DNA of 64,000 nt from Beverwykella pulmonaria (taxonomy: Eukaryota > Ascomycota > Dothideomycetes > Pleosporales > Melanommataceae). Made by a program: the position numbers and the translations under genes. Within the stretch, counting starts at the first letter, position 1, and every line of letters starts with the position of its first letter. The DNA lies in assembly GCA_001599595.1 (NCBI GenBank), contig BCHH01000012.1, forward strand, positions 375,543 through 439,542. The letters run 5' to 3'. This document shows, one piece after another, positions 1 through 64,000 of this stretch. The notes beneath the pieces are model-generated. The model worked only from the letters and a program-made list of their open reading frames with translations. It was not told the DNA's origin and ran no database searches.

Positions 1-1378
1 TGCACGGCTTGTCCCTGAGGGCGTTGTATGCTCTTCTGGTTTCGGTGTCGTTTCTGACTGCACTTTGTGCAGCGGATGCGGTGAGTGATTTACAGACGAA
101 AGGGAGGGCGGCAGTGGATGCACAGATTGCGAAGTCGAAGACTTGTACCAAGGATAAGCTGCAGGTGCGAAAGGAGTGGTAAGCCAAACCTATGTTGACA
201 TTTGCGAGCTGCGCTAATAGAAAGTGATAGGGGCGACATTTCCGCTGCTGAAAAGAAGGCGTATATCGCTGCCGTCTTGTGTATGAACCCTGGTGTCAAG
301 TAGTGTTGGGAAGAAGCTAAATAGTCGTCAGGCTTCATCCAGAAACCGTCTAAGCTCAGCGCAACAAACTACCCCGGAGCCAAGTCTCGCTATGACGATT
401 TCGTGGCCGTCCATATCAAGAACTCACTGAGCATTCATGGAACCGTAAGTTACTCGCTCGCCCTATCCTTGGACGAACCAAGTAACAGTGTGCAAGGGAA
501 ACTTCTTATCATGGCACCGATACTACACGTGGGCGTACGAGCAATCTCTGAGAAACGAGTGTGGGTATAATGGAACCCAGCCAGTGCGTGCTAAACTTTC
601 TACTATCCTCGTTAGCCTTGTTATACTGACAGTCGCGAACAGTACTGGGACTGGGGCAGATGGGCATCCAGCCCGGAGACATCTCCTATCTTCGACGGAA
701 GCGACACAAGCATGAGCGGACAAGGCATCAAGACCACTCACTCGAGCAACGGTCTGAAGCCTGCTGGTAACGGAGGAGGCTGCATCGAGAAGGGCCCGTT
801 CAAAGACATGAAGGTGAATCTCGGGCCTATGGCCGCGATGGCCGACACCACACCACGTAAGTCGTTTTCGTCTTCTTCCACTGCCTCAATACTAATACGG
901 CATAGCCAAGAATCCCCGCTCCGACGGCTTCGGCTACAATCCGCGCTGCATCAAACGCGACCTCTCTAACTACCTGACGGCCCGCGATGCCACCACCGCC
1001 AAGATTGCCTCTCTGATTACCGGCTCTGCAAATATCAACGCCTTCCAAACCAACATGCAATCCCAGAACGGTGTGCATAGTGCCGGCCACTTCACCATTT
1101 CCGGCGACCCCGGGTCGGACTTCTATGTGTCACCCGGAGACCCCGCCTTCTGGCTACATCATGGAATGATTGATCGGACGTGGTATATCTGGCAGACGCA
1201 GGACTTCGCCAATAGGCAACAGGTTATTGCCGGTGGCACGAGTATGTACGGCGGCGGAAAGGCGCAGACACTTGAGGATGTTGTAGATCTGGATGTGGTC
1301 AATATTGACGGGAAGACGTGGAAGATCAAAGAGTTGGTTAGCACTGTTGATGGGCCGTTTTGCTACGTTTATGAGTAA
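1..1378 (+). CDS. Secreted tyrosinase (type-3 copper oxidase), first base missing
   Basis: Short fungal tyrosinase that would oxidise monophenols and o-diphenols to quinones outside the cell. Exons read 1-178, 231-294, 343-444, 497-583, 643-856 and 906-1378. The window starts with TG followed by an open hydrophobic leader, so the A of the start codon is probably the base just before the window; the protein would then be 372 residues. Residues 2-26 look like a signal peptide ending near ALCAADA. Copper site A is visible as His105, His113 (in HGT) and His122 (in SWHRYY). Site B is His273 and His277 (HSAGH) and His300/301 in FWLHHGMIDR. The length fits the short secreted tyrosinases, which lack the long C-terminal cap of classical fungal enzymes. 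The donor of intron 2 (GTCAAG at 295) is weak but is the only one that keeps the conserved KPSKLS frame. Confidence 0.9.
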
Positions 1379-3022
1379 GGAGAGGCAGATAGAGAGACAT
1401 GAAATTTTCTAGCAGTGACAATAACTTGACTTTCTAGGCGTAGATACCTCCTAAACCACGTTTCAAATCTTATGATTTCGTGAAGAGGAACTAGGTTGTT
1501 GTTGAATTGTGATGAAATGTTTCACCTCAATCGATGTTGTGATGAGGTTGTTCGCCGTTCCTTCCCCAAATTCGGGGTGCAGCAAAAGAATCAGCCATGC
1601 AGAAGCGAACCTTCCTAGTTCGGCAATTCCAAACAGCTGTCGAATGCTGCTACATACAAAATCAATCACGGGGCTGTCCGGCTTCGGCGTAGAGCTGACT
1701 AACTAGCGCCACTCGTGCGCTCGCGCCTGCCGCTAACGGTGGATAAGTTCGCGCGTCGTCGCTGTTCCCTTTCTCTTTCTCTCCACAACCAGAATCTGAG
1801 CAGAGTGTACGTATCACCCCGACGCCCCCCTCCCGCAACCTACATCAGTACCATTCTTCACTTTATGTGTCGCAAACCCTGATCGCTTGCAACATCGCCG
1901 TCCGCTCTTCACTAATCTAACCCACCTCTAGATCCCAATGACAGACAAAACCATGACAGCAAGGTTCCCCCGCGGCTAATCACCCGGTGGTCTCTCTGGC
2001 TGACCCAAGAACGGAAAGCGAAGGGAGTGCCTTGTCCCAAAACAAGCATGATCAGCAGCCTTACACCACCGTTACTGATCCTCTCTCACTCTGGTGTCCC
2101 CCATCCCCTCTACGACCCGCCCAACCGCCCCCGCCGCGCGATGAGGAAAAAGTAAAAGATTCGAAGCAAAGCGTCGTGCCAGCACGCGCTGCTGATGAGT
2201 TAGAATATTGTAGTTTTCAATCCGAGCGCCTTGGTAGTGCGGGGGTGTGGAGTTTTTGTTGTTGGGAGAGTGCGTTGTTGGGTGTGTGGAAGGGGTTATA
2301 TACTTTCGGACGTTACTCAGGAGATTGGGGCGTCCAAGGGTCCGGTGATGATGTTCTGTCGTAAAGGCGGGGCATAAAAGCCAAAGTTGAATGGGCAACC
2401 CGGAGTTGCTAGTCGCGAGACTGGCAGACCTTGTGTTCGTTGCTCTTGAGAACAAAGCAGAGAGCTGATCTGAGGACCACTAGATAGACAGAAGTTTCGA
2501 GGAGTACTGCCATAGGGAGATATAGTTGAACCCCATTCGCGTAATCTCTGTTTGGGCGATATTAATGCCTGGGCAAAATCCACTTACTAGCAAACTTGAC
2601 TGTTACCCCGATGCCTGATAAATCCATTGAGTATGCCTATGTTAGCTCGAAGGCCTATATCGGACGCTGAAAGGCAAGCAATACGTTACCTTCAAGTTTT
2701 AACTACCCTTAATTCATATTTCCGATAACCTCACTCATTCTATATATCCCTTAATCAAAGCCAATAAGGCTGTTAGTATAGTAGGCAAACAGAAAACCAG
2801 TCAGCAAATGTACCAACCTCAGCGTTTGTTCCAAACGCTCGAAGCTTTTCCTTACTACTCTCTCTCTCTCTCTATCTCTGTCCATAAGTCGCTACTGGCC
2901 TTTTTAAGACCCATGCTTACCGCTTCTTCCTTCCTCCCCTTGTTTCTTTTCTCTCTCTCAAATACCCCCTCGCTTTTCTCTTCTCTAAATTCCTACACTT
3001 TTATTTCTATATTACGTCTACA

Positions 3023-3349
3023 ATGTCTGCAGATATTGACTTTACTCATAGGTCCACTCCTGCAGGCGACGGTGGATCTTTTTTCTGCTTGAAATCCAAC
3101 AGGAAAAGGGCACTTCTGATTCGTCCAAATACAATAAACAACCCTATATTCGTACTGTTGTTCCAGGGTGTAGCCACTCCACCTCTTTCCAAGAGCAACA
3201 GAAGGCAGGTAGAGGGTGTACATAATTTATCGGATTCGGTTTTAAACCAGCTTCGGGCATCAACCGCTCTCACCGTTTCATGTTTTGAGAATGTACAGGA
3301 AGGTTCGCCCCCTGGAAGAGAGGTGTGCAGTGAGGGCTCGTATTGGTAA
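3023..3349 (+). CDS. Candidate small orphan ORF (108 aa)
   Basis: An ATG in a good fungal context (CTACAATGTCT) follows about 90 nt of CT-rich sequence typical of fungal promoters or 5' leaders and opens a 108-codon frame without introns. I do not recognise the product: no signal peptide, membrane segment or family motif is visible. The leader is the only argument in favour; composition does not clearly distinguish it from chance, so this is a weak call. Confidence 0.2.
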   Translation: MSADIDFTHRSTPAGDGGSFFCLKSNRKRALLIRPNTINNPIFVLLFQGVATPPLSKSNRRQVEGVHNLSDSVLNQLRASTALTVSCFENVQEGSPPGREVCSEGSYW

Positions 3350-3955
3350 CTCCATCTGGACCTGTACGCCCCAGATAGGACCTTTCATTTTATCGGCCCC
3401 CACACTACTACTACTACAGCAAGGTGATTTTGATGTTACCTGTATGCAGGGCGTTTAACGCCCGTAGTCTGAAAATGCAGTCAGCTGACACAGCTCAACC
3501 GAATAACATTGCGGCTGAACAACCCCGCCCAGCGCATTCAGGCGTAAGTAAGACGTAGTCCTCGTAACTGTTGGTAGTGAATACGTTGTAAATTCGAACT
3601 ACGTAATGTAACCGTATACTATATGTAAGCAGGATACCACTGCAATGCTGAAATAGTCAATGGGCGCGGCAAGCTGGACAAACGGACAAAGACGGGAAGT
3701 GGTTCTACTCCAATGTGAGATTTCAGAAACTAGGCAGGAAGTTGTAGACTGGATGTAGAAATAGAGCACAACTGCACGGCACTGTGGGTATCTTTCTTGC
3801 AGGCAACATGCGTTGGGCACTAGGTTTTGCAACCTGAAGACGCCTGAATATATATATTTCCAGAATAGATATATATACTATTCAGCTTGCACAACCCCTG
3901 GGTTGGTAATTACAAGATATTCGTTGTTGCACTAGGTGTGAATCCGGGCTCATAA

Positions 3956-4054
3956 CTGTAAGCAGAGTGTTTGTGATATGTACAGCTGATATATATATGA
4001 TGGACTGATTAGTCAGTGGTATATCCACGTGATTGTATTGTGTACGGCTTACAG
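3956..4054. mobile_element. Short terminal-inverted-repeat element (MITE-like)
   Basis: A 99-bp unit starts CTGTAAGC and ends GGCTTACAG, so its ends are inverted repeats of each other. Its interior is clearly homologous, in the opposite orientation, to 63249-63376: both share the core GGACTGATTAGTCAGTGG, the ATATATAT run and GTACAGCTGATA. The second copy lies beside a Tc1/mariner-like transposase fragment, so this is probably a non-autonomous or solo remnant of the same family. Confidence 0.6.
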
Positions 4055-4279
4055 GTTTAAAATATTTCCAAATGAAGCCAAGTGCCATTGCTACTTTCCC
4101 TCTAGAATGAGGGCGCGGATAATCTTGTTTCTAAAACGGAGCTCGCTCTAAGGCTAGTTTAGTCCGAGCTGCATCCCTAAATTCATTGCTGACATGGTGG
4201 ACTGTGCCAACAATGACAGTCATAAGTCGGTTGATTCTTCTCCAACCACCATTTCTCATCCCACTATACCGCAAGCACA

Positions 4280-6319
4280 ATGAGCTCTTATGTTGATAGA
4301 ACTAGCGGTCATGTCTTTGATTGGCCTTCGTCGTTCTTCAGATTGGCGATCACGACGGTATGGCATCCCCTGAATGCGTGTATGTAGCTTGACTGTTTTG
4401 CAATTGACGACTACATGCAGGCATTGATAATATTGCTTTCAAAGGCTGTATACAACATTCTCTTTCACCCACTCGCAGACTTTCCTGGCCCCTTCTTAGG
4501 CCGTACGTCGCTGGTAGGTCCACTCACTACATAGGACTAACTAGTTGTTATACTCATTTGGTTATCTAAACCGTAGCTATGGCGATTTAAGAATAGTGCA
4601 GGTGGAAAAATCCACATTGCAATCGAGAAATTGCATCGACAGTATGGTAAGGGTGTCTATAGTGCGACCAACTGTCATGCACTAACACCACCAGGCCCCA
4701 TTGTCCGCATCTCCCCAAACGAACTCTCATTTGCATCCGTTGAGTCCTGGCGGGCCATCTACGGACATGCTTCTCCAGGCAAAGAGGTCATGCGCAAGAG
4801 CCCATTCTACGATATCTTCGGCTCTGGTTTTAAACAGTCCTGTATTGGTAGCGAGCGGGATCCGAATAAGCATGGAAGCATGCGGCGCATGCTGTCTGCA
4901 GCATTCTCGCAGCGGGCTTTACTAGAACAGGAGGCAATAGTTGCCCATACGATCGACAGATTCGTGGAAGTCCTTGGAGAGCAAGGAAAGAACGGAACCG
5001 AAGCATTGAACATGACGAAATGGTATGAGATGGTCAGCTTCGATATTCTTGGAGAGATGGCCTTCGGGGAATCCTTTCACAGTATCGAAACCGGTGCGTT
5101 ACTTGAATCATGCTCATGCTTTGAGGTGTTGGTTTAGCGCATCTGATGATTGACTCTACTCTAGGTAAACCCCACTTCTGGTCTGACCTGGTACTGGAGC
5201 ATTTATATTTTATCACTTTGATCGACAATTTGAGCCGTCTTCCATTCGCGGCGGTAATCTTTAGGACCCTCTTCCCTTCCACTCTCGTTGTCAGGAATCG
5301 AAATTCCGAGTTCAGCAGAAAGCAGGTTGAAAGGTAGGCTCTCTAGGCGCTAACTCTCCCGTGGAAACCACTGCTGAATCAAAGCTTCATGCAGGCGTCT
5401 GAATTCCCAAAACTCGCGGAAAGACTTTCTCACTCACCTTGTCCAAAAGGTGCGCGACGGCGAAGTGCAGCGGGAGGAGATGACAGCACATGTCTCTACA
5501 CTAGCGTATGCATTTCGAGCTTCATCTTCCAGTTTAACCTTGCGACAAGCCTTCAAAGAAGTCAGCATTTCCCGCAGCGTGAAGTCACTGCTAACTCTCC
5601 GTGACGCAGCATTGCTGGCGGCGAATCCGTCTCAACTTTCCTTGCTGGGACCACCTTTTTCCTGCTCAAGAAGCCATCCACTATGAATAAGCTCACCTCT
5701 GAGATTAGAAATGCATTTCCATCTTACGAAACAATCAACGCGCAGAAGGCGCAGCAGCTACCGTATCTACAAGCCGTAATCAACGAAGGACTACGAATGT
5801 ACCCGCCTGGTTCGCAAGGCTTTCCCCGAGTCTCGACAGGATTTGAACTGCATTCAAAATACATTCCTCCTGGAGTAAGTAACTTTATCTGGAATAGCCT
5901 ATAGCTGTTTGAAAATGTTCACCACTAACACGAGCAAAAGACTGAAGTGTACACAAGTGCGTGGGCTGTGACTCACGACCCAGAGTACTGGGACAGCCCA
6001 ATGGAGTTTGTGCCCGAAAGATGGCTTGAGAGTAAGAGCCAAGTCATTCGAGAAGCAAGTCAGCCATTCTCACTGGGGCCAAGAGGCTGTCTTGGTCGAA
6101 AGTAAGTGCTCATATTGGTGGCTTTTCTACCCAGCGAAAAGGCTAATCAAAAGCAGTTTTGCATACATGGAAATGTTCCTACTACTAACTAAAATGCTAT
6201 GGAAATATGATCTTGAACTGATAAACAAGAACATGGATTGGTTGAAAGAGGGGAAGGTGTATGTAATGTGGTGGAAGCCTAAGCTTATGATTCGGCTCCA
6301 TCCACGTCATGACACATGA
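4280..6319 (+). CDS. Cytochrome P450 monooxygenase (ER-anchored)
   Basis: Complete nine-exon P450 of 502 residues. Exons: 4280-4357, 4421-4513, 4577-4646, 4695-5093, 5165-5333, 5395-5505, 5610-5874, 5941-6101, 6157-6319. All junctions are GT...AG and the frame closes exactly. The N-terminus has one hydrophobic anchor followed by the proline hinge ([10 protein letters not shown]). The I-helix oxygen motif is AGGES (residues 309-313), the K-helix ExxR is EGLR (366-369), the PERW motif is at 420-423 and the haem loop [10 protein letters not shown] carries ligand Cys445. The overall look is that of fungal isotrichodermin C-15 hydroxylase-like and related secondary-metabolism P450s; the substrate cannot be told. 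No biosynthetic backbone gene is adjacent, but a second, broken P450 lies immediately downstream on the other strand. Confidence 0.9.
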
Positions 6320-6369
6320 GATGTCATGCAAGTCATCATATTTATGTAGCTTTTTCTTTCCTCTTCAAT

Positions 6370-6790
6370 ATGAAATTGAAATACCGCAACGGCGCTAGTG
6401 TCACTTTGCCTGAGCTCTTCCAGCTTAGATCCTGCCTTGCCCACTCGACATCGGTTTCATCTGCGAAGCGCACCCTGTCCTAATGAAGCAGTGCAGCAAA
6501 GAAAACCATAAATTCTGCTTGGTTAAACTTGCGACCTAGGCACGCCCGCTTGCCATCGGAGAAAGTGAGCAACACCCCACATATTTGACGCGGTTTGTCG
6601 GCTGTTTTTTGCATCTTCGTGGCATCACCTGCAATCTCATCAACAGCGTGATTACTTCTTTTTTGATAGCATAGCATAACCCTCGCTCGGTAGGGTTGTC
6701 CCAATACTTTTTGTTGTAGCGAACACTGGGGGCACATCTTGGTAATCAGGGTAACACCGGCGTACAAACAAAGGTCTCATACTGTCATAT
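6370..6790 (-). pseudogene. Cytochrome P450 remnant (C-terminal end)
   Basis: Reading the minus strand, a haem-loop block FSDGKRACLGRKF followed by NQAEFMVFFAALL is clear, with the cysteine ligand present. It then hits an in-frame stop at 6480, after which the P450-like tail (DRVRFAD, then SSGKVTLAPL) continues in the same frame. Just upstream, NKKYWDNPTE, the usual block before the PERF/PSRF motif, sits in a different frame, so at least one frameshift is also present. No K-helix or N-terminal part is found upstream. This is the decayed 3' part of a P450 from a different subfamily than the intact neighbour, whose haem loop reads [10 protein letters not shown]. Confidence 0.75.
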
Positions 6791-7879
6791 CCTTTAGTGA
6801 CTTCAGCGGAGATATGGCTTTGAAGTGACTAACCATAAATCTGTGTAGATATTTGAGCTCAGAGAAATCGTCCTGAAATGACAACTGTTTCCGTCCTTGC
6901 ACTACGGCTCGTGCTCACACATTTCAATATTTCCAATCAACCTCTATTGTAGCGCAGGCTCCAATGCCAATACAATTAGACCGTAGGCAATGGAATTGGC
7001 AGTGGTCTTGTATTCTGGAATCACGTAGTCAGCGCCTGGGAAAGTTTCATATAGAAAACTACTCACCAGCCAATAAGTAGATGAAAAGATTGCCCATGAC
7101 CTCATCTTCTGTGAAAGCATGTTTTCTGGCCGTCTTGTCTCTTCCCGCTGCGGCTGCAGCTCCTCCTCCTCCTGATCGGCCTAGGACGATGATCTAATCA
7201 CCATATGTAGTAGATTCCAGCGCGCTCCTTTCGTTTCTTCTCCCAACCCGTTTTCTTTTTTCACGAATCATTTGCCAAAAATACTTCTCGAGCTGTGAAT
7301 GGGCCAGTTAAGCCTTTGTGTATGGCGAAATCCTTAGCAGCCAGGCGGAGAAAGCCAGAATCGTCAATATAAAAGTTATCGTGTCGCTAATGGCCCGTAG
7401 GAAGCTAGCTAATTTTATACCGGTTGGAATGTCTTTTGCCTGCTCCATCACTGATTCGAGCTTTTTACCAAAATCGGCAAGTGAGATAACAGCGAGTGTA
7501 AGTGCGTCCACATCTTCGTGTATATCTTTTGGGGTAGCTTTCGCTCATATTCTCAGAAGAGCTCGTGTTTGGCGCATTGTCTATCCAACATATGATTGCT
7601 ATCCCCGCTGCTGTCTGAGAACGTCGGCGCTGTGATGCGTACGTGGAAGTGGTATTCAACTCCTCCGGCGGTTGCTACATTGGACCCATACGGCTCGAGA
7701 ATCTCTATTCATACAAATATTGGCTTCCCGAAGATTTTCATGGGTAGACGACCTACTGTAGTTATCTCGAGGCTTAGTGAAATTGTAACATCGCTGCTTG
7801 TTCCACCGATACAATTTGTGCATATAAACGACCTTACATTATTTAGGAAAAGGATTCATCATTAGAAATACAATCTCTG
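6791..7879. other. Spacer with a possible decayed gene fragment
   Basis: No complete gene is seen. On the minus strand at 7308-7530 an open segment reads like real protein (KDIHEDVDALTLAV, then SLADFGKKLESVMEQAK, and a hydrophobic stretch ITFILTILAFSAWLL before the stop). Upstream of it the frame is broken by stops, so it may be the last exon of a lost gene. I do not recognise the family. Confidence 0.4.
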
Positions 7880-8551
7880 CAAGAAAAGTTATCGCAGCAA
7901 ATAGGCAAAATCTCCTACATGTTCAGCAGCAGCAACAGCAGGCAGGGAACCTAGCACCACAGAGTACTTGCAGCTTCAGGAAATCAACAACAATATTGCT
8001 GCCAGCAATCTCCAACTCCGCCACAACAATCCTGGCGTGAAGAAGGGTATCAAGCGCCAAAAAACAGCTGAGCAATTGTATAAACACGAGCAATTTACGT
8101 ACGCAATTGGCAAGGGCATGAACTCTTTTTGGTACGCAGAAAACATACTAAAAAAACACCTATTTCCGTACTATAAGGCTGTACAACAGGCCAATCCTAC
8201 AGCTACTGTTTTTATAAATGAGGATAACGCTCGGATCCACCGGAAAGCTCGCCGTTACGTTCAACATGAGATCACTATGCTGGACGTACAACTTGCGCCT
8301 CGTTCCCCGTTCTCGCCAGATTTACACCCAATTGAGCGTTATTTTGATAGGCTTGGGGGTTCTTGAATAACTATGAGGTCTACAATAGCTCCAGGTAATC
8401 GTAAAAAGCAGCCGGAGATGAGGTTGTAAGGATTTGGCAGGAGAATCCTGAGATGGCCAAATATATGGCCAAAATCCTCGCGCCGGCGTACTTTTTGAAG
8501 GTTGCAAAGCTCTGCATCAAATCTGATGGAAACAACAACTATACTGCATAG
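7880..8551 (+). pseudogene. Tc1/mariner-type DDE transposase, decayed
   Basis: The open segment 7968-8366 carries the second half of a DDE_3 (Tc1/mariner) transposase: VFINEDNARIHRKARRY holds the second catalytic Asp region, and LAPRSPFSPDLHPIE is the family's third-acidic-residue motif (usually SPDLNPIE). A second frame ending at the stop at 8549-8551 continues with a plausible C-terminus (DEVVRIWQENPEMAKYMAKI), so a frameshift separates the two around 8370-8420. A glutamine-rich stretch precedes the domain near 7920. The DNA-binding half and terminal repeats are not identifiable. The element cannot be active. Confidence 0.75.
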
Positions 8552-9035
8552 GATCAATACCAAAAAACCGATTATTTTACAGTTGTTTGATGGAATTTAG
8601 TTTGCTAACGATGCGGCAAGATTTTGATGATATGGCACGTGATTGCAAATTCAACGATTGCAATCCATTGTAGTTTTATTTTGACTATCCTCCTTTCTCG
8701 CTGTGACGACCTGCTCCCTGGAGAGCTAGTCACATGATTCATGGTCACCTGACCTTTTGGTGCACCCAGCCTGGTTAGCGCACGGCCCATGCGCGCTCTC
8801 CTTGTATATAGCTACCAGTCCCTCATCAGCTAGCTCTCCATCTTTTCGATTCTCGATACAGCACGGAAGCTCTTCTAGGAACAGGTCTTAACCTGATCCC
8901 ATATCCAGGAGCCCCTGCGCTGTGACACGTATGGTGGGGTATATATACCCCTCCACCCCTCCTCTCCCCAAACCTAGTTTTATTGATGTTGCAACCACCA
9001 GTTACTTTGCTCCGCTTGGTCTTTATAAAATCACA
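8552..9035. promoter_or_regulatory. Upstream region of the HET gene with palindromic TATA box
   Basis: This spacer ends with a perfect 16-bp palindrome GGGGTATATATACCCC at 8936-8951, which contains a TATA box about 85 nt before ATG 9036. Pyrimidine-rich sequence (CTCCACCCCTCCTCTCCCC) follows directly. Another TATA-like run, TTGTATATAG, lies near 8801. Its position between the two candidate start codons (8922 and 9036) favours 9036 as the real start. Confidence 0.45.
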
Positions 9036-11333
9036 ATGGAGCATCTCTTACCGCCAACTGATAAAATAGTGCCGCTCAAAATTCGATACTGTGCAAATCC
9101 CTACGATGGCGACGAGTTCCTCACTTTTCCAGACCGCAAAGGCTGGGACATCTCCACCTGGAAATCAGTCTCAACAGAAGCCAAAGACTTTGACCGAAAC
9201 GGCAGGTCAAGTGCAGAAATTGCCTCGTTTCTCCAGACCTGGTTGTTCTTTGGTCTACTTCACGCTGTGTTAGGGGAACATTGTTCAATGAACGATTTTG
9301 TGAATCAGGAGGACATTCGGCAACCAGCACTAAACACTCGCATCCTTAGCGCTTATATTGAGCAGAAGATCACGCTGTGGACGGAAATCGCTCCTGATGA
9401 GAAGGAGTCTTTGGGACTAAAGTTCAGTAGTTGCCTCAAGCTAGCCTATGCTGTTAGCGCGAGCTTAACCTTTATACTTTATTACAACGACTTAGCTGAT
9501 GAAGATATACTAGCTGAGTCATTGTTTGCGCCCAAAATTCTGCTCGAGACGCTTTCTGGATGTCTTCAAGAGGTTTTGGGAGCTGTTATTCCTAGCCAAA
9601 CTTTCTATCAAGATCTTTTTCTTGAACGGCAGTTGCTCAAAGCTGGCTGGTGTCCCAGTACTGTGGCATTCATGGGACAAAACCTCCCCATGCACCTCCA
9701 AGCGTACGCGTTGTTGATTGGAAACAGTCGTTTAGGTTTGAATCATGCGGACTGTAGTTCTGGAGGGGCTGGAGGTTGTCAGCTGGGACGCATGTCTGAT
9801 AACTTCAAGACATTGCACGTTAACCCTGGATGCAGTTGCGCCAGCATATCTCCCCCAATGAATAAGATCATCGATATCCTTGAAGAAGGCAAGATACCAG
9901 TTCTCACCGTCACGAGGAGCACCGATAACAGGGCGAGCTTGAGCGTGCTTGTTGACGGGATCAGCCTGGATGATTACGAGTCCGGAGATCCCTTAAAGGC
10001 ATGTCCCTTTGTCGCATTCTCTCACGTTTGGTCTGATGGGCTGGGAAATCCGCACGAGAATGCGCTGCCCATGTGCCAATTTGAGCGACTTGAACACATT
10101 ATACAAACCCTTAAGCAAAAAGACACTTGGGGGAAGATTCTCACAAGCTACCACGAGACTACGGCATATGATCATGGGACAATCGCGTTCTGGCTTGATA
10201 CTTTGTGTATCCCGGTAGATCCTGGATACCAACACTTTCGCGACTTTTCCATTCAGAAAATGCACGACATCTACGCCAAAGCAAGCGGATTAGTGGTATT
10301 GGATCCTGACATACAAAAATTACTGGAGAATGCAAGCTCGGTGGATTTCCTGGTCCGAGCAGTTTGTTCTGGATGGAGAAGCAGGCTTTGGACTTATCAA
10401 GAATCAGCTTTAAGCTATGAACTATATTTACCCTTTCAAGGAGGGTGTGCAACATTCAATACCGAGGAAGATTTGCTGGCAGAGGCGGGAAATCGTTCGC
10501 TTGTTGAGAGATTACTACTGAGGTCTGCATGGGCGAAATATAAAGAACTGGTTTGGGATGATCTGGCAGCATTTTGTGTGCCAGACAAGCCTGGTATAGC
10601 GTTTAAACGCATGGCCCAAGCATCGGTTCACAGAAGAACATCTCGTGGAGGAGACGAAACAATCTGCTTGGGTACATTTTTGGGTCTGGATGTATCCCCG
10701 CTATTCCCACTTCAACCAGAGGAAAGGATGCCAGCGCTTCTCGCCCTCCTGCCGGTCATTCCTCCAGAGGTTCTGTTAGCGAGTGGTCCGCGCTTACAGA
10801 AAAAAGGTTTTCATTGGGCACCAGAGACTTTCCTCGCCCCTTTTGGCCTTCGGCTCCAAAGGGAACTTTTGCTGCCGCGCACGTACTGTAACGAAGAAAA
10901 TGGACATGTGGAGCTTACGGTACCCAGCCCCTACCTTAACCTTGAGATTCCCGGCTATGCTATTTTCCTTGCTGCACTAGCATTCAACCCAAAGAATAGC
11001 CAAATTGACGTAGATTTCACCCTTTGTACACCGGAAAATAGACAGTACGAAGTGAGCTTGATGGATACGGGTGCAGCCTCTGAGACAATGGTAGTCTTGG
11101 AAAAGTTGGGCGTTCGGTTTGCAATCCTCCTCCCAGACCTGGACTATTGCACGCAGGGACTATTGGTAGAAGTTACAGGCGAAACAGGTGCTGGTGAGGT
11201 TACTTGTAGGTGGACTAGGGCCGTGGAGATATACGAGATCGAAAGCCAAGAGGACCCACAGCTCTCCGTAACAGCAAAGGAAAACTATATTGATGGAGAA
11301 TGGATGTCATTTAGATGGTGGATAATTGACTGA
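9036..11333 (+). CDS. HET-domain protein, divergent
   Basis: Single-exon gene for a 765-residue protein. An in-frame ATG at 8922 would add 38 residues, but it lies upstream of the TATA palindrome; ATG 9036 has a good context (TCACAATGG). The HET (heterokaryon incompatibility) domain begins near residue 325 with FVAFSHVWSDGLGN, continues with FWLDTLCIP (about 385), the MHDIYAKASGLVVLD segment and RLWTYQESAL. These match the three classical HET blocks (AxSHxWG, WIDxLCI, RxWTLQE) with changes. HET-domain proteins trigger programmed cell death or growth arrest after non-self or pathogen-associated recognition in filamentous fungi. The roughly 320 residues before the domain and 250 after it show no motif I can name. 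Partners and trigger are unknown. Confidence 0.85.
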   Translation: MEHLLPPTDKIVPLKIRYCANPYDGDEFLTFPDRKGWDISTWKSVSTEAKDFDRNGRSSAEIASFLQTWLFFGLLHAVLGEHCSMNDFVNQEDIRQPALNTRILSAYIEQKITLWTEIAPDEKESLGLKFSSCLKLAYAVSASLTFILYYNDLADEDILAESLFAPKILLETLSGCLQEVLGAVIPSQTFYQDLFLERQLLKAGWCPSTVAFMGQNLPMHLQAYALLIGNSRLGLNHADCSSGGAGGCQLGRMSDNFKTLHVNPGCSCASISPPMNKIIDILEEGKIPVLTVTRSTDNRASLSVLVDGISLDDYESGDPLKACPFVAFSHVWSDGLGNPHENALPMCQFERLEHIIQTLKQKDTWGKILTSYHETTAYDHGTIAFWLDTLCIPVDPGYQHFRDFSIQKMHDIYAKASGLVVLDPDIQKLLENASSVDFLVRAVCSGWRSRLWTYQESALSYELYLPFQGGCATFNTEEDLLAEAGNRSLVERLLLRSAWAKYKELVWDDLAAFCVPDKPGIAFKRMAQASVHRRTSRGGDETICLGTFLGLDVSPLFPLQPEERMPALLALLPVIPPEVLLASGPRLQKKGFHWAPETFLAPFGLRLQRELLLPRTYCNEENGHVELTVPSPYLNLEIPGYAIFLAALAFNPKNSQIDVDFTLCTPENRQYEVSLMDTGAASETMVVLEKLGVRFAILLPDLDYCTQGLLVEVTGETGAGEVTCRWTRAVEIYEIESQEDPQLSVTAKENYIDGEWMSFRWWIID

Positions 11334-12917
11334 TTGCTGTAACGGAATAGACACAGGACACGATATCCTTACCTGAGTTTATACCGTGAATCTGATAGCC
11401 TTAAGCGTGGTCAAATTTAACTTTTCCCCGCCATTTTGATGCTCATGACAGTAAACGCGATAGGAATAAAAGGTACGTGGTAGAGTTTTAGGATTTGGGC
11501 CATACTATGTTGTCGTGTCTCTGTCTTCTTAAATTATCGACTAGGTAAGCATTTCACTGCCTTTGATTATGTATGCTCATTGCCTACAATGATCCACCCT
11601 CAGTAGGTGTGTGACTTTGTACAACCATACCTCATGATCAAGAAACCTTGGACTACTAAGCTGTTGTGAAGACTTGGCATATCCAATTTTGTCAAAAGGT
11701 AGTGAATATAGTCTAGGGATGCTTACTTTCTGCTTAGGTTAAAGTAGCGAGTGCTCAGGGAAGGGACCTAAACTGGAACTAGTCACTTCGAAGATTCGGT
11801 AGCGAATACCGGTATTCCAACGTTTACTAGGCTGACCATTTTCGCGAAGCAGCCACACAGAGCTTCGACATCCTCACTGCGTTAGCACAAAGTCTTTTTG
11901 CGAAAGTGGAAAACTTCGTGATTGTAGTTGGATTCCCAAGATTTTAAATTCGGAGTTTCATGCTTTCAAGTTTGCTGGCTGCACAACGGTAGCCTCATAC
12001 CTCAGCCTTCCTACTAACATGAAAGCTATATTATTATATATTAGCTGGTTTAAAGGTAAATTTTTAGTTGGTAGCGAGAGATAAATAAAAGAATAGGTAG
12101 ATAAGGTATAAAAAAGGTACAGTGTAAGTGTAACTATGGCCCTCCTATGGAGTGCCTCCACGGAGTCCCTCGGAAGCCTCTAGGTAGGTACGAGGTGTAG
12201 GGGTGCTAGGGTTCGTACGTCTGATCCGTCTAGTTCGTTGGTGGTGCCTGCACGGGACTCGGGAAATCAGTTCTGATCGAGATCTGCAATCGTTTGTGGG
12301 GATTCCAGCTCATGGGTAAATACTCACAATTGTGGCCAACTCTTTAGAGGGATCAACTAGATAGCTCTTCATCGAATACAATCTTTTGGTACATCTAGCT
12401 CTAGTCCTCGCGATCTAGTGATGACGCGGCAATGCTATTTGGTATTTTGTGTGTAATTAGGCTTTTCTAAAAGCTCTAGCAATGTCAATGGCTCCAGGGA
12501 GAGCTCCATTGGGTCCATATTGGGTGTTTTATGCGTTCTTGAAGGGCTGAATAAAAAGAACATAAAATTAGGAAAATCAAGTGTTGGGTGGGCCGGTTTT
12601 TTCCCCCCATAAAGAAACCGAATTTAAATTGCTACGCTCGTCGCAAGCTCCTTAATACCGTAGACAAACAGCTTACCTTCCTTTTTGACCGCTGAGCTTT
12701 TGCAATGGATTGATATCGTGATTTGAAGTATATAGGAGAGTAGTGTAACAGTAACGCTAGCAGGAAACGCTATGAATAGCCTCGTCGTGTCCCTTTTCCC
12801 TCTCATGCATCCAACCCAGTACATAAACAGCGGAGATGCTTCCCAAGTCCCCGTCCGTCCGCCCCAACCTTTCAGACTTTCAACTCCTCCTTGTTTCCTC
12901 TCCTCCACATCTTCCTC
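11334..12917. other. Intergenic spacer with an AT-rich eroded stretch
   Basis: No gene is recognised. Between about 12010 and 12125 the sequence is very rich in TA dinucleotides (runs such as ATATTATTATATATTAG), which is what repeat-induced point mutation leaves in old fungal repeats, but I cannot assign it to an element. The part nearest 12917 is probably the 3' UTR of the lectin gene on the minus strand. Confidence 0.4.
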
Positions 12918-14152
12918 TCAGAACCTGTCTCTTTGCCGTGCCCGGTAGATGGTGAAGCCTACGTACGCACCTGTAATGGCCAATCCAAACAGCACAAACT
13001 TCATGAAAAACCAGCTCCAGCTTCCGCCCGACTTCTTGGGCGTGAAGGGAGCGGAGCTACCCTTGGATGAGCTTCCCGCAGCCGCGGCTGCGTTGCTTCC
13101 GGAGTTGTGTTGGTAGAGGTTCAAGGTCTTGACAGAGATGATGTCGTGGTTGTCGGAGAGCTCGCCGGTCTCGGCGGAGAAACCTAGGTAGGCGACGGGC
13201 GGGACCTTGTAGTTGGGGATTTCGAAGCACTCGGTCCAGTCGTCTTCGGCTTTGTACTGGAGCTCGAGCTTAAGAGACTTGTCCTGGAAATAGGTGAATT
13301 TGGCTTTGGTGGGGATTTGGGCGTTGCGAATGCCGCGGGCCTAACCACATGATTAGTTCCTTTTCTTTCCTTTTCTTTCTTTTTCTTGCTCAGGGGAAGG
13401 TGGAAGACGTACAGAGCAGCCGGCCACCTCATTGGCCTTGCCGTCATTGTCCTTGTCGTAGACAGTATTCCCATCACCGTTCATGGCCATGACGTAGGGA
13501 AAGACAGTGCCGGGGCGGTTGTTCTTGTATGTGTCGAAGAAGACGCCGAGACCTTCGAACTTGTCCACCGAGCCAAACACTTGTCCTGCCTGAGCGCGCT
13601 GTTTGGTGAGCCACATTGCGAAACCGTCGCCGTAGAGATTTCCCTGGCCGTGGATCTTGAACTCGACGATGATCTACTTGCATGAGCTGGAACCATTTGG
13701 GTTCGAGGAGCGGACTGCCTACCTCCCAGTTTGTGGCGGTCAGAGGCACCCGCGAAAATAGCCACCCTGATCGCGAGGGCTTGTCCGAAGCCAGACGTAT
13801 GTACTTGTCAGTCCTAATGATGGTATCGCCGCCAAAGTCGAACCAGCGGCTTTGCATGTCGGAGTCGAGGTACGGCTGCACCCTAAGGTCAGAGTATATT
13901 CCCAAATCATAGTCGTCCCAGTCTAAGATGTGTATTTTACCCGCATTCACGGGCGGATTGCACTCACAGGTTCGAGGCTATGTGTCCGTAGCTATATTCC
14001 AAAAAGTTAGCAGTTGCAGCCACAGTTCACTGGAAGACGCTTCTTACAGAAATGGCCTTGACATCGGGGTGCTCAGTCAGTCCGAGGGCCAAACTTTGGC
14101 GCAAGCTCCCCGCCAGCAGGACCAAGCTCGTCCATGGCCGCGCGAACAGCAT
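12918..14152 (-). CDS. L-type lectin of the secretory pathway (VIP36/ERGIC-53 family)
   Basis: Five exons on the minus strand: 14048-14152, 13968-13991 (only 24 nt), 13723-13875, 13413-13673 and 12918-13340, giving 321 residues. A signal peptide is followed by LRTHSLEP and the lectin core: SRWFDFGGDTIIRTD, then SGWLFSRVPLTATNWE, then GDGFAMWLT with the metal and sugar-binding loop, and FEGLGVFFDTYKNN containing the conserved Asp and Asn. A serine/alanine/glycine-rich linker leads to a single C-terminal membrane span (WFFMKFVLFGLAITGAY) and a short basic cytosolic tail, YRARQRDRF. Proteins of this family bind high-mannose glycans on cargo in the ER and Golgi and cycle between them. There is no KKXX retrieval signal and no ERGIC-53-type coiled coil, so VIP36/VIPL is the closer match. 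Confidence 0.88.
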
Positions 14153-14494
14153 GGTTGTGGTTGCACGGCACTGAAACCCGCTCGCTACTCAGCACGGTAC
14201 AAGGGCGCAAAGAATGGAAGGGTGGTAGCTCCGCTGATGCAATTGATACGAAAAGCGTCTGCGCCGGGCCGTCGGGGCAGTAAAGCTACGCGAAAGGAAG
14301 AATGGCGTGGGCGGGCGACATTAAAGTGCCGTGGGCGTGGTGTTGAGCGTAGACAGGTGAGCATGAGCACCAGTCGTGGCCTTTCCGCAGAGCTCGGGGC
14401 GCCTCTGACTTCGCCGAGAAAGTGCCGCCCCGCCGGACATGGAACTTTTTTTTTTAAATCCCATCGAGACCACACTTCCCACGTATCATCCACA
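14153..14494. promoter_or_regulatory. Bidirectional promoter between the lectin and NIP7
   Basis: The 342 bp between the two divergent start codons must hold both promoters. It is GC-rich on the lectin side and has an eight-base T run (TTTTTTTT) about 35 nt before the NIP7 ATG. No clear TATA box is seen. Confidence 0.4.
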
Positions 14495-15165
14495 ATGCGC
14501 CCTCTCACAGAACCGGAAACAAAGACGCTCTTCGAGAAGCTCGCAACCTATTGCGGCAAGGGAATTGCCAATCTCATCGCAGACCCTGCCGGCGGCAATG
14601 ATCGCAATGTCTTTCGCGTACAGGTGAGTGCAAGGTTTCCATTTACTATTCAAACATCCTCAGGCATACTGACAGCCTCTAGAACACTCGCGTGTACTAC
14701 GTCCGCGAATCCCTCGCCAACCTAGCCACCTCGATCAAGCGCGACGCCATCCTCTCACTCGGCACATGTCTTGGAAAGTTCACAAAGACGGGAAAATTCA
14801 GACTCCACATCACCGCATTATCTGTCATCGCGCCCCATGCGCGGTATAAGGTCTGGGTCAAGGCAAATGGCGAGATGCCGTTTCTTTACGGAGGAAATGT
14901 GTTGAAAGCGCACGTCGGGCGCTGGTCTGAGGACTGTCCTGAGCACCAGGGTGTCGTGGTTTTGAGCATGAATGACACGCCTTTGGTGAGAGGAACGTCT
15001 TCGAGTATGGTGTGCAACGTGCTGACTGTGTGGTGATAGGGCTTCGGCGTCAGCGCACGATCAACGGCAGAAGCGAGACGGTTAGACCCTACCGGCATAG
15101 TCACGTTCAGGCAGGCAGATATTGGAGAGTATCTGAGAGAAGAAGATACCCTGTTTACGACCTGA
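14495..15165 (+). CDS. NIP7: 60S ribosome biogenesis factor NIP7
   Basis: Three exons (14495-14623, 14683-14985, 15040-15165) encode 185 residues, close to the usual size of NIP7. The protein starts [19 protein letters not shown] and carries the family blocks [18 protein letters not shown] and [19 protein letters not shown]. The C-terminal PUA domain includes [20 protein letters not shown] and [17 protein letters not shown]7 works in the nucleolus on pre-60S particles and is needed for 27S pre-rRNA processing and 60S assembly. It is an essential, highly conserved single-copy gene in yeasts, which fits the good conservation seen here. It shares an upstream region with the lectin gene on the opposite strand. 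Confidence 0.95.
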
Positions 15166-15619
15166 GTGAAGCAAGTGGATAATCTGGTAGCACAAAGATA
15201 CACGCGACAAGGAAAGACAAAATCATGACATGTCCGGGAACGCGTGGACACGAAACCAGTGCATGCAACCTAAGCACAGCATTTTCAGCGGCAGACACCT
15301 TTTGAAGAAGCACGCAATATGCGTCAAGAAAGAAGGACAACTGGAAATGAGACAGGAACGAGAGTTTGGTCCTAATGATTGCGGAACAAAATTAACAATA
15401 TGATACCCACGAAATAACTCACCATGCGGTCATCTTCTCGAATGCTGCTATATCCCTGATTACAGTTTTACGAGCTGAAGCCGTTCTCAAGTATCCCAGT
15501 TGGAACCTTGAAAATCTGTGACGTCTTAATAGTCAGCTCACACATAGTATTCACCCTTAGAACGGGACGCCCACCGCCTCGCCTGCCCCTTTCCATGCCT
15601 CTCATATCCACTTCCTGGC
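15166..15619. other. Spacer upstream of the truncated NACHT-WD40 gene
   Basis: No coding feature is seen. In particular, no HET-domain or P-loop segment of the downstream NACHT gene can be found in any frame here, so its 5' half is absent rather than just out of frame. Confidence 0.5.
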
Positions 15620-15766
15620 CATGTTGTACTCTACATCGCTTTATGGGCACTTGTTATCACACCTTCACTATTCTTCTTAGGTTTCTTCTCACATATTCGG
15701 AAGAGGTACGACTACGCAGGCAAAGCACTCTTTGAGGATGCAAATGCCTGGGTTGCGTTATCCGAG

Positions 15767-17962
15767 ATGTTCACAGACATCCTACAAGACCCAAACTTGG
15801 ACAACACCTACCTAATCGTTGATGCACTCGACGAGTGCGTAGCAGACTTGCCGAAGCTGTTAGATTTTATCGTTCAGAATTCGTGTGTATCCTCTTGCGT
15901 CAGGTGGATTGTCTCCAGCCGCAACTGGCCAGAAATCGAGGAACGGCTCGCGAGAGCGGGACACGGAGTGAGACTGAGCCTCGAACTGAACGCAGAGTCT
16001 GTTTCTGCTGCTGTTGGCGTGTTTATCCAACAGAGGGTGCTTCAACTCGCACAAGAAAAGAAGTACGATAGCAAAACAAAAGAGTCAGTGCAGCAACACC
16101 TGTCCTTAAACGCAGATGGCACCTTCCTCTGGGTAGCTCTGGTGTGTCAAGATCTCAGGAAAATACCAAAATGGAAGGTGCTCGCAAACCTAGGAGCGTT
16201 TCCCCCTGGGCTGGACTCTCTGTATAAGCGAATGCTGGACCAAATAAGCGAATCAGACGACGCAGACCTCTGCAAGCGAATACTAGCCTCGATCGCGATT
16301 GTCTACCGACCTGTCACATTACAGGAGCTGGGATTACTTGTCGAGCAGCTTGAAGAGGTTGGTGATCTCGAGTCTTTGCAAGAGATCATTAGCCTCTGCG
16401 GCTCGTTCCTTACGGTTCGAGACAGAACGGTCTATTTTGTACATCAATCAGCAAAGGACTTCTTACTTGAAAAGGTTTCAGAGAAAATCTTTACATCTAG
16501 TAGGGAAGAGGTCCACCATACACTCTTTTCAAGATCGCTCCAGGCCATGTCTAAGACGCTGCAACGAGACATGTACAGCCTAGATGCGTTAGGATATCCA
16601 GCCGAGCGAGTTACACCGCCATACCCAGATCCACTGGAAGCTTTGCGCTACTCATGTATCTACTGGATTGATCACCTCTGTGAATGGAATCCTGGCTCTT
16701 CTATAGAGGATCAAGTTAATCTGCAGGGTGTCAGGAACGGGGTTCTGCACCACTCCGCCACTGCAACCCCGTTCCTGACACAGGACAGAGGCGCTGTTGA
16801 CAGCTTTCTAAGACAGCAATACCTCTACTGGCTGGAGGCTCTTAGTCTTTGCAAGAGCATGTCAAAAGGAGTTGTGTCTATAGCAAAACTTGAGGTTTTT
16901 ATGCAGGTAATCTATACATTTGTAATGCTATAGAAAATATATGCTAAAGTAGCCTAATAGGGAAGAACAGATGCATCTACGTTAAATAAACTAGTTAAAG
17001 ATGCGCGCCGATTTATTATGTCTCACAAGTGGGCAATAGAGAACTTTCCTCTTCAGGCGTATGCTTCCGCGCTCCTATTTAGCCCAACTCAAAGCCTAAT
17101 AAGAGGACTTTTCAAAAGAGAAGAGCCAAAATGGATTGCAATAAAGCCAGCTATGGACGATAACTGGAGCGCATGTCTCCAGACGCTTGAGGGCCATAGC
17201 AATTACGTCAACTCAGTGGCCTTCTCGCCCGACTCAACACGGCTGGCGTCCGGGTCTGAGGACAAGACAGTCAAGATCTGGGACGCAAGCAACGGCGCCT
17301 GCCTCCAGACGCTCAAGGGCCATAGCGATTACGTCAACTCGGTGACCTTCTCGCCTGACTCGACACGGCTGGCGTCCGGGTCTGAGGACAAGACAGTCAA
17401 GATCTGGGACGCGAGCAACGGCGCCTGCCTCCAGACGCTCAAGGGCCATAGCTGGGACGTCAACTCGGTGGCCTTCTCGCCCAACTCAACACGGCTGGCG
17501 TCCGGGTCCAGGGACAAGACAGTCAAGATCTGGGACGCGANCANCGGCGCCTGCCTCCAGACGCTCAAGGGCCATAGCNNNNACGTCNNCTCGGTGGCCT
17601 TCTCGCCCNACTCNACACGGCTNGCGTCCGGGTCNNNGGACAAGACAGTCAAGATCTGGGACGCGAGCAGCGGCGCCTGCCTCCAGACGCTCAAGGGCCA
17701 TAGCGATTACGTCAACTCGGTGGCCTTCTCGCCCGACTCGACACGGCTGGCGTCCGGGTCTGACGACAACACAGTCTATCAATGCCTAGGCATAAGTTCG
17801 GATCGTATGTGGATGACCTACAACTCGAAGAACATCTTATGGCTACCATCAGAATATCGGCCGTCACGGCCGTCACAATTTATAGTATATAAGAATATGA
17901 TTGGTATTGGTACTAGCCATGGAAGGGTATGGATATGTAGTGTTAAGGGTAACCAGCGTTAG
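15767..17962 (+). CDS. 5'-truncated NACHT-WD40 protein (HNWD-type), probably a pseudogene
   Basis: Exons 15767-16906 and 16961-17962, with the intron at the same place as in the full-length paralogue at 58450. Homology to that paralogue begins near 15620, before the first ATG, in the middle of the NACHT domain: the HET domain and Walker A are missing. The Walker B-like [11 protein letters not shown], the [14 protein letters not shown] block and the VHQSAKDFLL motif are intact. The second exon has about five WD40 units of 42 residues ([36 protein letters not shown]). The last unit is cut and joined directly to the C-terminal tail. The sequence has scattered N bases at 17542-17637. The frame is open throughout, so a truncated protein could be made, but without the effector domain it would not be a normal receptor. 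A 17-bp inverted repeat sits inside exon 1. Confidence 0.75.
16728..16781. repeat. Perfect 17-bp inverted repeat inside the NACHT-WD40 gene
   Basis: GTGTCAGGAACGGGGTT at 16728-16744 is repeated as its exact reverse complement at 16765-16781, with a 20-nt loop between. The segment is in frame and has no counterpart in the paralogue at 58450, so it looks like a small in-frame insertion. Confidence 0.85.
17161..17786 (+). repeat. WD40-coding tandem repeats, 126-bp unit
   Basis: About five 126-bp units, nearly identical in nucleotide sequence, encode the WD40 blades. In the fourth unit the unresolved bases fall at the codons that differ between the other units. Confidence 0.85.
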
Positions 17963-18290
17963 AACTATTCTTCTTTACTATCATATATTTATTATTCCCT
18001 CTGTTTCTGTTGGGAGTAGGAATTGTAGGCGTGGCAAGCATTGCAGGCGTTGGAGGCTCATTAAGGCACAGACCAGAACATTAAGGCACGGACCAGAACA
18101 TTGAGGTCGTGGAATGCTCATGCAATATCGCGACTTGGGATTGCGACATTGGCAAACGTTGGGGGCGTGGAACGCTCGTGGCACGCGCATGTTAGGGATT
18201 GAAGTCCTGAAACGCGACGCGAAACTTTCCCCGATATAGTTCCAATATCCCATACCCCAATCCACCCACCACCTATCTCAACTCAATACC
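17963..18290. other. Spacer with a short tandem duplication
   Basis: The stretch between two convergent genes contains a 20-bp unit, TTAAGGCAC(A/G)GACCAGAACA, repeated twice at 18061-18100. Several further GTGGAA(T/C)GCTC-like words follow. No gene is seen. Confidence 0.5.
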
Positions 18291-19931
18291 CTAACCTAAT
18301 CTAACTTTCTTCCAAATCCTCAAGCACTCCTGTAAATCCCCCACAACACCAAAGCTCCCGGTTGGCTCACTGATTTGACTCCTAATAACACATAGCACGA
18401 AACTCGCCAACGAGAACATCACTTGATCTTCCTTGACCGCTAGGTAGTGACTCTTCGTCATCCCACCGCTGAGAGACCAATTCTTCCAGAGATCAAGCAT
18501 GATTGCAAGCCGTCGAGCGAATTGTGCGTCTTGCATCATGCCGTACAGAATTTGTTCAACCAGACAGTGATGCGCGGTCGTTTCGTCGAGCTGGAATTTA
18601 TTCAGCAGCCATTTCCGACTTGCATCCGCGATCACTGCAATGGGTAGTTTTTGGCTTTGCATTGCCTCCGTGAGTTCGGTCTCCCGGCGCTGTTCCTCCT
18701 TCATTCTCTTCCTTCTAAAGTCGTTATGGAAGTCCTGCGCGTCGGCTGCGATACGTTTCTGGCGTGCAGCCTCGCGTTGATCTGGCGGTAAGCGGTTTTC
18801 TTCTTGCATTTTACGGCTCTGCTCCATGAACTTGACGTGTTTCTCGAAGCGCTCGGATTGGTCGTCATACGGCGTTCGCCATGCGGGGACATCAGCGTCG
18901 GTGAGCGTGCCGAGGAGCACCATGACGCCGCAGGGAACAGTGTCCCGGCGAGAGAGAGCAATGATGTCTTCGGGAATGGAGAAGCTCCAGAGGCCGCCTT
19001 GGGGAGCTTCGCAGGCGGTCGCTGTACAGCAAAACCAGAAGCCTGCGGTGGAGTCGAGGGAGGCATGGATCGAGCGGAGGTGTAGGAGAGGCAACTTCCG
19101 TTTTGCATCGTCTTCTTTGTAGGCTTCTTGTATGCCGTCCGAAGAGATTCGGGCACGGATCGCTGATCGCGGGCCTACGTTCTCGCTGGCTGCGCTGTCG
19201 TCGTCGAGAAATCCGCCCTTCTTTTCCACTTCGCTCTTCTCTTCCTGCTGCGGGGTTTCCATCTCGTCCAGCGCAGCCAGCACGTCCTCGCCCTTCTTCG
19301 GAGGATGCACCCTTATCCAATACGGCGGCAAGCTATCCGCATTCCGTCGATCCCACTCCCGCTTCCAACACAAAGACAGACTCAAAATCCCATCCGAATC
19401 ATCGCTCATGGCGACACTCAGCACCTCCTCCCCAGAAATCGGACTCAGCAATAACTTTGTCCCTGACGGCGTCCACAGTCCCGCGCTTCTCAGATCCGCC
19501 CACCCCTCTTTACTTGGCACCGCGCCGCGATCCAACAGAAACGCTATGAGCGCCTCAAACTCAATCTCTGCCTGTGGCTGCAACAACTCATCATGATACT
19601 GCAATCTATAACTCTTGACCCCAATAACCATCTCCTTCCAGTTAAACAGTGACCACGTTCCTCCCTTCAGACTGCTCGGCGTATCCCTTAATCCAAAGTA
19701 CTTGGGGTCCGCTCGATCTAGGGGAATGATGCTACGCCGTGGTATCTCGATTTCCACGATGCCAGAGAGCAAGGCGCTGCGCGTGATGGCAATGACTCCA
19801 TTGCGGTGCAGGGTTTTTGTTATTTCGCGGAGGGTTAGAAAGGACTTTAGGCAGGTGTAGATAGTGGGGAGGACTCCGAGGACGGCAAGCGGGATGCCGA
19901 TGTAGGTGATGATGTCGACGGCGGACACCAT
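18291..19931 (-). CDS. Conserved-looking fungal hypothetical protein with N-terminal membrane span
   Basis: Intronless frame of 546 residues. Residues 7-30 (IITYIGIPLAVLGVLPTIYT) form one strong hydrophobic segment, which may act as a membrane anchor. The middle has an acidic, glutamate-rich linker (EMETPQQEEKSEVEKKGG). Around residues 380-440 there is a long, highly charged region rich in Arg, Glu and Gln (for example DFRRKRMKEEQRRETE) likely to be helical or coiled coil. No catalytic motif is recognised. The length, start and codon use look like a real gene. I have seen this type of N-terminus in unnamed filamentous-fungal proteins, but I cannot assign a function. Confidence 0.75.
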   Translation of the reverse strand: MVSAVDIITYIGIPLAVLGVLPTIYTCLKSFLTLREITKTLHRNGVIAITRSALLSGIVEIEIPRRSIIPLDRADPKYFGLRDTPSSLKGGTWSLFNWKEMVIGVKSYRLQYHDELLQPQAEIEFEALIAFLLDRGAVPSKEGWADLRSAGLWTPSGTKLLLSPISGEEVLSVAMSDDSDGILSLSLCWKREWDRRNADSLPPYWIRVHPPKKGEDVLAALDEMETPQQEEKSEVEKKGGFLDDDSAASENVGPRSAIRARISSDGIQEAYKEDDAKRKLPLLHLRSIHASLDSTAGFWFCCTATACEAPQGGLWSFSIPEDIIALSRRDTVPCGVMVLLGTLTDADVPAWRTPYDDQSERFEKHVKFMEQSRKMQEENRLPPDQREAARQKRIAADAQDFHNDFRRKRMKEEQRRETELTEAMQSQKLPIAVIADASRKWLLNKFQLDETTAHHCLVEQILYGMMQDAQFARRLAIMLDLWKNWSLSGGMTKSHYLAVKEDQVMFSLASFVLCVIRSQISEPTGSFGVVGDLQECLRIWKKVRLG

Positions 19932-20463
19932 CGTGTGGCCGGAGGAGGCTCAGCGTGTTGAGAGGAGGAAGGCGGCATCGTTGTTGGTTGGGAGGCGGCG
20001 TGTTGTGGGTGGTGGCACGGTCGTGAATGCGTCAGGGGCTGACCCTGCATGGTGGCTTTAGAGCTGAAGTTTTAGGGTCCGGCGCGAGTCGAGGGAATAC
20101 GAGAACATGTGACTGCGTGTTGCGGGGGCAATCAGTCAATCAAGATGATCAACCGTCCCTCACGTCGAAGATTGAGCATATGCAAATTCGTATAGGCATT
20201 TATCGTGAGAGAACGAAAGGTTCATAGCAGACCTACAAGCCCTACTCTATCTGTCAGGGAAAGATTTGCGAGTTGAAGAAAGTATTTTGGGTTTGTGACT
20301 GGTATTTGATGAAAAAAGAACAGGAAGAATCTTGCTATACATTACTACTTCTCTAGTTTCAAACCCATAATCAACCATTGGAGCCATCCTACGTACAAAG
20401 GAAAGAGGTATCACAATCTGGCTACTCCACTCTCCAAACTCCTCCAACAGCCGCCCCAAGCCT
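19932..20463. other. Intergenic spacer
   Basis: Upstream region of the hypothetical gene on the minus strand and 3' flank of the DUF4336 gene. Nothing else is recognised. Confidence 0.5.
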
Positions 20464-21422
20464 CTAAGCACTCTTCTCCGCCAAGTGCCACTCCATCACA
20501 TGCTGAAAGATGCCTTTCGCATTTGACTCAATCACATCCCCGTGACACGGGATAATTTTCTCAAAATCCCACTTGTTGATGTTCTTCATCGAATTGCTGA
20601 ACCCCGTCCGATCCCCACTACTGATCCCATACCAGATCAACCGCTTCTGTGCATTCCCCTTGGTATTCGTCAGCGCACCAAAGATCTTAGTCAAGATCCC
20701 CGACGTCGCGCTCAAGCCCGTTTTGCTGTACTGCTCAGTGGCCGGATAGTTGAACAGGAGATCGGCTTCGATCAGCGTCTTTGTGGGGCGATGGACGAAC
20801 ACGAGTTCTTTGTTTTGGTGTGCGTACACGTATTCGTAGGAGAACTCCGAGTCGAACTCGGGGTCGATGGACGTGAGCGGGTTGTTCTTGGTGAAGACGT
20901 GGGCGAAGGGGACGTCTTCGTTCTTTTGTGAGGCGCGCTTTTCAGGGAGGCCTTCGGGGCCGAGGACTTGGGCGGTTGGGTACGCGGCGTGCCAGGGGCC
21001 GAGGTAGATGTGATGCTAGATAGAAGGTTAGAATGGTCTATGCGCTGGAATCCGAGATGTGGAGGATGGGATGAGTAGCTCTCAGGGAGAGCTGTGCTAT
21101 CGGTACGCACCTCAATATCTAGCGCGGTGATGTATTTGACCTCGCCCATTTCCGCGACTCTCTGCTTGACCTCGTCGGTCAAGGCGGTGGGGGAGAAGAC
21201 GGCAAGAGCGCCGGATTGAAGGCGCACTGTTATCGCCTGGTCAGATTTTGCTCTGCTTGATTGAATGCTTGAAAGGCTCATCTCACCAATTGTGCCTCTT
21301 CCGCCAACCTTGATCCGTCCGAATCGCGAGAACGGCATCGAAAAGGTGGTGATGGTTTTCGGGACTACATCGCGGATGACCATGACCTTTGTCGGGTCGA
21401 AGGGGACGAGTTTGGACGTCAT
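20464..21422 (-). CDS. DUF4336 protein (metallo-beta-lactamase-like fold)
   Basis: Three exons: 21287-21422, 21111-21226 and 20464-21015, giving 267 residues. The first intron (21227-21286) is 60 nt without a stop, so an unspliced frame also stays open. Splicing it joins GGRGTI directly to VRLQSGALAVFSP, which is the continuous family sequence. Further family blocks are YITALDIEHHIYLGPW, GPEGLPEKR, FVHRPTKTLIEADLLFNYP and the C-terminal IPCHGDVIE. DUF4336 proteins resemble metallo-beta-lactamases with a reduced metal site; the HH of EHHIYLGPW and the late CHGD fit that idea. The reaction is unknown. The protein has no signal peptide, so it is probably cytosolic. Confidence 0.85.
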
Positions 21423-22247
21423 GTTCGATGATATGGATGGCTTGAGAGTGATTGTGCTGTGGTGGGGGATGAAGATATGAAGCGGGGGATGGGAGTCAGA
21501 GAACTTTTAAGTTTGGAGTCGGATGTTCGAGAAACACAGACAGGGTTGCAAACGTCAAGTTGATGTATTGTCTTGGGCCGTTGAAACGCGACTAGTTAGC
21601 AGTCAATGACGCAATGGAGAGTTGGAAGGACAAAACAGTTTGCGTTGTGTATCAATAAAACTTCGAGTCGTTCGCAACTATTTAAGTATTATTGTTGAGA
21701 CCTCGGCCGACATTTCTTCTACTCTGCCTTGAGCTTCAACATGTCGGTGTTGGCGACCAAGGTTAGTGTTGGACACAGGAATGCAAATAACTTGGAGCCG
21801 AGAGACTCCGCTAACGTTGCGATGTCATCTCATTGGACGCCATGACCATCTGTGCCTGGTGCCTCATGCTGACACCGCAGGTGTGGGCTTTACAAAAACT
21901 CAAATGTACATATTCACAAATCGGCGACTGGCCGGAAACCGAGCAAATGATGGTGGTTTTGTTGGCAGTGATTATTAAACCAGCCACTATATCTCTCTAT
22001 ATCCTCCAAGATTACTCTCCTTAGCAGCACAGCATCTGCACTTATGCCTCGTTTCCGATTACCATCTCCAGCGTGCCTTCGGCCGAGGACGGTATCCAGA
22101 CCATAGGATTTGATATCTTCTCCAGACGGTCGCCGGCGACCTCGGACAAGTATTCACGGGGTCATGGTACGACACCGCCTCCACATGACGAGTGTAAGCA
22201 GTGTTGACTTGTCCTTCTTGGTTGAGATGCATTTCGTTTTTGGAATT
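21423..22247. other. Intergenic spacer
   Basis: Promoter side of the DUF4336 gene and 3' flank of RRP45, both on the minus strand. Short frames at 21766-22024 on the plus strand show no family motif. Nothing else is recognised. Confidence 0.5.
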
Positions 22248-23237
22248 TCATCTTGCATTCTCAGCACTAAGCTCGGCCATGAGCCCTCCAGCATCCCTCT
22301 TCTTGGCGTCTTCCTCCAGTCTGTTCTGGATGAATTTGCTCATGTCCTTCACCTTTTGCAGGGCAACATTCGTGCAGTTCAGGAGAGCGAGCGGATCAAC
22401 GGTAGCTCCCCCGTACTTGGCGACCTGACACACTTCTCCGTGTCTGTTCATTGTGATGATCACTTCTCCCTGTCGGACCTGCTCTTCGGCCTGGTTTGCA
22501 TCCACCAGAAAGATTTCCCCCTCTTCGTAATACGAAAAAGTTACGCAAAGTGGCTGGTGTAAGATGGAGAGCGGTATCGGTTCCCTCTCGCGGACGCTGA
22601 GTATAGTAGCCTTTTCGCCTTCTACTAGCACATCCGGCCTTCGAAAGTGCTGTAACGCGGTCATAACAGCGATACATGAGGCGTCAATCAGACCACCGTC
22701 ATGATCGATAATGTGGACGTCGGCGCGGAGAGCAAAGCATTTGAGGCCTGCAATGATACATAGCGACTCGGTGTCGAGAGCATTCGAACGACGGATAGCT
22801 TTCTCAAGAATTCGCGAGAGGATGACTTCGGCATCTGTGGGACTATAGGCTCAGTTAGGTGCTTCTCGCAGAAGCTAGAGAGCAAGGCCTGGGAAAGCGT
22901 ACCGGCCGACTTCGAAAGCTGGCGACGCCATTGGGGAGAACTCGGTGACGATTTGGAAGATGCCGTCAAACTTGCGCTCGGGCAGAGGTGCAGTCACATC
23001 GACGGAGATTCTCGCGATAACTCTGCGAGGATATTAGCAGCCATACTACCACATGTTCTGTTCTTTTTCACACCTAGTCTTCCCAAGCTGCACATCTGCG
23101 ACGCCATACTCGTCTCCAAAAGTTAACTCTAGTGGACGGAACGCATCAAAAGCGCGTCCGTCCAGGCGAATGCGCTCCTGTAGCGCTTGTAAGATAAATG
23201 CGCGCTCATTGACCGAGATATCAGCTTCGCGAGGCAT
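22248..23237 (-). CDS. RRP45: Exosome core subunit RRP45
   Basis: Three exons: 23074-23237, 22903-23022 and 22248-22842, for 292 residues. The start [14 protein letters not shown] and the following [20 protein letters not shown], then [18 protein letters not shown], are the RNase PH-type N-terminus of RRP45/EXOSC9. The second half has [20 protein letters not shown], the RNase PH subunit signature. RRP45 is one of the six inactive PH-ring subunits of the eukaryotic exosome, which degrades and trims RNA from the 3' end in nucleus and cytoplasm. The C-terminus is short compared with animal EXOSC9, as usual in fungi. An ATG further upstream in the same frame (23339) would add 34 residues but is not conserved in sequence style, so 23237 was chosen. 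Confidence 0.92.
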
Positions 23238-23470
23238 ATTCGCCCCGGATATTGTCAAGATGGTGTTGTTGCTGGAATGCTCCCGCCTTTGCGACAGGGA
23301 AAAATATGGCGGGGACGGCGACGGCCGTAGCTTCCCCAACTAGCGCGCCTTGGCATTTTACGCCCATCTTGAAACTTAGATTTCGATCACTCACACCTCT
23401 ACATCGACTTCAGCGCTATCCGCAACACGCCCTCCACACACCACATCCTCTCATTTCCTATAACCTCGCG
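23238..23470. promoter_or_regulatory. Bidirectional promoter between RRP45 and CWC15
   Basis: Only 233 bp separate the start codons of two divergent RNA-processing genes, so their promoters must overlap. No TATA box is apparent, which is usual for housekeeping genes. Confidence 0.5.
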
Positions 23471-24335
23471 ATGACAACCGCTCACAGACCCACGTTTGAT
23501 CCGGCTCGTGGAAAAGAAGCCGCACGCGGCGTCGCGTACCACCAGCGCCTCCTTCCCGCGCATACATTTCTCAAACACCGACAAGCAGGGCAGGGTGGTG
23601 CGGCTGATGCTAGCAACGTCCGTGATCTTCGAGCAGAGCTTCTTGAAGCTGAAGCACGACATTTCGCAAAGAAGAACGGCACCTACGTCCCTGATGCGGA
23701 TTCTACAACTGAAGCTACTTCTGCCTCAAAACGGCCGGTGGACGCAATAGAAGCAGGAGATGGAGACGAGGAAGACGAGGCTGTTCAAAAGAGGCGGCGA
23801 ATAGAAATGTTGGAGAAATATAGGGATGTAGATGCGGACGACAGTAGCGACAGCAGTGAGAGCAGCGATGATGAGTATATTATATCAAGCGGATGCTGGG
23901 GTTCATAGGCTGACCTTATTTAGGGACGACGACGAGGACGAGACCGCCGCACTGATGCGCGAACTGGAAAAGATCAAAAAGGAGCGCGCAGAGGCCAAGG
24001 CCAAAGAGGTACGCAAGCTACTCCGCTACCATTGGAACCGTGTTAACATTCTACAGGAAGCGGAACGCGCAGCTGAAGAACAAGAACAACGCGAAATCGA
24101 CATTGCACGCGGTAATCCGCTTCTCAACTCCCACGACTTCACCATCAAGCGCCGATGGGACGACGACGTAGTCTTCAAGAACCAAGCGCGAGGAACCGAA
24201 GATAGGAACAAGAAGAAGGAATTCATCAATGATATGCTGCGTTCAGACTTCCACAAGAAATTCATGGTGAGCAACGTTCTGAACACGTGCCTGACTAACG
24301 CTGACGATCTACGACAGTCTAAGTATGTCCGGTGA
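23471..24335 (+). CDS. CWC15: Pre-mRNA splicing factor CWC15
   Basis: Four exons (23471-23874, 23924-24008, 24057-24266, 24318-24335) give 238 residues. The N-terminus [17 protein letters not shown] and the C-terminus ([41 protein letters not shown]) are the two conserved ends of CWC15/Cwf15/AD002. They are joined by an acidic, low-complexity middle ([15 protein letters not shown] and a run of Asp/Glu). The last exon is only 18 nt and encodes SKYVR plus stop; its placement is supported by the conserved ending. CWC15 belongs to the Prp19-associated (NTC-related) group and sits near the active site of the spliceosome. It is divergently paired with RRP45. Confidence 0.95.
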
Positions 24336-25062
24336 GGTCAATGGCATTTTGACATTTTACGATCTGCATTTCTGGCGTAGGCGGTACCTTGGCGTCTGCA
24401 GAATTGGAAGATTCACATGGTCTTGGGATTTAGCGTGGGATACCCCAGAGTTGAAGGCCAGTGACGCAGCTTTGGCCCTTATCTCGATCGGCAAAACAGC
24501 TACCCTTTCGGGGTCAACTATCTTTTGTCTTGAACAATAACCGAACGAACTAAATCGAGATCCCAATCGACGAATATGTTCTCACAAGTTGTTCTTTTAT
24601 TCCTTCGGGGGCATTTGAATCACTCCTCAAGTTCAAGTATTTCGCCAGTCATCTGTAAAGCTGTTTACTTGAACACCGTATCAGCCCTATCTCCCTCGCT
24701 GCATTCCTGGCGGGAACTAATGCTCGTACCAAGCTTCAAATTTACTGGTTTGGCATTTACGCCCAGAACTTAGGCCGAACCGATCTCGACTGCTTGTGAA
24801 CGATCAACGCGGGTGCCTTCACTTCTGTCAGTGTAGTGACGCCATAGGTCTTGGAACCTCTTCAATTTATGCTACTTATCTATTCCAGACCAATCGTAAA
24901 TAGAGATAGGTATATATTTGTTCATCCCCTCTGTTTAAGCTTATTGTCCATGCAAAACACATCAGGCACTTTACACAATATCAATCAACGGTAACTTTGC
25001 ATCTTCAACTCCCATATCCACTTCCCATCCTTATACCGCTCTCTCATCTAAGTGTTCCCACA
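24336..25062. other. Intergenic spacer
   Basis: 3' flank of CWC15 and promoter of the glycine-rich gene. A pyrimidine-rich leader runs into the ATG at 25063. No gene is seen. Confidence 0.5.
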
Positions 25063-25573
25063 ATGGCAGGCTACGGCAACCGCAGAGCCGAAGACCTCAA
25101 CGCCGACGACCTCACGCATGAGCACTCCAACACACGCTTCGACCGCTCCGACTCCCACCCTTACACAGGCGGCCACTCCACCTACGGCTCTGGCGCGACG
25201 GGCGGCGCCGGTTTCGGCAACAAGTCCGCGCCCGACCCAGAGAACGTGCACGACAACTCCGAGTTCCGCTTTGGCAGCCACCAGGACACGCAGCCGTACA
25301 GCGGGCACGCGGGGCGCGCTGGCAGCGGGAGCACAGGGGGCGCGGGGTTCGGCAATAAAACGGGGAGCTTTGGCGCGGGGAATGGTACGTAGCATCTAGG
25401 TGCGGAGTGGAATGGGGAAGAGCTAACGGCGTGTAGACTCCGGTGTGGGGAAGTTGATGGAGAAGGCAGGGCATGTGCTACATAGTAAGGGTCTAGAGGA
25501 AAAAGGGCATAAAAAGAGGGAGGCGGCGGGTTTAGGGCAGCCTGAGGAGCCAGAAGAAGCTATTGCGAACTGA
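25063..25573 (+). CDS. Small glycine-rich hydrophilic protein
   Basis: Two exons (25063-25384 and 25437-25573) encode 152 residues. The ATG lies in CCCACAATGGC, a strong context. The protein is hydrophilic and rich in Gly, His, Ser and Asn, and contains the block TGGAGFGNK twice, about 45 residues apart, each preceded by a Tyr-Ser/Thr-Gly-Gly/Ala-His stretch. The second exon gives a charged, probably helical tail (VGKLMEKAGHVLHSKGLEEKG). No signal peptide or membrane segment is present. The composition resembles hydrophilins and fungal stress or conidiation proteins, which protect cell components during drying; that role is inferred from composition only. The intron is well supported because the frame closes with a conserved-looking helical tail. 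Confidence 0.75.
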
Positions 25574-25867
25574 GTGGCTGTGGGATAGCTTGGAGTGACT
25601 TTATCTTGAACATTTGTAGAGGCTGCGGAGATTTGCGTCGCCTTGTTCGAGATGCCTTTTGTAATTTGAGTAATAGGAGTGTGCGGAGTCAGAGTGTACG
25701 ATTCAACGGCACGACAATATGGTAAAAGCGAAGTACAAATACTGCAAATGAAGTAGAAAACAGGAATGGGTATATTCATTCGGTCTCGCCAGAACAATGT
25801 CTAAACTATCTAATTTCGACACACTCTACAATTACCCATCAACCACACTACTCCTCCCTCTTACTTC
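25574..25867. other. Convergent 3' spacer
   Basis: About 290 bp between the stop codons of the glycine-rich gene and the FHIP-like gene, which face each other. It should contain both polyadenylation regions. No other feature is seen. Confidence 0.5.
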
Positions 25868-28722
25868 TCAAGCAAATTTTACCTCCCCAAACAGACTAGC
25901 TCTTACCTGCATCAACGCCACAACCTCCAACACAAACTCCTGTAGTATAACCACATTCGTGATGATATGCAAAAGACTAGCCTCCCTTATATCATCCTCA
26001 TCATCTTCGGTCTCAGCGTCCGCTCCAGCTGTAGTATCGGCATCATCAGTGCTGTCTTTCGGTGGCGGTTGGTATTTCGACAGCATGACCTCGACGGTCT
26101 GAGATCCTGGAGGGCGACGGAAGCGAATGCGCCGTTTGAGGAACTCCGAGTTTGTGACTGCGGCGAAATTGGCGTTGACGTCTGAAATGAGAGTCGTTTG
26201 TCGGTTAGCTGCTCGCGGTGCGGGTAAGGGTGATGCGCCACGCGTAGGTGAGCCGATTAAAGTCGCACCACCCAATTTGGATGGTGCAGGCGAGGAAGTT
26301 GGCGTATGTCTGGCATCCAGGCCCTCTTTCCTGCCTCTTGGGGACTGGACTCTAGAGGGAGTGGCCGAACCGTCTAGCATGTATTTTGGTATTTGGGGAG
26401 TCCATGAGCCAGCGGGCAATTCTGCAGGAGGCTTGGGTGCTTTAACTGGCGGTGGTGCAGCTTTGATGGCTTCGAGCATTTCCTCGTGGAATCTGAAAGC
26501 GTGCTTTCGGTTCGACACATGGTCGTCCCAATCTCGGATGTCTCCACGGAGAGCATCGATTTGAGCCTGCAGCGATTGCAAGCACGCGAGTAGAGGGGGG
26601 TTCGCCGACGGATCCCAAGTAGGTTGTCGGTTGGCTCGATACATGTCTCGAAGACCCTCGTTTGAGAAATGCTCGGGCTCGGGATCTACATTTTTGAAGT
26701 GGTAATCTGTGGGATCGACGGACAACCATCCTTCGAGACGAAGCTGGGAACAAGTTCCAAGGTTGATGATTGCCTCTGTGAGTGCAAGATTTGTTTCCAC
26801 ATCGTTGGTCAGAAATCTGAGTAATAGATCTAGAAGAGCCTGGAATAGCGGGTCTTCGGGCACCAGATAATGTGGCCCGACTTCTCTAGGTCCCACCTCT
26901 GAATCGAAGACGGAGCTCTTGACGGGCGTCGTTGGTAGGGCCAGAGCTTTCAGTGTACATGGGTGACTCTCCAACAAGCTCAACTTGTCTTTCAGGTGGC
27001 TGCTGTAAGCGTCATCGACCCCTGACTCGCCAGCAAGACCGATCGCAATGTTCAGGTAGGTTTCTAGTTCGGCGTTCAACGCGCCAGCTGTTCGGTGAGG
27101 TTCTTCGCGATGCACATCCATAATTTTAATCATGGAACCAAGGGCATAACCGTGATTTTTGCCGAGAATGACCGTTGTCAATTTCAAGGCTGCGATTACC
27201 GTCTGTGGATTTCGAGACTCGGTACTACCCAAGACTAGATCTACTAGGTTGAAGAGAGAGGGATTCATCCGATCATCATCCTTATCTAGGGCATTGAGCA
27301 ACAATAAAGACTGTCGTCGTTTGAGAGCTGCAGGTGAGCGGGGAATCCTTGGAGATGTGGCCGCATAATCAGGGAGAGCAAGGAGATAATGAAGGATCAT
27401 GTGAACGAGTTCGGGGTGGTCTAGAGCATCGAGAATACGTCGTAGATAGGTAAGCACCGCGACTGCAGAGCCGCCATCGACGTCGGAAGATTCTAACAAC
27501 GAGGGGTATCTAAGTAGACTTTAGTGTCGCATACAAAGGGGGCAAACGCGGAGAGTCCAACTAACAATAACTGCTGAAGAAACAAGACTTGGAAATGATC
27601 GATCAAAGTATGCCGGACGTCGATTGATCTGCAGTGCTCGAGCACGTCCTGCCAGAAAGTGAGGTAGGATAGAAATGTAACCATGTGACTTTGAAAGTCC
27701 TCTGAAAAGAAACTTTCTGCTTGCGAGTTAGACTTCATTTCCGCGTAGTCCGAGAGCGTCAAGATCAGGGGTAACCCCTCCTCTGGATGGAGAATCGAAA
27801 GTTTCCTAAAGCTCATGAGCTTGTGAATTCGACTGAGAACGAAGGGACAGCGGACCTGCTGAGTTGACTGTACAATGCTCCCAGGCCCGAAGCCATGAGA
27901 GTTGGAAGATCGCTATTCACAATCCATTGCTCCAGCGTAATGGATTTAGAGGCGGATTCGAAGATGTACAAGAGCCCCGTCCGCGCAAAGTCTCCAATAC
28001 GACCCTCATGATGAACATGATCGATGAGCTGGTAGCACAGCGGGAAGTCTTCTTTCTGTGTCACGCCTGCGAAATCGACTTTCTGGTTCACCAAACGGCC
28101 ATTCGAGTCTGCGGCCGCTGTGGTAAACCACACGGGCAGGATCTCGGGCTGCAGCCTAATCTTTGCGGCAATGCCAAAGAGCAGCTCCACGATATCGGCC
28201 TCTATATCCTCACCGACGCCCATGCTTCCAGAACCGACGGTGCGGCCGATGAAGTTCATGAGTGACACGGCAAACACATCGTTCTCAAGAAAGTCCTCCT
28301 CCTCGCTATCAATAAGCGCATTGTATACGCCAACGGCGTCCCTGACCACGCCTTCGTCGTGCGAAGTCGCAGCAATCTTCGAGACTGCTGTGTATATCTG
28401 GTCGCCGGCGGCGTATGCGAGGCAGAGGTGGGGTGCTGGAGAGCGGGATTCATCGTTGAGAATGGCAGTCAGGGCCTGGAAGCCGCGGCGGACGTTGCCC
28501 AGGGCCTCGCGGTCGTTGGCCAGCGTCTCGGACTTCTGCCATGTCTGGAGAATCTGGTTGTATCGCTGCTTGAAGCGTGCCAGACGCTGTTGCGGGTTGT
28601 TGGCAGCGGCCTGCTTCTTCTGGGACGACCCGCCAAGCAATCTCGTCCACTGCGGGTTCCGTTAGCATTGTTTCTTCTTGCGACCGGGTGCGAGTGCGGT
28701 GGAAATGACTGACAAAATCCAT
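25868..28722 (-). CDS. FHIP/RAI16-family protein (FTS-Hook-interacting)
   Basis: Four exons on the minus strand: 28714-28722, 27856-28649, 27566-27805 and 25868-27509, giving 894 residues. The first coding exon is only 9 nt (Met-Asp-Phe); it is needed to obtain the family start MDFWTRLLGGSSQ. The RAI16-like domain follows, with QQRLARFKQRYNQILQTW, FPLCYQLIDHVHHEGRIGDF, the strongly conserved LLESSDVDGGSAVAVLTYL and FQALLDLLLRFLTNDVETNL. The C-terminal third is a proline/serine-rich linker and a short end, DIREASLLHIITNVVILQEF, also family-typical. In Aspergillus the homologue FhipA forms the FHF complex with FTS and Hook and links early endosomes to dynein. The same role in endosome transport along microtubules is likely here. 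Confidence 0.87.
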
Positions 28723-30361
28723 AGCAGCTACTTCTTCCCCCTCATCGGGGCGCAGTCCGTGGGGTTAGATTGGTGAGAGGGTCGACGCGAGTTACCATTG
28801 TGCCCGTTCAACCTGTAACGACTAGCGTTAAACATTCTAAATCAGGCAATTACCACCAATCCACCACCAGCTGCATTTCATGCATGAAGCACATCATATT
28901 ATTAGGCTACGAGGGCCATTCAGAAAAGCATTTCCATACCAATTGCTATTTCGAGTAAACAGTAGCTACATTACGGACTCGAGACTTACGAGGTGGCTCG
29001 GCCCGGATGGTTGTTGTTGTTGCTGTTGTTGTTGTCAAAGCGCTCTCGCTATAACTCAAGCATTCTTCTATAAGTAATCTTCCGCTATCGAGCCGAGAAG
29101 ATTTACGCGACTATGTTCGTCCAGGCACGCAAAGGAGAATTTGGAGATATCATCACATCATCCAGATATCGCTATCTGCAAACCAGCCGTCGATCCCTGG
29201 TTTAGGGAATCTCTACGCTGCAGAGTTACAGTATCATCAATATTAAAACTCACAGCCCCCATCTCAAACCAACCACAATCTTGAGAGTAACACTCATCTC
29301 GAGGCGCAAAATCCACCACGGACTTCGTAGTGGGGATAATTTAAGGTCTACATTAAGCCCGCTCTACGGCCAAAGCAGTATGCTAAGCGAAGTCCGCAAG
29401 GTGTTTGAAACAAGACATTCACGTCGATCATCACTCGGAGTATATATATGATTGGATCCTGCGAAGCGCCAAGCAACTTCCTTGCCTCTGAGGCTGTGCT
29501 CTCCCCCCCTCATCTCTTCACAGTACTCGCGGATTCGATCTTGTCATCGTTGAGCCGCCGATTGTGGAGTCATGGTGCCAAGATATCGGTCGGCGTCACG
29601 CAATACGAAGGGAGTCAAGCTCCTTTAAGAAGGTAGGTCACGAAACAACGCCGCGAGGGACTGGGGTGATGATCTCGCCACGCGAATGGGAGGCAGTGTT
29701 TCCTAGTGTTTGGCTTATATCTTTTATACGAATTGCAAAGTCTTCATTGGGAACGTAGGATTACCGAACTGACTGGTGAACAAGAATGAAGGGAGGGAGG
29801 AAGGTTTCAACAAAACATGCAATACTCCGTACAGGATCGAGCTCATCAGATATGGCACTCTCTCGACGAGCAGTAAGCCTTGCCAACAAGAACGGAAAGC
29901 CGCCCGAGAAGAACCGCTGCCTGGATCTGCAAACACTGGCCTTGGGCTACACAGCTACAGGATGTAGTCCATCTCGAAGGATCAACAAGGTTATAGCTCG
30001 TCCTATCTTGAGATTGAACTCTACGAACATGGTCTGAGCATCTGGCCAAGATGTTCCAACAAATCGGCGGAAATTTGACATCATGCTAGCATACCATGGA
30101 CCACCAACTGTTGTGCTTTCCTATTCAGCTTGAGATGTGAACCGTTCCTGAAGCTCACACAATGGCCGAGTAGATATAAAGTGTGGGTCCGCAGGGCCCC
30201 AGTCCGTTTCGTTTCTCATCACATCTTCACTCGTTCAGTGTCTTTCCTCTCTTTCCATACAAACTGCCTGGCTCAGTCATTCATTTCTGAGAATTCACTT
30301 TGTATATTACATTACTACATTCTCTATCATACGCCAGCCGTTTTATATTCTCCTTCTCGTC
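28723..30361. other. Intergenic spacer with a GTT microsatellite
   Basis: No gene is recognised. An imperfect TTG/GTT repeat lies at about 29011-29035. The final ~150 bp before 30362 are pyrimidine-rich, with a probable TATA-like ATATAAAG near 30173-30181, and fit the promoter of the secreted lectin gene. Confidence 0.5.
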
Positions 30362-31503
30362 ATGCTCTTCTCAGCCTCAAAGCTCCTCCTAGGAGCAGCT
30401 TGCTTGTTCGGCATCGTCCGCGCCCAAGACGACTGTAGCGAAGGCCCGTGGCAAGATGTCTCGTGGACTGGTGGAAGCGGCGGAGGCCGTTTCTGCGCCA
30501 CCAAATGGAAGGAGGGTGTTGTTGTCACGGGTGTAGAAGTATGGGCCAACGACAAATCAGTCCGCGCTGTGCAGTTCTATTACTCCGATGGCACAAATAG
30601 CCCACAGTGGGGCAAAGTCGATGGCGATAAGCACGATCGCCTTGATTGGGATCCGTCTGTTGACGGTATCAGCCAGATCAAGACTTGGGGCAACGGCAGG
30701 GCAGAGTATCTTGGCCGGGTGTACATCCGCACGAAGAAGGGCGCTGAGGTATGGATCCGTAGCTTGAGGTCTCCTAAAATCCACTAACAGTACGTCAGCT
30801 CGACGTTGGGAAAAACACTGATGGCCAAGACACCTTCGAGACAGACGTTGCCTCCGGTATCATGCTCGGAGCCTTTGGACTCTCTGGTGACGTAATCGAT
30901 GCCATGGGTTTCCTCTTCCTCAAGTCCAAAATCAACAAGATCACCATCGACGACGTGGTCTTCAGCGAAACCCCCGAGATGCTGAATGCCCGCATGGAGG
31001 GCCTGCAGACTGTCATCCTCGACTACGCGGACCACACTAATGATAACACTGCCGCTACCGAAACCTTCACTTTTGGAAAGACTGACACGAAGTCTACTAC
31101 AAAGTCTTTCTCCAACACCGCGACGCACTCTTTCGGTTGGTCGGAGGCTGTTGAGCTCTCGGGCAAGATCCTCGACCTCGGTGCTAGCTCGACCACAACA
31201 CTGAGTTACGATTACTCCAAAGCTTCCACCGAGGAGTCTTCTCAAACCAACACCGTCACCCTGACCTACAGCGTTGCTACAACCCTTGCACCAGGACAGC
31301 GGACCTTCTGCAGAGCTACTGCTATGAGCGGTACCTATAAGGGCGACTACACCTCGACTGTCAACATCTGGCTTGAAGATGGCACTACTTTCGGTTTCGC
31401 CCAAGGAGGAACGATGGAACAGGTCAACTGGAGCAAGGCTTCGTCCGTCTGCCAGGACAACGAATTCCCGCCGGAGAAGAGGGGTGTTAAATTCATCGCT
31501 TAG
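30362..31503 (+). CDS. Secreted protein with jacalin-like and aerolysin-like parts
   Basis: Two exons (30362-30748, 30799-31503) encode 363 residues. Residues 1-22 form a clear signal peptide ending GIVRAQ. The N-terminal part (about 28-135) resembles a jacalin-like beta-prism lectin: a glycine-rich SWTGGSGGGRF start and repeated strands such as VVVTGVEVWANDKSVRAVQF. The C-terminal part (about 190-345) is rich in Thr and Ser with alternating strands (ETFTFGKTDTKSTTKSFSNT and LTYSVATTLAPGQRTFCRA), as in the aerolysin/ETX-MTX2 pore-forming superfamily. Proteins with this layout bind sugars and can insert as oligomeric beta-barrels; in fungi they are thought to defend against grazers or competitors. 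Activity here is not proven. Four cysteines outside the signal peptide could form disulfides. Confidence 0.75.
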
Positions 31504-32934
31504 AGCGATTATACCCGCCCTTAAAAAAGGCCTTGCGTGCTGCATGTCGGGAGTTTACTTGTACATTTACTCTGAACATAGGATTTCGTTAGGCTTTTGG
31601 GATGGCCTGCGGGCCAGCTTCGATTCTATTTCATATTTAGGGACCTATTAAATTCTATTTCTTTTTAGCATAGAGAGTCTCTGGAGTTCAAAGCAGTTTT
31701 CACCTCTTAGAAGATTGTCCATGAGGAAACAATGCTTGTGCAGTATCTCCATTCCGATCTATCAAAGTGCGGCAAGTCCACAGTCGATTCCAGTCATCAA
31801 AACACACTAAAGATTTCCATATTTTAATGTTCGATCAAGTCTTGTCCTGAACTTCTGAAACAATCTCTATATTCATGTCCGCCCTTGAATCCTCTTCGTG
31901 ACAGGAAACGCAAAGTCGGTTTAGAGTGCTGACGGAAAAAAATTTGCACATGGCCTTGCAGCCGAGTAAGATGTCTATTCTTTATTGTGTTATTTTGCAA
32001 GAGGACTAACGCAGACGCAGATTAAACGGGGAGACTAAGTATTCTTACAGGATGTTTCATCTGAAGAAGTTAACGGGAATTTCTACGGGTGTAAAATGGA
32101 ACCTTGTTTCCGTAGCTGTGGGATTTCCTTGATAAAATCGAAAATCATACAAGCGTCTTTCGGATGCACTCATCAAGTTGTCCATAACGCTGTCATATTT
32201 CGTCCTCTCTATCATCGCCATTGCGTAGGGGCACGCCAAAGCTTCATCGGCTCAACCATCCCGCTGAATTCAAGGATATGTATAGGCGGATACAGATCTT
32301 CGGATGTAAGCATGAGTTAAGGAGATTTGGTGGGTTTAGGGGCAAGGCGAAAGCTTGCCAATGTGAATTGGGTATATCTTTGGTTCGCGTGGAAAATTTG
32401 GCTTCTTGTAGATGACTGAGAAATCCTTGCTGTAGCACTCAGTCCGGGTAGGACATTCGAGGTAATAGAAATGGTTCCCCCCTCTTTGAGACTTGTTCTT
32501 GTTGAATGTGTTTATTATATTCAGGTTGTTGCTGAAGTGTAGTTGTGTGAGTTTCATCTTCCTTTGAACAGAAACGCATCTTAGCAAGGAGTAAAGCTAA
32601 GACACTTAAACATAATGCTGCAGCGTAATTCAACTACGTCTACTCATTACCTCTTAACTTTTCTGCTGAAAGGATGGACCGATACCTCTATGCAAAGCGG
32701 AAATCTTTAAGAGTAGGTCTACACTGCCCAGGCAGTAATACTACTGGCAGCCCTAGTAAGTAAGAGTAAGAGAGAGGCTTAACAGTGATTTGGAGATAGA
32801 AAACAAAGGTAAAGGCAGAAAGCCATTTTGAACATGCTGGTTGAGGTATTCTTGGTGGGTGATGTGCTGGCGTAGTGAGCGGTTAGGCTAATTCCGCCCA
32901 GCTAAAGAAAGCAAAAAACTGGTATCACAACGGC
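31504..32934. other. Intergenic spacer
   Basis: No gene is recognised between the secreted lectin and the tRNA gene. Short frames on both strands (for example 32096-32440) lack any motif. Confidence 0.5.
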
Positions 32935-32939
32935 AAAAA
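32935..32939 (-). terminator. Pol III terminator of the tRNA-Lys gene
   Basis: On the minus strand a run of five T bases lies seven nucleotides after the discriminator base of the tRNA, as expected for a Pol III terminator. A longer T6 run follows further downstream. Confidence 0.7.
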
Positions 32940-32946
32940 GGAATAG

Positions 32947-33101
32947 AGCCCGATGCGGGGGTCGAACTGAATGCTAAGTTAGTAGAGTTCTTTGAGTACA
33001 GGATGTAAGGCAAACGTACCCCGCGACCTTGAGATCGCGATTGGATCAATCTTCTGACAGTGCGTAAGAGTCTCACGCTCTACCGATTGAGCTAACCAGG
33101 C
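32947..33101 (-). tRNA. tRNA-Lys(CUU): tRNA-Lys(CUU) with two introns, one ectopic and spliceosomal-like
   Basis: On the minus strand the gene starts GCCTGGTTAGCTCAATCGG and ends CCCGCATCGGGCT. The acceptor stem has seven pairs (GCCTGGT/ATCGGGC, two of them G-U). The D arm and A box TAGCTCAATCGG are normal. The anticodon loop reads CTCTTA with CUU in place, and is interrupted after position 37 by a 29-nt intron (33036-33064) that contains AAGA, able to pair with the anticodon side, as usual for tRNA introns. A second insertion of 53 nt (32967-33019) separates the T stem GCGGG from the loop TTCGACC and stem CCCGC. Removing both leaves exactly 73 nt with a perfect T arm. A TATA-like TTTATATATCTC lies 34-45 bp upstream. 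Without spliceosome-type removal of the second insertion this would be a dead gene. Confidence 0.9.
32967..33019 (-). other. Spliceosomal-type intron in the T arm of the tRNA
   Basis: The 53-nt insertion begins GTACGT, contains the perfect branch-site word TACTAAC twelve bases before its end, and ends GCATTCAG. Exact GT...AG excision joins GCGGG to TTCGACC. Its length and signals match the mRNA introns of neighbouring genes. Because it ends in CAG, the B box across the junction still reads AGTTCGACCCC, only one base off the GGTTCGANNCC consensus. Confidence 0.85.
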
Positions 33102-34393
33102 TTCTAATTGATTTATGTTAACTTTTAGAAAAAAGAGATATATAAACAGAAAAAAATTGTCGGAGAAGGGAATTTTCGGCAGGCGCCACATGTGTGGGTC
33201 AGGGGCGAGAATGCACGCATCATCGGACCGATAAAAATTACCCGCACGTCCCAGAATTATCCGAGCGCTAACAATGACTATCTTGTTCCGCCCAGCATTT
33301 GCTAAATCTTCTCTTTAATACAATTTCAGTAACATCACTTTTCACCCATAATCTTGGTGAATGCGGACCTCAAGATGACATCGCGGCATCGAACTGGCAA
33401 AAGGCAAACCTTCAAAGGCGCATCGTACTGTCAGCTAAAGCTGGCTATTTAAAGCTCCCGCGGTCGTCTAATGTGACTTCGCGATGCACACCAATTGAGG
33501 CAATTCACATATGTAAGCCCGAGAGAAAACTACCACAAGCTATGCCGCTTCACGATCATGTACCAAGTGCCAAGCACCACCAAGGCGGAGGCTGCAAGCT
33601 GTTCTTTTGAAATGGCTGACGGGGGAGCTCTTGGCGGCAACGCAGTCTCAAGAAGGGGAATGCGGCCAATAACCAGCAAAGGCAAAGTTCCATGCCTGCG
33701 TTGAACGACCCGCTATACAGAGCATGTGGGAATCTGAAACATATTCAGTCGTAATAATGCTTTTGTTATAAGATGTGCGTTTTGGCAGAATGCGAAGATG
33801 TGCAGACTTCAGATTTCAGATGTGGCTCGGCAGGGCGACGTCAGCGAGCGCCGCGCAAGCCAATAACGCTCACTGTCAGGAGAAGCAGACTGATGCCGTC
33901 GCAAGACGATGTGACGTATACGCCGCCTTACACGGCTCGTTGAATGATATTCTGAATTACTGGAGTTGCACTTCGAGCTTGCTGTAATTAGCTTTGTTGC
34001 CCAGCTGCGCCAGGACCAGGCACTGCCTCTAGGGTCTGTGCCTTACCCTGCCTCCAACCTTCAACCTCCCCAATCCCCCGACATCCACGAATATCACACC
34101 ATTCACCCCCGAAACTCCCCAAACACCGTCGCTCGCTGCCATTATACGTATACCGCAATTACCTCTCCTGCCGGTTCGCCGAGTCTATCTCTGTCTTCCG
34201 AAACGCCGGCCAGGCCGCGGAGGCTGAGCTCCTCGTCGAGAAACACCCTCGGATTTCTACAGAATCACCCCATAAACCCGCGGCGCGCCCACAATAGTTA
34301 CATTAAAGGAGAGGAGGAGCGCTTTCTACACTGTCTGGATGAATTTGGTGGAAACAAAAGAGTTGCGCGAGGACAGATTCCAGTTAGACAAGC
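33102..34393. other. Spacer between the tRNA gene and DRS2
   Basis: The first 50 bp hold the TATA-like region of the tRNA gene (minus strand). The last several hundred bases are C-rich and probably form the promoter and long 5' UTR of the flippase gene. No other gene is seen. Confidence 0.5.
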
Positions 34394-37300
34394 TTGGCTG
34401 CTATGGCCGGTCGGCCTCCCGGCGGACAGCCATCCCACAATGATAATTTGATCGACCTAGGCGATCCCCAACCCACATACTACTCCGGATCACGGCCGCC
34501 CGCGAACGACGATGACCTCCTCTCCCGCTACAATATAGACAGCTCCGACACCCCGCCGCAGGGCCGGCCCTCAGTATCTTATGATGACTTTGTGGGAGGA
34601 GGGCGGCCGCCTGCAGGTCTTTCAGGAGGACCTGGCGCACCGCCTACAGGAGAACTGCCGTACTCGACTAGGGGAGGCAGGGCATACTCGCAAACGTCGG
34701 AACTGAACAACTACCAGAGATACTCCGACGCGGAGATACCAATCGACGATGACCACTCTACACAAGGATATTATGCGTCTGGTGGGAACTATGATAGCGC
34801 TCAGCCGGGACTCCGGCGTGCGGGGTCTAAGAACAACAGGAATAGCATCTTAAGTCTTGGTGGAGGGTTGACTGGCCGTGTGAAAACCATGCTAGGGAGA
34901 AACCCAGAGTACTCGGAGATGGATCTGCCATTGACCGAGCACGCAGCACAGCAGCATGGCAGCGGATTCGACGATGGAAAATCTCCGCCCAAGAAGCCCA
35001 GTTCTGGCAAATTCAAGTTTGGGTTCGGGCGCGGAGCACCGGATCCGTCCACCTTGGGCCCCAGGATAATACACTTAAACAACCCTCCAGCAAACTCGGC
35101 GAATAAATACGTCGATAACCACATCTCTACCGCAAAGTACAATGTCTTCACTTTCCTCCCGAAATTTCTCTACGAACAGTTCTCAAGATATGCCAACTTG
35201 TTCTTCTTGTTCACCGCTATCCTACAACAGATTCCAGGCATTTCTCCCACCAAACGATATACCACCATCGTTCCTCTTGGTGTTGTGTTGATGGTTTCCG
35301 CGGTTAAGGAATACATCGAGGATTTTAGGCGAAAGAAGTCAGATCAAGGATTGAACAACTCCCGAGCGCAAGTGCTTAAAGGATCCACATTTACAGATAC
35401 ACGGTGGATCAATGTGGCTGTTGGAGACATAATACGTGTCGAATCCGAAGAGCCTTTTCCCGCCGACCTTGTATTGCTCACTTCATCGGAGCCCGAAGGT
35501 CTATGCTACATTGAAACGGCCAACCTCGATGGAGAAACGAATTTAAAGATCAAGCAGGGTATCCCGGAAACAGCCGGTCTTGTCAGTGTATCTGACCTGA
35601 GTCGACTGGGAGGCAAGATTCGATCTGAGCAGCCTAACAGCAGCTTGTATACTTACGAAGCGACATTGACTATTGCAGCTGGTGGAGGAGAGAAAGAATT
35701 ACCGTTGGCGCCTGATCAACTTTTGCTCCGTGGAGCTACGCTCAGGAACACTCCCTGGATCCACGGTGTTGTAGTTTTCACCGGCCATGAAACGAAATTG
35801 ATGAGGAATGCGACTGCAACTCCCATTAAAACTACCTCTGTGGAAAGGCTGGTCAACAAACAAATTCTCATGCTTGTCGGCATTCTGATAGCGCTGAGCA
35901 TCGTCAGTTCCGTAGGCGACATTATCATCAGATCGACTGGTAGCGGGAAGCTTGGATATCTCTTGCTCGGTAACTTCAACGGTGCTAAACAATTCTTCTC
36001 GGATCTGTTGACCTATTGGGTCTTGTACTCCAACCTAGTCCCCATCTCGCTTTTCGTCACGATTGAAATCGTCAAATATTACCAAGGGACTCTGATTGAT
36101 TCTGACCTAGACATCTACTATGAGCCCACGGACACTCCAGCAAATTGTCGCACTTCGTCGTTGGTCGAGGAGTTGGGGCAGATCGAATACATATTTTCTG
36201 ACAAGACAGGTACTTTGACCCAGAACATGATGGTGTTCAAACAATCCTCTATTGCTGGCATTCAGTATGCAGATGAAGTCCCGGAAGATCGGATAGCCAC
36301 AACCGAGGATGGAGTTGAGATCGGCATCCACGACTTCAAGAAGCTGGAGGAAAACCGGAAATCCCACCGAAATGGCGATATCATCAACCATTTCCTTACC
36401 CTACTCGCGACTTGCCACACCGTTATTCCAGAGCGAGGAGGTGAGAAGGACGCTATCAAATACCAGGCAGCTTCACCCGATGAAGGTGCTTTGGTCGAAG
36501 GGGCTGTCACTCTAGGATACAAGTTTGTTGCACGAAAACCCCGAGCTGTTACAATTGTTGTCGACGGGCGAGAGTTGGAGTATGAGTTGTTGGCAGTGTG
36601 CGAATTCAATTCCACGAGGAAAAGAATGTCCGCCATCTTCCGTACACCAGAAGGCAAGATCATCTGCTACTGCAAAGGTGCAGATACTGTCATATTAGAA
36701 CGACTTGGCAAGAATAACCCCTTCACGGAGGTTACTTTGCAACATCTGGAAGAGTACGCGAGCGAAGGTCTTCGAACACTCTGTCTGGCAATGCGTGAAA
36801 TCCCGGAGAATGAGTATCAGGAGTGGCACAGGATCTACAACACAGCTCAGACGACTGTCAGCGGAAACCGCGCCGAGGAACTTGATAAAGCTGCCGAACT
36901 CATTGAACATGATCTCACGTTGCTTGGGGCAACGGCTATTGAGGATAAGCTTCAGGATGGTGTGCCGGACACGATATCTACTCTACAGTCGGCTGGCATT
37001 AAGATCTGGGTGTTGACTGGTGATCGTCAAGAGACAGCCATCAACATCGGGATGAGTTGCAAGCTCATTAGCGAAGACATGAGCTTGCTCATCATCAACG
37101 AAGAGAACAAGGAGGAAACGAGAGATAACATCCAGAAGAAGCTACATGCCGTCAAAACCCAGAGCCAGGGTGGGTCCGAAATGGATGTTCTGGCTCTTGT
37201 CATCGATGGTAAATCGCTCACCTATGCCTTGGAGCGAGATCTTGAAAAGGAGTTTTTGGAGCTGGCTGTCAAATGCAAAGCTGTCATTTGCTGGTGAGTA

Positions 37301-38543
37301 TTCTCAGTGCATCCAATCGAACAATACTGACATTTCTATAGCCGTGTATCACCTCTACAGAAGGCCCTGGTTGTCAAGTTGGTCAAGCGCAATCTCAAAG
37401 CCATCCTTCTCGCAATTGGCGACGGTGCCAACGACGTTTCCATGATTCAGGCTGCTCATGTCGGTGTTGGTATCAGCGGTGTTGAGGGCCTGCAGGCCGC
37501 TCGAAGCGCAGATATTGCTATCGGCCAGTTCCGCTATCTTCGTAAACTTCTCCTTGTCCACGGTGCCTGGAGCTACCAACGTGTTAGCAAGGTCATTCTC
37601 TACTCTTTCTACAAAAACATCACACTGTTCATGACACAGTTCTGGTATTCCTTCCAGAATGCCTTCTCAGGGCAAATTATCTTCGAATCCTGGACGCTTA
37701 CGTTCTACAACGTGTTTTTCACCGCTATGCCTCCCTTCGTCCTCGGTATTTTCGATCAGTTTGTCAGCGCTCGTCTTCTGGATCGCTACCCTCAGTTGTA
37801 CCAACTCACTCAGTCTGGTGCCTTTTTCAGAATGCACTCCTTCTGGTCCTGGGTCGGCAACGGATTCTACCACTCCCTGATCCTCTACTTCGCGTCACAG
37901 GCCTTTGCTCTATGGGATTGGCCGCAAGGCGATGGCGAGAACGCCGGACATTGGGTCTGGGGTACAGCGCTCTACACTGCCGCTCTCGCCACAGTTCTCC
38001 TCAAAGCCGCGCTCATCACCAATATCTGGACCAAATACGCTTTCCTTGCCATCCCTGGGTCCATGGCCGTATGGTTCATCTTCCTCCCCATCTATGCGAC
38101 CGTGGCGCCAAAAATTAACATCTCTGTCGAATACACAGGCGTCATCCAGCAACTATTCCCCGACCCGAAGTTCTGGGGTATGCTGTTCGTCCTTCCTCCT
38201 CTATGTTTGATTAGAGATTTCGCATGGAAGTATGCGAAGCGCATGTACTTTCCCCAGAGCTATCATCATGTGCAGGAAATTCAGAAGTATAACATCCAGG
38301 ATTACAGACCTCGGTACGTTGCCACCCAATCTATTGCCTTCTCACACAGTATGCTAATGAACATGTTCCAGCATGGAGCAATTCCAAAAAGCCATCCGCA
38401 AGGTCAGACAGGTGCAGCGCATGCGCAAACAGCGTGGCTACGCCTTCTCCCAAACAGATGAGAGTCAGGCACGTGTGCTGCAGGCGTATGATACTACGAA
38501 GCAGAGAGGACGGTATGGCGAGATGGTGAGCTCGAGGAGATGA
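34394..38543 (+). CDS. DRS2: P4-type ATPase, DRS2-like phospholipid flippase
   Basis: Three exons (34394-37293, 37342-38313, 38372-38543) encode 1347 residues. The Gly/Pro/Asp-rich N-terminus is followed by the family entry motif RIIHLNNPPANSANKYVDNH. The actuator loop has NLDGETNLK, the TM4 motif is PISLFVTIEIVKYYQG, and the phosphorylation site is SDKTGTLTQN with Asp603. The hinge motif GDGANDVSMIQ lies in exon 2. About ten membrane spans are visible. The C-terminus RMRKQRGYAFSQ is the autoregulatory tail block of DRS2. Such pumps move phosphatidylserine and phosphatidylethanolamine to the cytosolic leaflet of the trans-Golgi, together with a CDC50 subunit, and support vesicle budding and polar growth. 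A second in-frame ATG at 34403 (MAGRPPGG) is an alternative start. Confidence 0.95.
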
Positions 38544-39357
38544 GACGGCGTATGTTTATGTATGCATTTTCGGGTTGGATTGTGGCGTTTTTGGTACGAA
38601 ATGGAACGGGAAATGAGAGCTTAACTTCATATTACTTATTTACTCGAGGAGAGGCAGGGAAAGGGGGAACTGTGAGAGAATGGTTTGTGGGACGGAATCG
38701 GCTCTTGAGTGGCCATCTTGTGTATTGTTTGTAGTAGGCTTAACGTGGTTCTTTCTCTTCTTTCAGTCTCGGGGCTTCGAACCCTTGATGAGCTTCTAGT
38801 TCGTAATGTGTAACCCGAACGACAACCACGCTGTGGTCCCAATTAGTGACGTTAGTCTACGATTACACATCACGAGCAATGCATGGCATAAGCAGGACGC
38901 CCTCTCGCTATCTCGGTGTCTCGCTAGTACTCCATGATCCACGGCTTATTGGCCAAACCATGAATTCGTTTCTGACAAATGTTCCGACCTTTCTCGCGCA
39001 CGACCCGGCCAAGAAAAAGTTTCGAGGATGCATCCTTCTGCCTAATATGCTTGCTCTTCTATATCGGCGTACGATCTCGGAGCATGGACGCTAAGTGAGA
39101 TGACGCTAGCGATGGTTCCCCGATTGGGATTAGGCAGACCCTAGGGAATGAGGCTGAGATGGTGGAGTTAGGAGGATGGATGGTTCGGACGAAGAGGAGT
39201 AGAAATTTGCAAGACTAGGATTTATGTAAGATGCGGTGGTAGGTAGAGTGAGGGTGGGTATAAAGAGGAGGCCTGGTTGCGAGAATGGGAGGACAGAACA
39301 ATTTGGATATTTGATACTCGGACTCTTTGAACAATCCATCAATATATCTTCTTCAAG
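38544..39357. other. Intergenic spacer
   Basis: 3' flank of DRS2 and promoter of the NmrA-like gene. No gene is recognised; short frames at 38846-39094 show no motif. Confidence 0.5.
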
Positions 39358-40465
39358 ATGTCGACCAAATCCAAGACCATCGTCGTTGTTGGCGTCACGG
39401 GGAACCAGGTGAGACACCTACGTCTACGACTTTTTGGAAGCACTAATCTAAATTCCACAGGGCTCATCTGTCGCCTCCGTCTTCCTTCGAGTACCAGGCT
39501 GGACCGTTCGTGGTATCACCCGCGACCCATTCAAACCCTCATCCAAGGCCTGGAGCAACAAGGGTGTAGACGTCGTACCCGGCGACCTTGACGATGTATC
39601 CTCCATCACCACTGCCGTGGCCGGCGCCACTGTTATCTTTGGCAACACAGATTTCTGGACGCACTATATGAACCCGTCCACGCATGTGCGCGCTGAACAG
39701 GAAGGCCGCGCTGCAAACGAAGTTGCCTACGACCTCGAAGTCGCGCAGGGCAAGAAGATGATCGATGCCGTAGCTACCACTACCGAGACCCTCTCGCACT
39801 TCATCCTCAGCACGTTATCTGACTGCAAAGGGTGGAGTAAAGGGAAGTTTACGCACAATTACCACTTCGACGCCAAGTGGGCGGCGGTTGTGTACTTGAG
39901 GGAGACGTATCCAGAGCTTTGGAAGAAGACGAGTTTGCTGCAGTTGGGGGTTTTTGCAAGTAATTGGAAGATGCCCGGTGCGCATGCGCCGGTTAAGTTT
40001 AAAAAGGGGGAGTATAAAGTTAGGATGGCAATGAGTGGGGATAAAAAGTTTCCTATGGTCGATGCCAACAGGGATACCGGTATGTTTCTCTCCTTGAGGA
40101 ACTTGTTCTTAGATGAATCGATCTAACGCACTATCTCAGGTAACTTCGTCAGAGCCCTCATCGCAGTCCCGCCAGGCAAGAATCTCATGGGCGCGGGCTC
40201 TTATTTGAGCTGGAACGAGTGGTGCGTAATCTGGGGCAAGCATAATGGCGTGGTTTGTACGTTTGAAAGGAAAGAGAGGAAGGAGGTCGAGGATGCGATG
40301 GGTGAGTTGGGAAGGGAATTTGCGGATATGTTTCAGTATATGGATGAGTGTGCATATGATGGCGGAGATTCGACTGTGATTTGGCCAAGGGAACTAGGAG
40401 AAGAGGTGGAGGTTACAACGCAAGAGGAGTATATCAAGAGCCAGGACTGGTCGGGGATTTTATAG
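39358..40465 (+). CDS. NmrA-like NAD(P)-binding protein
   Basis: Three exons (39358-39408, 39461-40079, 40140-40465) give 331 residues. The Rossmann motif GVTGNQG (residues 12-18, GxxGxxG) is split by the first intron and followed by SVASVFLRVPGWTVRGITRD, the binding fold typical of NmrA and atypical short-chain dehydrogenases. GVDVVPGDLDDVSSI and GATVIFGNTDFW are further family blocks. The catalytic YxxxK of classical SDRs is not evident. NmrA-type proteins sense the NAD(P) redox state or act as reductases; NmrA itself represses the GATA factor AreA under nitrogen-rich conditions. This member is probably one of the many paralogues of unknown target. It is followed by two further oxidoreductase genes on the same strand. 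Confidence 0.88.
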
Positions 40466-41911
40466 AGGAAGGCCAGGAGATGTGCGGTGGTGAGTGCTGA
40501 AACAGTGCGCGACAAGTTGTGAAGTAGTCCTCCAAAGAAGTACATCTATACACAGCGAAATGAAGCGACAGAGGTTTAAAGTGTGAGTGATCTGGAAACT
40601 CTGAGGTCGGTTTCAAGTATATATCGTCTCAAAGTAGTTAGCGCGATCTGCCTGGCTGCACAATAAAGTCAACTCCTAACAAAGTCTGCCTGCTGCTGTG
40701 TTCCGTCAGACATGACTATAAGACCTGGTTGAGCCCCCGACGTATGGTTCTATTTCCATCGTCGAGTCAGCCCCGATATCTCTCGCCCACAGCGTCTCCT
40801 TATACCCATTGCGACAAAGCCCGTTGCGATAACAACCCTGCACCACGACGTCCAGCAACACAGTCTCATAGGCGCCAGAGCGCTTTGCAACAATTCTTCC
40901 GACCTCACGCCATCCATCAGCTGCTCAGGATGTTTGCATCCTTCGTCCAGATTGACCACTCGGGAGAATGAGGCAACAATGGGCGCTGCAGAGATGGCGC
41001 CTGATGCCGCATCTGGCGCTCGTATCGTCGTTTGTCCCTCCTCTGGGCTGCATGCCGGGCATCACGACTGCCCTACCCTCGAGCATCTCGACAAACGCAG
41101 GAGATGCAGGTCATGATCAACGGGAGTTTTTGACCTGAAAGAGGCATCCGAGCTCGACGGTCCCAACGAACCGCAGCAAGCGGCCGCGGGGTATGCTGTC
41201 AAGGACCCACCACGAGACGCGCCATACACTACGCCGAGTCCATCGGGGATGTTATACATACGTTTGAATTGCAGCTAATTGAACTGAAAGGCGCGCGGCA
41301 GGACGACTGGACTTTCATACCCACTTCGGATAGCAGCCCTGTGCCACTAAACCCCAATGGGCTGGAGGGCTGCAGATGCCCTCGCTCGGGATGCAGATAA
41401 CCCCTCCACGCGAGCGACCATGCGGTGTTTGTGTCGCCGGACCTTCATATCATCCTGGTATGTAGACTTGGGCGAGTCTCTGGTGCTGGCCGTCACCAAC
41501 CGCCTGTTTGCCTCTTCAATTATCCGTTTTCGGCGTCTGGCCTGCTGTAATCGCTATCGTCGTCGTTTCCTATCTATTTCATCACTGCGCCCCGCTCCTG
41601 GCATTCTGAGCTTGATAAGAAGTTGAGGTGTTCTGTTCTTCCGGTGCAATAGTCCCGGGAATTGTGGGAGTGCTTGACAGCTTCTTTATAGAGTCTCGAG
41701 TCTCCTGGATGAGGTAGCGCTTTACTTTACGCACTTCTCGCTACTCATTCTTAACCTCCTGCTGTGCGACACATCAAGTCCAGGTCTACGCATCACCGCA
41801 GATCCGAGTCGCGCACCGCTATCTTGCAAACGCCATTTTGTAAACGCCGTATTTACAGGACCTCTCCTCTACTTGTATTTCCTTTACGTTCCTATTCTGT
41901 CTCCTCATTCA
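40466..41911. other. Spacer with traces of a decayed gene
   Basis: No intact gene is found. Between about 40770 and 41650 several stretches on the plus strand read like protein but in different frames and broken by stops, for example IGDVIHTFELQLIEL near 41240-41285 and a hydrophobic VFGVWPAVIAIVVVSYL near 41530-41580. They may be relics of one lost gene. I cannot name its family. The last 50 bases form the leader of the DUF3445 gene. Confidence 0.35.
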
Positions 41912-43510
41912 ATGGCCAACCTTCTGTTACTCCTGCTCGGTGCAGCCTTCTTCATCAGCTCTGCATTCGCTCTCGTGTACAAGCAAGGAAGACGTAGTGT
42001 GTTCCTAAACCGACTCCACTTCAGGCGTCGGCGGGCTTCTGGCTCCAACACTCCTCCACGGTCTCTATCTCCCGACAAGAAGCAGCTAGACACCATTACG
42101 GGACCAGACTACACAGACACTTTCCCACCATCTCGTCGATTCACCCTTGCTGAAATCCAGAGCAACTTGCCATCGATACTGGACAAGCCCCGGGATGTCC
42201 TCGCCGCTTCACCGCCGAATTCGAGGAAAGCATGCCTGCCGTTCACCATATCATACCTCGAAGCCAAAACCCCAATGTTCACGCCCTGCGAGTTCTCCAC
42301 CGAAGAGATCAAGGCTCTTGGAGACTTTCCGGATTATGCTACTCTCAGTGGTGTACCCCTTCCTCGCCCATACCACGAGTTCGATATCAGCAAGGCCAAG
42401 CCAAGGCCGTACAGACCCTTGCGGTGGAACTACCACCAAACAATGTGTACGTAGACAAAGTGTATAGCAGATTATATTCAAATTACTAATCCTGATTGCA
42501 GCCATTTCGAAAATGGAGACCGACTGGTGGCTTGAGCTTGAAAGTACCTACGAGAAGCGTATCAAGCAGCGACAAGATCTATTCGCCAAACATGGCAATG
42601 CCGTTCTAGATGCCCTCCCCGGTTCCGAGCTCGCCTGTAAGGAATTGATGGAAATGGCCCTGCAATTCCTATGTGCACGTTACCCACAGTACTTCCGCTT
42701 AGACAAGGAGAAAATGGTATTCTATAACGAGATCCTGCACACGGAGTCGGACCTCAGGGCCACACATCCGCTGCACGTCCTCCTCAACAACGTCCCGGAA
42801 GATTTTGCTATTACACTCCGAGACCCCACAAGCGGCGCCTACCATTTCAGAGCGGGCGTGATTTGCAGCGCTTTGGGCTGGACTGTGGCCTCCAAGATCG
42901 GTCTCCATCTCCAGCAGATCCATGCGCCGATACCCGACTACAAGGAAAAGATGCAGTTCTCAATGGACAGGTGGGTTTCACAGCGCATACTTACATGCTG
43001 GGCATGCATGCTAACGTACATTCCAACAGGTACTTCGCGAAGAAGCCAACGGACAAAGCCATCCAGCGCGGCTCATGGGGTCTGGAAATCGACCAACCGC
43101 TGTATATGCCACCCGGCGACCCTCACGAAGCGCACCGAAATGTGCAGCACGCTGACCTCGAGCTCTCACGTTGCCATCTGCGCGTGGACTGGCAGACTCT
43201 CCGTCGGCTCCCGCTATCCGGTGCCATCGTCTTCAATTTCAAGGCGCTGTTCACGCCAATCGAGAGCTTCCGCGATGAGCCGTTTATCCCGGCGCTACTT
43301 CTGAAAGTGCTCAAGGATGGGAAGAAGAGCCTGATGGAGTATAAGAATACGTGGCATACTGAGCATGTGGTGATTCCGGCCTTAGAGAAGTACGCCAAGG
43401 AACAAGTTGAGAAGGGGATTGTGCCGGAGAATTGGGAAGAGCATACGCTAGATGAGAGCCCGTGGTTTCCGGGGTGGGAGGAAAAATGGCATCGGGAGCA
43501 GGGCTTCTAG
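41912..43510 (+). CDS. DUF3445 protein (haem-dependent N-demethylase-like), membrane-anchored
   Basis: Three exons (41912-42446, 42502-42970, 43030-43510) give 494 residues. An in-frame ATG at 41873 would add 13 residues; 41912 was chosen because it starts the hydrophobic anchor MANLLLLLLGAAFFISS. The DUF3445 (HODM alpha-like) domain covers most of the rest: MSISKMETDWWLELE, FLCARYPQYFRL, RPYRPLRWNYHQTM, and in exon 3 FAKKPTDKAIQRGSW with NVQHADLELSRCHLRVDWQTLRR cut into recognisable blocks. Bacterial relatives are haem-containing oxidative N-demethylases; fungal members are uncharacterised and often mislabelled as mannosyltransferases. The haem ligand cannot be assigned here. The neighbouring NmrA-like and FAD monooxygenase genes share its orientation. 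Confidence 0.85.
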
Positions 43511-44481
43511 GTGTTTGGGACGAAATGTTTGAGACTTCATTCGGCTTTACTAGGTAAGTCCCGGCATGGGAGGCAACTCGACAACAATTTTCCCTTTGTG
43601 AGCGCACATATCACGTTATCCACATTTTTCTTCCACAATTCGACGTGCGACTTTGCTGCCGCCGGAAAGTTTTCATTCTCTTGGTCAATGGGGTTACTTT
43701 CCAAGATTGCTTGACCAGAGGTGGAAAGGTGTCAAGCGGAAAGATAACAAGCATACTATCAACCGACTCCGTATATAAAACACCCATGCAACCTTATTCC
43801 AACGACATATCCGACCATATGTTTCATAAGAGCCTTACTCGCTGTTTTTGACAAATTATCAATATTCGACTCGACATCATCGAGTCGTTCCGGTGCACCG
43901 ATCTCAAAATGGCTTAGTCTCACTACACACCAAACCCTCTTCCCCAACTCGGTGTAGCTGGACCCCCGCGCATCACATCACGACCCCTCAACGGTGGTAC
44001 ATAACAGTTTTGTGAGAACCCCTCACGTAAGACTTACGTGAAAAGGGTAGTAGTGAAAGGATAGGAGAAGTGATCAATATGTGCGCTGTCACCAGTGATC
44101 ACTGCCTTTATTGAAAACCGGGGACTCGTGGAGTCGTCTGGATCGACCAGGAAAATGTGGTAAGCTACTCTGAATTTATGGGGAAGGTGATGGATGAATG
44201 GAGTGCCGAGGACCTAGCAAGGATCACTGATCGGTATGAGTGGGCGGGTGGCACCCGGGGTACCGGTTTGATTGATTGATGAACTGTGGATCTCCTCTCT
44301 GACGCGGTTCTTCCCCGAGCTCTGCATTCAGCTACTATTTCTTTGCTTCTTCTCTTGCATTACGTCGAGTCGACAAACTATTTTCGATATATTTTGAGCT
44401 TTTCCTTCAAAGTTACGTCTGAGCTATTTCTATATTCTGCGAAGACTGCACGATCATACTATTTGAGCTTCGAGAATCAAG
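43511..44481. other. Intergenic spacer with a perfect palindrome
   Basis: No gene is seen. A 19-bp inverted repeat, TCACGTAAGACTTACGTGA (9-bp arms, one central base), lies at 44023-44041. Other short dyads surround it. The rest is the promoter of the monooxygenase gene. Confidence 0.5.
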
Positions 44482-46532
44482 ATGGGTGCTTCTACGCAAC
44501 CATGGCCGCAGGTGCCTGTGGGAAATAAAGACCATACGAGTGCGGCAGTTGTCATCATTGGGGCTGGTATCTCTGGTCAGTATCTCACTGTACTCTTCTC
44601 TGTCTTTGGCACTTTATTTAATGTCTTAATATTCTGACTCAAGTATGTTGATTAGGAATGTGCATGGCCATCGATCTCATCAAGCGCAACCAATGCCATA
44701 ACTTCATCATCGTTGAGAAGAGCTCTGGGATTGGGGGAACGTGGAAGTAAGTCTATCATAGAAAATAGTTAGGGAGGAAATTGGCGGTACTGACTGATGG
44801 ACTACAGTGACAACAAGTATCCTGGCTGCTGCTGCGATGTCTGGAGCATGCTATACAGCTACTCATTTGAGCAGAACCCCGACTGGACGCGCGAGTACCC
44901 GGGACAAGAAGAAATCCTCGTAAGCCCCAATCCAATCCATCCCTTTCGCCCCCTTCAAGTTTCACTAACAGCTTCTGAAGGACTATCTCCGCAACGTAGC
45001 CCACAAATACAAACTCTACAAGTACATCCGGTTCAACACATCCGTCGACGCTGCGACCTGGGACGCTAGCACATCACGCTGGAAGGTAGATGTACGAGTT
45101 ACAGGCGGCAAAGATGCCGAGTTCAACCCGGCGTATACAATTGAGGCGGACTTTTTGGTTTCTGCAGTTGGGCAACTGAACCTGCCTAGGTATCCCGAAA
45201 TTGAGGGGTTAGGAGACTTCAAGGGGAAGGTTGTTCATTCTGCACGGTGGGATTGGAGTTACAGTACCGAGGGGAAGAGGATTGGCGTTATTGGGAACGG
45301 TATGATTATCTCTCTCCCTTTTCGTACTCATTGAAGACGAGAATGAGTTGTGATATTGATTGTAACTTGGCACTGACATCTTCGCAGGAGCAACTGCCGC
45401 CCAAATCATTCCCACCATTCTGCCCACCTCCACCTCAGTAACCATCTACCAGCGCTCCCCCAATTGGGTGATCCCGCGCATGGACGGCACCATCTCCTCG
45501 TTCCGTCGCTTCGTCTACCGCTACCTGCCGCCCATCCGCTGGCGCATCCGAGCTCTGCAAATGGACTTCCGTGAATCGTTTCACAGCGCTATCTTCGACT
45601 CGTCGTCCGCTTTCGCAGATCAGATACGAGAATGGTGCGCTGCATCTCTCCGAGCACAGATCCCTGGGAGACCAGACCTGTGGGAGAAACTGACGCCAGA
45701 TTATTCACCGGGTTGTAAGAGGGTGATTATTAGCGATGATTATTATCCAGCGCTTGCAGATCCGAAGGCGGAACTCGAGACGAGGAGGATTGTTCGCGTC
45801 ACTGAGACGGGAATTGAAGTCTCCGATCCTGATAGTGAAGGTGGAAAAGTACATCATGAGCACGACATGCTGGTTCTAGCCACTGGGTTCCGCACTGTTG
45901 AATTTCTCTTCCCCATCAAGATAGTCGGAGCGAACGGCCGTTCACTGAACGAGATCTGGGCTGACGGTGCAGAGGCCCTCTATGGCACCACCGTTCCCTC
46001 ACTCCCCAACTTTGGCATGTTCTACGGACCCAACACGAATCTAGGCCACAATTCTATTGTGCTCATGATTGAGGCCCAGTCCCGCTACTTGAACGCTCTC
46101 GTTTCCGCCGTCTTGGATGCAAGGAATCGCGGGCAGAGGATTGGAATCATGCCGAAGAAGGAGAAGACGGAGGCGTATAATAGGGAGATGCAGGAAGTGC
46201 TAAACAAGAGCAGTTTTGCGGATCCGAAGTGTGGGAGTTGGTATAAGAATAAGGAGGGTAAGATTACGAATAATTGGTCCGGAACAGTGGTCGAGTATCA
46301 AGAGCTGTTGGAGAAGCTTGATTGGGAGGATTTTGAGGTAGAAGGTGGGGGGAGTACGAAGGAGGCAAGCAAAGTTGTGTTTGGCGCTGGCAGGAAAGAG
46401 ACCAGGGTGGGTAGAGTGAGGGAAGAGACTAGTGTCAGTAATGCGGGGTTGCTGGTGGGTGGGTTGGGTGTGCTTGCTATCGGCGCGGCATGGGTGTGGA
46501 GAGGGAGTTTGGCGAAGAGATTGAGGTTATAG
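44482..46532 (+). CDS. FAD-dependent Baeyer-Villiger-type monooxygenase
   Basis: Five exons (44482-44575, 44656-44746, 44808-44919, 44981-45299, 45388-46532) give 586 residues. The FAD-binding GAGISG is at residues 27-32 and the GGTW motif (GIGGTWNDNKYPG) follows in exons 2-3. The Baeyer-Villiger fingerprint is present as [14 protein letters not shown], and the NADPH-binding GNGATAAQ spans the last intron. LVLATGF is the second FAD/NADPH motif. These flavoenzymes insert oxygen next to ketones or oxidise soft heteroatoms using NADPH. Unlike many relatives, this one ends with a hydrophobic span ([18 protein letters not shown]) and a basic tail, suggesting tail anchoring to a membrane. The substrate is unknown. 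Confidence 0.92.
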
Positions 46533-47997
46533 ATGTAGAGCGTGGAGGGACTCAAGTTGCAAGAGGATGACTGTGGTGGTTAGGACTGTAGGAGCTATGT
46601 ATTCAATGTTTGTATACTCAACGCAGTTTACTAGGAAAAGTGATCGGATGTAGTTTTAGAACAACGAGAGTGTTTGTGGGAAGCAATAGGTCTTTGTGCT
46701 TATTATTTAATTCTTTTGGCAAGATTCTGAATTCCACTACTATATCATTGCCTTTTAACAAATATATATCCTCAATAATAATATATGTCCTTTTGGCAGA
46801 GTATAAAAACGTAGGGAGACGCTTATTGTGGTGGAGTAAAGGCGACTCGCAGCCATGCAATGTCCGAAGCAGCAATGCATTGAGGGAGGAGGATCAAGGA
46901 GAGGTTTGGCAGCATACTGTTGCAATTTAGTTGTATCTAACTACCAAATGAATGAAAGAGATGTGTGGTGGAAGACAGAAGAAATGTTCGTGATCTCGTT
47001 GGAGCGAGGGTGGTGTTCTTGGTGGTCGGCGTGTTTGATGATTGATGCTCCGTTCTCATTTCATCTGTTCTATGATGGAGGAGTGAGGTGTTCCGATGCC
47101 CAGATATATGCCGCGTTAAGTGATGACGAAGCAAGCAGCTGACAGAGAAACCAAGACCCTTTCCCTGCACCGTGCATCCAAGCCTTCAACCATTGATGGA
47201 GGTGGATTCGGGCAAAGTAGCTCTTCGCTACGGCGCATTATGTGTCTGCACTACGTTAGACATAATTAGAACGTGAAGTTAACGACAAGGCTGTGTAGGC
47301 GTTGCAACCGGGTGCCGAACAGAAAGATGTGTAATTCACATGTGGATCAATTTACAACATCTAAATAGAAGGCATGCCGTTTTAGACAAACTCCTCTCTA
47401 AGTCTTCCGGAATCATTTGGTGAGTCCGGATTCAAGAGCTTTAGACAGTAGGGTTCTTCGCCCCTTTTTCCTGAGGTGATACCGTGTCGTTACCAAGTCC
47501 TGCATCATCCGAGGTCAAAGCTTACACTTGAGAAATTGATCTATTGCCAACTTCTTGATAGTCTGCAGCACTCAGTGACGTAATCATTTATTGTATGAAT
47601 ATTGGCCTCGAAATACTAGTGTACCCAGAAGTTTCGTATGCTGTCTACACGTGTGCACACTTTGACCACTGGCTCCACTCGCAAAAATACTGTCCACCAC
47701 GTGATAACCCCAAGCAGTTCAAATCCAGCTTCCACGAACGAACAGATAACTGTCTTGTCATCCTCATTCTAGGCGGCTTAGATTTATCTGATTTCTCGCT
47801 CGCCAATATTGTCATGGTCAACGTTACATCCTCTTTGCCCTCTTTCCCCGTCGCCTCCACTCGCACTATATTGAGCTATCTTATTGTTCTGATCAGATTT
47901 GTCTCGGGGCAATGGTCTCCTTTATGATAACTTGCGCTGTGCCCGTAAGCCAGATTTTAGACGCCTCTGTTTGAACAGAACTAAATCAGTCTCAACT
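46533..47997. other. Intergenic spacer
   Basis: 3' flank of the monooxygenase and of the convergent F-box gene. It includes an AT-rich stretch around 46700-46810. A 110-codon frame at 47595-47927 has no motif or promoter support. No gene is recognised. Confidence 0.5.
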
Positions 47998-49044
47998 TCA
48001 AAGTGGTAATTTCTGCCACTGCGCCTCAAATTCCACTTCCTCATCAATGCTGACCTTCACACCCTGTAAAGCCTCGCTTTCCAAACCCTCCCCAGGCTCT
48101 ATAATAATACCCCTGACCTCCAGCTCCTTGAGTGCCGGCCATCCCCTTATCAATACCGGGCGAATGTACCTCTTGAAAAACCATTGGCGAAATCGACATT
48201 GTCGAGGTCCGTCCTGTTCACCGGAGTGTGGCAGCAACCACTCTTCGGGGTTCATGGGTTGTGGATCTGCACACCACAGGCTTAGTCTCGGCGGTTTCAA
48301 GACACCAGCAAGGCACGCCCATGTCAGGAATTGGGCCTCCATCTCGACGGTGTCTGCGCCCGAGGTAAGCCACTGAAGTCCGAGGTAGTCGAGTTGGCCG
48401 CACCGAAGTTGGAGCGAGGTTGCAAAGGATTTGGCTGTTGATTGGATAGCTTCTATGGGGTCGCTTTTGTATGGCTCCATGCCCAAGACCAAAGAACGTA
48501 TATTCACATTCTTATCTCCAAGTAGAATCGCGTTTACAAATCCAGGTGACATATACCCGGCTAGCCTGATATGTGTGGCTTGCGGAAACAGGTTCAGGTT
48601 TGTCGTAGGCTCGTCCCAAAGATAACTGCTTCCCTCAGTTGCATAGATGTCCAAACGACGTACACGGTCCAGATCAGCAAACGTGTAAATGGTGTCTCTG
48701 GTCCAGGATATAGAGCTCTGTTTATGCACTACTTGAGTCCAGATAAAGGATTTGACATATTTTGACTGCTCTGGGTTTCCACATAGCTTCCGCATAAATG
48801 GTAGTTGACGAGACAGGATTGCAGTGCATGCTAAGTCGAAGTCACCAGAGTTGTAATCAGGTGAGTAAGGGCCTTTATTCGTGGGAATTTTGGGATGAGA
48901 CAAGTCAACGTAGTGGTAGAGGATGGGTAGACAGATATTGTGGATATTTCTTGAGGTGCAGCAAATGTTTAAGACATCCTGGGATGGAAGAAACTCAGCG
49001 ATGAGGGGCCATATGTCACCCGGAAGGGTCCCAAAGGGTGACAT
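47998..49044 (-). CDS. F-box protein
   Basis: Intronless gene of 348 residues on the minus strand. The N-terminus MSPFGTLPGDIWPLIAEFLP, then SQDVLNICCTSRNIHNICLP, is a typical F-box of about 40 residues, which binds Skp1 in SCF ubiquitin ligases. The remainder, about 300 residues, contains leucine-spaced segments (VRRLDIYATEG, IRSLVLGMEPY, ALKELEVRGIII) like the degenerate leucine-rich repeats found in many fungal F-box proteins. These would form the substrate-recognition part. The target is unknown. Fungi hold many fast-evolving F-box paralogues, and nothing around the gene hints at its client. Confidence 0.85.
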   Translation of the reverse strand: MSPFGTLPGDIWPLIAEFLPSQDVLNICCTSRNIHNICLPILYHYVDLSHPKIPTNKGPYSPDYNSGDFDLACTAILSRQLPFMRKLCGNPEQSKYVKSFIWTQVVHKQSSISWTRDTIYTFADLDRVRRLDIYATEGSSYLWDEPTTNLNLFPQATHIRLAGYMSPGFVNAILLGDKNVNIRSLVLGMEPYKSDPIEAIQSTAKSFATSLQLRCGQLDYLGLQWLTSGADTVEMEAQFLTWACLAGVLKPPRLSLWCADPQPMNPEEWLLPHSGEQDGPRQCRFRQWFFKRYIRPVLIRGWPALKELEVRGIIIEPGEGLESEALQGVKVSIDEEVEFEAQWQKLPL

Positions 49045-49489
49045 GGTGTTGGCAAAATGCTCTCTAGAAAGTTTGACGAGCTAGAACGAGTTTTGGAGAA
49101 GGGAAAGAGGGAAGGATGGAGGAAGGTTCACAAAGGAAGCTACGTGGAAGCCTACGAAGGAGCTAGGATCAATTGAGGCAAATTCCGACGAAAACCTACT
49201 GCCAATTCTACACCCTCTACACCCTTAACAACAAGATAATACTTCCTTAAAGGAGGAATGACAGTCTCTAATTTACTAGAAAACTCTTGCTAGAATTTTA
49301 GCAATTGTTATTTCGTTGTGGTGGTGTTGTTGTTATTGTACGTCGAAGTTGAATTCTCCCCCAAAATAGTTGCTGCTTCAGGCTAGGTTCTTTGTTCCGA
49401 AGAGCTCGCTAACGAACCCTGCACCCCAGGCTTGGCAACGTCGTAACATTCATCCGCCGCGTCCTTTTCCAACACCACACCTCACCATC
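49045..49489. promoter_or_regulatory. Shared upstream region of the F-box and EVE genes
   Basis: About 445 bp between divergent start codons. It contains a GTT/GGT-rich run at about 49314-49340. No clear TATA box is seen. Confidence 0.4.
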
Positions 49490-50483
49490 ATGGCCGGGAC
49501 ACGCAGATCCGCGCGAACCACAGCTTCCGCAGCTCCAAAATATGCAGAGGTTGCTTCTGAAAGCTCTGGCGACGAGCCACCGAAGCGCAATGGCAAGAAA
49601 CCGACACCACGCAAGCGCGCCCGGAAAGAAGTTGAGGATGATGAGGATGACGACGACGACGAGGAGGAGGAAAAGGATGACGCGTACGTTCAGACACATT
49701 CGCATATATGGAATTTGACTAACATTATCCCTCACATCTAGCTCTCCTCCCCCAAAGAAAGCTGTAAAGTCTACTTCTCGGTCCGCAAAATCCAAGACCG
49801 ATGAATCCACACCCGCGAAGACCCCCGCCGTTGCGCCTCCTGTCTCGACATCCCCCACAAACCGCGACGCGAACGGCGAGCAGGAAGTCTACTGGCTGTT
49901 GAAAGCGGAACCCCTCCCGCGAATTGAGAACGGTGTTAATGTCGCATTCTCGATAGACGATCTGCAGAAGTGCACAGAGCCAGAGCCATGGGGCGGAGTG
50001 CGCAACCCGCAAGCCCGAAACAACATGCAAGCGATGCGCGCTGGGGACCTTGCCTTCTTCTACCACTCCAACGCCAAGCCGTCGGGTGTGGTCGGCATCA
50101 TGAAAGTTGCGAAGGAGGCTGAGGTCGACGAGTCGGCGTTCGATCCAAAGGATCCGTACTATGACGCCAAAAGTTCGCGAGAGAAGCCCAAGTGGTATTG
50201 TGTGAGTGTGGAGTTTGTGAGAAAGTTTGCCGACGTGGTGGACTTGGCAAGGATAAAAGGCTTTGCTAAAAAGGGAGGGGAGCTGGAGAATATGCAGCTG
50301 GTTACGAATTCGAGGTTGAGCGTGAGTAGGGTGAGGAGAGACGAGTGGGACTTTATTTTGGGCTTGGCGGATAAGCTGGGACGGAATAGTGGTAGCGAGG
50401 AAGACAAGAAAGCGGAGAAAAAGGACGCCGTGGAAGAAGAAAAGACTGCAGAGGAGAGGCAGATACTCACTGAGGCTCAATGA
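49490..50483 (+). CDS. EVE-domain protein (THYN1-like)
   Basis: Two exons (49490-49683, 49742-50483) give 311 residues. The N-terminal 110 residues are disordered, basic, then very acidic (DDEDDDDDEEEEKDD), and include a likely nuclear signal, KKPTPRKRARKE. The EVE domain starts at EQEVYWLLKAEPLPRIENG and contains FSIDDLQ, the WGGVRNPQARNNMQAM block and the hydrophobic DLAFFYHSNAKPSGVVGIMK. This PUA-like fold reads modified bases in DNA or RNA; human THYN1 binds oxidised 5-methylcytosine. A charged, Lys/Glu-rich tail follows. The protein is probably nuclear. Which modified base it reads in a fungus is not known. Confidence 0.92.
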
Positions 50484-50834
50484 GCCGACATAAGACATAG
50501 CGACTTCTATTCTCTTTTGAACTAAACCAATAGCACGTGCCGATCACACAGCATGCCTCGAAGGCCATCTTCACAAGGCTCATCATGTCTAACCTTCCAA
50601 CTCGGAACCGCAGAGTCTGTTGGTTTCTGTACCTTTTTGTAGATGCGACTTGAATCCTCGATGACGATTGGAGTATCGCCCCATATCTTAAGATGGAAAT
50701 ATGAGCTTCTTCGCTCACACTTCACTTTCACCTTCGCTCATATAAACTTCTGATCTCCGCCAACTTTCTTTCTTCTCCTACACATAACCTTTTTTGAATC
50801 TTATTTATTCTCTTTACTACCAGCGCTTCTCAAG
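50484..50834. other. Spacer upstream of a dead esterase
   Basis: No gene. The last 80 bp (CT-rich sequence ending in CAAGATGAAG) still look like a fungal promoter and leader, so the pseudogene kept its start region. Confidence 0.4.
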
Positions 50835-51533
50835 ATGAAGGGGTTACTCGTCGTCGCTGCTGCTGCCGTTTCAGCTACCGTAGGTGCAATCCAGCCTGTG
50901 GTCACTAACTCCCACGCGGAAGGCGGAGTGTGATACAAAAGCTTCGAATGTAACAGCATCGAGGCCTTCCCCAACATCCCCTACGGTGGGGACACGGGCG
51001 GCGCCAATAGATTCAAGTCACCGGAGCCTTTCATCCCAGTCCCGAGTACACGTATGATGGGACCAACGGCGACCCGCGTCCTCAGACATCCTCATAGTAT
51101 GCGAGCCCATTTGCTTCGCGCAGCAAATGTACAAACAAAATCTGATCATCTACCTGCACAACTTCATCTAGAAAATCCTTGAGCTCATTAAGGAGTCGCT
51201 GTCCAATGTCTCGAAGCTAGGCGCCGTTCACATCTCCGAGTTCCCGTACGTATTCGTCAACCTCTCGCACCGGAACACTTCTAGATGTACCTTTGGCCTC
51301 ATGCTCGTCTACTACGGTTTCACCTCCGCCGTGAGCCGGTCCTGGAGTGAGTTGGCGAGCCAAAGGGGCGCCGGGTGTGGCGACCAAACACTCGCTGCAG
51401 AGCTAATTACTGGCGTTCATACCGCGAAGGAGGGTGTTCAATTCGAGATTACATGTGATCGGGAGCCACGACTGGGGCTGAGCATTCTCCATGAGTTTTG
51501 GAATTATCACGATATCCGAAGCACAGGTTGAGA
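50835..51533 (+). pseudogene. Secreted carboxylesterase (type B), decayed and shortened
   Basis: The frame opens with an intact signal peptide (MKGLLVVAAAAVSATVGA) and the family start AIQPVVTNSHAEGGV. It then meets a stop and continues with YKSFECNSIEAFPNIPYGGD and GANRFKSPEPF, the conserved entry of type-B carboxylesterases. After about 51040 the frame is lost. A C-terminal esterase-like part follows (NVSKLGAVHISEFPYVFVNL and, in another frame, VSRSWSELASQ). The whole catalytic core with the GxSxG nucleophile is missing. At least one stop, several frameshifts and a deletion of most of the coding region are needed to explain it. The identification rests on the two ends. Confidence 0.7.
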
Positions 51534-52378
51534 GAGAGGTGTGCGTTCATTGATGATCCGGCGGTCTTCATTAAGCAGCTGCAGTACTGAGATGTCGGGG
51601 CTGAATGGCGCAGGCCCTTGAATGGCGCATCACCTCTGATGTCGCATAATGGACCGAATGGAGGATTTCAGTGATGAAAATTCCAGATACTGGTGAAAGG
51701 ATAGGCCGAGCGGTACATGTCTTACTGTCTCTGTCAGAGGGGATTTTGCCATCTGAACGGGCCGGCGAGAAGATGTCCCTTACTTGATACTGCTTGAAAG
51801 AAGATATACACAAAACCTTTCAAAGTAGGTAAATAATGGAGATGGAAAGATAGAATCGACCTCTCGGCCCTACTCCACACTTGATGATCTCACTCCCATC
51901 CCCCTACATATCCATTTTCCAAACCACCTCTCAACCACTGACCCATACAGCACACAACAAGTTTCTGATACCATCCACCCATGCCCTTCGCGTCACCTAT
52001 TTCACTCCACGTCATGTACTTGAAATGTGTACCACAGTCCTGCATATAATACAGCTGGAATGTACCATATGACGTAGTTATAATGAGAGTAATTGGAAGC
52101 TCAACAAGTTCAGACTCGAGTACGGTATTGCGGCGGTGAATGAGGCGGGCTTGTGCCCAGGCGAAAAGTCGGCGCTGGCATGCGTCCTCGTCCTCGCGAG
52201 GCGCAATATCAATAATGCATTTTCAAGTTTGATTCACATATACAGGTATTCTGGGCGTAAAACCATGTTTATTCATTTTCCAGATATCAAATTTCACGCC
52301 AATCATCAAATTCTATTCCATACTCCGACTCGCAAGTTCCAAATTCTCCCATTTCCCATTCCCATTCTCCCTAATCCT
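51534..52378. other. Intergenic spacer
   Basis: No gene is recognised between the esterase relic and the 3' end of the EthD gene. Probable polyadenylation region of the latter lies at the right end. Confidence 0.5.
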
Positions 52379-52753
52379 CTACGACGAAATCGCATCCTCA
52401 AATGCAATGACCCTAAACTTATCAAGCTGCGCAAACGCCATTACATCTGCGGCAATCTTCTCCTGAGCGGCGCCGTACTTCTCCTGGAACACGCCCGCAG
52501 CTGGCTCATCGGCAAATTGGAAAAACACAACGAGATCGTAACCGAAGGTCTGCTCGGACCCGGTGAAGGAAAGAGGGGTCTCGCCCGTGGGATCGGACTT
52601 GGCGCGCTTGACGTAGTGGCGGGTGGCAGATTGAGGGAAGGCGTCGCCAACGGTTTCCTTGAGGAGGACGAGGTGCTTTTCGTAGGCGGCTTTGAAGTCG
52701 ACGGGGGAGATTTCGGGCTTGCGAGTTACGAAAGCGGCGATTGTGAAAGTCAT
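52379..52753 (-). CDS. EthD-domain protein
   Basis: Intronless gene of 124 residues, the normal size for stand-alone EthD proteins. It begins MTFTIAAFVTRKPEISPVDF and continues KAAYEKHLVLLKETVGDAF, the ferredoxin-like first strand and helix of the family. SFTGSEQTFGYDLVVFFQFA and the AQLDKFRVIAFEDAI end complete the dimeric alpha/beta barrel. EthD-like domains occur in enzymes and helper proteins of aromatic and polyketide metabolism (for example anthrone or lactone processing) and in bacterial ether degradation; many have no known activity. No signal peptide is seen. There is no polyketide synthase in the window, so a pathway cannot be assigned. Confidence 0.85.
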   Translation of the reverse strand: MTFTIAAFVTRKPEISPVDFKAAYEKHLVLLKETVGDAFPQSATRHYVKRAKSDPTGETPLSFTGSEQTFGYDLVVFFQFADEPAAGVFQEKYGAAQEKIAADVMAFAQLDKFRVIAFEDAISS

Positions 52754-54303
52754 GGTGGTTGGTTGTGGTTGGTTGCGGTTGTGGTTGGGTCGAGGGTTGG
52801 GATGTAGTTGTAGGGAAATGACTTGTGATTGATGAGATGTGTTGGATGTAGAAAGTTCAGTTGATGGAAGGCTTAACTCAGAGAAACGAGGTCCTATTTA
52901 TCTGCTCTTGAATTCCGTCTGGTTATCATACTGCTTGTTGGTAAGTAAGACGGCATTGGCTTCAGAGCTGTGGTAAGCTTGTGGCTTTGGCAGGGATTCG
53001 CACGGCGAAGTGGAGTTCAGCCCTGCTCGAGATTAATCCCCAGATAGCATGGTGTGTAGGTAGGACGTCCAGAGTTCTAAAGTGCTCGCCTATCAGTTGT
53101 CGCTCTTACTTTTCGCGTATGCATAAGCCCTGTAAATTCAAGGCTAAACGTGCAGGATACAGTCAGCATGAAAATATTTCCCTCCTCTATGGCTGCGAAT
53201 GAGGGAATTTTCCTCGAAGCAATATAGGTTGATGCATGGCAATTGTATCTACAGGTTGCTTAATTAGAGGCAGACTGGCTGGAGCATTGGGAGGGTCGCA
53301 TGTACCATGCCTCTAGGTACGCAAAGTATGCTTAACTACACCAATCCTTTCACCCCCCAAACCGCCCCACTAAAACAATTCCCGTTGTCACCCTACGACC
53401 TGAGTGACATAGATTCGAAACAGATTGAACATTTTCCTCGGTGATTTACACATCTCTTCGCCCAGAATCCCTAGCCCATAACTCAGAGCGGTGTGAAACG
53501 CATCTAAAATCCGGGGCTGCAATTCACGGTCCGTACCCGCACGCCACATTATGCACGTCAGCCATCCTTAAGCAGGACAAGCTTTCGAATTGCTACATTC
53601 ATTGGTTTTCGAGGATAAATTTTCTGGGGTCAGAAGTCAGGGTTACGCCCTGTGTTGGCGAAAAGAAGTGAGATATGGCGCCGAAGTGATTTATTGTGAA
53701 TGTAAGTTGTGAAGGGTGAACGGCGTAACGGTGAATGGTTGGGAAGATTGTGAGATGACAAGGCTGAGATCGGTGTTACGTACTGTGTAGGGTTCTCGGT
53801 CCGAGCGCATGATGCTTAATTTCCGAGTGACGACAAACATTTTGGTGGGGTTTTCTACTCGACCAGATAAATTTAGGCGGCTGTGAAACAAATGGCTTTA
53901 CATGCTTGCAGCTACTACAGTCTCCTTTGCAATATCACTACCAATATGCGAACTCATTATAACATGTTAAAATTCACTGACGTCTAAGTAGTGGCTCCAA
54001 AACTGTCCAAGAAATTTTCTACATTCACTGGCAGAGAGTGTTGTTAAATGTTCGTACAAGCACAGAGCGGAAGCATGAGGGTAACTTAGAACAAATTTTG
54101 TTACGCTACAGGATGTATCGAGAAAAACAAAACCCTTCCAGTCGAGATTCCTTTGATCGTTCCTCGTTATTGTGTACTCTGTCCTTTGCCCTAAATATAT
54201 ATGATGGACCAGCAAACATAATTTTCGCAACTTGAAACTGCTCGAAGCCATGTAAATAGTTCAGCTCTTAGACCTAGCCTCAAGCGTCATCTCCCCAGGA
54301 CAT
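52754..54303. other. Intergenic spacer
   Basis: No gene is recognised. Short frames at 52981-53202, 53441-53671 and 53967-54251 lack motifs and promoter support. Confidence 0.5.
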
Positions 54304-54879
54304 CTACTTCACCAGCGTGCGGAATGTAGTCGGGATCTGCGGAGGCGCGGTTGGTACTGGAAGCGTCGGGACAGGCAGTGTCGGAATCGGCACCGAAGGA
54401 ATAGGGAAACTAGGAAGTGGGCCAGTCGGGATCGGTGGGAATGAAAAACTGGGAAGTGGACCAGTTGGAATTGGAAAGCTAGGGCGTGGGCCCGTTGGAA
54501 TTGGGAAACTAGGACGTGGGCCTGTTGGGATGGGAAAACTAGGACGTGGGCCTGTTGGGACTGGGAAACTAGGACGTGGGCCTGTTGGCAGCGGTGGAAA
54601 TGAGAAGCTTCCCGTTGGTCGCGGAGGGAAGCTGAAGCTTCCACTGGGAATAGCAAAGCTTCTGCTGAATGAAGGAAGAGGGGGAAGGCTGGGCACTGGA
54701 AGACTAGGAGCCGGAGGAAGAGTAGGAACCGCCGGAGGGGTGGTTGGTAGAGTAGGCAGCTCTGGTGGATATCGTGAGAGGTTTCCATGATCAGGTATTG
54801 GATGGAATTCAAACTTACGCGCACTAACGATGACAATAAGACCAGTGGCAAAGCCCACTGCTACACCGAATGTTCTCAT
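54304..54879 (-). CDS. Secreted proline-rich tandem-repeat protein
   Basis: The minus-strand frame 54304-54879 stays open without splicing (191 residues). A 57-nt segment (54762-54818) starts GTAAGT and ends CCACCAG; splicing it gives 172 residues and a clean signal peptide, ATGLIVIVSA, followed by QLPTLPTTPP. The spliced form is preferred. The mature protein is built of proline-rich repeats, with a central 10-residue unit of the type PTGPRPSFPI repeated about four times almost perfectly and looser versions (PTGPLPSF, PTGSFSFPP) around it. Such proteins are typically cell-wall or surface proteins. No GPI signal or cysteine pattern is visible. Function is unknown. Confidence 0.6.
   Translation of the reverse strand: MRTFGVAVGFATGLIVIVSARKFEFHPIPDHGNLSRYPPELPTLPTTPPAVPTLPPAPSLPVPSLPPLPSFSRSFAIPSGSFSFPPRPTGSFSFPPLPTGPRPSFPVPTGPRPSFPIPTGPRPSFPIPTGPRPSFPIPTGPLPSFSFPPIPTGPLPSFPIPSVPIPTLPVPTLPVPTAPPQIPTTFRTLVK
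54440..54600 (-). repeat. 30-bp tandem repeats coding Pro-rich decapeptides
   Basis: A unit close to GGACGTGGGCCTGTTGGGA-TGGGAAACTA (plus-strand reading, 30 bp) recurs four to five times with few changes. It encodes the decapeptide repeat of the overlapping secreted protein and keeps the frame, so repeat number could change freely. Confidence 0.8.
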
Positions 54880-56505
54880 CCTGGAGTGATAGCGTACTGG
54901 TAACGAATCCGGAAAGAATCCCAGGTGTACACCGAGTTTAGGTGATAGTTCTGATTGTGGATCATTTCAAGGTGGATAGACGGTCTTATATACGATCATT
55001 TTCAGTTGCTCCGTCATGAAGTAGAAGCCGGTGGTCTCAGTATAAATGAGACTTAAGAGGATGATGCAATGAAGTTAATTAGATCATTTGTCTGACTCTT
55101 CAGTATTCGCTGAAACATGTTGGGGCATGTCGGGGTGCATATTGCAGCGAATGCTATACTGGGGCAGAAGAGCGCGATAGCGGATGCCATTGAGTAGCAA
55201 ACCGGGGTATATATTGCAGAAATGCCATTACATGATGAAAGATCGTCATTGAGAAATACGCTGAACCGATTTGAAGTTGTTGATAAGATCGATTGTAAAC
55301 TGACAGTCATTCGTGCCTAAGTTGATGAATTCGCCTTTGCCTAAAAGCTTATGATTGACCACTCGTCGTAAAAATGGGGTAAAATCAGGTACAATAAAGA
55401 CCGAGGGAGAGGGCTCTTCAGAGGCAGCTGGAGTAAACATAAACCAAGAAGCCAGCATCTAGCGCCACGTTATGCTCCAAGTGAGATCGACCTCGTCGGC
55501 TCACTCAGCTCTTTCGCCTTGAATCCTTGGAACATAATACTACTCTATTTCAAAATTGACACTTTGCGACAGTGAGGTTTCGCTCCCTTGCGCTGTGCAA
55601 CGCGACGTTGGAAACTGGATCTGCCGAGCCATGAATGACGTCGAAAGCCCTGGAATATCATGATGGCAATCAAAATGCCATAGATTTTACCGCTGTTCAT
55701 TTTGAAGGCCTGGCCTCTCCATTTAGAGGTGCGGAGTCGTGCAGAACGTCCCTGGTTTGCTCTCATATTGGGCCGCGGTCTTTATTGGCCGGTTAAAGTA
55801 AACGTGCCATGATGTTCCTCCGAAAGAGTGGAGAAACAACGATCTCTTGCAAAACTCTATACCACCGACTCTAGGACAGTCGAACGGGTGCTTCTTTAAG
55901 AAATGGATATGATGGTGTCAAGGTTTGAAGTAGAAAAGGAGTGGAAGTGGAGGCGTGTCTTCAGCGGCACAAAAATCTGTTATATGTGCTTACACAGACT
56001 CTAAGATAGGACAGCTTGATGGGTATATGATATCCTTTTGCGTATCCAGAGGTTCAGTGTCAATCATTTTGATTTGTCGCCAGAACGGCGTTAGGCGGCA
56101 CAGATGGGCCAATAAGTTCAGGATGAAGATCACGAAAGCCTGTGAGGCTCTCCATTCTAGTCACACGTGGAACAGTTTGAGCACCAATATTGCTTTATCA
56201 TCTTTGACAAAGACCATCAGCATAACACATGCTGTGATTTTTAATCTCGTCAGTTACATCTACTGCTTTGTTTCTGGGGCCTAATGACTCCGAGGGATTT
56301 GACAATAGCTTCGCACGTAAGAGCAGCCAATCACGACACTAGGGTCGGTACAACATCACGTCGTTACGCGCGTTAGGCTACATTCGTTCTGTACATAAAA
56401 TCCTCGCCATAAGTCGAGATTTAAGCCTTTGATTTACCCTCATCCTTCTTATTACAGCACTTCATTATTCTTCTCTCTTCTTTCTACCAGGAAACGATAT
56501 TCAGA
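54880..56505. other. Intergenic spacer
   Basis: No gene is recognised. Upstream sequence of the proline-rich gene lies at the left; the right end (CATCCTTCTTATTACAGCACTTC area) is a pyrimidine-rich leader of the next gene. Short frames such as 55955-56284 have no motif. Confidence 0.5.
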
Positions 56506-57499
56506 ATGGCGCCCAAACTTATATTGCGAATACAGCACATCCGCAAAATCATCCAAGTCAGCGACTACACGATAACAACCTGGCTCCTCCTCGGCGCAGT
56601 CTCTCAATGCCTCCTCACTATGCTCATCCCGCGCTCCCTCGCTCTCTTCCCCGCAATCTTCGCAATCTCCTACCGCCTCCTAAAAGGCTATCTAATTGCC
56701 ACGCATCACCTACCCAACCCTCTCCAATCCGGTGTGAACCACGGCCGCACAACCACCCAGTTTCCCTCCGCCAATGACAACCTCACGACACTGAGATCTA
56801 GCGAATCGATCGTCGTGCTCGTTCTCGCAGCTACCTTCACTCACCCAAACGGGCGCTTCTGTCCCGGCGGTGACAAAATCGGGGTCTATTTCGCGAATAT
56901 GTGGAAGGACGCTGAGGCCCATCGCGAAAAATACGGGTATCTGGGTAACACGCCCGCTTTAACCGCGGAGAACGACCGAGGAATGAATATATATGGGACG
57001 CGAAACGGGGACGATAAGGGGAAGACGGTGGTGTATTTAAGCTATTGGAAAACGCTTGAGGGCTTGCAGAAGTTTGCGCGGGCAGAGGCGCATATGAAGG
57101 GGTTGTCGTGGTGGGATAGAGGCGCCGGTGAGAGGTTCGAGCATATTGGGATCATGCATGAGACGTATGAGGTATGTTGTGTGCTGCTTGCGCGCTGTGG
57201 AAATGTGGAGCTGATTTTTCTCGAGGTGCCGGCGGGACAGTGGGAGAATATCGCACATAATTTTATGCCGTTTGGAATGAGTAAGTCACCCACTAAAATC
57301 GAATGATACGGGCTGATGGTGTAAAGGTCATGCAAAATTTCCAGTGGAAAATGAGAAGGGAGATGGGCTGAATTGGGTGAGTGGACTGAAAAGTGCGAGT
57401 GGGAAGGATTGGAAGAGCATGGAGGCGAGGATGGGAAAGGCGCCGGGTAGTATACGGGCAGAGGTGCTAAAAGAGAAGAATGCCGAGGTGGACGGTTGA
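56506..57499 (+). CDS. DUF4188-type membrane protein (monooxygenase-like)
   Basis: Three exons (56506-57171, 57226-57280, 57345-57499) encode 291 residues. The first intron is 54 nt without a stop, so an unspliced frame remains open, but splicing restores the continuous block IGIMHETYEVPAGQWENIAH. The N-terminus holds two hydrophobic segments (TTWLLLGAVSQCLLTMLI and SLALFPAIFAISYRLL). The conserved part has TFTHPNGRFCPGGDKIGVYF, then KTVVYLSYWKTLEGLQKFAR, then WWDRGAGERF, which is the family's dimeric alpha/beta barrel with conserved Trp and His residues. The family is related to antibiotic-monooxygenase-like domains, and haem or substrate binding is unproven. The short charged tail in exon 3 shows no motif. 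Confidence 0.8.
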
Positions 57500-58449
57500 T
57501 ATGCGGAACTGGGATGGGAGGTCTTCTGTGTTATAATGTGAGAGCTCTGAGTGGGAGGGGACATCATAATATTGCTTGAGGTGCCAACATAGAACCAGGC
57601 TGGTGCTATATACTCGGACATCTCCCCAGCCATCTTGGTCACGTGCCTATCGTGTGCCTGACACGTAGATGTCACGTGCCCCAATCGCGGCTCGCCGGCT
57701 GCCCTTCAACATTCTGCAAGTCTCACAATGCTCGTGAATACGCTCATGACGTTTGTAATTCTATATAAGTCGTGTAATAGAGCTTCTTTTAAACATATAG
57801 GACAGCTCCCGCCTAGAAATTACGTTTGCATCTATACCGGTAGCGTGACAGAGTTCCTTCCCTAGAGTATAGCACCACCATCAAGCTCTTACCACTCTAT
57901 AATACTAATAAATGGTGTTATTAAGCCTTAGAATCTTACTACAATGCTAAGAAGTTATCAGCATCCTTGTGCCTGCTGTAACCAACTACCAATTTCAGCT
58001 ATCGCGGTGTAATTTATTTGTGATGACTGTTAGGCCTGTGGCTGTGCGGAGGCTTGGCGGGCAGGCGGGCGGACCTCAGCCTCGCAGCTTTGCGGTCCCA
58101 CAACCTCGCAAGGTCCTGGCCGGTGTGGGCCGTCATCGCACTATACTACTGTGGCTGTGAAGTCTGCTGCACCGCGCTCCAAGTTGAGCTTCTTCCAACG
58201 CCCATTTCACAAACGAAGGATATGGCAAGGCACAGCACAACTAACTTAGAGCACTCTGTCTCGCTTTTAGACGCAACTCTTTGGTATAACTCAGCGTTCT
58301 ATCTTCTTGTATGCTCGCTAAGCTCGATAGCTAGGACTGATGTTCTCAACAGATGAGCGAGTTGCCTGCCTCTTCAGGTAGGCTGCCACGTTTGAGCCCG
58401 GCCAAATTCCGTTCCTGTCGCTCGCACCCGTCTAGCTCCATGTGAAACA
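57500..58449. other. Intergenic spacer upstream of the HNWD gene
   Basis: No gene is recognised. A frame at 57969-58356 has no family motif. The promoter of the HET-NACHT-WD40 gene must lie at the right end, but no TATA box stands out. Confidence 0.5.
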
Positions 58450-61400
58450 ATGCGTCTTTTGCGACGTAGAGATACTGGCGAGTTCAGTCTTACTCAGTTT
58501 TGCGACGAGGCCATCCCTCCCTATGCGATACTTTCGCATACATGGGGAGCAGATACCGAGGAGGTCACCTTCGATGACCTGACAAATGGCACGGGCAAGG
58601 ATAAGTCTGGCTATCAGAAGATCCAGTTCTGCGGAGAACAAGCTGCACTAGACGACTTGGAATACTTTTGGATTGACACCTGTTGCATCAACAAGGCAAA
58701 TAAGGCCGAACTTTCGCACACTATCAACTCCATGTTTCACTGGTACCGTAACGCGGCTCGATGCTACGTCTATTTATCAGATGTGTCCACATATTCCTTT
58801 ACGTCGAACAGGAGAAAGAAGTTAACGACGCCATGGGAATCAGATTTCCGGAAGAGCAGATGGTTCACTCGAGGTTGGACGCTCCAAGAGCTTCTTGCCC
58901 CAGTTTCGGTCGAATTCTTCTCCCAGGAACGCAAGCGACTTGGCGACAAAAGTACTTTAAGACCACTAGTTCATGAGATAACTGGTATCCCCGAGCTAGC
59001 ACTTCAAGGAGGCCTGTTATCTCAGTTTAGCGTTAATGAGCGGTTGTCGTGGATAGAACACCGCCAGACTAAGCGCGAAGAAGATAAAGCGTACTCATTA
59101 CTGGGCATTTTCGGCGTCTACATTGCCCCTATCTATGGCGAAGGGATGGCGACGGCGTTTAAACGGCTTATGAATGAGATCGACAACCTGAAGAAATGCG
59201 TCCAACAATTACACCTCACCGATCCCCGCGATGACAAGAAGCGTATTGAAGAAACCAAGGGGGGTCTGCTGGAAGGCTCGTATCGCTGGGTCCTTGATAA
59301 TGCCAGCTTCCAGCAATGGCACGAAGCCCCGCAGAGCCGACTGCTGTGGATCAAAGGTGATCCTGGCAAGGGTAAAACGATGCTTCTCTGTGGCGTTATC
59401 GAAGAGTTGAAGAAATCGGCCGCTGGCCTTCTCTCCTTCTTCTTCTGTCAAAGTACCGACTCGCGTATTAATAGCGCTACAGCCGTGCTGCGCGGCCTGA
59501 TCTACCTGCTCGTCAACCAGCAGCCGTCGTTAGTCTCGCACCTGCGGAAGAAGTACGATCAGGCAGGCCAATCCGTCTTCGAAGACGCCAATGCTTGGGT
59601 TGCTCTCTCAGGCATCTTTATGAATATGATACGAGATCCGGACCTAAAAATGGCCTGCCTAGTTGTTGACGCTCTTGATGAATGCGTGGCGGACTTGCCA
59701 AAGCTCTTAGACTTGGTTATTCATACCTCAGCATCATCAGCCCGCGTCAAGTGGCTCTTATCAAGTCGAAACGAGATGCATATTGAACAGAAGCTGAGAT
59801 GCGTAGACGCTCAGGCGAGGTTAAGTCTAGAGCTAAAGCAAAATGCGGAGCAGGTGTCCCACGCCGTCGATGTATACATTGACAACAAGCTATCCCGCCT
59901 TGACTCGCTTGAAGACGACAGCCTAAGACATCAAGTGCGAGACATCCTACGCCGGAAGGCGAACGGCACGTTCCTTTGGGTCGCCCTCGTGGTCCAGGAG
60001 CTTGAGGGGCCGGAGAGCTGGGACCCTTTGCAGGTGGTAGAAGAAGCGCCACCAGGCTTGCACCAGCTGTACGAGCGCATGTTGAATCAAATACAGCAGC
60101 TAAAGCAGAGAAACTCGGAGATTTGCCGGCTCTTGCTTTCTACTGCTTGTGTCGCATACCGTCCGCTTTACCTAGCTGAAATGGGCAGCTTGTGCGGACT
60201 ATCAGGCCAGGTTTCCGTACTCACGAGTAACGTGAGAACGATCGTGACTATGTGTGGTTCGTTTCTCACCGTTAGGGATGATCAGGTCTACCTCATCCAC
60301 CAATCAGCTAAGGACTACTTGAGCGACAACATGCGGGATACAGTCTTCCCATCTCAAGGCGTGATTCACCACAACATGTTCTCGAGGTCGCTCAAGCTCA
60401 TGTCTAATGCACTAAAACGTGACATGTACGGCTTGATCGCTCCAGGTTTTCCTCGCGATAAGGTTCAAGTACCGGTCCACGATCCGCTAGTGACAATGCG
60501 GTACTCGTGCGTTCATTGGGTCGACCACCTCTATGGCTGGAATTCCAGCTCTGCAAACAACGGGATTGACTCTCAGGACAAAGACGCTATCGAGGATTTT
60601 ATTAGAAAAAAATACCTTTACTGGCTCGAGGCTCTAAGCCTCTGTAGAAGCATGTCAGAGGGTGTGCTTGCAATTGTGAAGCTTAACGCTTTGGCTCAGG
60701 TAACTACTAAAGTAGCAAAGCTCTATATAATATATGCTAATATAACATAGAGAAGAGCAGATGTACCTAGCTTTATACAACTACTTCAGGATGCGCGCTT
60801 GTTTATTATGTATCACATTCAGGCAATACAGAACAGCCCTCTTCAAGTATACGTATCTGCACTGCTATTTAGTCCAGAGCGCAGTCTTATAAGGAGCTAC
60901 TTTAAGAAAGAAGAGCCAAAGTGGATCTCAATAAAGCCTATAGGGAATCAATGGAGTGCCTGCATGCAGACGCTTGAGGGCCATAGGGATGAGGTCAGCT
61001 CAGTGGCCTTCTCTCCCGACTCGGCCCGGCTCGCGTCGGCATCGTATGATAAGACAGTCAAGATCTGGGACGCGAGCAGTGGCGAGTGCCTGCAGACGCT
61101 CGAGGGCCATAGCCGATGGGTCTCGTCAGTGGCCTTCTCGCCTGACTCGACCCGGCTCACGTCGGCGTCGGCCGACAAGACGGTTAAGATCTGGGACGCG
61201 AGCAGTGGCGAGTGCTTGCAGACGCTCGAGGGTCATAGCCGTTCGGTCATGTCAGTGGCCTTCTCGCCCGACTCGGCCCGGCTCGCGTCGGCGTCGGACG
61301 ACGACACGGTCAAGATCTGGGACGCGAGCAGTGGGGAGTGCCTGCAGACGCTCGAGGGCCATGGCCGTTCGGCCTCGTCAGTTGCGTTCTCGCCTGACTC

Positions 61401-62757
61401 GGCCTGGCTCGCGTCGGCGTCGGCCGACAAGACGGTTAAGATCTGGGACGTGAGCAATGGCGAGTGTCTGCAGACGCTCGAGGGCCATAGCCATTCGGTC
61501 TGGTCAGCAGCCTTCTCGCCCGACTCGGCCCGGCTCGCGTCGGTGTCGGCCGACAAGACGGTCAAGATCTGGGACGCGAGCAGTGGCGAGTGTCTGCAGA
61601 CGCTTGAGGGCCATAGCCATTCGGTCTCGTCGGTGGCCTTCTCGCCCGACTCGACCCGGCTCGCGTCAGCGTCGGCCGACAAGACGGTTAAGATCTGGGA
61701 CGCGAGCAGTGGCGAGTGCCTACAGACGCTCGAGGGCCATAGCGGTGAGGTCAGNNNNNNNNNNNNNNNNNNNNNNNNNNNNNNNNNNNNNNNNNNNNNN
61801 NNNNNNNNNNNNNNNNNNNNNNNNNNNNNNNNNNNNNNNNNNNNNNNNNNNNNNNNNNNNNNNNNNNNNNNNNNNNNNNNNNNNNNNNNNNNNNNNNNNN
61901 NNNNNNNNNNNNNNNNNNNNNNNNNNNNNNNNNNNNNNNNNNNNNNNNNNNNNNNNNNNNNNNNNNNNNNNNNNNNNNNNNNNNNNNNNNNNNNNNNNNN
62001 NNNNNNNNNNNNNNNNNNNNNNNNNNNNNNNNNNNNNNNNNNNNNNNNNNNNNNNNNNNNNNNNNNNNNNNNNNNNNNNNNNNNNNNNNNNNNNNNNNNN
62101 NNNNNNNNNNNNNNNNNNNNNNNNNNNNNNNNNNNNNNNNNNNNNNNNNNNNNNNNNNNNNNNNNNNNNNNNNNNNNNNNNNNNNNNNNNNNNNNNNNNN
62201 NNNNNNNNNNNNNNNNNNNNNNNNNNNNNNNNNNNNNNNNNNNNNNNNTGGCCTTCTCGCCCGACTCGGCCCAGCTCGCGTCGGCGTCGTACGACGACAC
62301 GGTCAAGATCTGGGACGTGAGCAGTGGCGAGTGCCTGCAGACGCTCGAGGGCCATAGCGGTGAGGTCAGCTCAGTGGCCTTCTCGCCCGACTCGGCCCGA
62401 CTCGCGTCGGCGTCGTACGACAACACGGTCAAGATCTGGGACGCGAGCAGTGGCGAGTGCCTGCAGACACTTGTTATTGACAAGGCGCTCGAAAATTTAT
62501 CGTTTGATACCACTGGTTCGTGTCTTCACACTGAAATGGGTACTATCAGTATTAGCGCAGCCCAATTGGTTCATCCTCAGACTCCAAAATACGAAAGCCT
62601 AGCGTTAAGTTCAGATTGGGCATGGATAACACGTAATTCTGAGAAATTAGTATGGATACCATCAGAGTATCGGTCGTCGTGTTTAGTAGTGTTAGGGAAA
62701 AGGATTGGCATTGGTGTTAGAACTGGAAGAGTCTGGATATGTGAAATTTTAGCCTAA
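58450..62757 (+). CDS. HET-NACHT-WD40 (HNWD) non-self recognition protein
   Basis: Two exons (58450-60699, 60751-62757) with a gap of 494 N inside the second; the apparent length is 1418 residues. The HET domain opens with [17 protein letters not shown], then [39 protein letters not shown] and [11 protein letters not shown]. The NACHT domain follows: Walker A GDPGKGKT at 303-310 and Walker B-like [10 protein letters not shown] around Asp407. The C-terminal part is a propeller of 42-residue WD40 units ([37 protein letters not shown]), six before the gap and two after it, plus a tail ending [18 protein letters not shown]. The family includes Podospora HET-E, HET-D and HET-R, where the WD repeats recognise a partner and the HET domain triggers cell death. 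The full domain set is intact, so this gene could be functional. Confidence 0.92.
60957..62480 (+). repeat. WD40-coding tandem repeats, 126-bp unit, with assembly gap
   Basis: At least eight nearly identical 126-bp units are visible. The differences are concentrated at the codons after GH, before the SVAFSP block, and after LASAS. The repeat array is interrupted by 494 N. Confidence 0.9.
61755..62248. other. Assembly gap (494 N) in the WD repeats
   Basis: The sequence stops at GAGGTCAG and resumes at TGGCCTTCTCGCC, both inside WD units. The gap length keeps the reading frame but is not an exact number of 126-bp units, so the true copy number is unknown. Confidence 0.95.
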
Positions 62758-63114
62758 CATAGGCCAGAGCGTGTGTGTAGATATGATTTACTTTCCTTAT
62801 ATTCTTTTTTATCTCTATTTCATGGAGAGGGCCCGGGATCAAGGTGAATATATACCCTTCTGATCTGCCACAGCGAAGCTTTAGCATCTTCTTATTAGGT
62901 GACAAAGATGGCATCACGCTAGCAGGGGGGACGGTCGATCCGCTCGAGACAGAGCTTCGTGAAGATCTACAGTTTGGATTTGGCGAGCAGAGATGGAGAG
63001 GAAGATGGGTAGTTAGGGTTGGCGTTGGTAACAACCAACGTTGGTGTGGCGTTGTGGCGGTTACGCATTCGCTAGCCACAATTGGCTAGCTATGGCCCTG
63101 TTTTGGTTCCAGCG
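62758..63114. other. 3' flank of the HNWD gene
   Basis: No gene. A frame at 62842-63089 has no known motif. The stretch leads into the inverted-repeat element that starts near 63115. Confidence 0.45.
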
Positions 63115-63640
63115 GTGCAGCCAAATTCTGTCCCTTGTGGAACACGAAGGACCTCTTGTCGAGCTCCTTACGTAACGTCTTGTATGATAATTTATCACAC
63201 CTGAGATTGTATCCGTAGTGTCGATAGTCAATTGAGCCTTGTTCATCTGTAAGCCCAGGACACTATACCGTCACGTGGATATACCACTGACTAATCAGTC
63301 CGGCATATATATATCAGCTGTACATACGTCACACCGAATACACATCTTGACACTCTTTCCTCGAGACTTCTGCTTACATCATCTACTACAGATAGCCTCT
63401 CGTGACAATCTAATTAAGAATGTGTGGAGGATCTTGAAACAAAGGGTAGCTAAGAGTTGTCCGCGCTCCCTTGCAGAACTGTGTCACGAGAGGCTATCGT
63501 TAGTTTGGGATCAAGGTTCAATTGGCTGTCGGTGACTACGGATACAATCTCAGGTGCAATGTATTACCATACAAGACGTTGGTAAGGAGTTCAAGCAGAG
63601 GTCCTTCGCGTTCCGTAAGTACCCGGCATGGTTCGTGCGT
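63115..63640. mobile_element. Collapsed Tc1/mariner-like element with inverted repeats
   Basis: 63115-63245 and 63508-63640 are inverted copies of each other over about 105-110 bp, roughly 85% identical, differing mostly by transitions. Between them lie the 63249-63376 unit (homologous to 3956-4054, starting CTGTAAGC and with GCTTACA near its other end) and a fragment of transposase C-terminus at about 63405-63490 (IKNVWRILKQRVAK). The latter follows the usual SPDLNPIEN motif of Tc1/mariner enzymes. The catalytic part is absent, so the element is dead. Confidence 0.65.
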
Positions 63641-64000
63641 AGGCCGAGCCTGATTAGAGCTCGGTTATGCATTCCAGGTTAGGTCGGCTAGTTGTCGAGC
63701 TCGTCGTTCGGAAGGTACTGTGTCATAGAGTACAGTACCATTGACAGTGTCACTCCGTGACAGTTCGGCTGAAACTTCGTATATCGAAACTTCGCATATG
63801 GATTCTAGACTCTTCCATTTCCGACACCAATGCCACCTCTTCTCTACACTACTAAACATGACGACCGGTACTCTAATGGCATTCATATTAACTTCTCAGA
63901 ATTACGTGTTATCCATGCCCCATCTAAACTTAACGCCAGGCCTTTATATTCTGGAGTCTGAGGATCTGTGGCAATTAGTTTACTATGAGGTGCACTAATA
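63641..64000. other. Right end of the window
   Basis: No gene is recognised. The frame at 63741-63998 (plus) lacks motifs. It may still belong to repeat-derived sequence next to the element at 63115-63640. Confidence 0.4.

Follow-up and report, generated by a model that had tools for sequence, protein, structure and literature searches.

The tRNA-Lys(CUU) gene located in the 64-kb stretch of DNA analysed here (the window) raises the question of whether the spliceosome can process the precursor of a nuclear tRNA. In the textbook view, introns of nuclear tRNA genes occur at one position and are handled by a protein endonuclease, and spliceosomal introns are known in Pol II mRNAs, in the Pol I rRNAs of some ascomycetes, and in U6. 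A preliminary description of the locus had reported a 53-nt insertion that carries GTACGT, TACTAAC, and a terminal CAG and whose exact excision, together with that of a 29-nt anticodon intron, leaves a 73-nt tRNA. The insertion was confirmed from the sequence (32967-33019, minus strand). ARAGORN found no tRNA in the 64-kb window and none in the uncut Lys locus, and Rfam at the gathering score found no tRNA in the window; when the 53 nt were removed, ARAGORN reported a tRNA-Lys(ctt) of 73 nt with a 29-nt intron after position 37, which bears out the excision product described earlier. The gene and its signals are arranged as follows.

32947..33101, minus strand: tRNA-Lys(CUU) gene of 155 nt; contains two introns, which differ in kind (sequence and ARAGORN)
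32967..33019, minus strand: GT-AG intron, 53 nt, at the junction of T-stem G53 and T-loop T54 (copy without the insert on contig C5; splice signals)
33014..33019, minus strand: 5' splice site GTACGT (sequence)
32978..32984, minus strand: branch-point motif TACTAAC (sequence)
32967..32969, minus strand: 3' splice site CAG (sequence)
33036..33064, minus strand: ordinary anticodon-loop intron, 29 nt, after position 37 (ARAGORN)
33139..33144, minus strand: TATATA, 43 nt upstream of the tRNA-Lys gene (sequence)
32935..32939, minus strand: T5 run, likely Pol III terminator (sequence)

In the Lys insert, 11 nt follow TACTAAC and 12 nt follow its branch A; in the numbering taken from the ARAGORN drawing, G53 ends the T stem and T54 opens the T loop. 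The insert combines GTANGY at its start, CTNAC 8-32 nt from its end, and a terminal AG, a combination found in 2 of the 127,894 53-mers of the window (both strands). Both GTANGY and CTNAC occur in 37 of the window's 12,635 stretches that run from GT to AG over 47-72 nt. Self-splicing of the group I or II type was rejected for this insert: no such Rfam match was obtained within 32850-33200 at E<=10, the one match in this region being a chance match of another kind (E 6.2), and its 53 nt are too few for such an intron. A Pol II host gene was likewise rejected as the source of the window intron, since the plus strand carries both of the nearest frames of at least 200 aa (end of one at 31503, start of the other near 34388); a minus-strand non-coding RNA may have been its source.

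The genome searched (G000, 45.6 Mb, 31 contigs) contains a second tRNA-Lys(CUU) gene (G000:C5:2977690-2977791(-)), which lacks the 53 nt and is identical to the joined window gene over 102/102 nt, the anticodon intron included. A G is present at both edges of the insert, which can thus be slid by one base, and GT-AG ends appear in only one register. Because the uninterrupted paralogue is identical at 102/102 positions, the edges of the insert are fixed to one base without any assumption of GT-AG. A 20-nt pattern from the 5' half of the Lys gene (up to 3 mismatches) matched eight places in the genome, with fewer than three mismatches only in the two Lys(CUU) genes. The tRNA-Ser(GCU) gene described below also has an intact twin, which is identical to the joined gene at 80/81 positions. 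The 40-nt flanks of the Lys twins are unrelated (15/40 and 18/40 identical), those of the Ser twins share 14/40 and 11/40 positions, and in both cases the likeness between the interrupted and uninterrupted twins is confined to the gene itself. The preliminary description had counted several intact tRNA-Lys(CUU) copies, with decay of this locus in relatives, against its reading; half of this holds, and for Lys alone, in that one intact copy is present.

In total, nine mRNA-type introns of 47-72 nt were identified in seven tRNA genes (Lys-CUU, Trp-CCA, His-GUG, Ser-GCU, Thr-UGU, Leu-CAG, and Leu-AAG), at sites in the acceptor stem, D arm, variable arm, and T arm. The six genes other than the window gene are listed below.

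tRNA-Trp(CCA), contig C1: 52-nt intron at 53/54 (pattern search and ARAGORN)
tRNA-His(GUG): 72-nt intron at 53/54 (tRNA family search and ARAGORN)
tRNA-Ser(GCU): 49-nt intron in the variable arm (tRNA family search and ARAGORN)
tRNA-Leu(CAG): 54-nt intron in the D stem, after G10 (tRNA family search and ARAGORN)
tRNA-Leu(AAG): 58-nt intron in the acceptor stem, between 6 and 7 (tRNA family search and ARAGORN)
tRNA-Thr(UGU), contig C10, 238 nt: introns of 51, 55, and 47 nt in the D loop, at 25/26, and at 53/54, respectively (second pattern and ARAGORN)

None of the nine inserts is located at the canonical position 37/38, where a separate intron is present in the Lys, Trp, Thr, and Leu-AAG genes (of 13 nt in Thr-UGU). 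Four of the seven genes carry an intron at the junction of the T stem and T loop (53/54); patterns specifying this site led to two of them. The first of these patterns matched four places in the genome (one in the control), including two tRNA genes, the window Lys gene and the Trp gene; the other two places were dropped because they looked like coding introns by eye. A second pattern, combining an intron at 53/54 with a T-run, gave 14 rows at nine distinct places, with 3 control rows; it recovered Lys, Trp, and His again and added Thr-UGU, and the remaining five places were dropped as they did not read as tRNA genes. The tRNA family search of the genome, in which 63 of 1174 candidates were scored, gave 32 matches. 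The Trp intron and the third Thr intron were thus found by patterns requiring splice signals, and the other seven of the nine were picked without such a pattern, namely that of Lys (preliminary description), those of His, Ser, and both Leu genes (family search), and the first two of Thr, whose gene was chosen for its third intron.

Together with 28 genes called by ARAGORN, which contain at most an anticodon-loop intron, 35 tRNA genes are in view; these are a partial sample and no census, as interrupted genes score badly and most candidates were unscored. ARAGORN calls none of the 28 genes Phe, Tyr, Cys, Asp, or Pro, and such genes may have stayed hidden among the unscored candidates or be interrupted too. 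One gene (G000:C9:1461389-1461503 (-), locus L025) is called tRNA-Glu(ctc) by ARAGORN and reads by eye as a tRNA-Leu(CAA) gene whose long anticodon intron lacks GT-AG ends.

All nine inserts start with GTANGY and end with AG (CAG in seven, TAG in one, and AAG in one), and a G precedes the insert in eight of the nine. CTNAC is present near the 3' end in seven; the other two, both in the Thr gene, have CTAAA and ATAAC. For comparison, 28 coding introns were collected whose removal joins reading frames, motifs being part of the criteria for their selection; their sizes range from 44 to 138 nt (median 59.5), versus 47-72 nt for the tRNA inserts, and the 5' sites common to both groups include GTACGT, GTAAGT, and GTAGGT. 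Among the branch motifs of the coding introns, CTGAC (9) is more frequent than CTAAC (4), whereas CTAAC accounts for four of the seven CTNAC motifs of the tRNA inserts. In their terminal GT and AG, their 5' sites and branch motifs, and their likeness to coding introns in size and signals, the inserts agree with U2-type introns.

Upon removal of the introns, ARAGORN draws a cloverleaf for all seven genes. In a blind test, 42,251 GT..AG excisions yielded 19 distinct joins spanned by a tRNA; in 10 of these a tRNA is already called in the uncut stretch, and they were set aside. The remaining nine correspond to the Lys, His, Trp, and Leu-AAG genes, some with shifted edges, whereas the control (58,664 TG..GA excisions) yielded 14 joins, with two left, both at the His locus and of wrong sizes. 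The Ser and Leu-CAG genes are missing from the nine joins because their uncut forms are called tRNA-Leu by ARAGORN, and the Thr gene requires three excisions for joining. When the branch motif was required (2196 excisions), only four loci were recovered, those of Lys, Ser, His, and Trp. The joined genes retain their acceptor, D, and T stems; in the anticodon stem, the ARAGORN drawings show an A-C mismatch at 31-39 in Trp and a T-C mismatch at 27-43 in His. From the Leu-CAG gene left uncut, ARAGORN likewise obtains a tRNA-Leu(cag), one that is shifted and poorly paired; by reading, the intron of this gene splits the A box.

Signals for Pol III were found around the interrupted genes as well. 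TATAWA is located at -90 to -20 in six of the seven interrupted genes and 16 of the 28 ARAGORN-called genes, compared with 157 of 4000 random window sites, and at least four T residues occur within 30 nt downstream in 7/7, 26/28, and 341/4000, respectively. In all four genes with an intron at 53/54, Lys included, the last G of the intron restores GTTCGANNC, the B-box core. The Leu-AAG gene, the one without TATAWA, contains TTTT inside its intron, which may hinder Pol III. With a cloverleaf in 7/7, a TATA-like box in 6/7, and a T-run terminator in 7/7, as in nuclear tRNA genes of the Pol III type, the interrupted genes look alive from their sequences.

A further genome search (E<=1) used the joined Trp, His, Thr-UGU, Ser-GCU, and Lys-CUU genes, both Leu genes being outside the query, and gave eight candidates, all of which were scored. 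Lys and Ser were each represented by an intact and an interrupted copy, with a further Ser gene at 78% identity, and no uninterrupted Trp, His, or Thr-UGU gene was found in this search, which returned their interrupted loci only. The tRNA family search, with 63 of 1174 candidates scored, also contained no uninterrupted Trp or His gene. Because tRNA-Trp and tRNA-His are indispensable to every cell and only interrupted loci were found, the Trp and His introns would have to be removed. If the assembly is complete and other copies are not too broken up to be found, intron removal is needed for Trp, His, and Thr-UGU. One SSU pattern (up to 3 mismatches) detected no rDNA unit, its single match in the genome being a fragment, and the assembly is therefore probably incomplete. 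A fragment of 18S rRNA of about 36 nt is located in unrelated DNA near G000:C11 991035-991059, minus strand (L052 about 2024-2059).

The U6 snRNA gene of this genome (G000:C3:4042637-4042737 (+), locus L057 about 1500-1655) also contains an mRNA-type intron, of 55 nt (GATGACA|GTAAGT...AACTAAC...CAG|CGCTC). On its 3' side, the U6 gene is followed by a long T run and then by a downstream B-box-like GGTTCGAATC. In S. pombe, U6 has an mRNA-type intron that is removed by the spliceosome and is thought to have arisen from reverse splicing (PMC10484740). Both there and here a Pol III transcript carries an mRNA-type intron, and U6 is interrupted in the present genome too; however, U6 is a part of the spliceosome, whereas tRNAs are not, and are folded and exported. 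Spliceosomal introns have also been described in ascomycete nuclear rDNA, most of all in that of lichen fungi (Cubero 2000 and Bhattacharya 2000, as cited in PMC11889510), and in lichen fungi the spliceosome excises introns of Pol I rRNA, also after transfer into yeast rDNA (PMC8527467). These resemble the tRNA inserts in being short mRNA-type introns in a structural RNA that is not made by Pol II, but their host is a Pol I rRNA and not a Pol III tRNA. Among the matches listed, no report of spliceosomal introns in nuclear tRNA genes was present in the titles and abstract openings of open-licence PubMed Central, and the stem 'spliceosom' is absent from the text of the review PMC4090602.

From this sequence evidence, it is very probable that the seven loci are working nuclear tRNA genes that have gained U2-type GT-AG introns of the mRNA type, which the spliceosome removes. 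Because the splice signals are its own, the spliceosome is the natural candidate machine, and we infer both that the inserts are removed and that the spliceosome is the remover. In the mechanism proposed, Pol III would transcribe the tRNA gene straight through the introns, the spliceosome would take out the GT-AG introns by two-step lariat splicing as usual, and the short anticodon-loop intron, where one is present, would be cut separately by the tRNA splicing endonuclease; the joined product would then fold and mature. The suggestion in the preliminary description that the spliceosome may process a tRNA precursor appears much strengthened by the six additional genes, the recovery of only interrupted Trp, His, and Thr-UGU genes, and the U6 intron. 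As for origin, we tentatively propose, giving it somewhat less than an even chance, that an excised intron was reverse spliced into a nuclear pre-tRNA and then copied back into a gene. Reverse splicing into a pre-tRNA followed by reverse transcription and gene conversion would leave the pattern seen in the twins, the Lys gene keeping its anticodon intron, and ordinary conversion between tRNA genes would leave the same pattern.

The interrupted genes might instead be dead, with the working Trp, His, and Thr-UGU genes absent from the assembly or missed by the searches. The Lys and Ser loci, which have intact twins, could indeed be dead, and the probable incompleteness of the assembly, the fraction of candidates scored in the family search, and the anticodon-stem mismatches in Trp and His also speak for this explanation. 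Nevertheless, the search that recovered all known Lys and Ser copies and the relative at 78% gave only interrupted Trp, His, and Thr-UGU genes, the acceptor, D, and T stems and the upstream and downstream signals are kept, and dead genes are not expected to contain only inserts with splice signals; the explanation is thus highly improbable.

Slightly less probable still is that the inserts are tRNA-type introns at odd sites and are substrates of the tRNA splicing endonuclease. Nucleomorphs and Cyanidioschyzon provide the model: their tRNA genes have introns in the D arm and the T arm, with as many as three in a single gene (PMC4090602), just as in the genes reported here. According to that review, introns in Guillardia are 3-24 nt in length, bulge-helix-bulge (BHB) motifs guide removal in Cyanidioschyzon, and the eukaryotic endonuclease locates its site by measurement at the anticodon loop; section 5 of the review describes such introns without mention of GT-AG. 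The 4-pair central helix of a BHB motif was found in none of the nine present introns in either register (three pairs at best), and the enzyme needs no GT, CTNAC, or AG, yet GTANGY and AG are present in 9/9. The third alternative, and the least probable, is that the inserts are copies of a multiplying introner-like element, an idea that was also raised in the preliminary description. Such elements represent spliceosomal intron gain in Dothideomycetes (PMC4457414), the class to which the present genome appears to belong, but the present inserts are mutually dissimilar: the window insert, compared with the genome, has no other match at E<=10, and the other eight, compared with each other and with the U6 intron only, show no likeness beyond chance (best pair score 8 among the ten introns, with shuffles giving 7 at 95% and 11 at most). 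An introner-like origin is thus unsupported.

It is likely that the spliceosome is an essential tRNA-processing machine in this fungus and that tRNA-Trp, tRNA-His, and tRNA-Thr(UGU) at least are made only via the removal of mRNA-type introns. There would then be a second nuclear tRNA-splicing route beside the endonuclease, acting three times on one tRNA, and translation would be tied to spliceosome activity; the range of spliceosome substrates would extend to small and tightly folded transcripts of Pol III. The uninterrupted twins, of which that of Lys is an exact match, display the empty site in genes that have no reading frame and make intron gain testable. More such tRNA genes are likely to exist because tRNA finders miss them, and the present case is a warning that essential genes can be lost by these programs.

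Two protein-coding features of the window may be added. The frame at 30778-31503 (plus strand) scores 20.7 bits against the ETX_MTX2 pore-former family, a weak match that falls short of the Pfam value of 22. Among the best 120 of 829 matches, the RAI16-like protein of the window has its best named relative in Zopfia rhizophila CBS 207.26 (77%) and two metagenomic or genomic relatives at 88-89%; the named fungi closest by this protein belong to the Pleosporales.
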